36,496 nucleotides of DNA from contig JAAYFU010000003.1 in the NCBI GenBank assembly GCA_012728095.1, positions 1 through 36,496 on the forward strand. The letters run 5' to 3'. Of the stretch, positions 1 to 36,496 are shown piece after piece. This DNA is from Clostridiaceae bacterium (GTDB lineage Bacteria > Bacillota > Clostridia > DSM-8532). Every line of letters begins with the position of its first letter. Position 1 is the first letter of the stretch. The notes beneath the pieces are model-generated. The model worked only from the letters and a program-made list of their open reading frames with translations. It was not told where the DNA came from and did no database searches. Made by a program: the position numbers and the translations under genes.

Positions 1-875
1 AGGCCGAAGGTATCCTTTTTTGTCTGAAGACCAAAGAAAACCCTGATGTTTTTATATACCTTAAAGGCAGTCAGCAGTGTCAGCAGGGATATCAGAGGCA
101 GATAGCCCATTGCAACGCAAATGATTATATCGAGGTATGCTAAGACATAAATGACCGCAAACAGAATAAGAGCTTTTTCCTTTCCTATTTGAATAGGCAG
201 GGTATAGCGCCTGTTTACAATGTCATCTTCCACATCGCAGATATTGTTGGCAAGCATTATATTTGCTATACCAAAAGCAGCGGGAAGCGATGATAATATT
301 ATAGGGAGTACCACCGTCCAGTTAATGCTGAGGACAATATTAGTGTTATCGATCATGATTGACAGGGGAGAATAATCAAAAATAGAGGCATATATCACCA
401 AAAAGGGTATTACAAGCCCCATGAATTCTCCTGAAAACACTTCTCCGAAAGGCGTTCTTGAAATAGGAAGAGGCCCTGCCGAGTAGAGTATCCCCATCAA
501 GAAGGACAGCATCCCCAATGCCAGCAAATAATAATCCGTTCTTAAGAAAGTCAGTATGCCGAATACAGTCGCTATTGTGAATAAAATTACTATGGTCAGT
601 ATCACAGTGCTTTCTTTCAGCCCGAATTGTCCGATGGCATTGTGAAACTCATAATTATAGCCTTCTTTTTTAATGGCTTTCTTAAAATCCAGGTAATTAT
701 TAAGAGCCGTCGTAAACATGTCAAAACTGAGAAGGGAAATGAAAAAGACAATAATGTTTAGGATATTCAAGGTTTTAAACCTGTAGAGGGTATAAAAAAC
801 CCCGAAAGCAAAGGGCGTCACACTTGCGATTTTGGTTTTTATCTCAACGAGTTTAAGAAAACTTTTTACCCGCAT
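1..875 (-). CDS. UbiA-family prenyltransferase, MenA-like (3' end outside window)
   Basis: My own translation of the minus strand from the ATG at 875 gives about 291 residues with no stop before the window edge, so the C-terminus is missing. It is a hydrophobic polytopic membrane protein. Two Asp-rich motifs of the UbiA superfamily are visible: NNYLD at residues 59-63, and NNICDVEDD near residue 200 followed by NRRYTLPIQIG. The second resembles the motif of 1,4-dihydroxy-2-naphthoate polyprenyltransferase (MenA), which attaches the isoprenoid tail in menaquinone synthesis. The first motif is looser than usual, with Asn for the first Asp of NDxxD. A GGGAGAG sequence lies just upstream of the start. 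It is divergent from aroQ. UbiA family membership is secure; the substrate is not, and another prenyl acceptor is possible because no other men gene is in view. Confidence 0.8.
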   Translation of the reverse strand, partial: MRVKSFLKLVEIKTKIASVTPFAFGVFYTLYRFKTLNILNIIVFFISLLSFDMFTTALNNYLDFKKAIKKEGYNYEFHNAIGQFGLKESTVILTIVILFTIATVFGILTFLRTDYYLLALGMLSFLMGILYSAGPLPISRTPFGEVFSGEFMGLVIPFLVIYASIFDYSPLSIMIDNTNIVLSINWTVVLPIILSSLPAAFGIANIMLANNICDVEDDIVNRRYTLPIQIGKEKALILFAVIYVLAYLDIIICVAMGYLPLISLLTLLTAFKVYKNIRVFFGLQTKKDTFG

Positions 876-912
876 TTTTACACTCTCCCGGTCAGTATTG
901 TTGTTTTACATA

Positions 913-941
913 ATTATATCCATTTTATTGCTGTATGTTAA
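913..941 (-). promoter_or_regulatory. Sigma-A promoter for the MenA-like gene
   Basis: Read on the minus strand, TTAACA (936-941) and TATAAT (913-918) are separated by 17 bp, matching the consensus at 11 of 12 positions. It overlaps the forward aroQ promoter at 928-956, so the two divergent promoters share bases and may compete for RNA polymerase. Confidence 0.6.
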
Positions 942-956
942 GAAATCGGATAAAAT
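928..956 (+). promoter_or_regulatory. Sigma-A promoter for the aroQ cluster
   Basis: TTGCTG (928-933), 17 bp, TAAAAT (951-956), about 70 bp before aroQ. The predicted leader contains a small stem-loop near 979-1003 formed by AAGATT and AATCTT. Confidence 0.55.
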
Positions 957-1025
957 AAAATTATTCCCGCCGCGTGTTAAAGATTGCTCGGAGTAATCTT
1001 AAAAAGAAAGGGGTATTAATAGCGG

Positions 1026-1469
1026 ATGAAAAGAATAAGAGTTCTTAACGGACCGAACTTAAACTTGCTAGGAACCAGGGAACCTGACATATACGGGCAT
1101 CAAACTCTGACGGATATAAAAAAACGACTGGAAGAAGAAGCCCACGCCTACAACATTGAGCTGGATTTTTATCAGTCCAATCATGAAGGGGATATTATTG
1201 ACAGGATACACGAGGCATATCGCGCGGGATATGACGGGATTATCATTAATCCGGGAGCGTTTACCCATTACAGTTATGCTATCCGGGACGCAATAAGTTC
1301 AGTAAATATACCCACAATAGAAGTCCATCTTTCCAATATTCATTCCAGGGAGGAATTCAGGTCCAAATCTGTTATTGCTCCGGCCTGCATAGGCCAGATT
1401 TGCGGACTTGGCGCGGATGGATATTCAGCGGCACTTTTTGTTTTACATAGGCGATTTAAAGAACGATAA
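1026..1469 (+). CDS. aroQ: Type II 3-dehydroquinate dehydratase
   Basis: 147 residues, normal for the small type II enzyme that converts 3-dehydroquinate to 3-dehydroshikimate in the shikimate pathway (cytosolic dodecamer). Visible signatures are LNGPNLNLLG near the N-terminus, the catalytic loop with Arg18 and Tyr23 (TREPDIYG), QSNHEGDIID, INPGAFTHYS with His81, and EVHLSN with His101. All active-site residues expected for the family are present. An AAAGAAAGGGG ribosome binding site precedes the ATG. It is followed about 40 bp later by the Xaa-Pro peptidase and then efp, the same order as yqhS-papA-efp in Bacillus subtilis, so the genes are probably co-transcribed at least in part. Confidence 0.96.
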   Translation: MKRIRVLNGPNLNLLGTREPDIYGHQTLTDIKKRLEEEAHAYNIELDFYQSNHEGDIIDRIHEAYRAGYDGIIINPGAFTHYSYAIRDAISSVNIPTIEVHLSNIHSREEFRSKSVIAPACIGQICGLGADGYSAALFVLHRRFKER

Positions 1470-1507
1470 TACTAATGCTTATACTAATGATTTCAGAGGA
1501 AAATAAA

Positions 1508-2581
1508 ATGAACATAAGACTGAATAAGCTGAGAGAACTGTTAAAAGAAAATGACTGCAATGGATGTTTAATCTCCGGAAGAGCAAATACATTATATTTT
1601 TCCGGATTTACAGGCTCAACTTCATTATTATTGATAGGCATTGACAAAGCATGGCTGATTGTTGACTTCAGATACACAATACAAGCCAAAGAACAGGTTT
1701 TTGAGGGTATTGAGGTCGTTGAGATTGAAGAAAGCTTTTATTCGACGTTAAATGAAATAGTAAAACAGAATTTAATAGATACGATCGGTTTTGAAGGACA
1801 GGCTATTACCGTTACGGAATATAACAGGATAAAGCAAAACCTTACCAGCATCAAGAGACTGATAAGATTTGACGGTCAAATTGACTGGATTCGCAGTATC
1901 AAAGATGCCGATGAAATAGAGAGAATACAACAGGCGGTGCTTTTGGGAGATAAAGTTTTTGATCATATTATTAAGTTTATTAAACCAGGGATGAAAGAGA
2001 CAGAAGTTGCCGCGGAACTGGAATACATTATGAAAAAACTGGGGGCAAAGGGTCCGTCTTTTGAGAGTATTGTTGCCGCGGGACCCAGATCCGCCATGTG
2101 CCATGGCACTGCGACCGACAATATCATAAAAAACGGGGATACGGTAGTTCTGGACTTTGGTGTAATTTACCGCAATTATTGTTCGGATATGACGAGAACA
2201 ATATTTATAGGAGAACCGAAAAAAGAAATGATAAAAATATATGATATAGTTAAAAAAGCTCAGCAGGCAGCCCTGGATGGTATCAGAACGGGGATGAGAG
2301 GATATGAAGCAGATAAAATAGCCAGGGACATAATAGCTGAAAATGGCTACAATGGAGCATTCGGACACAGCCTGGGGCATGGCGTGGGCATAGAGATACA
2401 TGAAGAGCCCCGATTGTCGGCGAAAAGCGCGGATATTCTGAAGGATGGCATGGTATTTTCGGTAGAACCCGGTATTTATGTTGAAGGTATGGGCGGTGTA
2501 AGAATCGAAGACATGGTTGTATTGGAAAACGGAAGGATAAGAAATTTTACCACCAGCCCTAAAGATATGATTATAATTTGA
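1508..2581 (+). CDS. Xaa-Pro aminopeptidase / M24 family metallopeptidase
   Basis: 357 residues from the ATG at 1508, which has AGAGGA 8 bp upstream; an in-frame ATG at 1475 has no such site. M24B peptidases remove N-terminal residues that precede proline. The N-terminal creatinase-like domain covers roughly residues 1-125. The pita-bread catalytic domain carries all five metal ligands: the two Asp of LDFG and SDMTRT, the His in GHSLGHGVG, Glu in SVEPGIY and Glu in VRIEDM. The dimetal site is therefore intact and the enzyme should be active. It sits between aroQ and efp, the place of papA/yqhT in Bacillus. Physiological substrates cannot be told from sequence; proline peptide turnover is the usual role. 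Confidence 0.93.
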   Translation: MNIRLNKLRELLKENDCNGCLISGRANTLYFSGFTGSTSLLLIGIDKAWLIVDFRYTIQAKEQVFEGIEVVEIEESFYSTLNEIVKQNLIDTIGFEGQAITVTEYNRIKQNLTSIKRLIRFDGQIDWIRSIKDADEIERIQQAVLLGDKVFDHIIKFIKPGMKETEVAAELEYIMKKLGAKGPSFESIVAAGPRSAMCHGTATDNIIKNGDTVVLDFGVIYRNYCSDMTRTIFIGEPKKEMIKIYDIVKKAQQAALDGIRTGMRGYEADKIARDIIAENGYNGAFGHSLGHGVGIEIHEEPRLSAKSADILKDGMVFSVEPGIYVEGMGGVRIEDMVVLENGRIRNFTTSPKDMIII

Positions 2582-2677
2582 ATTAAACATTATTTAACAT
2601 GGGATGGCATGCTTTTGCAATATTTCCAGGTACAAATATTAGTTTAATCGGGGGATACTGAAGCTGCAATTTTTTTC

Positions 2678-2706
2678 TTGCATACCAAAACAATATAGCT
2701 TAATAT
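2678..2706 (+). promoter_or_regulatory. Putative sigma-A promoter for efp
   Basis: TTGCAT (2678-2683), 17 bp, TAATAT (2701-2706), about 55 bp upstream of efp. It suggests that efp has its own promoter in the 178-bp gap after the peptidase gene. Confidence 0.45.
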
Positions 2707-2759
2707 AAAATGGTAAGAATATAACGAATTTATATAAGTACAAGAGAGGTTTATTTAGT

Positions 2760-3317
2760 ATGGTAGTTGCAGGCGATTTTAAAAATGGCACAACTTTCGA
2801 AATGGACGGGCAGGTTTACCAGGTTATTGAATTCCAGCATGTAAAGCCCGGAAAAGGTGCTGCTTTTGTCAGAACCAAGATAAAAAATGTAATAACAGGC
2901 GCTATAACAGAGCGTACATTCAGCCCTACCGACAAGTTTGAAAAGGCTCAGATTGTAAGAAGGGATATGGAGTATCTGTATAATGACGGTGATTTGGCGT
3001 ACTTCATGGATACTGAGACTTATGAACAGTTGCCAATCAATATGTCGGCAATTCAGGATGCTCTTGTTTTCGTAAAAGAAAACACGATTTGCAAAGTCCT
3101 TTCTTACAAGGATAACGTATTCGGTATTGAGCCGCCGATGTTTGTAGAATTGGAAGTTACACATACTGAGCCCGGATTTAAGGGTGATACCGCAACCGGA
3201 GCAACCAAACCGGCTACTGTGGAAACAGGCGCCCAGGTTAAAGTTCCCCTCTTTGTAAATCAGGGTGATATTATCCGTATTGACACCCGTACCGGCGAGT
3301 ACATGGAAAGAGTATAA
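2760..3317 (+). CDS. efp: Translation elongation factor P
   Basis: 185 residues, the usual length. EF-P enters the ribosomal E site and stimulates peptide bond formation at polyproline stretches. The three beta-barrel domains are covered. The tip loop of domain I reads KPGKGAAF with Lys32, the residue that is modified in Bacillus EF-P. The C-terminal signature [17 protein letters not shown] matches the family's oligonucleotide-binding domain III. An AGAGAGGT ribosome binding site precedes the ATG, and a strong terminator follows the stop codon. No modification enzyme is encoded nearby. Confidence 0.97.
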
Positions 3318-3344
3318 GAAAAGCTTAATAGCAATGATATCAAA

Positions 3345-3374
3345 GACAGAGTCCTTATTAGGACTCTGTTTTTT
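3345..3374 (+). terminator. Rho-independent terminator after efp
   Basis: A perfect 9-bp stem (ACAGAGTCC, 3346-3354, with GGACTCTGT, 3361-3369), a 6-nt loop and a run of six T from 3369. It closes the aroQ-peptidase-efp unit. Confidence 0.85.
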
Positions 3375-3381
3375 GTCCTCT

Positions 3382-3410
3382 GCATAAATCAAGGAAATTA
3401 TCCAATACTA
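3382..3410 (+). promoter_or_regulatory. Candidate sigma-G promoter for spoVT
   Basis: GCATA (3382-3386), 17 bp, AATACTA (3404-3410). This fits the sigma-G pattern (GHATR, 17-18 bp, CATWHTA) with one mismatch in the -10. Bacillus spoVT is transcribed by sigma-G, so the site agrees with known biology. Predicted transcription starts downstream of the in-frame ATG at 3410, which supports the internal TTG start. Confidence 0.5.
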
Positions 3411-3457
3411 TGAATGAAACAATTCAGACAGTGGGTCTTAGGAAGGAGGTAAATTTT

Positions 3458-4012
3458 TTGAAGGCAACAGGTATTGTCAGAAGGATTGACGATCTTGGAA
3501 GAGTAGTTATACCTAAAGAAATCAGAAGAACTTTGCGGATAAGAGAGGGTGATCCCCTTGAGATTTATACAGACCGTGAAGGGGAAGTTATTCTGAAGAA
3601 ATACTCTCCTATAGGTGAGTTGAGTGATTTCGCCGAAGCATATGCCGAATCGCTTCATAATACAAGCGGACACACTATTGCGGTTGCGGACAGGGATTCT
3701 ATTATCGCTGTTTCCGGCGGTTCAAAAAAAGAGTTGTTGGAAAAACCTTTAAGTCCTGATGTTGAAAAGATTATAGAAAACAGGGATATGTTCATAGCTC
3801 CCTCAATAGAGTCGCAGCGTATTCCTGTAGTATCGGATGAAAAAGGTGGTACCAAATACACATCCCAGGTTATTTCGCCGATTATTTCAGAAGGTGATGC
3901 CATAGGAGCGGTAATAATGTTGTCTACTGATCCCAAGGTCAAGATGGGAGATGTAGAAACAAAGCTGGTGCAATCAGCGGCAAACTTCCTGGGTCGTCAT
4001 ATGGAACAATAA
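3458..4012 (+). CDS. spoVT: Stage V sporulation protein T (AbrB-type transcription factor)
   Basis: 184 residues from a TTG at 3458, against 178 in B. subtilis. The N-terminus KATGIVRRIDDLGRVVIPKE is near-identical to SpoVT and forms the AbrB swapped-hairpin DNA-binding domain (residues about 1-50). The rest matches the GAF-like sensory domain ending in AANFLGRHMEQ. SpoVT activates and represses sigma-G-dependent genes in the forespore. The start is chosen because GGAGGT ends 7 bp before the TTG; the longer ATG frame (3410) adds 16 residues that SpoVT lacks and lies inside the predicted sigma-G promoter. A bidirectional-looking terminator follows. Confidence 0.95.
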   Translation: MKATGIVRRIDDLGRVVIPKEIRRTLRIREGDPLEIYTDREGEVILKKYSPIGELSDFAEAYAESLHNTSGHTIAVADRDSIIAVSGGSKKELLEKPLSPDVEKIIENRDMFIAPSIESQRIPVVSDEKGGTKYTSQVISPIISEGDAIGAVIMLSTDPKVKMGDVETKLVQSAANFLGRHMEQ

Positions 4013-4034
4013 ACTTAATAAACTTATAGAGTAC

Positions 4035-4072
4035 AAAAAACAAGACAAGGAAATTTCCCTGTCTTGTTTTTT
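4035..4072. terminator. Terminator between spoVT and the convergent flavoprotein gene
   Basis: AAAAACAAGACA (4036-4047) pairs with TGTCTTGTTTTT (4060-4071) with an inner GG/CC pair. A-rich and T-rich flanks on both sides mean it could stop transcription in both directions. Confidence 0.8.
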
Positions 4073-4205
4073 TATGCGGTTGCCTTTCTGCCTTCCTCTC
4101 ATGGGTCGCTCATATATTTTAATAATGTTACCGCTTTGCGATCTTTCCTCCGAAGCAGATCGGCTTATCCCGATGAGAAACCTTGCACCCACCTGTAATG
4201 TCTAA
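4073..4205. other. Unassigned intergenic stretch between two 3' ends
   Basis: No convincing ORF. On the minus strand it contains short paired segments (ATCGG/CCGAT near 4160) and a GCAAAGC segment, and it would run into the bidirectional terminator at 4035-4072. It did not match any riboswitch or small RNA consensus I know. It may be an uncharacterised small RNA or simply decayed sequence. Confidence 0.25.
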
Positions 4206-4206
4206 C

Positions 4207-4316
4207 GTCATGCTGAGCAGAGCATAACCTCTTAATGTCATCCTGAGCGAAGCGTTAGCGGAGTCGAAAGATCTTTTATGTTGACAAAAAGATTCTTCTC
4301 TGACGCTCAGTATGAC
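4207..4316. repeat. Intergenic REP-like repeat cluster A
   Basis: Several copies of a dispersed element. A partial copy starts GTCATGCTGAGC at 4207. A forward unit runs 4237-4277 (GTCATCCTGAGCGAAGCG, then GGAGTCGAAAGATCTTTT). A reverse-strand 30-bp core unit lies at 4287-4316. Forward and reverse units face each other, so a transcript could fold into an extended hairpin. Four other clusters occur in this window. Confidence 0.75.
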
Positions 4317-4344
4317 CTAGTGATCCTTAAAATCACAAATATCC

Positions 4345-5733
4345 TCAGGCTTTCTCAGCTATAACCCTTGCCACATGGACACCGCTGGCAGCTGCCTGCG
4401 AAAGTCCGCGGGTTATTCCTGCTCCATCACCAATAGCATAAAATCCGGGAAGCTCAGTCTCGAATTCATTGCTTAAAAGTAACCTTGCACTGTAGAATTT
4501 AACCTCGACCCCATAAAGGAGAGTATCATAATTGGCCGTACCGGGAGCGATCTTGTCAAGAGCGTTTATCATTTCAATTATATTGTCCAAATGTCTCTTT
4601 GTAAGCACAAGGCTTAAATCTCCGGGAGTGGCCTTCAAAGTAGGAACGGTGAAACTCTGGGCCAGTCGGTGCTCATTTGTGCGTTTGCCTTTAATAAGGT
4701 CACCGAATCTCTGTACCAGGACTCCTCCGCCCAACATGTTCGATAATGATGCGATCCGCTTACCGTATTGATATGGCTCATTAAATGGCTTGGTAAAGCG
4801 GTTGCTGACAAGTATCGCAAAATTAGTGTTATCGCTTCTGTATGCGGGATCGGTATAACTATGGCCGTTAACTGTTATAATTCCGTCAACGTTTTCGCTT
4901 ACCACATATCCATACGGATTCATGCAGAAGGTTCGCACCAAATCTCCGTATTGCTTGGTCCTATATAAAAACTTGGACTCGTATACAATGTCGGTTATAC
5001 TCTCAAACACCCTGGCAGGAAGTTCCACTCTGACTCCTATATCAACCTGATTGTTTATCAATTGCAGATTTAACTTGCGGCACTGGGAAGCAAACCACTC
5101 GGCGCCTGCCCGCCCGGGCGCGACTATCAGGTATTTGCATATGGCGGTTCTTCCGTCAACCAGTGTTATTTTATATCCTGATTCTTGTTTATCAATGGAT
5201 TCAACCCCTGATTCACAACAGATTTCAACCCGCTCATTCAAGTAGTCAAACATTCTTGAGAGTATATTCCTGTTGTTTTCGGTACCCAGGTGCTTAACCT
5301 CGGCCTCTAAAAGGTGAAGATCATAGGAAAGCGCTTTCCTGGATATTTCACGGGCCTCGGGAGTATTGGTGGAATACCGCTTTTTCGTTGCGCCAAAACT
5401 TACGTTGACAGAATCTACATATTCAATTAAATCCATGATTTTACGGGGATCAAGGTATTCGTTAAGCCATCCACCAAACTGGGTGGTAAAATTATATTTG
5501 CCGTCGGAAAAAGCGCCTGCCCCTCCGAATCCGTTCATAATACCGCAGGAATTGCAGCGTATACATGACGGAACTTTATTTTCAACTATGGGACAGAATC
5601 TATGGTAAATATCCTTTCCCTGCTCTAGCATAAGTATATCCATGCCTGGCATGAGCTTATGGAGCTCATAGCCTGCAAAAATACCGGCAGTACCGCATCC
5701 GATAATGATTACATCATAACTGTTCTTTTTCAT
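4345..5733 (-). CDS. FAD-dependent oxidoreductase, COG2509 type
   Basis: 462 residues. The N-terminus VIIIGCGTAGIFAG (G12, G14, G17) is the Rossmann dinucleotide-binding motif for FAD. A Cys-rich segment CIRCNSC (C57, C60, C63) leads into NGFGGAGAFSDGK, the hallmark of the uncharacterised COG2509 FAD-dependent dehydrogenases. The C-terminal YAIGDGAGITRGLSQAAASG is the second FAD-binding segment. Substrate and partner are unknown; the three closely spaced Cys could hold a metal or a cluster but this is inference. A GGAAGGGG ribosome binding site precedes the ATG. It is monocistronic, convergent with spoVT and divergent from pcrA. Confidence 0.85.
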   Translation of the reverse strand: MKKNSYDVIIIGCGTAGIFAGYELHKLMPGMDILMLEQGKDIYHRFCPIVENKVPSCIRCNSCGIMNGFGGAGAFSDGKYNFTTQFGGWLNEYLDPRKIMDLIEYVDSVNVSFGATKKRYSTNTPEAREISRKALSYDLHLLEAEVKHLGTENNRNILSRMFDYLNERVEICCESGVESIDKQESGYKITLVDGRTAICKYLIVAPGRAGAEWFASQCRKLNLQLINNQVDIGVRVELPARVFESITDIVYESKFLYRTKQYGDLVRTFCMNPYGYVVSENVDGIITVNGHSYTDPAYRSDNTNFAILVSNRFTKPFNEPYQYGKRIASLSNMLGGGVLVQRFGDLIKGKRTNEHRLAQSFTVPTLKATPGDLSLVLTKRHLDNIIEMINALDKIAPGTANYDTLLYGVEVKFYSARLLLSNEFETELPGFYAIGDGAGITRGLSQAAASGVHVARVIAEKA

Positions 5734-5772
5734 AATAATACCCCTTCCAAAATCAATGCGGTATTATTATAC

Positions 5773-5813
5773 CATTAAGCAGGGGGACTGCATAGCAGTC
5801 TCCCTGCTTAATG
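5773..5813. repeat. 19-bp inverted repeat upstream of the flavoprotein gene
   Basis: Arms 5773-5791 and 5795-5813 (CATTAAGCAGGG... against ...CCCTGCTTAATG) differ at a single base and enclose a 3-nt loop. No T-run follows on either strand, so it is not a standard terminator. A TATAAT for the minus strand (5766-5771) sits directly beside it. Confidence 0.75.
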
Positions 5814-5837
5814 ATTCAACATTCTCGGGCGCCGGTT

Positions 5838-5912
5838 CGAAATCTTCGATTTCGGTAACGGGTGAGGTTGTTATATCATGATTGTTGCGGATAGCGACAA
5901 TTATGATAGATC
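5838..5912. repeat. Two further hairpins in the divergent region
   Basis: CGAAATC (5838-5844) pairs with GATTTCG (5848-5854) around TTC. TATCATGATTGTTGC (5874-5888) pairs with GCGACAATTATGATA (5894-5908), 15 bp with two G-T pairs and a 5-nt loop. Neither has a T-run. Confidence 0.6.
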
Positions 5913-6080
5913 CTTCGACTCCGCTGTACTCCGCTCAGGATGACATTGATGGGGTTATGCTTCGCTCAGGATGATAAATAAGGGTACCACTGCGCTTTGC
6001 TGATGATGACACCGTGGCATGTCATTCTGAGCATCAGCGAAGAATCTTTTGCCAACATAAATGAATCTTCGATTGCATGA
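5909..6080. repeat. Intergenic REP-like repeat cluster B
   Basis: A reverse unit at about 5909-5945 (GATCCTTCGACTCCGC, then CCGCTCAGGATGAC), a truncated unit near 5960-5974, and a forward 30-bp core at 6021-6050 that is identical base for base to the copy at 33961-33990. A fragment runs on to 6080, directly before the SOS box. Confidence 0.8.
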
Positions 6081-6086
6081 CGTTAT

Positions 6087-6100
6087 CGAACATATGTTTG
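6087..6100. promoter_or_regulatory. LexA/DinR (SOS) box
   Basis: CGAACATATGTTTG matches the Gram-positive SOS consensus CGAACRNRYGTTYG at every position. It overlaps the -35 element (6098-6103) of the pcrA promoter, the expected place for repression by LexA. Confidence 0.85.
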
Positions 6101-6126
6101 ATTTGAGCGTAATCATAATATATAAT
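6098..6126 (+). promoter_or_regulatory. Sigma-A promoter for pcrA
   Basis: TTGATT (6098-6103), 17 bp, TATAAT (6121-6126). Predicted start near 6133 gives a leader of about 150 nt holding two strong hairpins. A second TATAAT at 6220-6225 lies in the second hairpin. Confidence 0.65.
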
Positions 6127-6136
6127 ATAAGAGTCC

Positions 6137-6170
6137 CACCCAACACGCAATCAAAGATTGCTGTTGGGTG
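6137..6170 (+). repeat. Hairpin 1 in the pcrA leader
   Basis: CACCCAAC (6137-6144) pairs with GTTGGGTG (6163-6170) and GCAATC (6147-6152) with GATTGC (6156-6161) around an AAA loop; one bulged C. No T-run follows. Confidence 0.6.
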
Positions 6171-6183
6171 CCCGGGAACCTTG

Positions 6184-6224
6184 TTATATCACTATATATT
6201 GCTGGCGCAATAATAGTGATATAA
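6184..6224 (+). repeat. Hairpin 2 in the pcrA leader
   Basis: A perfect 12-bp outer stem (TTATATCACTAT, 6184-6195, with ATAGTGATATAA, 6213-6224) encloses an inner ATTGC-TGGC-GCAAT stem. The right arm contains the start of a TATAAT, so the same bases could be an operator at DNA level. Confidence 0.65.
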
Positions 6225-6283
6225 TAATTAAACAAATAACAAATTAAGGGCAAATGGAATATAATCTATTTTGGAGGATTTTT

Positions 6284-8494
6284 ATGAATATTTTGGAAGG
6301 CCTGAATCCGGAACAAAAACAGGCCGTTATGCATACAGAAGGGCCCCTGTTGGTTCTTGCAGGGGCAGGTTCGGGGAAAACAAGGGTTTTAACCCACAGG
6401 ATTGCGTATTTGGTTGAAGAAAAACTGGTCCGTCCGTGGAACATTCTGGCTATAACCTTTACCAATAAGGCAGCCAGAGAAATGAAAGAAAGATTGGAAA
6501 AGCTGATTGGCACACAGGTCGATGATATATGGGTAGGGACGTTCCATGCCTGTTGCGTGAGAATACTGAGACGGGAAATTGAAAGGCTGGGTTATGACAG
6601 GAGCTTTGTCATATATGATACAGATGATCAAAAAAGCCTGGTTAAAACCTGTCTGGAGCAGTTAAATATCAATGAAAAAAATTTCCCTCCCATGTCTATT
6701 CTGCACGAAATCAGCCGGGCCAAGGACGAGCTGATAGACTCCAAAAGGTTTTCATTAATGTACGAATCGGACTATCGGATGAGTAAAATTGCGGCAATAT
6801 ATGAGTTATACCAGAAGAAGCTCAAGGCTAATAATGCTTTGGATTTTGATGACATTATACTGCTTACCATTCGTATATTGTCAACCTTTCCTGAGGTATT
6901 GGACTATTATACCGACAAATTTAAGTATATCCTGGTGGACGAATACCAGGATACCAATACTGCCCAATACATGCTGGTAAATATGCTTGCCGCAAAACAT
7001 GGAAACATATGTGTTGTGGGGGATGACGACCAGATGATATACGGCTGGAGGGGAGCCAACCTTCGGAATATTCTTGATTTCGAAAAGGATTATCCCAACT
7101 GCCGGATTATTAAGCTTCAACAGAACTATCGCTCAACCAAAACCATACTTGAAGCTGCCAATAATGTAATAAGGAATAATTACGGAAGGAAAGAAAAACA
7201 GCTATGGACAAATAATGCGGAGGGTAACCTCTTAAACAGGTACGAAGCGGTAGATGAACGAGATGAAGCGTATTATATCGCAAGCACCATAAAGGCGCTG
7301 AAAAAATCGGGCAGGCCATATAGTGATATGGCTATTCTTTACAGACTTAACGCCCAGTCCCGTGTATTGGAGGAAATGCTGATGAAGCACGGTATCCCGT
7401 ACAAAATTTACGGGGGACTTAAGTTCTATGCCCGCAAGGAAATCAAGGATGTTATTGCCCTGCTGAGGGTCGTTCAGAACGGAAACGATGATATAAGCCT
7501 GAAAAGAATAATAAATGTGCCCAGAAGGGGTATTGGGAAAACAACACTGGACAGGCTGGAACAGTATGCGATAAGCGAAGAAACCAGTATGTATAAAATA
7601 ATTTCAATGATAGATAACTATCCGGAGTTTTCCCGACCCGTCAAAAACCTGAAGGAGTTCTATTATTTTATTGAGAGTATGAAAGCTTTGGCTGCCAATA
7701 CTGACCTGGTGGAATTTATTGAGGTCTTGATTGATAAAAGCGGGATTGTGAAAGAGCTTGAAGCCGAAATGACAATTGAGGGCAGAACGCGGATTGAAAA
7801 TATCAGAGAGTTTATTTCGGTGGCCAGGGAATTTGAATTAACCGCTGAAGAGAAACCAACTTTAGAGGATTTCCTTGCACATATATCCCTGGTGGCCGAT
7901 ATTGATGATCCCGAAGAGGTTGGGGATCGTGTGGTGATGATGACCCTCCACAGCGCAAAAGGTCTGGAATTCCCCATAGTTTTCATACCCGGAATGGAAG
8001 AGGGAATATTTCCCGTCTACAGGTCAGAAGAGGAAGAAATGGAAGAAGAGCGCCGGTTATGTTATGTGGGGATAACCCGTGCCAAAGAAGAAATTTATCT
8101 TACCAATGCGAAATGCCGTATGCTTTTCGGAAGTACCACTTATAACCGCGAATCGCGATTTTTAAGAGAAATACCCGACCGGCTCTTTTCCAAAATTGAT
8201 AATACAACGGCACAGGAAGTATCGGGAAATCTCAGGAAAGAATCGGCCTTTATACCCAGCGGCAGGGTCATGGATTTATCAGACCTAAAAGCCCGAATCA
8301 AAGAGTTTAACCGCTTGTCTTATGACAATGCTGTGTCGGTTAATGTCGGAGATCGTGTACTGCATAAAAAGTTCGGCGAAGGAACAGTAAAAGCCAGGGT
8401 CAAGGAAAGCGACGACTACAGGCTTGATATCGACTTTGATCAATATGGAATGAAGCGCCTCATGGAAAGCTATGCAAGACTGAAAAAGATATAG
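6284..8494 (+). CDS. pcrA: ATP-dependent DNA helicase PcrA (UvrD/Rep family)
   Basis: 736 residues, typical of PcrA. This 3'-5' superfamily 1A helicase acts in nucleotide excision repair, plasmid rolling-circle replication and removal of RecA filaments. Visible motifs are the Q motif GLNPEQKQAV, Walker A AGAGSGKT (26-33), motif Ia TFTNKAAREM, Walker B VDEYQDTN, motif III VGDDDQMIYGWRGA, motif IV QNYRST, motif V TLHSAKGLEFP and motif VI LCYVGITRAKE. The C-terminus carries the VGDRVLHKKFGEGTV Tudor-like segment that binds RNA polymerase in PcrA. Start at 6284 because GGAGG lies 8 bp upstream; the frame is open from 6254. Regulation by an SOS box is well supported. The Bacillus partners pcrB and ligA are not adjacent. 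Confidence 0.96.
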   Translation: MNILEGLNPEQKQAVMHTEGPLLVLAGAGSGKTRVLTHRIAYLVEEKLVRPWNILAITFTNKAAREMKERLEKLIGTQVDDIWVGTFHACCVRILRREIERLGYDRSFVIYDTDDQKSLVKTCLEQLNINEKNFPPMSILHEISRAKDELIDSKRFSLMYESDYRMSKIAAIYELYQKKLKANNALDFDDIILLTIRILSTFPEVLDYYTDKFKYILVDEYQDTNTAQYMLVNMLAAKHGNICVVGDDDQMIYGWRGANLRNILDFEKDYPNCRIIKLQQNYRSTKTILEAANNVIRNNYGRKEKQLWTNNAEGNLLNRYEAVDERDEAYYIASTIKALKKSGRPYSDMAILYRLNAQSRVLEEMLMKHGIPYKIYGGLKFYARKEIKDVIALLRVVQNGNDDISLKRIINVPRRGIGKTTLDRLEQYAISEETSMYKIISMIDNYPEFSRPVKNLKEFYYFIESMKALAANTDLVEFIEVLIDKSGIVKELEAEMTIEGRTRIENIREFISVAREFELTAEEKPTLEDFLAHISLVADIDDPEEVGDRVVMMTLHSAKGLEFPIVFIPGMEEGIFPVYRSEEEEMEEERRLCYVGITRAKEEIYLTNAKCRMLFGSTTYNRESRFLREIPDRLFSKIDNTTAQEVSGNLRKESAFIPSGRVMDLSDLKARIKEFNRLSYDNAVSVNVGDRVLHKKFGEGTVKARVKESDDYRLDIDFDQYGMKRLMESYARLKKI

Positions 8495-8519
8495 TATAAT
8501 ATGGTGAGTTTAAATTCTG

Positions 8520-9611
8520 GTGAATCGTATGGATGATAAAAACAACTACTTAAACAGGCGTAATAAGTATAATGAAGAGCTTAATGATCTCCTTGATCAA
8601 ATGGATAATATTTTAAAAAGAAATCCGCTGAGGGGAGTTTATGATGACCTTTTTTCCAACAGGCTCCCTATAGTGGAAGACTTTACTCCACCTTACAGAC
8701 AAAACGAACAGAATGCGCAGTTTGATCCGGGAGAGAATCCCTTTGTTTCTGAAGAAGTTGAAGATACTGCTCCAAATAAGAGTCTTGATGAGCTGATGGA
8801 GGAGCTTAACAGTCTTGTTGGCCTTAAAAAAGTTAAAGAGGACGTCAAGTCTCTGGCTAATGTTGTCAAGATAATGAAAATGCGCAAAGAAAGAGGCCTG
8901 CCGGAGGTAGAAATGTCCCTTCATCTTGTCTTCACGGGGAATCCCGGAACGGGTAAAACCACTGTGGCAAGACTGTTGGCCGGCATTTACAGGGAATTAG
9001 GCGTATTATCCAAAGGACATTTGGTAGAAGTGGACAGATCCAAGCTGGTAGCCAAATATGTGGGACAGACGGCTCCCCAGGTTATGGAAGTGGTAAACCA
9101 GGCACTGGGAGGCGTTCTTTTCATCGATGAAGCCTATTCCCTGGTTTCCCGAAGGGGAGAAAACGACTTTGGGTATGAAGCGGTGGATACGCTTATAAAA
9201 GCCATGGAGGACCACCGTGACGATTTAATTGTAATAGTTGCCGGTTATCCCGACAAAATGGAAGAATTCTTAAACTCCAATCCAGGACTTCAATCAAGAT
9301 TCAATAAGTATATAAATTTTGATGATTACACTCCTGAAGAGCTATTGGATATCTTCAGAGGAATGTGCAGAAAGAATGGATATAAGTTAACCGAAAATGC
9401 CGAAGAAAAGGTAAAACAAATGCTTGAATTCCTTCATGAAACCCGGTCCGACAGCTTTGCGAACGCCCGCACCGTCAGGAACCTGTTTGAGAAGCTACTA
9501 ACCATTCAGGCTGGCAGGCTGGCGGAGTTGGAATCGGTCAGTGATGAAGATCTGTCCACAATAACAGAAGAAGATTTGGACAAGATTGATCTTGGTGAAT
9601 TAATGAGATAG
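8520..9611 (+). CDS. AAA+ ATPase of the SpoVK/CbxX family
   Basis: 363 residues. Residues 1-85 are a charged, poorly conserved N-terminal extension. Residues 88-360 are a single AAA+ module: Walker A GNPGTGKT (140-147), Walker B VLFIDEAYSL (Asp203-Glu204), IVIVAGYPDKM (sensor I region) and SRFNKYINFDDY (arginine finger region). This is the CbxX/CfqX family that includes stage V sporulation protein K (322 residues in B. subtilis) and rubisco activases. A spoVK-like role fits the neighbouring spoIIE, but the extension means orthology is not certain. Start is GTG at 8520, with an ATG at 8529 as alternative. A TATAAT lies at the end of pcrA (8495-8500). It follows pcrA by 25 bp. Confidence 0.85.
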   Translation: MNRMDDKNNYLNRRNKYNEELNDLLDQMDNILKRNPLRGVYDDLFSNRLPIVEDFTPPYRQNEQNAQFDPGENPFVSEEVEDTAPNKSLDELMEELNSLVGLKKVKEDVKSLANVVKIMKMRKERGLPEVEMSLHLVFTGNPGTGKTTVARLLAGIYRELGVLSKGHLVEVDRSKLVAKYVGQTAPQVMEVVNQALGGVLFIDEAYSLVSRRGENDFGYEAVDTLIKAMEDHRDDLIVIVAGYPDKMEEFLNSNPGLQSRFNKYINFDDYTPEELLDIFRGMCRKNGYKLTENAEEKVKQMLEFLHETRSDSFANARTVRNLFEKLLTIQAGRLAELESVSDEDLSTITEEDLDKIDLGELMR

Positions 9612-9620
9612 AAGCCAGCT

Positions 9621-9748
9621 TCTGACCCCCAACCTCCAACTTCTAACACAAAAGATTCTTCGCTTACGCTCAGAATGACAAAATGCCTTCGTTTCCAATC
9701 TCCAACCTCTCAATTCCAACCTCCAGCCTCCAACCTCTCACCTCTAAA
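9621..9748. repeat. Pyrimidine-rich CCAACCTC repeat block with REP unit C inside
   Basis: Short degenerate copies of CCAACCTCY are spread over 9628-9646 and 9695-9748 (on the minus strand GAGGTTGGAG). A reverse-strand copy of the 30-bp REP-like core at 9650-9679 interrupts the block. Upstream of spoIIE. Confidence 0.65.
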
Positions 9749-9849
9749 TTGCTATTTCCCGAAATACAGGAAGTAAATACTATTTCAGAGGTTTCATTCA
9801 TATAATTTAGTAATGTTTTACTTAAGACAAATCGATGGAGGAACCGAAT

Positions 9850-12195
9850 ATGGAAAACGTAACAACACTAAAGAACGGGAATCGTTTATCAAAATATCTT
9901 TTAAATCGGCTTTCCGGCATTAAAATATACCATATTGTTGGCTTTATGATTTGTTTCATTTTCTCAAGGGCAAATCTCTTCGGCGTTATCAGGCCTTTTG
10001 CTTCAGCATTTTATGTTGTGGCCGGGTTCAGCGGAATCTCAAAGACAATCGCAATAATATCAATCACCCTTGGCAATGCAATATTTACCAGTTTTTTCGA
10101 AACGATGAGGCAGCTTCTGGCCTTAATACTATTTGAAGTCCTTTTGCGCATAGTGTTAAATGAAAATGCCCGAAACGGATCAATGTTTGCCCGGTCGGTA
10201 TTGATGGCATTTATTATTGGTATTACGGGACTTATAAGAGGTGCGGTCCAGGGTTTTGCTCTTTATGATTTGGTGGTATCACTGTTAAGCGCTGTCCTGG
10301 TTTTTCTCTTTTCATTGATCATGGCTCCCGGAACCGAGGTCTTAAGGGATAATCACAGTAAAGTCTCTGACAGCAAAACGCTGTTCTCCAGGACTATCTT
10401 ATTGGGGATTGTCATGATAAGCATGGAAAATATCATGATATGGGATTTAAAGCTAAACTCCGTTCTGGCCGGTTTAGCCGTATTGATAATTGCAAGGCGT
10501 AAGGGCAGCAGTGTTGGAGCATTGATAGGTGTTATCATGGGCATGGTTGTTGCCATATATGATATACCGGGAGCTCTTTCCATTCCGGGTATGTTCGCCC
10601 TTGCCGGGGCTGCGGCAGGTATTCCTGTAAAGACACGCACTTTTGCGGTTTCATTATGGACATTGGTGGTTATATTTTTTTCAGGGCTTTCAGTTCTGGA
10701 AGGAGGGCTTATAGTAAGATACTATGAATCTCTTGTCTCAGGAATTTTGTTCTTGCTTATTCCTAAATCAATAGTCGATTATGTAAGTTATGAATTAGGC
10801 GGAATGGATGATATGGCCATAAATATTTCGGTATGCCATTCCAGCCGGGCGCATGAAGTTGCCGATAAGATTTTTGTTTTAGGAAGAGGTCTTTCCCGGG
10901 TAGCAATGAACATTGAGGAAACAATCCCGGATGATGAAGACGATAAAGGCACCGTTATACAATGGATTATAGAATCAGTGGCCGAAAAGGTGTGCAATCG
11001 CTGCAGCATGTGTGACAGGTGCTGGAATATGAATTTTTATAAAACATATAGATTGATAGAAGATACACTGTCTAATTTAAATCTGGATGAAAACGGGCGT
11101 CCTGAAATTCCTGCATGGTTCAAATCGGTGTGTACAAAACCTGAAAAATTTATTGAAGCACTGGAAACGGCATATTCAATTTATAAAACCGATAATATAT
11201 GGAGACAGAAGCTTAGGGAAAGCAGGGCGCTGCTGAGCAAACAGGCCGACATAATATCCGGAAGCGTCATAGCGCTTGCCCGCAGCCTGGTTGATGAAGA
11301 GGACAGGGACTTTAAAGTGGAAAACAGGCTACTGGCAGTGGCGTCTAGCAAAGGTATCCAGGTAAAAGATTTTCGTTATCATAATAAAAAAGAATCTAGG
11401 CCGTATGTGGATGTTCTGCTGGACGGAAAAAATAAGATAGATACAGATATTCTCGATGAGATAATCCAGGAAAATGTCCAGAACAATTTTATAAGGATAG
11501 GTGATTTAAGAAGGGATTTTCTCGGTTATACGGTCTTAAGATATATGAAAAAGCCAAAATACAGAACGGTTACCGGAGTTGCCCGTGCAGCCAGGGAAAC
11601 GTCGCTTGTATCCGGTGATAATTTTACTTTCTTTGTTACCTGCAGGGGTTATCATATAAGCGCCATAAGCGACGGCGCCGGAAGCGGCAGGCAAGCCGAT
11701 AAACTCAGCCGCACTGCAATTCAGATGCTGGAAAATTTATTGGATGACGGGATTGAAACCAGTTTGGCAATAAGGCTGTCAAACCTGTACCTTAATGTGC
11801 GGGGAGAAAACGAGAGACTGGCTACCATTGATCTATGCTCCATAGATCTTTCAACCGGAGCGGCTTCCTTTTACAAATACGGCGCTTCTCCGTCTTTCGT
11901 GAAGAACAAGTATTGTACCGAAGAAATAATTACCGGCAACAATGATTCGGATACAGCCAAACCTCTGCATTATAAACCTGTTTCTCTCTCAGGGGGAGAT
12001 TTTATTATTATGATTACCGACGGTGTTCTTGAAGCATTTTCGTTATCAGGGGAATCCGACCAATTGCTGAAATATATCGACAGTATTGATACCGTCAATG
12101 CACAGGTTATGGCAGAAAGCATTTTAAATGAAGCAAAAAAACGAAGCCAGGGAAAACATGATGACATGACAGTTATGGTTACAAGGCTTTGGTAA
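9850..12195 (+). CDS. spoIIE: Stage II sporulation protein E (membrane PP2C phosphatase)
   Basis: 781 residues (827 in B. subtilis). SpoIIE dephosphorylates SpoIIAA, which frees sigma-F in the forespore, and takes part in polar septation with FtsZ. The N-terminal 300 residues hold about ten hydrophobic segments. A central region carries a tight Cys cluster, CNRCSMCDRCW, at 10992-11025. The C-terminal PP2C domain shows ISDGAGSGRQAD, TIDLCSIDL, MITDGVLEAF and HDDMTVMV with the metal-binding Asp residues in place; DGAGSG replaces the more usual DGMGNG. Start at 9850 because GGAGG ends 8 bp before it; the ATG at 9835 overlaps the ribosome binding site. A TATAAT lies at 9801-9806 without a clear -35. 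The stop is 3 bp from the end of the convergent murC. Confidence 0.95.
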   Translation: MENVTTLKNGNRLSKYLLNRLSGIKIYHIVGFMICFIFSRANLFGVIRPFASAFYVVAGFSGISKTIAIISITLGNAIFTSFFETMRQLLALILFEVLLRIVLNENARNGSMFARSVLMAFIIGITGLIRGAVQGFALYDLVVSLLSAVLVFLFSLIMAPGTEVLRDNHSKVSDSKTLFSRTILLGIVMISMENIMIWDLKLNSVLAGLAVLIIARRKGSSVGALIGVIMGMVVAIYDIPGALSIPGMFALAGAAAGIPVKTRTFAVSLWTLVVIFFSGLSVLEGGLIVRYYESLVSGILFLLIPKSIVDYVSYELGGMDDMAINISVCHSSRAHEVADKIFVLGRGLSRVAMNIEETIPDDEDDKGTVIQWIIESVAEKVCNRCSMCDRCWNMNFYKTYRLIEDTLSNLNLDENGRPEIPAWFKSVCTKPEKFIEALETAYSIYKTDNIWRQKLRESRALLSKQADIISGSVIALARSLVDEEDRDFKVENRLLAVASSKGIQVKDFRYHNKKESRPYVDVLLDGKNKIDTDILDEIIQENVQNNFIRIGDLRRDFLGYTVLRYMKKPKYRTVTGVARAARETSLVSGDNFTFFVTCRGYHISAISDGAGSGRQADKLSRTAIQMLENLLDDGIETSLAIRLSNLYLNVRGENERLATIDLCSIDLSTGAASFYKYGASPSFVKNKYCTEEIITGNNDSDTAKPLHYKPVSLSGGDFIIMITDGVLEAFSLSGESDQLLKYIDSIDTVNAQVMAESILNEAKKRSQGKHDDMTVMVTRLW

Positions 12196-12198
12196 AGG

Positions 12199-13593
12199 CT
12201 AATTGTCAGAACCGGCAAGAAACATTTCCCCGACGCGATAAACATCTCCCGCTCCCATGGTAATAACAAGGTCGCCGGCAGACGCGTTTTCCTGTAAGAA
12301 TTTGACTATCTCATCGAACCCGGACAAATATACCGAGTTGCTGGTGTTTAGATTTATCCGATCGCTTAAAATGCGGGAATTAATGATGCCGGTATCTTTT
12401 TCTCTTGCCGCATAGATGTCGGTTACTATTACCGTATCGGCTTGGGCAAAAGACCTGGAAAAATCATCAATAAGCTCATAAGTTCTGGAGTAGGTGTGGG
12501 GCTGAAATACGCAGAAAAGACGGTTAGGCGCCAATGCTCTGGCAGCGCTCAGACTGGCCTGTATTTCAGTAGGATGATGAGCATAATCATCCATAACCCT
12601 GATACCGTATATTATCCCTTTATCTTCAAGGCGCCTGTGGGTTCCTTTATACTTTTCCAAACCGTTTATTATGGCACTTTTGTCCACGCCTAAAGTATGG
12701 CATGCAGCGACGGCGGCAAGCATGTTTGACACATTATGAAGCCCAGGCACGCCGAGACTTAAATCTGCCCACCGGGATTTTTTGTACAGTATCGTAACTT
12801 TTGCATAACCCTGTTTAAATGTAATATTTTCACAGCTCCAGTCTGCATCCGTAGAATTAATGCCATAGGTAATTACCGGACGCGTAATTACTTTTGAAAG
12901 GGTTTTGGTTTGAGGGTCATCGATATTCAGTATAATTGTTCCGGGTTCTCTTACATTGCCAAGAAATTTTTCAAAAGAATTGCGTATACTGTCAATATCC
13001 TTGAAGAAATCCAGATGATCCGCTTCAATATTAAGAACTATGGCTAAAGACGGTCTGAATTTAAGAAAACTGTTTTTATACTCGCAGGCTTCGGCAACAA
13101 AATAATCACTGTTGCCGATGCGGGTATTTCCGCCTATAAGATCAAGCATTCCGCCTACGTGGATAGTCGGATCCAAACCCGCCTCCATCAGTACCGTCGA
13201 AATCATGGATGTAGTTGTTGTCTTTCCGTGTGTACCAGAAACAGCGATACAGTTTTTAAACTGATCCATTATGGCGCCTAAAAGTTCGGCTCTTTCTATT
13301 ACGGGTATATTGCGTTTTTTTGCTTCGATAATCTCAGGGTTGTCATTAGAAACAGCTGCCGTGTAAACGACCAGATCCTGATCAGTAATATTGGAAGCCT
13401 GATGTGAGTAATAAATATCTGCACCCATTTCCCCTAATCTTTTTGTTATTTCAGTTTCCTTCAAATCGGAGCCCGAGATTTTAACGCCTTTATGCATAAG
13501 AATCTCAGCAAGCCCGCTCATACTTATGCCTCCGATTCCCACCATATGAACTTTCGTATCGTTCTTATTAAATATAAAATTTTGATTTCCCAT
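12199..13593 (-). CDS. murC: UDP-N-acetylmuramate--L-alanine ligase
   Basis: 464 residues. MurC adds L-alanine to UDP-MurNAc, the first amino acid of the peptidoglycan stem peptide, using ATP in the cytosol. Visible: the N-terminal Rossmann motif GIGGISMSG (about 19-27), the P-loop SGTHGKTTTT (119-128), NIEADHLDFF, and in the C-terminal domain DDYAHHPTEI and HTYSRT. The EACEYKNSFL segment is the form usual in clostridial MurC. Start at 13593 because GGAG stands 7 bp upstream; the frame is open further to a TTG at 13620, adding nine residues rich in Cys that are probably untranslated. Divergent from spoVG and convergent with spoIIE with only 3 bp between the stops and no terminator visible there. 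Confidence 0.95.
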   Translation of the reverse strand: MGNQNFIFNKNDTKVHMVGIGGISMSGLAEILMHKGVKISGSDLKETEITKRLGEMGADIYYSHQASNITDQDLVVYTAAVSNDNPEIIEAKKRNIPVIERAELLGAIMDQFKNCIAVSGTHGKTTTTSMISTVLMEAGLDPTIHVGGMLDLIGGNTRIGNSDYFVAEACEYKNSFLKFRPSLAIVLNIEADHLDFFKDIDSIRNSFEKFLGNVREPGTIILNIDDPQTKTLSKVITRPVITYGINSTDADWSCENITFKQGYAKVTILYKKSRWADLSLGVPGLHNVSNMLAAVAACHTLGVDKSAIINGLEKYKGTHRRLEDKGIIYGIRVMDDYAHHPTEIQASLSAARALAPNRLFCVFQPHTYSRTYELIDDFSRSFAQADTVIVTDIYAAREKDTGIINSRILSDRINLNTSNSVYLSGFDEIVKFLQENASAGDLVITMGAGDVYRVGEMFLAGSDN

Positions 13594-13821
13594 AATACAC
13601 TCCGATTTGCAACATTTCAATCAGATAGAATTATATATCAAATACAAGCTTTTATTCAAGAAAAGAACGTTAATACAGAATACCGTATTTTCCATTATAA
13701 AAAAGTGTATTACCAGAAATTTTATTGGCAAATATCAGTTTAAATTGTGTATTAATGAGGATTTCAGAAAATATTGCTTAACAATGATATGGAAAATATT
13801 AAAAATTACTTTTAAAAAAGG

Positions 13822-13846
13822 AGGAATTTTGGAATATTTGGCGAAT
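13822..13846 (+). promoter_or_regulatory. Sigma-H promoter for spoVG
   Basis: AGGAATT (13822-13828), 14 bp, GAAT (13843-13846). The B. subtilis spoVG promoter has AGGATTT and GAAT at the same 14-bp spacing. The 200 bp upstream are strongly AT-rich, as at the Bacillus locus. The match to a gene known to depend on sigma-H makes this convincing. Confidence 0.75.
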
Positions 13847-13900
13847 TTATAATATCAAACATAAAAACTACATTGCAAAATCGGAAGGTGGGCTGCTAAA

Positions 13901-14191
13901 GTGGAAATTACAGACATTAGAATTCGTAAAGTTGATGCTGAGGGTAAAATGAAGGCAGTGGTGTCAGTTACGTTTGACAATGAATTTGTTGTCCATGACA
14001 TCAAAATAATTGAAAGTCAAAATGGACTATTTATTGCAATGCCTAGCCGTAAAACCCCGACTGGTGAATTCAGGGACATTGCGCATCCTATTAATGCAGA
14101 AGCAAGGAATAAGGTGCAAAATGCAATACTAGAAAAGTACCAGTCCATGTTGGCGGAAGAAGAAGCCGCCGGTGCGCTCCTAAAGGAATAA
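13901..14191 (+). CDS. spoVG: Septation / RNA-binding regulator SpoVG
   Basis: 96 residues, the standard length. The N-terminus [11 protein letters not shown] and the core [19 protein letters not shown] are diagnostic of SpoVG, a small nucleic-acid-binding regulator that affects septation and capsule or sporulation genes. The start is GTG at 13901 with GGAAGGTGGG about 9 bp upstream. It is transcribed from a sigma-H promoter and followed by a terminator, so it is probably mostly monocistronic, although glmU-prs-pth lies downstream in the conserved Bacillus order. Confidence 0.96.
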
Positions 14192-14212
14192 TTTCCGAAA
14201 GGCTGATTAACT

Positions 14213-14246
14213 TGGGCACTTCTTGAACATGAAGTGCCTATTTTGT
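14213..14246 (+). terminator. Terminator after spoVG
   Basis: GGCACTTC (14215-14222) pairs with GAAGTGCC (14231-14238), 8-nt loop, followed by TATTTTG. Confidence 0.75.
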
Positions 14247-14346
14247 TGCATTAAAATATGTAAAATGTCAATTGCAATACTTCAATAAAAATGAGAGAAT
14301 AATTATAGATAAGAAACTTAACTAAACATTCAGGGGGTAAAAGCTC

Positions 14347-15603
14347 TTGCAGGAACTGGTGACACTCATTATTGCGTCGGACAAGGAAACCGGCATGAAA
14401 TCTTTGCTGCCCAAATATATCCATCATATTTGCGGACAAGCAATGTTATCGTATACAATTGACGCAAGCATAAAAGCAGGTTCAAATAAACTGATTGTTC
14501 TTTTGGGGCAGGACCTGGATCCTGTAGAAAAGATATTACCGGAAGAAACTATTGTGATTCATAGTGATAAAGATCCGGAACTGGAGACAGTTTTAAATGA
14601 AAACAGGAAAGGAACGGTGCTTATCTTACCTGGCGAATATCCCGCCATATGTGCCGATACTCTTAAATCCGCCTACGAATATCACCTGGAAAAGAAAAAT
14701 CATGTAACTGTTCTTACTAATAAAGAGGGAAGCCTGTCCGATATTTGTATCATTAATACAGAATTATTATTGACCGAAGTCTTAGATTACCAAAAAGAAA
14801 ACCATTTCGAAAGTCTTTCAATAAAAAATATAATTAAAAAGTTTTATGCCAAGGGTCAAAAGGTTGGAGGCTACAGAGCTTCATGTTCTGAAGAACTGAT
14901 TAAGGTTAATGACAGGAGTCAGTTATCCAAGGCTGAACGCATTATTTTAGATCGCATTATAAAAAAACATATGGATAACGGCGTAACCTTCCATTTACCT
15001 GAAACTTGTATGATACACAATAACGTGGTAATAGGAAAAGATACAATCATCCACCCCGGAACGCAACTGGAGGGGAATACGGTAATCGGCGAAAATTGCC
15101 AGATAGGGCCTTATTCCCGTATTGAAAACAGTATTGTTAAAGACGGGGTTATTTTTATGAATTCTGTGATGATTGATTCTCAAATAGGCAGTAACACAAA
15201 AGTCGGCCCTTACGCATATATCAGACCCGGTTCAAATATCGGTGAAAATGTTAAAATCGGCGACTTTGTAGAAATAAAGAACTCCTACATTGGCAATAAT
15301 TCAAAGGTACCTCATCTGTCTTATATAGGAGATGCGGATATCGGGGAATTTGTCAATATGGGATGTGGATCAATAATAGTGAATTATGACGGCATGAAGA
15401 AAACCAGATCCACGGTGGGAGACCATGCCTTTGTAGGATGCAATGTTAATTTGGTGTCTCCTGTTGTAATAAATAATTATGCATATATCGCAGCCGGTTC
15501 AACCATAACCGATGAAGTGCCTGAATACTCATTGGCTATTGCCAGAAACAGACAGACAATAATTGCTGACTGGGTAAGAAGAAAAGGATTAGATAAAAAA
15601 TAA
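14347..15603 (+). CDS. glmU: GlmU-like protein with degenerate uridyltransferase domain and intact acetyltransferase domain
   Basis: 418 residues against about 456 for bifunctional GlmU. GlmU acetylates glucosamine-1-phosphate (C-terminal domain) and then makes UDP-GlcNAc (N-terminal domain). The left-handed beta-helix from about residue 220 is well kept: YIRPGS, GDFVEIKNS, the catalytic His in SKVPHLSYIGDA, VNMGCGS, VNYDGMKK and LAIARNRQ. The N-terminal domain (1-215) keeps the fold outline (LPKYIHHICGQAML) but the nucleotide-binding signature GxGTRMKS reads ASDKETGMKS, the QLGTAHA motif is absent, and the usual GDxPL segment reads GEYPAI. Uridyltransferase activity is therefore doubtful. 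The start is TTG with GGGGGT upstream. Heads the glmU-prs-pth group after spoVG. Confidence 0.88.
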   Translation: MQELVTLIIASDKETGMKSLLPKYIHHICGQAMLSYTIDASIKAGSNKLIVLLGQDLDPVEKILPEETIVIHSDKDPELETVLNENRKGTVLILPGEYPAICADTLKSAYEYHLEKKNHVTVLTNKEGSLSDICIINTELLLTEVLDYQKENHFESLSIKNIIKKFYAKGQKVGGYRASCSEELIKVNDRSQLSKAERIILDRIIKKHMDNGVTFHLPETCMIHNNVVIGKDTIIHPGTQLEGNTVIGENCQIGPYSRIENSIVKDGVIFMNSVMIDSQIGSNTKVGPYAYIRPGSNIGENVKIGDFVEIKNSYIGNNSKVPHLSYIGDADIGEFVNMGCGSIIVNYDGMKKTRSTVGDHAFVGCNVNLVSPVVINNYAYIAAGSTITDEVPEYSLAIARNRQTIIADWVRRKGLDKK

Positions 15604-15631
15604 TATCTTGGTTTGGAGGTAGTTTATTCAA

Positions 15632-16594
15632 ATGAATCTTCATGGCAAAGACATTAAGATTTTCGCGGGGAATTCAAACAGGCAGCTGGCGGAGGAAATA
15701 GCTCTAAAGGTAGGCCTGCCTTTGGGGGAATCGGTTGTAACAAAGTTTTCCGATGGAGAGACAGCAATCAGCATTAACGAGGTTGTGCGGGGATCAGATG
15801 TATTCATTATCCAGTCTACATGCGCACCTGTAAATGACAATGTTATAGAACTGCTTATTCTGATTGACGCCCTGAGGCGCGCTTCTGCAGGGAGAATAAC
15901 AGCGGTTATTCCATACTTCGGATATGCGCGCCAGGATCGTAAAGCTAAAGCCAGAGACCCTATTTCCGCGAAACTTATGGCAAACCTTATTACAGTAGCG
16001 GGAGCCGACAGGGTTCTTACAATGGATCTTCATGCTCCACAGCTTCAGGGGTTCTTTGATATTCCGGTGGACCACCTGCTGGGCACCCCGATACTTGCGC
16101 AGCATTTTTATAAAAAATTCGGTGGGAAGACGGACGATGTGGTTGTTGTATCGCCGGATGTAGGAAGCGTGGGAAGGGCAAGAAAATTCGCGGAAAAGAT
16201 TGACGTGCCCCTGGCGATAATAGACAAGAGAAGGCCAAAGGCCAATGTTTGTGAGATTATGAACATAATTGGCGATATTAAAGGCAAACGTGCCATATTG
16301 GTGGATGATTTGATTGATACCGCCGGTACCGTAGTTAATGCTGCAAATGCCATGATAGATTTAGGAGCGACGGAAGTATACGCCTGTTGTACTCATGGCG
16401 TTCTTTCCGGTCCTGCAATTGACAGGATTCGTACATCGGCCATAAAGGAACTGGTAACGCTAAATACCATTCCACTGCCTCCGGAAAAGCGCATAAGCAA
16501 AATTACGACGCTTTCGGTCGCAGATGTTTTTGCCGAAGCTATAGAAAGAATCTATGGAGATATATCCATCTCAACTTTGTTTACTCAACAATAG
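15632..16594 (+). CDS. prs: Ribose-phosphate pyrophosphokinase (PRPP synthetase)
   Basis: 320 residues, class I length. Makes PRPP from ribose-5-phosphate and ATP for purine, pyrimidine, His and Trp synthesis. Signatures: FSDGE near the N-terminus, [10 protein letters not shown] with the flexible catalytic loop, [23 protein letters not shown] and the PRPP-binding loop [17 protein letters not shown] stands 11 bp before the ATG. It lies 28 bp after glmU and 17 bp before pth, so these three are probably one transcript; Bacillus has ctc between prs and pth, which is missing here. Confidence 0.97.
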
Positions 16595-16611
16595 GTATAA
16601 CGAGGGATATT

Positions 16612-17172
16612 ATGTTTGTTTTTGCCGGATTGGGGAATATGGGACCCAAATATGAGAGAACCCGACACAATGTCGGGTTTGATACTATTGATTACCTTGC
16701 AGCGGTATATAGAATCAATAATTTCAAATCAAAGCATAAGTCTTTAATTGCAGAGGGCATCATCCAGGGGAGGAAGGCTCTCCTGGTAAAACCGCAGACT
16801 TTTATGAACAACAGCGGAGAGGCTGTTCGCGAAATTATTGACTATTATAAAGTGCCTTATGAGAATCTTGTTATTATTTATGACGATATAGATTTGGATA
16901 TAGGGCATATAAGAATAAGAGCGAAAGGCGGCCCCGGAACTCATAACGGTATGCGATCCATAATAAGCCACATAAAAACGGAGAACTTTCCCCGCATACG
17001 CATAGGAATAGGCAAAGCTCCTGAGGGAATGGAGCTGGCCGACTATGTATTAAGCCGCTTTCCCGATGATGAGAGGAAACTGGTCAACAATGCGATAGAG
17101 AATGCTGCCAGGGCAGCTGTTACAATAATTTGCGCCTCTGTTGAAATAGCCATGAGTAAATATAATAAATAA
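16612..17172 (+). CDS. pth: Peptidyl-tRNA hydrolase
   Basis: 186 residues. Cleaves peptidyl-tRNA released from stalled ribosomes; called spoVC in Bacillus, where mutants fail in sporulation. Visible family residues: GLGNMGPKYERTRHNVGF with the catalytic His, KPQTFMNNSG with the binding Asn, YDDIDLDIG with the catalytic Asp, and KGGPGTHNGMRSI. Its place behind prs matches the Bacillus order. A hairpin with a short T-run follows the stop codon. Confidence 0.97.
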   Translation: MFVFAGLGNMGPKYERTRHNVGFDTIDYLAAVYRINNFKSKHKSLIAEGIIQGRKALLVKPQTFMNNSGEAVREIIDYYKVPYENLVIIYDDIDLDIGHIRIRAKGGPGTHNGMRSIISHIKTENFPRIRIGIGKAPEGMELADYVLSRFPDDERKLVNNAIENAARAAVTIICASVEIAMSKYNK

Positions 17173-17190
17173 TGGGGACGTAATGAGGGC

Positions 17191-17246
17191 GGTTCTTCGG
17201 ATTACAAGTTGTCCAATGGCATGATAACCGGAAGAACCTTTTCCGG
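17191..17246 (+). terminator. Weak terminator-like hairpins after pth
   Basis: GGTTCTTC (17191-17198) pairs with GAAGAACC (17231-17238), followed by TTTT. CCGGAA (17228-17233) could instead pair with TTCCGG (17241-17246), so two mutually exclusive folds share the same bases. Confidence 0.4.
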
Positions 17247-17309
17247 ACATAATCAAAATAATGACTTAAAAATGAATAAATAGTATAAAATCTTTATATA
17301 AAACAAAAA

Positions 17310-17338
17310 TTGATTTTTAAAAAGGTATCAAGTATAAT
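17310..17338 (+). promoter_or_regulatory. Sigma-A promoter for guaB
   Basis: TTGATT (17310-17315), 17 bp, TATAAT (17333-17338). The leader of about 80 nt shows no purine riboswitch. Confidence 0.7.
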
Positions 17339-17377
17339 AGGTATTATATTTTTTGGGGAATTTTGCATTGTGCATAA

Positions 17378-18886
<1,509 letters not shown>

Positions 18887-18968
18887 ATTTAAATAAAATA
18901 ATTGTTATTATCGGCGTGATTCTCAAGTATGATGTAGCAGGAATAAAATACCCTGGAGCAATGAAATA

Positions 18969-19832
18969 ATGAACATAGGAGTACTTCTGCCCGTAAGGAA
19001 AAAGTGGTGGAAGCCTGTTACGTTAAAGACATACCCGATAGAGATAGATGATAGTCTGAATCTGGTGGTATGTCTTTTAACTGTCAATGAGAATGAAGTA
19101 TTGCGCCTGCCTGGAATCAATAAAAGATTTAAGGCTAAACTGGATCGAATACTTGAGGATCAGAAGATTTGGCCGATTCTAGGGCATCCTTTTTTTAACG
19201 GTCTGTATCAGGCTGACACGTCTGTATATGGCAAAGCGGTAAAGGCTTTGGCTCTGCAATTGTTCCATGAAATCCTAAATGCGATTAAAGGTCTGGGAAC
19301 TTTAATTAATAAGGAAATACTTGTCACGGGCTCATCTGAATATCTTGAACATGCTATTGAAATACTTATCACAAAAGTAAAAACAATTAATATACTTATA
19401 CCTAAGGGAGTAAATGAGCCCGTTGAAGCAGAGAGAGCTTTTTTGGAAACAGGGATACCTGTTCATATAACGACGGATTGTGATGTGGTGAATCGTACCG
19501 GGATATGGATAAAATTTCCCGGCGATAATTTTTGCTTTGATGCATTGTCTCGAAACATCAAAGGTATAATACTGGACCTGGATTCAATGAAAATAATCGA
19601 CACAAAGACGCGAAAAATTTTTAATATATGTGTGGAATTTTCCGATAAGGTAAAAAGGATGTTAGGACAGCAGTTATTAAACACATGGGAGAAAAATGTA
19701 CTTGAAGGATTTATCCTGACGGTATGCGCAAAAACGTGGAATATGAGTGAATCTGAGGTGTTCAAACGGCTTGGTATGAGGTTTTCTTTATTTCTTGACA
19801 TAGCAAAGACCGTAAACTATAATGTATCGTAA
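18969..19832 (+). CDS. Hypothetical protein of unrecognised family
   Basis: 287 residues, not recognised. It begins NIGVLLPVRKKWWKP and shows no signal peptide or membrane segment. The middle, around ILVTGSSEYLEHAIEIL then KTINILIPKG and GIPVHITTD, alternates beta strands and helices in a Rossmann-like pattern, but a canonical GxGxxG is lacking. A GGAG stands about 10 bp before the ATG. It lies 82 bp after guaB and 60 bp before greA on the same strand, with no terminator on either side, so it may be co-transcribed with guaB. Base composition does not differ obviously from its neighbours. A nucleotide-binding or dehydrogenase-like fold is only a guess from the strand pattern. Confidence 0.75.
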   Translation: MNIGVLLPVRKKWWKPVTLKTYPIEIDDSLNLVVCLLTVNENEVLRLPGINKRFKAKLDRILEDQKIWPILGHPFFNGLYQADTSVYGKAVKALALQLFHEILNAIKGLGTLINKEILVTGSSEYLEHAIEILITKVKTINILIPKGVNEPVEAERAFLETGIPVHITTDCDVVNRTGIWIKFPGDNFCFDALSRNIKGIILDLDSMKIIDTKTRKIFNICVEFSDKVKRMLGQQLLNTWEKNVLEGFILTVCAKTWNMSESEVFKRLGMRFSLFLDIAKTVNYNVS

Positions 19833-19892
19833 TGCTAAATGATGTATTGATGTTTACAAGGGGCAACAGATTAATATAAAGGGGAGAAAAAA

Positions 19893-20369
19893 ATGAGCAA
19901 AAAAGAAGTCCTTCTTACTTATGAAGGTCTTAAAAAATTGGAAGAAGAATTAGAGTATTTAAAAGGCGAAAAAAGAAAAGAAATAGCCGATAGAATAAAA
20001 CAAGCGCTGGCTTTCGGGGACATCTCAGAGAATTCGGAATACGATGAAGCAAAAAATGAACAGGCACAGAATGAGGTACGAATCGCTCAATTGGAGAGCA
20101 TGCTGAAAAATGCAATCATCATCGATGAAGAAGAAGTAGACACAAAAGTTGTAAGTTTAGGCGCCAGAGTGAAAATTGTCGATGTTAAAACCAAAGATGA
20201 GTTCGATTATCAGATCGTAGGCTCTGCCGAAGCTGATCCCACTTCCAACAGGATATCCAACGAATCCCCGGTAGGCAGAGCGCTTCTGGGCCATAAAGCC
20301 GGTGATACGGTTGAAATTGAAGTTCCCGGAGGCAAAATCAAGTACATGATACTTGAGATTTATAAGTAA
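19893..20369 (+). CDS. greA: Transcription elongation factor GreA
   Basis: 158 residues, standard. GreA enters the RNA polymerase secondary channel and stimulates cleavage of backtracked transcripts. The N-terminal coiled coil (about 8-75) shows [13 protein letters not shown] and the tip acidic residues in [17 protein letters not shown]. The C-terminal FKBP-like domain ends [32 protein letters not shown] precedes the ATG. lysS follows on the same strand, as in many Firmicutes, but a promoter and a terminator-like hairpin lie between them. Confidence 0.97.
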
Positions 20370-20425
20370 TTAAGTATTTTAGTATTATAAAGCATTAAAG
20401 CAATAAAGTAATAAGGTAATAGTTC

Positions 20426-20454
20426 TTGTTTGTCTTATAAATTTGGGGTATAAT
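20426..20454 (+). promoter_or_regulatory. Sigma-A promoter for lysS
   Basis: TTGTTT (20426-20431), 17 bp, TATAAT (20449-20454), giving a leader of about 65 nt. A sigma-B-like reading (GTTTGT, 12 bp, GGGTAT) overlaps it but is weaker. Confidence 0.6.
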
Positions 20455-20468
20455 TATGTTTCGATACC

Positions 20469-20508
20469 AAAACAGTTTACATAATATAATGTGAACTGTT
20501 TTCTTTTT
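20469..20508 (+). terminator. Terminator hairpin inside the lysS leader
   Basis: A 14-bp stem (20469-20482 with 20489-20502, one G-T pair) with a 6-nt loop, then CTTTTT. It could be the greA terminator, but it lies downstream of the lysS promoter and only 8 bp before the lysS ribosome binding site (GGAGGT from 20516), so lysS transcripts must read through it. Confidence 0.75.
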
Positions 20509-20525
20509 AGTGTTTGGAGGTAAAA

Positions 20526-22022
20526 ATGTCGGAAATTATCGAGAATATTAACGAACAACAGGATTTGAACGAAATTTTGCAGGTCAGACGTAATAAGCTT
20601 TTTGAGCTTCAGAAGGCCGGAAAGGATCCGTTCCATATTGTTAAATATGATGTGACCCACAGAACCGGTCAAATTCTTTCCGATTTTGAAGGATTTGAGA
20701 ATAAAAATGTATCTCTTGCCGGCAGGCTGATGAGCAAACGCGGCATGGGTAAATCCACTTTCTGCGACCTTCAGGACAGAGACGGAAAGATACAGTTGTA
20801 TGTAAGAATAAATGATATAGGCGAGGAAGAGTACGAGAATTTTAAGAAGCTTGATATCGGAGATATCATAGGCGTTACCGGAAGGGTATTTAAAACCCGT
20901 ATGGGTGAAATATCCATTCATGTTGACTCCTATACCCTTCTGGCAAAATCACTGCGGCCTCTTCCCGAGAAATTCCATGGACTTAGGGATCCCGATGCCC
21001 GTTATCGCCAAAGATATCTTGATTTAATTGTAAATCCCGATGTTAAAGCTACTTTTATTCTAAGGAGCAAGATAATCTCGGCCATCAGAAGGTTTCTGGA
21101 TAACAGAGATTTTCTTGAGGTGGAAACGCCTATTTTGAATACAATTCCCGGCGGTGCGGCTGCCCGTCCGTTTATTACCCATCATAACACATTAGATATT
21201 GACATGTATTTAAGAATAGCTCCGGAGCTGTATCTGAAACGTCTTATTGTAGGCGGTCTGGAGCGGGTATATGAATTGGGCCGCATGTTCCGCAACGAGG
21301 GGATGTCAATTAAACATAATCCTGAGTTTTCCATGATGGAGGTTTACCAGGCCTATACCGATTACCATGGTATGATGGAGCTGGCTGAGAGTCTGATTTC
21401 AACTGTCGCTAAGGAAGTGCTGGGGACAACGAAAATACATTATCAAGGCCAGGAAATAGATTTGACGCCTCCTTGGACAAGGATTACCATGATTGAGGCT
21501 GTGTTAAAATACACCGGCGTGAATTTTGACGAGATAAAAACCGACGAAGAGGCCAGGAACATAGCCAGGGCAAAAGGTATGGAAATAGAGGGCAATCCTG
21601 TTAAGGGCGAAGTCTTAAGCATGATGTTTGAAGAATTTGTCGAGCCGCATTTGATCCAACCGACATTTGTACTCGATTATCCCGTTGAGGTTTCGCCCCT
21701 GACTAAGCGTAAGCCGGACAGGCCTGAATTAACAGAGCGTTTTGAATTGTTTATTACCGGACGCGAGTTCGGAAACGCTTATTCGGAACTTAATGATCCT
21801 ATTGACCAGCGGGAACGTTTTTTGGAACAGGTTAAGAAAAGAGAAGCCGGCGATGAGGAAGCCAACATGATGGATGAAGATTTCCTGATAGCTCTTGAAC
21901 ACGGTCTTCCACCTACCGGAGGTTTGGGGATTGGTATTGATCGCCTAATCATGCTTTTGACGGATTCATTCTCCATAAAAGACGTTTTATTGTTCCCGAC
22001 AATGAAGCCGAAGGATAAATAA
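20526..22022 (+). CDS. lysS: Lysyl-tRNA synthetase, class II
   Basis: 498 residues. Charges tRNA-Lys with lysine. The N-terminal OB fold (about 55-160, [17 protein letters not shown]) binds the anticodon. The class II catalytic core shows motif 1 ([21 protein letters not shown]), motif 2 ([22 protein letters not shown], split here by my description into one conserved loop) and motif 3 ([12 protein letters not shown]). Start at 20526, 5 bp after GGAGGT; the frame is open from a TTG at 20514 that lies inside the ribosome binding site. Regulation may involve the leader terminator; no T-box was seen. Confidence 0.96.
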
Positions 22023-22209
22023 GTAAGGTTGGTATATACGATACATTCCCTGTCGCCGGAGTGAGCATGGATATATATAGCCGTTAAAACAGCGGCAGGG
22101 AGAAATAATATTTTAACGTTGCAATTCAGGAGAAAATGTGAACGCCACTATAATTTTTGTTAATAAATTGTTAGAATGATACTGACCAGATCTTTCGGAG
22201 GTGTATTTA

Positions 22210-22524
22210 ATGTTTGAGTTAAACACTGAAAGTAATGACGGTAAGAATGTTGTTATTTCAGTAAAAGGTGAAATCGATATCTACTCGGCGCCGGATTTCA
22301 AGGAAAGTCTTTATCAGTCCATTAACGATGTTCAACAAAATATAATTCTGGATTTCAGCGATTTGTCCTACATAGACAGTATGGGGTTGGGAATTTTAGT
22401 GGGAGCATTAAAGCGTGTCAGGGAAAAAGACCGTAATATAACGATAAAAAACCCCAAAAGCACGGTACGAAAATTATTTAGGATTACCGGTCTGGACAAG
22501 GCGTTCATCATTGAGGAGGTCTAA
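22210..22524 (+). CDS. Anti-sigma factor antagonist, RsbV-like (STAS domain)
   Basis: 104 residues. A STAS-domain protein of the RsbV/SpoIIAA family. In such partner switches the unphosphorylated antagonist binds the anti-sigma kinase and frees the sigma factor. The phosphorylation site is Ser57 in YIDSMGLGIL, matching RsbV. Start at 22210, where GGAGGTG lies 6 bp upstream; the longer frame begins with a GTG inside that site. It is the first gene of rsbV-rsbW-sigma, with 3 bp to the next start and its ribosome binding site in the end of this gene. The order and the closely similar next genes point to a SigB-type rather than a SpoIIA module. Confidence 0.92.
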   Translation: MFELNTESNDGKNVVISVKGEIDIYSAPDFKESLYQSINDVQQNIILDFSDLSYIDSMGLGILVGALKRVREKDRNITIKNPKSTVRKLFRITGLDKAFIIEEV

Positions 22525-22527
22525 ATA

Positions 22528-22914
22528 ATGAGTACTATGGACACGATTACCATGCTTATTCCACTAAAAGCGGAATATGTAAGTATTGCCCGTTTAACGG
22601 TTTCAGGAATTGCCAGCAGGATGGGGTTTGACATAGATACTATTGAAGATATAAAAGTTGCACTGTCTGAAATATTGGGAAAGTTTATTGAAAAGAAGTC
22701 AGGCACAGGGAGAGTAAATGTAGATTTTCAGTGCCTTGAAGATGGAATTTCAATAAAATTCAAGATTTCGGATCAGAGTATTCCCGAATTGTTTGACAAC
22801 GATACCGATAAATTTGCCTTGGCTATTATAAGCTCACTTATGGACGAAATAGAGATTGAAAAACAGGGAGATAACTCTATTACAATGGTAAAAAAGCTCG
22901 GAAAGGCAGTTTAA
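22528..22914 (+). CDS. RsbW-like anti-sigma factor with degenerate ATP site
   Basis: 128 residues. Overall pattern matches RsbW (IKVALSEIL for the N-box helix, SLMDEIEIEKQGDNSITMVKKL for the C-terminal strand pair). The ATP-binding residues are lost: the N-box has Glu48 but Lys52 where Asn is required, the DxGxG loop reads SDQSIP, and the Gly-rich GGLGL segment reads DKFALAI. It may still bind sigma and antagonist but is unlikely to be a kinase. Overlapping translation signals on both sides (3 bp and 1 bp gaps) imply tight co-expression. Compare the intact paralogue at 23757. Confidence 0.85.
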   Translation: MSTMDTITMLIPLKAEYVSIARLTVSGIASRMGFDIDTIEDIKVALSEILGKFIEKKSGTGRVNVDFQCLEDGISIKFKISDQSIPELFDNDTDKFALAIISSLMDEIEIEKQGDNSITMVKKLGKAV

Positions 22915-22915
22915 A

Positions 22916-23674
22916 ATGAGCAAGAAGGCAGAGACAATAAGAACTGAAGAAATGTCCGAAAGAGAATTGTTTGAATTGTATTACGAAAACAGGGATGTTG
23001 AGATTCGCAATCAGATAGTATCAAAATTCATGTATCTTGCCGATATCATTTCAAAAAAATTTGCAAACCGTGGAGTAGATTGCGATGACATCTATCAGGT
23101 GGCATGTCTCGCTCTGATTAATGCTGTTGAAAGGTTTAACATTCATGAAGATGTTAAATTTGTCAGTTTTGCAACACCGACAATTATAGGCGAAATAAAG
23201 CGCTATTTCAGAGATAAAGCTTCAGTTATCCGTATACCAAGACGAATATATGAGGTATACCAAAAAGTCAATCAGGCAAGAGAATACCTGATGCAGAAAT
23301 ATAAAAGAGCTCCCAGGATAGATGAAATAGCTGATTATCTCAAAATGAAGGAAGAAACCATACTTGAAATAATAGAATCATGGAATGTTTATAATATACA
23401 GTCTTTTGATCAGTCTGTCTTTGATGAAGACAATCTTGAACTGCATGAAACAGTGGGGGAAGAGGACGATACCTTTGAAAAGATAAATAATCGTGATTTT
23501 CTTGAAAAAGCCATGAACAATTTTAGCGATACTGAAAAAGAATTCATAAAGCTTCGCTTTTTTGACAATAAAACCCAAAAAGAGATTGCAAATCATTTCC
23601 ATGTTTCACAGATGTACATATCTCGTTTAGAAAAAAAGACACTGGAAAAATTCAGAATGATTTTAAGGAAGTAA
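22916..23674 (+). CDS. RNA polymerase sigma factor, SigB/SigF/SigG subfamily
   Basis: 252 residues. Region 2 spans about residues 30-110 with GVDCDDIYQVACLALINAVE and SFATPTIIGEIKRYFRDKA, typical of the SigB/F/G group. Region 3 (about 115-175) and region 4 follow; the latter has FSDTEKEFIKLRFFDNKTQKEIA and a helix-turn-helix, HVSQMYISRLEKKTLEKF. The position behind rsbV-rsbW is that of sigB. SpoIIA operons have the same architecture, but the adjacent degenerate RsbW and the second kinase argue for a SigB-like general stress sigma. Which genes it controls is unknown; a candidate promoter stands at the end of this gene. Confidence 0.9.
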   Translation: MSKKAETIRTEEMSERELFELYYENRDVEIRNQIVSKFMYLADIISKKFANRGVDCDDIYQVACLALINAVERFNIHEDVKFVSFATPTIIGEIKRYFRDKASVIRIPRRIYEVYQKVNQAREYLMQKYKRAPRIDEIADYLKMKEETILEIIESWNVYNIQSFDQSVFDEDNLELHETVGEEDDTFEKINNRDFLEKAMNNFSDTEKEFIKLRFFDNKTQKEIANHFHVSQMYISRLEKKTLEKFRMILRK

Positions 23675-23684
23675 AACAGGGTAT
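23661..23684 (+). promoter_or_regulatory. Candidate sigma-B-type promoter
   Basis: TTTTAA (23661-23666), 12 bp, GGGTAT (23679-23684), matching the Bacillus sigma-B consensus GTTTAA-N12-15-GGGTAT at 11 of 12 positions. It overlaps the last codons of the sigma gene and would drive the intact kinase gene at 23757. Confidence 0.45.
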
Positions 23685-23685
23685 A

Positions 23686-23705
23686 TATTTTATGTACATA
23701 AAATA
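23686..23705. promoter_or_regulatory. Perfect 20-bp palindrome at the predicted start of the kinase transcript
   Basis: TATTTTATGT and its exact reverse complement abut with no spacer. It spans the expected transcription start of the candidate sigma-B promoter. No T-run follows, so an operator is more likely than a terminator. Confidence 0.6.
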
Positions 23706-23756
23706 AAATGCTATTAGTTTTTTACTTTTGCGTGTGCATTTGGAGGTAATATTGTT

Positions 23757-24206
23757 ATGCACATAGATCAAAGCAGGTACACGAAAATATATAGCAAAGA
23801 CATCGCGACTGACGCTTACCTGGTATGCAATGAAATCAGAAAAATAATGGATTTGCTCAAGATAAAATTTTCCCTTGATTCAGATAAATGTTTTGATATT
23901 AAGGTTATTCTGGGCGAATTAATGCAAAACTCTATCAAGCACGGGAATGAATGCGATAAAAGTAAAACTATCAGTGTGGAAATATGGTTCAAGGATGACA
24001 GCAGGATTCTCGGTATAACTGTAAAGGATCAGGGTTGCGGTTTTAAGGTGCCCGAGCCGAAGCAGCTATCCATGAGCAAAGTATCAAAATGTGATCCGCT
24101 TAATATGGACGAATCGGGAAGAGGATTGCTCATAGTAAATGAATTATGTGACAGTATGAAATTCAACAGCGTGGGAAATGCTATTACCGTAATGAAAAGG
24201 ATTTAG
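23757..24206 (+). CDS. RsbW-type anti-sigma serine kinase (intact HATPase)
   Basis: 149 residues. A GHKL-fold ATPase of the RsbW/SpoIIAB class with all motifs present: N-box GELMQNSIKHG (Glu54, Asn58, His62), G1 box KDQGCGF (Asp91, Gly93, Gly95) and G2 SGRGLLIVNEL (120-130). It should phosphorylate a STAS antagonist, presumably the one at 22210. GGAGGT stands about 8 bp upstream. It is separated from the sigma gene by 82 bp that contain a sigma-B-like promoter and a palindrome, so it may be expressed separately from the first three genes. It could alternatively be a general HATPase regulator of another partner switch. Confidence 0.88.
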   Translation: MHIDQSRYTKIYSKDIATDAYLVCNEIRKIMDLLKIKFSLDSDKCFDIKVILGELMQNSIKHGNECDKSKTISVEIWFKDDSRILGITVKDQGCGFKVPEPKQLSMSKVSKCDPLNMDESGRGLLIVNELCDSMKFNSVGNAITVMKRI

Positions 24207-24423
24207 CAAAATATAAGAAATTATTGCCCGGTCTTTGCCGGTTTTTGATTCTTATGACACATCAAGATGAATTTTGTCGCAGACCTCGAATGAAACGTCA
24301 CTGTTTCGCTGAAAAACAGGCGGTGTGCTGATTTCGGCCTATCTCTTCCGAATTCGAAAGTGTAACAAGTTCATATAATTCTAATATAAGGCACTAAAGG
24401 TAAGGGAAGGACAAACTATCTTG

Positions 24424-24453
24424 TTGTTCAAGAATCCTTTACTGTGGTATAAT
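24424..24453 (+). promoter_or_regulatory. Sigma-A promoter for the ClpE-like gene
   Basis: TTGTTC (24424-24429), 18 bp, TATAAT (24448-24453). A second TATAAT follows at 24460-24465. Confidence 0.5.
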
Positions 24454-24463
24454 ATATAGTATA

Positions 24464-24481
24464 ATCAAACCTAAGTTTGAT
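24464..24481. promoter_or_regulatory. Candidate operator at the clp promoter
   Basis: ATCAAAC (24464-24470) and GTTTGAT (24475-24481) form a perfect 7-bp inverted repeat around CTAA, just downstream of the -10 where a repressor would act. It does not fit the CtsR direct-repeat consensus or CIRCE. Confidence 0.4.
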
Positions 24482-24577
24482 CAAAATGACAATATATACC
24501 AAGTGAATCAAGGATTTTGGACAGGCACCCCGATTGGTAATACCTCGTACGCTGCCGAAAAAGGAGTTGATGCATAG

Positions 24578-26932
24578 ATGATGAAATGTTCAATATGTAA
24601 GGAAAATGTCGCAGTCGTGTTTATTACACGTGTAATAGATGGAAAAGCCGAGCCTATGGGTCTTTGCATAAGCTGTGCCCAAAAACAGGGCTTGGCTCCG
24701 TTGCAGCAAATAATAGCTCAGTCCGGTATGACCCAGGAGGATCTTGAGAATTTAAACAACCAGATGTCCGAAATTCTTGGATCCATGAACATGGATGAAT
24801 TCTTACAAAATCTTCCGCATGCAAATAATTCGCATGATGATGAAGATAACATGGGAAATTCCATGCTTCGTTTTTTTAACAATGCTTTTTCAAAATTCGG
24901 TCCGTCGACTGATGAAGACAAGGAAAAGCATTCCCATAAGCAGACAAAGAACGTTGATCCAAGACAACAGGGCAGATCCCCCAGGAAAAACCTTAATGCT
25001 TTTGGAACAAACCTTAATGAGAAAGCCATGTCAGGGCAAATTGACCGTATCATAGGCAGAGATAAGGAGATTGAACGGGTAATACAGATTCTGAACCGCA
25101 GAACGAAAAATAACCCTGTTCTTGTAGGAGAGCCGGGTGTTGGGAAAACTGCCATAGCAGAGGGACTGGCTCTGCGTATAGTGGAGAATAATGTGCCGCC
25201 GAAGCTTTTGGATAAGGAAATTTATCTGCTCGACCTTGCCGCTATTGTAGCCGGAACACAATTCAGAGGCCAATTTGAGGCCCGAATGAAAGCTATAATT
25301 GACGAAGCTAAAGCACAGAAAAATATTATTCTGGTAATCGACGAGGTTCATAATATTGTGGGTGCCGGTGAAGCTGAAGGCGGAGCAATGAATGCGGCAA
25401 ATATTCTCAAGCCCGCGCTGGCAAGAGGTGACGTACAGATTATTGGCGCTACTACCCTGGAGGATTACAGAAAGTATATTGAAAAGGATGCGGCTTTGGA
25501 AAGACGGTTCCAGCCGGTTATGGTCAATGAGCCTACCATTGAAGAAAGTATTGAAATACTTATGGGCTTAAGGCCGTATTATGAGGATTTTCACCAGGTG
25601 CGCTACCCGGATGAGGTAATTGAAAGCGCCGTAAAACTGTCATCACGGTATATAAGCGACAGGTTCCTGCCTGACAAGGCAATTGACGTTATTGATGAAG
25701 CAGGTTCCAGGGTGAATTTGAGAAACGCCAATTTCATTGAGCTGGAAAAGTGTAAGAATCAGCTCAAGAAAGTCCAGGAATTGAAGGAAAAGGCCGCAAT
25801 AATGGATGACTATAAGAAAGCTGCCGACTATAAAGTAGAGGAATGCAGGCTTCTGGAAAAGATCAAGGAACTGGAGAAAGATCTTGGCAACCTGGATGTA
25901 ACGGTAGACGATGTTGCTTATGTAGTAGAAAGCTGGACCGGAATACCTGTGCAGAGAATATCCGAAACGGAGGCATCCAAGCTTTTGAAGCTTGAAGAAC
26001 GTCTCCATAAGAGAGTGGTAGGCCAGGATAAGGCTGTTTCTGCTTTAGCCAGGGCCATCAGGAGAACACGTTCCGATTTTGTCAAAAGAAAGAGACCACC
26101 CAGCTTCATATTTGTCGGGCCTACCGGAGTAGGAAAGACAGAGCTGGCCAAGGTTCTCACCTACGAGCTTTTTGGCAGTGAAGATGCCATGATAAGGCTT
26201 GATATGTCCGAATACATGGAGAAACATACCGTTTCAAAACTAATAGGCGCGCCTCCCGGATATATAGGGTATGATCAGGGTGGTCAGCTGACTGAAAAAG
26301 TGAGGAGAAAACCATATTCGGTAATTCTTCTTGACGAAATAGAAAAAGCTCACCCCGATGTTTTTAATATGCTTCTACAGATTATGGAGGACGGCCGCCT
26401 GACCGACAGCACGGGTAGAACGGTAAGTTTTGAGAATACTATTCTGATTATGACCTCAAACGCGGGAACCAACCTTAAATCACACGGTATCGGTTTTAAT
26501 AATGACGGATACGAGGCTCTTGAGAAGAAGGTTAATAATGCGATGAGGGAGATATTCAGACCTGAGTTTTTAAACAGGGTAGATGAGATAATAGTATTTG
26601 AACCGCTTACCCGCAAGCAGTTGGCCCAGATTCTTGATATTATGCTGGATCAAATCACGCAGGATGTAAAAGAAAAGGGAATGAGCATCTCGTTTGATGA
26701 TAAGGCGAAAGAGTTCCTGATTGAAAAAGGCTACGATGAGAAATATGGAGCAAGGCCATTAAGAAAAACAATACAAAGGCATATTGAAGATGAGCTGTCA
26801 GAGCTGTATTTAGCCGGAAAAATCCGTGAAGGAAGCAGCATTCAGGTTTCAGTTGAAGACGGGAAAATCACAATGATTGTTGTGGACCTGCCAATGCTAA
26901 AGCATGCCAATAAATTGCCGAAACTTCAATAG
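24578..26932 (+). CDS. ClpE-like AAA+ unfoldase (Clp protease ATP-binding subunit)
   Basis: 784 residues. In place of the double-repeat Clp N domain there is a short zinc finger with C4, C7, C30 and C33, as in ClpE. A low-complexity linker (about 75-145) leads to AAA+ domain 1 (Walker A GEPGVGKT 184-191, Walker B LVIDEVHN). A UVR-like coiled segment, DYKKAADYKVEECRLLEKI, precedes domain 2 (GPTGVGKTE, ILLDEIEKAHPDVFN). An IGF tripeptide (SHGIGFNND) is the loop that docks on ClpP, so it should act with the protease. ClpC is the alternative name, but the zinc finger favours ClpE. No ctsR, mcsA or mcsB is adjacent. It has its own promoter and lies behind the sigma module, which may place it in the stress response. 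Confidence 0.9.
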   Translation: MMKCSICKENVAVVFITRVIDGKAEPMGLCISCAQKQGLAPLQQIIAQSGMTQEDLENLNNQMSEILGSMNMDEFLQNLPHANNSHDDEDNMGNSMLRFFNNAFSKFGPSTDEDKEKHSHKQTKNVDPRQQGRSPRKNLNAFGTNLNEKAMSGQIDRIIGRDKEIERVIQILNRRTKNNPVLVGEPGVGKTAIAEGLALRIVENNVPPKLLDKEIYLLDLAAIVAGTQFRGQFEARMKAIIDEAKAQKNIILVIDEVHNIVGAGEAEGGAMNAANILKPALARGDVQIIGATTLEDYRKYIEKDAALERRFQPVMVNEPTIEESIEILMGLRPYYEDFHQVRYPDEVIESAVKLSSRYISDRFLPDKAIDVIDEAGSRVNLRNANFIELEKCKNQLKKVQELKEKAAIMDDYKKAADYKVEECRLLEKIKELEKDLGNLDVTVDDVAYVVESWTGIPVQRISETEASKLLKLEERLHKRVVGQDKAVSALARAIRRTRSDFVKRKRPPSFIFVGPTGVGKTELAKVLTYELFGSEDAMIRLDMSEYMEKHTVSKLIGAPPGYIGYDQGGQLTEKVRRKPYSVILLDEIEKAHPDVFNMLLQIMEDGRLTDSTGRTVSFENTILIMTSNAGTNLKSHGIGFNNDGYEALEKKVNNAMREIFRPEFLNRVDEIIVFEPLTRKQLAQILDIMLDQITQDVKEKGMSISFDDKAKEFLIEKGYDEKYGARPLRKTIQRHIEDELSELYLAGKIREGSSIQVSVEDGKITMIVVDLPMLKHANKLPKLQ

Positions 26933-26940
26933 GCCCTCAC

Positions 26941-27160
26941 GTCATTCTGAGTGAAGCAATTCCCAATATGTAATCCTGAAGGCCGCTATTCCCAATATGT
27001 CATCCTGAGCGAAGCGCAAGCGGAGCCAAAGGAATCTTCTGCATTAACAGAAAAGATTCTTCGCTAACGCTCAGAATGACAAGCGGGATGTCACCTGAAC
27101 GAAGTCAATCAATACCGGACTTGTCATCCTGAGCGAAGCGCAGCGAAGTCGAAGGATCTT
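26941..27160. repeat. Intergenic REP-like repeat cluster D
   Basis: The densest cluster. A 21-bp segment (ATTCCCAATATG...) occurs at 26959 and again 29 bp later with one difference. A forward unit starts near 27000 (CATCCTGAGCGAAGCG), the reverse 30-bp core lies at 27051-27080, and another forward unit at 27123-27160 ends GTCGAAGGATCTT. Confidence 0.8.
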
Positions 27161-27214
27161 AAGTGTTAAGTTAAATAGTCTCTTGGCTTTGCTCTTATAA
27201 TTATTAGAATAAAA

Positions 27215-27260
27215 ACCCCACAGTGATGAGAAAATAGACAATATATCATCATTGCGGGGT
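27215..27260 (+). repeat. Hairpin that covers the ribosome binding site of the small ORF
   Basis: A 15-nt arm (starting ACCCCACAG) pairs with TCATCATTGCGGGGT (27246-27260), with one mismatch and one G-T pair around a loop of about 15 nt. The right arm contains the GGGGTG that serves as ribosome binding site for the ATG at 27268. A weak sigma-G-like promoter (GAATA 27207-27211, 18 bp, GAAAATA 27230-27236) would start inside the hairpin and destroy it. Confidence 0.5.
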
Positions 27261-27267
27261 GTTTATT

Positions 27268-27462
27268 ATGGAAAAATCCGATTATGCAAGAAAAAGCAAA
27301 TTTCCTTTTTTCGCAGTCATAATTGCTGCAGTGGTCGTTGCGGCGCTGGCTGCAGGAATCTACCTGCTTATTTCGGGCGAGCGAAGAAAAGAGCCAAGCA
27401 GAGGTACTTATGTTATCAATCAGACAGAGAGGAGTAGAAGCTTTGAAAAGACAACTCAGTAA
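27268..27462 (+). CDS. Small single-pass membrane protein upstream of spoVAC
   Basis: 64 residues. A short basic N-terminus (MEKSDYARKSKFPFF) is followed by one hydrophobic helix (about 14-36, AVIIAAVVVAALAAGIYLL) and a charged tail. It is not a protein I recognise. GGGGTG stands 7 bp before the ATG. Its 3' end overlaps the spoVAC start (TTG 27443) by 20 bp in another frame, and the spoVAC ribosome binding site lies inside it, suggesting translational coupling within the spoVA operon. It may be a small forespore membrane protein; the alternative is a leader ORF. Confidence 0.6.
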   Translation: MEKSDYARKSKFPFFAVIIAAVVVAALAAGIYLLISGERRKEPSRGTYVINQTERSRSFEKTTQ

Positions 27463-27895
27463 GCACGAATATCAAAAACTGGTGGATGAAAAGGCACCCG
27501 GCTCCCATTATGTACGAAATATTATTGCGGCATTTATCACAGGCGGGGCTATTTGCTCCGTCGGGCAAATTATAATGATGGTTCTTAAGAACTTTGGCGC
27601 TGATAAAGAGACGACGGCATCGGCTACCAGCATAATAATGGTTTTCATAGGCGCATTCTTAACCGGGATTAATATCTATGACGAGATAGGAAAGTTCGGA
27701 GGAGCAGGCGCATCGGTGCCTATTACAGGCTTTTCGAATTCTATTGTTTCTCCGGCCATGGAGTTTAAGAAGGAAGGGCATGTTATGGGTGTCGGGGCGA
27801 AAATGTTTCTTATAGCCGGACCGGTGCTGGTTTACGGAATATTTGCGTCAGTTGTTGCAGGGCTGTTCTATTTTATCTGGAAGCAGGTGATGTAG
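27443..27895 (+). CDS. spoVAC: Stage V sporulation protein AC
   Basis: 150 residues from a TTG at 27443, the same length as B. subtilis SpoVAC; GGAG lies 8 bp upstream. SpoVAC is an inner-membrane mechanosensitive channel component that moves dipicolinic acid into and out of spores. It begins KRQLSKHEYQ, and has four hydrophobic segments with the conserved FGGAGASVPITGFSNS loop. The open frame reaches back to 27323, but the extra residues come from the overlapping small ORF region and are not conserved. spoVAD follows directly. Confidence 0.94.
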   Translation: MKRQLSKHEYQKLVDEKAPGSHYVRNIIAAFITGGAICSVGQIIMMVLKNFGADKETTASATSIIMVFIGAFLTGINIYDEIGKFGGAGASVPITGFSNSIVSPAMEFKKEGHVMGVGAKMFLIAGPVLVYGIFASVVAGLFYFIWKQVM

Positions 27896-28903
27896 ATGGC
27901 AAAAAGATTAGGATCTCAAACAATAGTATTGGATAAACAGCCTGTTATCTTAAGCGGTGCCGGGATTGTTGGTAAAAAAGAAGGCGATGGACCTCTGGCA
28001 AGGTATTTTGATGACGTGGTGGATGATGAATATGTGGGGGAAAAGACATTTGAGGCTGCGGAGTCCCGCATATTAAGAGATACCTACATTAAAGCGCTGG
28101 AAAAGAGCGGAAAGTCAGCAAAGGATATAAATATAATTCTATCGGGAGATCTTTTGAATCAGTGTACCGCGGCCAGCTATGCCTTCAGAGACGTAGATAT
28201 ACCTTACCTCGGGCTTTTTGGCGCATGTTCAACCATGAGTGAGTCTCTCGCCATAGCCGCTATGTTGATAGACAGCGGCTCAGTTGACTATGCGGTTTGC
28301 GCGGCATCCAGCCATTTCTGTTCTGCTGAAAGGCAGTTCAGATATCCCCTGGAATTCGGATCTCAAAGAACTCCAACAGCGCAATGGACAGTCACCGGGG
28401 CTGGAGCGGTGATATTGGGAAAGGAAGGGCAAGGACCCAGAATAACCTGTATTACTCCCGGCAAGATAATAGACGAAGGTATCAAAGATGCCAATAATAT
28501 GGGCGCAGCCATGGCTCCTGCGGCCTTTGATACAATAAGGAGCCATCTTATTGATACAGGCCGAAATGTGGATGATTTTGATATGATTTTGACCGGGGAT
28601 TTAGGCAAGTTTGGAAGTACTATGCTGAGAGATCTGTTAAAAAGGAACAATATTGACCTAAAAGATAAACATAAGGATTGCGGTCTGCTTATTTTTGACA
28701 TTGAAAAACAGGGTGTGGATTGCGGGGGCAGCGGCTGCGGCTGCAGCGCCGTAGTATTGTCAACATATATTTTGAATCTGTTTATGCAGGGAACAATAAA
28801 ACGGTTGCTTTTCGTTGCGACCGGAGCATTGTTAAGCCCCACAAGAATTCAGCAGGGTGAAACCATACCAGGTATTGCCCATGCCGTATTAATTGAAGCG
28901 TAA
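27896..28903 (+). CDS. spoVAD: Stage V sporulation protein AD
   Basis: 335 residues. A thiolase-fold protein on the outer face of the forespore inner membrane that binds dipicolinic acid. Family segments: ILSGAGIVGKKEGDGPLARYFD, LSGDLLNQCTAASYAF, FGACSTMSESLA, AASSHFCSAERQFRYPLEFG and GCGCSAVVLSTY. The ATG follows the spoVAC stop codon without a gap, and its ribosome binding site lies in the end of spoVAC. Confidence 0.96.
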   Translation: MAKRLGSQTIVLDKQPVILSGAGIVGKKEGDGPLARYFDDVVDDEYVGEKTFEAAESRILRDTYIKALEKSGKSAKDINIILSGDLLNQCTAASYAFRDVDIPYLGLFGACSTMSESLAIAAMLIDSGSVDYAVCAASSHFCSAERQFRYPLEFGSQRTPTAQWTVTGAGAVILGKEGQGPRITCITPGKIIDEGIKDANNMGAAMAPAAFDTIRSHLIDTGRNVDDFDMILTGDLGKFGSTMLRDLLKRNNIDLKDKHKDCGLLIFDIEKQGVDCGGSGCGCSAVVLSTYILNLFMQGTIKRLLFVATGALLSPTRIQQGETIPGIAHAVLIEA

Positions 28904-28920
28904 GATTTGGAGGAAATCAT

Positions 28921-29280
28921 ATGAGCGAAATCATAAGAGCCTTTCTGTTGGGTGGGTGCATATGCATAATAGGACAGATATTGATTGATTTTACAAAAAT
29001 AACACCCGCCAGAATAATGGTGATTTTTGTGGTAACGGGAGTTGTTTTAGGAATCTTCGGCCTTTATCAGCCTTTGATTGATTGGGGAGGAGCAGGGGCT
29101 ACGGTACCCCTTTTGGGTTTTGGAAATGTCTTGGCAAAAGGTGTAATGAAAGAGGTGGATGAGACAGGTCTGCTGGGCGTTTTTACCGGAGGAGTAAAAG
29201 CAGCTGCTGCTGGTATCACTGCAGCGATAACTTTCGGATATATCATGGCTATTATTTCTAAACCAAGGATTAAAAGATAA
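28921..29280 (+). CDS. spoVAE: Stage V sporulation protein AE (SpoVAEB type)
   Basis: 119 residues, hydrophobic, with three or four membrane segments. It resembles SpoVAC in its second half: DWGGAGATVPLLGFGNVLAKG mirrors the SpoVAC loop. GGAGG precedes the ATG. Together with spoVAC and spoVAD it forms the minimal three-gene spoVA unit usual in Clostridia for calcium-dipicolinate transport. Confidence 0.94.
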   Translation: MSEIIRAFLLGGCICIIGQILIDFTKITPARIMVIFVVTGVVLGIFGLYQPLIDWGGAGATVPLLGFGNVLAKGVMKEVDETGLLGVFTGGVKAAAAGITAAITFGYIMAIISKPRIKR

Positions 29281-29439
29281 CGTCTAATGTGACGACATAA
29301 ACAATAGTTGCTGCTCCCGGATTTATGGTATAATATTTAAAAGTTTAAACAGATGTCAATGAGTAAACTTCAAGGTTGATGCCTTGAGGTTTTGTCTGTA
29401 ATGTAATAAACCTTATAATGTACTTAAAGGAGAAAAAAG

Positions 29440-30786
29440 ATGGCAAGAACATCAAAAAGGAACAGAAGAAACAACTTTCTTATCGTAACAGCAGCAATAC
29501 TGTCTTTAATGATAATGGCAGTGGTATTTGCTATTCTTTCAATCAAAAATCCAAATACTCCGCCGGGGAATACGGGAACTCCGACTCCGGTTGCTTCGGC
29601 TACCGGTACTCCTGCTGGTACACAGACGCCGGTACCGAGTAATAGTAATACGCCCGCTCCTACCCCGACTCCTACACCTACTCCGATACCTGAGCCCACT
29701 CCCATAAACGGGATAACGCCTTATCCGGAGATTGAGGGGGACAGACGCAGCACCAGTACAAAGACATTGCCGCCTATCAAAGCATTGTATCTCAATTCGA
29801 CATCGGTCAGAAATAATCTGGACCACTACATTGATTTAGCCAACAGGACTGAGATTAATGCTTATGTCATCGATATAAAAAATGATGCCGGTATAATTAT
29901 GTACGATTCCGACATTGATGTTGTTAATAAGGCAAAGGCTGATACCCCGGGTTTCGATATCAGGACGGTAACCAAAAAGCTTCATGACAACGGTATTTAT
30001 GTAATAGCACGCTTGGTTACATTCAAGGATTCCACCATGACCACCTATAATCCTGATCTCGCGATCAAAAAAGAAAACGGGGAGGTCTGGGAATCAGGCA
30101 CCAAGTGGCTGGATCCTACCAAGAAGGAATGCTGGGACTATATTTTAAGCATAGCCCAGGAGGCTGTAAATTTCGGGTTTGACGAAATCCAGTTTGACTA
30201 TATCCGTTTTCCCGAAACCAGCCTGTATACTTATAAAATGGACTTCGCTCCTGGACAGAGCCGTTCAGGAGCTATCGAGAATTTCATACGATATATGAGA
30301 ATAAACCTTCCACCCGAGACAGTGCTTTCGGCAGATATTTTCGGTATGCCGATGATTGCAACGAAGGATTACGGGGAAATTGGCCAGACTCTTGAAACTA
30401 TCGGAAAAAGCCTTGACTACATTTGCCCGATGATTTACCCTTCTCATTATGCCAATGCCGCGCCAAAGGGATTAATGGCAAATGGCGTAGGTCAGACAAT
30501 AAATGGAATAAAATTCACTCATCCTGACCTAAAACCTTATGAAGTTGTATATAATACTCTCATGGTAGGAAAAAATCGAATTGAGAAAATTCCGGGATAT
30601 AATTTGAATGTCCGGCCTTATATTCAAGGTTTTACGCTTGATACACTGCCTAGCGGCTATTGGCAGAATTACGGGGTCGAGGAATACCAGGCCCAGATAA
30701 AGGCTGTATATGATGCCGGTTATGATGAGTGGATATTCTGGAATGCCCGTAATACATATGTTGAAGCCGCATTCAAACCTGAGTAG
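29440..30786 (+). CDS. Exported putative glycoside hydrolase (DUF4015 type)
   Basis: 448 residues. A basic N-terminus and one hydrophobic helix (about 14-36) act as signal anchor. Residues about 38-92 are a Pro/Thr/Ser-rich linker (PTPTPTPTPIPEPTP), like those joining modules in cellulolytic clostridia. The catalytic region (about 110-448) has a TIM-barrel look: AYVIDIKNDAG, VIARLVTFKD, DEIQFDYIRFP, LSADIFGM, CPMIYPSHY, DEWIFWNARNTY. These fit the putative glycoside hydrolase family DUF4015. The DYIRFP and DIKND acids are likely catalytic. Substrate unknown. A TATAAT at 29329-29334 and AAAGGAG precede it; uppP follows 31 bp later. Confidence 0.85.
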   Translation: MARTSKRNRRNNFLIVTAAILSLMIMAVVFAILSIKNPNTPPGNTGTPTPVASATGTPAGTQTPVPSNSNTPAPTPTPTPTPIPEPTPINGITPYPEIEGDRRSTSTKTLPPIKALYLNSTSVRNNLDHYIDLANRTEINAYVIDIKNDAGIIMYDSDIDVVNKAKADTPGFDIRTVTKKLHDNGIYVIARLVTFKDSTMTTYNPDLAIKKENGEVWESGTKWLDPTKKECWDYILSIAQEAVNFGFDEIQFDYIRFPETSLYTYKMDFAPGQSRSGAIENFIRYMRINLPPETVLSADIFGMPMIATKDYGEIGQTLETIGKSLDYICPMIYPSHYANAAPKGLMANGVGQTINGIKFTHPDLKPYEVVYNTLMVGKNRIEKIPGYNLNVRPYIQGFTLDTLPSGYWQNYGVEEYQAQIKAVYDAGYDEWIFWNARNTYVEAAFKPE

Positions 30787-30817
30787 GCAAGGGATTTTCT
30801 CATAACCGGAGGTAATA

Positions 30818-31645
30818 ATGAATCTGTTACAAGCTGTAATTTTGGGTATAGTACAGGGGCTGACAGAGTTTCTGCCCATTAGCAGTTCCGGGCATCTGGT
30901 TTTGTTTCAGAATCTGCTGGGGGTCGATATTTCCACCCCCCAGTCCCAGTCGATGATAGTAACCTTTTATGTTGCCCTTCATGTGGGCACTTTGTTTGCG
31001 GTAATTTTCTTCTTTCGGGAAAAGATTATGGAGATTATACGGCACCCGTTCTCAAAGCTTCCCGTACAAATTGTGGTGGCGACTATACCGGCGGTAATTA
31101 TTAATTTTTTGTTTGGTGACTTCATAGAAAGTACATATTTAAGCACTGTCCTGCTGGGTCCGGGTTTTTTGTTAACCGGCGCGGCGCTTTTGATTTCACA
31201 GAAACTTGCCGATGGGAATAAAGGTTTGGAAGAACTTAAAACCAGTGATTCTCTTGTAATCGGCCTGGCGCAGGGTGTGGCCTTATTGCCTGCGGTATCC
31301 CGTTCCGGCATGACTATAACCGCCTCCTTGATGTTAGGCTTGCAAAGAAGCTTTGCCGCTGACTTTTCTTTCCTGATGTCCATACCGCCTATTCTTGGAG
31401 GCGCGCTTTTAGATGTGGTTGATATCATGAAAGAACCCGCGGTATATCTGGAATCCATAAGCCTGGTCAATATCCTTGCAGGCATGGTTACGGCGGGAAT
31501 TACCGGATTTTTTGCGATAAAGCTTATGATGAACGTTATAAAAAACATGAAACTTAAATATTTTGCCTATTATGTATTAACCCTTGGAACGCTGGTAATT
31601 ATAGGACAGTTGTTTTTCAGGGAGACCATACAAAGGTTTTTTTGA
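30818..31645 (+). CDS. uppP: Undecaprenyl-diphosphatase
   Basis: 275 residues, a polytopic membrane protein of the BacA/UppP family. It dephosphorylates undecaprenyl pyrophosphate to recycle the lipid carrier for cell wall synthesis and gives bacitracin resistance when abundant. Active-site motifs: EFLPISSSGH (Glu17, Ser22-24, His26) and ALLPAVSRSGMT (Arg162). GGAGGT precedes the ATG. It lies between the glycoside hydrolase and tsaD, on the same strand with short gaps. Confidence 0.96.
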   Translation: MNLLQAVILGIVQGLTEFLPISSSGHLVLFQNLLGVDISTPQSQSMIVTFYVALHVGTLFAVIFFFREKIMEIIRHPFSKLPVQIVVATIPAVIINFLFGDFIESTYLSTVLLGPGFLLTGAALLISQKLADGNKGLEELKTSDSLVIGLAQGVALLPAVSRSGMTITASLMLGLQRSFAADFSFLMSIPPILGGALLDVVDIMKEPAVYLESISLVNILAGMVTAGITGFFAIKLMMNVIKNMKLKYFAYYVLTLGTLVIIGQLFFRETIQRFF

Positions 31646-31671
31646 CATGAAGGAAGGGTATTGTTTATAAC

Positions 31672-32709
31672 GTGGATATGGAAATGAAAGACATTATTAT
31701 TTTGGGAATAGAAACAAGTTGCGACGAAACCTCTGCCGCCGTTGTGGCAAACGGCCGTGAGGTATTGTCAAACATTATAGCGTCCCAGGTAAACTTGCAT
31801 GCCGAATACGGGGGTGTAGTTCCCGAAATAGCTTCACGAAAACATGTGGAGCTTATTCTGCCTGTTATAGATTCGGCGCTGAAGGAAGCTGGGATTGTCT
31901 TGAAGGATGTTGACGCAGTTGCCGTAACCTATGGACCGGGTCTGGTAGGCGCGCTGCTGGTGGGTGTTACCGCGGCGAAAGCAATCGCGGCAGCCCTTGA
32001 TAAACCTCTCATCAAGGTTCACCATATTGAAGGGCATATAGCCGCAAATTATATAAGCCATCCGGATTTGGAACCGCCCTATATCAGCCTGGTTGCTTCA
32101 GGCGGGCACAGTCATATAATCCATGTTAAAGATTATCTTGATTTTGAGGTTCTTGGAATGACTAGGGATGACGCGGCCGGTGAGGTATTTGATAAAATTG
32201 CACGTGTACTGGGTTTGGGGTATCCGGGGGGACCTGTCATCGATAAACAGGCAAAGCTGGGAAATCCGAAGGCCATTCATTTCCCAAGAGTTAACTTTAC
32301 CGACGGTTCACATGATTTTTCTTTCTCAGGATTGAAAACCGCCGTTATCAATTATGTAAATACCGCCCGCCAAAAGGGGGAGGAGCTTAATATCCCCGAT
32401 ATATGCGCATCATTTCAGCAGGCTGTGGTGGATGTCCTGGTGGGTCATACATTAAAAGCAGCCGCGAACCTGAATGTAAAAAAAATAGTCCTTGCAGGAG
32501 GTGTTGCCTCAAATTCTCTTCTTAGAGAAACACTTCAAAGAAGGGCTAAAGAGACAGGTATGGACGCGCTTTTCCCTGCTCCCATATTGTGTACCGATAA
32601 CGCTGCAATGATTGCCGCAGCCGGGTATTATTCCTTCTTAAAAGGCGAATTTGCGGATTTGACATTAAATGCTGTACCATATCTTGCTATAGGAGAAGGA
32701 CATAAATAA
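31672..32709 (+). CDS. tsaD: tRNA N6-adenosine threonylcarbamoyltransferase TsaD
   Basis: 345 residues. With TsaB and TsaE it transfers threonylcarbamoyl to A37 of ANN-decoding tRNAs (t6A). Motifs: [14 protein letters not shown], the metal-binding HHIEGH (His118, His122), [20 protein letters not shown], and FSGLKTAV. The start is uncertain: GTG at 31672 with AAGGAAGGG 13 bp upstream, or ATG at 31678 or 31684. tsaB, tsaE and rimI, its usual partners, are not in the window. Confidence 0.95.
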
Positions 32710-32755
32710 CCATTTTCCATACAATATCGCCTATATTTGTTAATTTAGAAACAAC

Positions 32756-32793
32756 GAAGGATCCTTTTCTGTCAACAAAAGGGCCCTTCTTGT
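32756..32793 (+). terminator. Probable terminator after tsaD
   Basis: A 13-bp stem with one mismatch (32756-32768 with 32777-32789), 8-nt loop, followed only by TTGT, so it is weak. Confidence 0.5.
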
Positions 32794-32812
32794 ATTATGT
32801 ATACAAAATACA
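32791..32812. promoter_or_regulatory. 22-bp operator-like palindrome
   Basis: Arms TGTATT and AATACA flank a central TGTATACA, each separated by a single A. Symmetric except at those two bases. Confidence 0.5.
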
Positions 32813-32968
32813 TAAATACGCGGTTTTTCGGTTATTTTTCCGTTACGGGACTGAATGACTGAAAACCGCTGAATAAGCGCTGATCCGAGTATTACAAATA
32901 GTTACATCACTTGAAATTTGTATGCTATAAAATCAATTATTACCTGTGAATTTGTTAGCTTTTTTGTC

Positions 32969-33050
32969 TGTGGAGACTGTGGAAATATTCATAAAAACAG
33001 CTTATATTGCCCACTTTATTTGTGGATAACCTTGTGGATATTGTGGATAA
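32969..33050 (-). promoter_or_regulatory. Cluster of five DnaA-box-like sites
   Basis: Read on the plus strand as TGTGGANNN: two perfect copies of the complement of TTATCCACA at 33021-33029 and 33042-33050, one single-mismatch copy at 33033-33041, and two weaker copies at 32969-32977 and 32978-32986. All point the same way, and several are spaced by exactly 9 or 12 bp. No dnaA, dnaN or oriC gene context, so not the replication origin. Confidence 0.75.
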
Positions 33051-33055
33051 GGCTG

Positions 33056-33751
33056 TTAAATGTCCCCAATGGCTTTATACATTTCATAAGTATTAAGAAC
33101 TTTTCTCACATAATTCTGTGTTTGAGTATAGGGGGGAATGCCTCCGTATTTTCTTACGGCATTGGGGCCGGCGTTATAAGCCGCCAGGGCGAGTTCCAAA
33201 TCATTATCGAAGGCTTTTAACTGGTAATACAGGTATTGGGTGCCCCCAAGTATATTCTGTTCAATATTATAGGCATCGGTAATGCCAAGTCCTTTGGCGG
33301 TTTCCGGCATTAACTGCATAAGTCCCATTGCGCCGGACGTCGAAAGCGCGAAAGGCTGAAATCCTGATTCTTCTTTTATTACAGCGCGAATCAGTTTAGG
33401 ATCAAGACCGAATTGTTTTGCAAATGTATTTATAGCCGCATCTATCCTGGGCATAAGTTCATTAATCTGAGTTTGTGAAAGGCGGGGATAAACAGATTCA
33501 TAGGAGCCGGAAACCAAAGGAAACCTGGTTTTGGTACTTCTGACCGTTGAAGGCTCAATATCGATAACCGGAGCTGCCGGTTCAGCCGATGCAGCGGCTG
33601 ATTCATAGGCAGCCGAAGCTTTGCCGAGTTCCTGGGCAAAATCAGTGGAGCTGCCTGAAGGAATATTCATTTTTACAGGCAAACGACTTTGAATCTCCGC
33701 TATTTTTTGTTTCAATAAAGAAGAGATATTGGGCAAATTAGGTATGTTCAT
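33056..33751 (-). CDS. Lytic transglycosylase (SLT domain)
   Basis: 231 residues. Residues 1-95 are a variable, Ala/Ser/Pro-rich segment with no signal peptide or membrane helix. Residues 100-225 are an SLT/LysM-type lytic transglycosylase domain: catalytic Glu128 in IKEESGF, GAMGLMQLMPETA (140-152), ALAAYNAGPNAV (188-199) and PYTQTQNYV. It cleaves the glycan strand of peptidoglycan with formation of 1,6-anhydroMurNAc. AAAGGTGG precedes the ATG, and TATAAT lies at 33773-33778 on this strand. Its stop codon is 5 bp from the DnaA-box cluster. Export must use another route or the protein acts inside, for example in spore or flagellar assembly. Confidence 0.9.
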   Translation of the reverse strand: MNIPNLPNISSLLKQKIAEIQSRLPVKMNIPSGSSTDFAQELGKASAAYESAAASAEPAAPVIDIEPSTVRSTKTRFPLVSGSYESVYPRLSQTQINELMPRIDAAINTFAKQFGLDPKLIRAVIKEESGFQPFALSTSGAMGLMQLMPETAKGLGITDAYNIEQNILGGTQYLYYQLKAFDNDLELALAAYNAGPNAVRKYGGIPPYTQTQNYVRKVLNTYEMYKAIGDI

Positions 33752-33935
33752 CTTCTTCCACCTTTCCTGATAATTATATCGGAACGTTCGCTCCTTTTAT
33801 AGAGCCTTTTTTCTATTAATCAGCCTGCGCCCCTCTTTTATCATTCAAAGTCCTGCCAATTATTATAAGTCTCCCTATCATTTTGACTTCTCTTTTGTTA
33901 TTATGGGTGCTCCTTTTGCCATTACGCGCACCTTC

Positions 33936-34072
33936 TTTTGTCATTCTGAGGCCCCTTTTTGTCATTCTGAGCATCAGCGAAGAATCTTTTGTGTTGACGT
34001 TTAAGATACTTCGACTCCGCTTCGCTCCGCTCAGGACGTCCTTCTGTCATGCCGGGCGTCAGCGATGAATTT
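33936..34072. repeat. Intergenic REP-like repeat cluster E
   Basis: TTTTGTCATTCTGAG occurs at 33936 and again at 33957. The full 30-bp core at 33961-33990 is identical to that at 6021-6050. A reverse unit (ACTTCGACTCCGC...CCGCTCAGGACG) follows at about 34008-34038, and a decayed forward unit at 34046-34070. Confidence 0.8.
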
Positions 34073-34081
34073 TGTTTTTAT

Positions 34082-34111
34082 GTGTAAAACTCTCGATGTG
34101 CGCACAAAATA
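34082..34111 (+). promoter_or_regulatory. Weak candidate sigma-F promoter for spoIIR
   Basis: GTGTA (34082-34086), 15 bp, GCACAAAATA (34102-34111), two mismatches from the sigma-F pattern GYWTA-N15-GGNRANAHTR. Bacillus spoIIR is a sigma-F gene, which is the main reason to list it. Confidence 0.3.
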
Positions 34112-34186
34112 ACATAATAATAATTACGTTCCATGGGAAATTCGTCCGGTTGAATTGAATTTGCGATTTAAGAGAATAATTGAAAT

Positions 34187-34254
34187 GTATAAGATGAAAA
34201 ATTTTAACCAAGCCCCGGTAATGTAAGCATTACCGGTTAAATTTCATCTTATAC
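34187..34254 (+). repeat. Long inverted repeat in the spoIIR leader
   Basis: Perfect outer arms GTATAAGATGAAA (34187-34199) and TTTCATCTTATAC (34242-34254), an inner CCGGTAATG / CATTACCGG stem around TAAG, and bulges in the left arm only. It ends 14 bp before the ribosome binding site of spoIIR and has no T-run. Confidence 0.75.
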
Positions 34255-34279
34255 ACAGCACGATATGGGTGGTGATTGA

Positions 34280-34984
34280 ATGAAGATTAGCAAAGAAAAT
34301 GTTTTTTTCGTGATGAGAAAAACCGGTTCGGTAATACAGTTTTTAACCGCCGCCACACGTTTTCTTTTTGTAATTTTGATAATATGCATAATATATGGAG
34401 GCGCAACTCAAAAGCAAATATCGAATAATATTGTAAGGCTCCATATAGTAGCCAACAGTAACTCAGCAGTGGACCAGGAACTGAAACTGAAGGTAAGGGA
34501 TGCCGTTTTAAAGCATATGCATGAAAAATATCCTGACGGAGCCACCAGGGAGGAGGCCGCAGCTTACCTGAAAGCCAGCCTGCCGTTAATCAAAGAGATT
34601 GCCGCAGGTGTCGTAAAAGAAAGTGGTTCAGATATTGAGGTAAATGCACGGTACGGTGTCTTCTCATTTCCGACAAAGGAGTATGAGGGACTGGTTATTC
34701 CTGCCGGTATGTACGAAGCAGTCAGGATTGAATTAGGCTCTGGCAAAGGACAGAATTGGTGGTGTATAATGTTCCCGCCTCTTTGCGTAGCTGACGCCAA
34801 CAGCCTTAAGATGGATGAAAAGGCAATGAATCAGCTCAGAGAGGGTCTGGGCGATAATAATTACCGGCTTATAACCGACATGGCCGAGAATAATAATACA
34901 CCTGTAAAGATTAAGTTCCGTATTGTTGAGATTGTGGAAAACTCAAAAATCCGTATTGCTGAGATTATAAACAATCTTTTTTAA
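34280..34984 (+). CDS. spoIIR: Stage II sporulation protein R
   Basis: 234 residues. SpoIIR is made in the forespore under sigma-F and exported to trigger SpoIIGA to cleave pro-sigma-E in the mother cell. A membrane segment (about 28-43) acts as signal anchor. Family signatures are IVRLHIVANSNSAVDQ, LKLKVRDAVL and the Trp/Cys segment GQNWWCIMFPPLC. GGTGGTGA precedes the ATG. The leader contains a very long hairpin. Confidence 0.95.
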   Translation: MKISKENVFFVMRKTGSVIQFLTAATRFLFVILIICIIYGGATQKQISNNIVRLHIVANSNSAVDQELKLKVRDAVLKHMHEKYPDGATREEAAAYLKASLPLIKEIAAGVVKESGSDIEVNARYGVFSFPTKEYEGLVIPAGMYEAVRIELGSGKGQNWWCIMFPPLCVADANSLKMDEKAMNQLREGLGDNNYRLITDMAENNNTPVKIKFRIVEIVENSKIRIAEIINNLF

Positions 34985-35045
34985 GATATAAATGGTATAA
35001 TTAATAGAGCTTTAAAACGTATCCAGTGATTGGAGGATTTTGTTT

Positions 35046-35714
35046 TTGAATATTGAAATACTCTATGAGGATAATCATTTGCTTGTTGCGGTAAAGCCGC
35101 CCGATATACCTGTCCAGGGCGATATAACCGGAGCTCCGGACTTTCTTACTATGTTGAAGGAAGATATAAAAATCCGATACAAAAAGCCCGGAAACGTTTT
35201 TCTCGGGCTGGTACATAGACTAGACAGACCGGTGGGGGGTGTGATGGTCTTTGCCAGGACTTCTAAAGCCGCTTCAAGGCTTTCTGAACAGATTAGAAAC
35301 CGCCAAATGGAGAAAATATACCTTTGTGTGGTACAAGGCTGTCCGGAGCCTTTGAAAGGGCGTCTTACCGATACCCTCCTTAAAGATAAGGGAAATAATG
35401 TTGTCAGCGTGGTAGAAGAGGGAACCCCCGGAGCAAAAAAGGCAATATTGGATTATGAAGTGTTAAAGACCTTTCAGGGATTAAGTTTGGTAAAGGTAAG
35501 CCTGGTAACCGGAAGAAGCCACCAGATCAGAGTCCAAATGTCCAACAACAAAACGCCGCTGGTAGGCGACATTAAATATGGATATCAGGGCGATACAAGA
35601 CACAAACTGGCGCTGTGGTCCTATCAGATTGGAATAAACCATCCTACAACAAAAGAGAGAATGCAATTTGCATCCTCCCCGCCTGTTCAATACCCCTGGA
35701 CACTTTTTACTTAA
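35046..35714 (+). CDS. RluA-family 23S/tRNA pseudouridine synthase
   Basis: 222 residues from a TTG at 35046, 9 bp after GGAGG; a TTG at 35040 is only 3 bp away from it. No S4 domain. The catalytic motif is GLVHRLDRPVGGVMVFA, with the essential Asp in HRLD (the usual T/S-G reads V-G), followed by the strand segment KIYLCVVQG and the conserved LVTGRSHQIRVQM. It belongs to the RluA/RluC/RluD superfamily; the target uridine cannot be assigned. TATAAT at 34995-35000 may be its -10. It overlaps the convergent GyrI-like gene by 8 bp. Confidence 0.92.
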   Translation: MNIEILYEDNHLLVAVKPPDIPVQGDITGAPDFLTMLKEDIKIRYKKPGNVFLGLVHRLDRPVGGVMVFARTSKAASRLSEQIRNRQMEKIYLCVVQGCPEPLKGRLTDTLLKDKGNNVVSVVEEGTPGAKKAILDYEVLKTFQGLSLVKVSLVTGRSHQIRVQMSNNKTPLVGDIKYGYQGDTRHKLALWSYQIGINHPTTKERMQFASSPPVQYPWTLFT

Positions 35715-36165
35715 CCGGAAATACTATTTTAGTCAAAAGTTCGCTGTCAGGAACTTCGCCGGGGGTATTCAAATAATATTCATATGATATACCTACCGGA
35801 GTCAGCCCGTTTTCGGACATCCAGGCGCTTATTGCGTCATATGCCGATGATATTACCGAATACGGGCCTTTGTACATACCTTCCACATATCTGCCCTCAG
35901 GTATGCTGCCGGCTTTGATATCGCCTCGTCCTTCAATTGGTTTGGATACGGGAAAACCCATTTCTACGTCAAGATTCTCCATATCCATGTTATAATAGGC
36001 TGTAAACGGGGCTCCCGCCGGTTGTTCTCCCATTTCCTGAAGGTACATGGCAATCATCCCGTATGCTTTGCCGATTTCTTCATGCAGCTTTGAAACTGAG
36101 GTTGTTTTCCGTATTGATAATATTGGTTGCGATGGCTGCTGCTTCAAGGTTATCTGGTAATCCAT
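35707..36165 (-). CDS. GyrI-like / effector-binding domain protein
   Basis: 152 residues from the ATG at 36165, 7 bp after AGGAGG; an ATG at 36171 is too close to it. A stand-alone GyrI-like small-molecule-binding domain (also the effector domain of AraC/MerR-type activators): paired repeats with AYYNMDMENLDVEMGFPV, EGRYVEGMYKGPY and SYEYYLNTPGEVPDSELLTKIVFPV. No DNA-binding domain, so it is a sensor, sequestering protein or hydrolase. It lies 58 bp downstream of a WYL regulator on the same strand, probably as a two-gene unit. Confidence 0.88.
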   Translation of the reverse strand: MDYQITLKQQPSQPILSIRKTTSVSKLHEEIGKAYGMIAMYLQEMGEQPAGAPFTAYYNMDMENLDVEMGFPVSKPIEGRGDIKAGSIPEGRYVEGMYKGPYSVISSAYDAISAWMSENGLTPVGISYEYYLNTPGEVPDSELLTKIVFPVK

Positions 36166-36223
36166 TATCATACCTCCTCAACTTTTTTCTTAAGTATAGC
36201 AGCCAATATATGACACCTGTATG

Positions 36224-36496
36224 TCATGGTTCTTCGGATGAGTATTTTTTATATATCTTTTTTGATATGTCAGCTATTACCTGGCGTAAATAGGGAGGGC
36301 CAATCACCTCGACCCCGGTTCCGAAACTTAGAATGAAACCGTAAAGCCATTGCCCGTCTGGCATTTCTGCTTTTAAAAGCAGTCTTCCGTCGCTCTGTTT
36401 TTCCAGTTTATCACCGAAAAACTCAAAAGCGATATTTTCAACTTCTTTTTCAAACAATAGCTGTAAATTGACTGTTTTGCCTGAGTGTTTCCATTC
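36224..36496 (-). CDS. WYL-domain transcriptional regulator, C-terminal part (5' end outside window)
   Basis: The frame is open from the window edge to the stop at 36224, giving 91 residues: it starts EWKHSGKTVNLQLLFEKEVE and ends SKKIYKKYSSEEP. The pattern KTVNLQLLF, ...AEMPDGQWLYGFILSFGTGVEVIGPPYLR matches the C-terminal extension of YafY-type WYL regulators, which have an N-terminal HTH (not in view). The internal TTG at 36457 is not the true start. WYL proteins sense nucleic acids or other ligands and often control stress or neighbouring genes. Confidence 0.82.
   Translation of the reverse strand, partial: EWKHSGKTVNLQLLFEKEVENIAFEFFGDKLEKQSDGRLLLKAEMPDGQWLYGFILSFGTGVEVIGPPYLRQVIADISKKIYKKYSSEEP

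Follow-up and report, generated by a model that had tools for sequence, protein, structure and literature searches.

A Clostridial Sigma-Factor Operon in Which the Two Functions of RsbW Are Probably Divided Between Two Proteins

Introduction

A sigma-factor operon of a Clostridiaceae bacterium (contig JAAYFU010000003.1 of assembly GCA_012728095.1) encodes two proteins that resemble RsbW, one on either side of the sigma-factor gene. This raises the question of which of them holds the sigma factor, and which of them phosphorylates the antagonist RsbV. The window, that is the whole stretch of DNA that was analysed, comprises 36,496 nucleotides, and the following features are considered here:

22210-22524, + strand: rsbV, anti-sigma antagonist of the STAS type, phospho-acceptor Ser57 conserved (YIDSMGLG)
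22528-22914, + strand: rsbW1 (protein W1), RsbW-like anti-sigma factor without ATP-site motifs
22916-23674, + strand: sigma gene, sigma factor of the SigB/F/G subfamily (TIGR02980)
23659-23684, + strand: SigB-type promoter-like site before rsbW2, GATTTT (23659-23664) and GGGTAT (23679-23684)
23757-24206, + strand: rsbW2 (protein W2), GHKL serine-kinase protein with intact motifs, predicted to phosphorylate RsbV

The Operon and Its Surroundings

The four open reading frames lie on the + strand where the initial annotation placed them, with rsbV, rsbW, and the sigma gene in the canonical order. The ATG start codon of rsbV is found behind a GGAGGT, and there is an in-frame GTG at 22201. W1 and sigma are separated by 1 bp, sigma and W2 by 82 bp. 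The order rsbV-W1-sigma-W2 is common to all loci of the family that were read, contig ends aside, and the nearest annotated records that were found come from draft genomes carrying the labels Clostridiaceae, Ruminiclostridium sp., and Thermoclostridium sp. Downstream of the operon, at 24578-26932 of the window, the window encodes an AAA+ ATPase that is ClpC/ClpE-like and has an N-terminal segment resembling a zinc finger. In Bacillus, the SigB targets include Clp genes.

RsbV matches the STAS domain (1.9e-23) and scores above the cutoff of TIGR00377 (87.3 against 53.45 bits). Ser57 is invariant in its orthologues, and the phospho-acceptor serine is kept at every locus in the class that has an RsbV; a kinase should therefore be needed. 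The sigma factor had been described as SigB-type. This holds at the subfamily level, where it reaches 239.5 bits against a cutoff of 234.35 for TIGR02980 (SigBFG), but not at the level of the SigB equivalog TIGR02941 (181.8 against 315 bits).

An RsbW-Like Protein Without a Kinase Site

W1 is recognizable as a relative of RsbW mainly through its N-terminal two thirds or so. Residues 2-84 match NF003144 (1.5e-24), while residues 5-85 match the RsbW structure PDB 6m36 (1.6e-14). The scores nevertheless stay below the RsbW equivalog cutoffs, with 83.3 bits against 155.05 for TIGR01924 and 86.2 against 145 for NF003144. The AlphaFold model (pLDDT 85) has B. subtilis RsbW (6m37) as its top match, with an E-value of 4.6e-11 and TM-scores of 0.81/0.89.

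Where SpoIIAB and RsbW have SEAxTN in the N-box region, W1 has SEILGK, so that the N-box asparagine is gone. The protein also lacks the Gly-x-Gly of DxGxG, the G2 loop, and the ATP lid, and only 76 residues follow the N-box position, compared to 90 in SpoIIAB. The initial annotation had listed the N-box asparagine, the DxGxG motif, and the Gly-rich loop as lost, and this was borne out both for W1 itself and for every aligned orthologue of the family, none of which has an intact ATP site. Alignment of the orthologous operons shows that the W1-W2 pair is conserved through the family with its order kept. W1 is found in 31 of 32 family genomes, and the dN/dS ratio of rsbW1 is about 0.05-0.2, similar to that of the neighbouring genes and indicating strong constraint. 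Chance, a sequencing error, or a recent decay of the gene is thereby ruled out.

The invariant residues in the W1 proteins of the family (P12, K14, Y17, R22, L23, S26, G27, G33, F34, D35, D37, E40, D41, K43, V44, S47, and E48) are concentrated in the first two helices; the helices that bind sigma and antagonist are kept. According to the alignment, R22 and K43 of W1 correspond to Arg20 and Lys41 of SpoIIAB, and the lost asparagine corresponds to Asn50. In SpoIIAB, Arg20 and Lys41 mediate the contact with the sigma factor, while Asn50 participates in chelation of the Mg ion (PMC10345196). The Arg20 equivalent is an arginine in all W1 proteins, intact or degenerate, and is variable in W2. W1 is predicted to bind both sigma and RsbV; of the contact residues, the equivalents of Arg20 and Lys41 were seen to be retained.

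The Second RsbW-Like Protein

W2 was said to retain all of the motifs missing from W1, and it does: GELMQNSIKHGN, VKDQGCGF, and ESGRGLLIV are all present, and the protein matches HATPase_c_2 with 3.7e-16. The N-box, DxGxGF, and GRGLxIV are invariant among the W2 proteins (sets A2 and A4). W2 falls under the equivalog cutoffs of both spIIAB (41.7 against 135 bits) and RsbW (35.3 against 145 bits), and its structural model matches a Leptospira regulator (9qih), SpoIIAB, and RsbW. In the phylogenetic tree the W2 proteins, whether encoded in the operon or unlinked to it, form one clade apart from all W1 proteins and SpoIIAB (SH-aLRT 99). This clade also takes in one other kinase, L262. Since W2 is a single clade apart from W1, it is not a lineage-specific copy of W1, and a recent duplication of W1 is ruled out by the tree. 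Its motifs, its co-occurrence with degenerate W1, and the mycobacterial precedent make W2 the predicted RsbV kinase.

Distribution of the Two Proteins in the Class

The class was surveyed with a W1 profile, run against 391 genomes, and a further 80 loci were read. When W1 was sorted by four motif elements, a clean split between intact and degenerate forms was obtained. Downstream W2 genes were counted for loci with more than 600 bp past sigma. None of the 18 loci with an intact W1 has a W2 downstream of sigma, as against 69 of the 82 with a degenerate W1 (Fisher p 6.7e-12, a value that overstates the case because related genomes are not independent). Several apparent counter-examples, with a degenerate W1 and no W2, were rejected; L129, L134, and L139 have N runs in or just after sigma, and L032, L049, L160, and L191 are cut by contig ends. 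Without L129 and L134, where the N runs follow directly after sigma, the proportion is 69 of 80. Of the 11 loci left over, eight belong to families f32 and f47, which have a W2 elsewhere in the genome, and three to family f3.

An unlinked W2 was found in all nine f32/f47 genomes first checked, one of these with a shorter flank, and in nine further f32 genomes, giving 18. In most of the cases read it lies between engB/ysxC and typA (L201 and L203-L208 are near these genes). Conversely, a W2 of at least 80 bits was found in none of the 21 genomes with an intact W1, at any position. Three of these genomes have matches of 65-71 bits; two of them are SpoIIAB, while the one in genome G290 is a different kinase beside another STAS gene. 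In this genome the separate STAS gene adjoins the small GHKL kinase gene (L262:1540-2261, - strand), and the sigB operon has an intact RsbW.

In family f3 (L189, L190, and L192) W1 is partly degraded; the N-box region is partly kept and the glycines are lost. RsbV was not found in the six f3 genomes searched, nor was W2 found in the genomes containing L189, L190, and L192. This family possibly represents a third route, leading to an anti-sigma factor without any phospho-switch.

The Promoter-Like Site before rsbW2

The region before W2 contains a core that resembles the SigB consensus and has the form GTTTA…GGGTA. In the window the -35 part, GATTTT, overlaps the 3' end of the sigma coding sequence. 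Ten congeners share an invariant GGGTATATA immediately after the stop codon of sigma, while the rest of the spacer drifts. The GGGTA core is found in 25 of 28 loci of the window's family, where 5.1 would be expected; the -35 part is poorer, also in the window's own genus. Among 42 other loci of the class, 21 have the strict pattern GTTT-N14-16-GGGTA between sigma and W2, against 0.17 expected from shuffles, and one has it upstream of rsbV. About half of the class loci are thus without a strict promoter before W2. The strict pattern was seen downstream of sigma in none of 21 intact loci. All 13 upstream regions of unlinked W2 genes contain the core, where 2.1 would be expected, and in 12 it lies 25-48 bp ahead of the start codon. 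Right behind the promoter-like site of the window there is a perfect 20-nt palindrome, TATTTTATGTACATAAAATA, at 23686-23705, for which no conservation was found in the congeners.

Most simply, this would mean that the kinase gene is transcribed by the sigma factor that the kinase serves, and the promoter core on W2 points to a negative feedback on the kinase. Genome-wide, the pattern was not enriched over the reversed control. For this reason no regulon is claimed, and the proposal that sigma reads W2 is based on the position and conservation of the site.

Origin of the Degenerate W1

The sigma tree places the in-operon degenerate lineage in one clade (100/98) and the f32/f47 lineage among the intact systems (98/94). 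A topology holding all degenerate lineages together was not rejected by the AU test (p 0.075), and the tree of the short W1 protein groups the degenerate forms without firm support. Two separate origins of the W1 degeneration are thus favoured, but not proven. For the broader proposal, that a bifunctional RsbW has been split more than once in clostridia, each time into a kinase-dead W1 and a W2 in the operon or unlinked, with the kinase gene alone behind a sigma-type promoter in both forms, the case for and against appears evenly balanced.

Candidate Phosphatase

SpoIIE is, as noted earlier, the only PP2C protein in the window. The accompanying statement that no dedicated RsbU/RsbP phosphatase lies nearby is correct for the window, but a candidate exists on another contig of the genome (genome G000, contig C12, L015:1486-3168, - strand), where a 560-aa protein combines a MASE3 membrane sensor with a SpoIIE-type PP2C domain. 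Orthologues of this protein, or other PP2C proteins, are present in 32 of 32 family genomes. It is the natural RsbU/RsbP candidate, and it might be the phosphatase of RsbV. The assignment is a weak one because genome G008 keeps the PP2C protein and has lost RsbV, W1, sigma, and W2.

Proposed Mechanism and Alternatives

The two jobs of RsbW have probably been divided here, with W1 as the anti-sigma binder and W2 as the kinase of a subfunctionalised partner switch. W1 would hold either sigma or, alternatively, unphosphorylated RsbV, and would be unable to bind ATP or phosphorylate. Phosphorylation of the conserved serine by W2 would keep RsbV away from W1, which could then capture sigma. A PP2C protein responding to a signal, for which the unlinked MASE3-PP2C is the candidate, would dephosphorylate RsbV, which would in turn take W1 and free sigma. 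Free sigma would transcribe rsbW2 from the SigB-type promoter, and the increased kinase level would reset the switch. A negative feedback loop of this kind would run through W2, separate from the amount of anti-sigma factor. Each binding, kinase, phosphatase, and transcription step of this scheme is inferred; what the sequences provide is the loss and retention of motifs, the operon and its conservation, the complementarity of W1 and W2, the serine of RsbV, and the enrichment of the promoter core. A binding-only anti-sigma factor with a separate kinase, as opposed to the bifunctional RsbW of Bacillus, was also what the initial annotation suggested; the motifs and the class-wide complementarity support this, the activities themselves being deduced from sequence and by analogy with M. 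smegmatis.

Since GHKL proteins of this family dimerise, a mixed W1:W2 dimer is possible. The two proteins share a fold, co-occur strictly, and adjoin each other in most genomes, and they could be an obligate heterodimer in which a pseudokinase subunit holds sigma while the active subunit phosphorylates RsbV, all within one complex. We regard this as unlikely. In f32/f47 the W2 gene lies apart from the operon and is apparently regulated on its own, and even within the operon it has a promoter-like site to itself, which is ill-suited to a fixed 1:1 assembly. The M. smegmatis kinase RsbW2, for its part, does not bind SigF. A rather improbable reading is that W2 is a mere neighbour serving a different antagonist, and that RsbV is a substrate of SpoIIAB, of some other kinase, or of none. 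The genome does encode other intact small GHKL proteins, namely SpoIIAB on contig C44 and one in a hydrogenase cluster on contig C36. The STAS (PF01740) proteins found are, however, only RsbV and SpoIIAA, the presence of W2 follows the loss of the W1 kinase site throughout the class, even where W2 is unlinked, and W2 carries the SigB-type promoter core; there is thus no sign of an unrelated partner. Next to the gene of the GHKL protein on C36 (L007:129-2283, - strand) are a small DRTGG-like gene and one resembling an iron-sulphur hydrogenase.

That W1 is a decaying remnant, with W2 now doing the anti-sigma job as well as that of the kinase, seems very hard to maintain. In favour of it are the reduced length of W1 relative to RsbW, its loss of several motifs, and the full set of catalytic motifs in W2. 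Such a remnant would not be expected to be under the strong purifying selection seen for rsbW1 or to persist in nearly all family genomes. Furthermore, the Arg20-type contact residue is kept in W1 and not conserved in W2, and W2 is a clade of its own and no recent copy of W1. The division of labour between a sigma-binding W1 and a kinase W2 therefore remains the preferred reading.

One consequence concerns annotation. In many clostridia a protein taken for RsbW because of its gene order cannot act as the kinase of RsbV; the likely kinase is the gene after sigma, or an unlinked gene, often between engB and typA. A model of SigB pulsing builds on a single protein that is both sequesterer and kinase and is produced in a fixed ratio to sigma (PMC5207722). 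If the kinase gene alone sits behind a sigma-type promoter in both arrangements, homeostatic feedback would act only through phosphorylation of RsbV and could be tuned apart from the stoichiometry of the anti-sigma factor. A natural separation of both RsbW jobs, with the kinase alone apparently behind a sigma-type promoter, would offer a direct test of this design principle.

Comparison with Known Systems

The system shares with RsbV-RsbW-SigB of B. subtilis the order rsbV-rsbW-sigma, the fold of W1, the phospho-acceptor serine of RsbV, and, as proposed, a release driven by a PP2C phosphatase. It differs from those of B. subtilis and C. difficile in that their RsbW is both anti-sigma factor and kinase, whereas here W1 lacks an ATP site and there is an additional gene, that of W2; for the C. 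difficile rsbV-rsbW-sigB operon an ordinary bifunctional RsbW has been described (PMC10210984). SpoIIAA-SpoIIAB-SigF, found on contig C44 of this genome, is likewise a single operon for a STAS antagonist, a GHKL protein, and a sigma factor of the SigB/F/G subfamily. SpoIIAB, unlike W1, is a bifunctional protein with an intact ATP site, and a second kinase gene is absent. FlgM, the anti-sigma factor of the P. aeruginosa PA3346/PA3347-FlgM (HsbR/HsbA) system, is unrelated to RsbW. In that system too the anti-sigma factor is not a kinase and a separate protein phosphorylates the STAS antagonist, but there one response-regulator protein has both kinase and phosphatase activities (PMC8256260).

A close functional parallel is the SigF system of M. 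smegmatis, where RsbW1 binds SigF but is no kinase, while RsfB is phosphorylated by RsbW2 alone, a protein that does not itself bind SigF (PMC7693655). There, one RsbW homologue binds sigma and another phosphorylates a single serine of the STAS antagonist, which is what is inferred for the clostridial proteins from their motif pattern and co-occurrence, their activities being predicted. In M. smegmatis, however, the genes of the kinase and the antagonist form a pair outside the sigma operon, and a third RsbW homologue acts as an antagonist. No description of the clostridial split arrangement was found in the open-access literature; the functional division is thus already established in M. smegmatis, while the clostridial variant is apparently undescribed in the literature searched. 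The clostridial system differs from that of M. smegmatis by its arrangement as a four-gene operon or, in f32/f47, with an unlinked kinase gene, by the co-variation of W1 and W2 over many genomes, and by a SigB-type promoter, as predicted, before the kinase gene alone.
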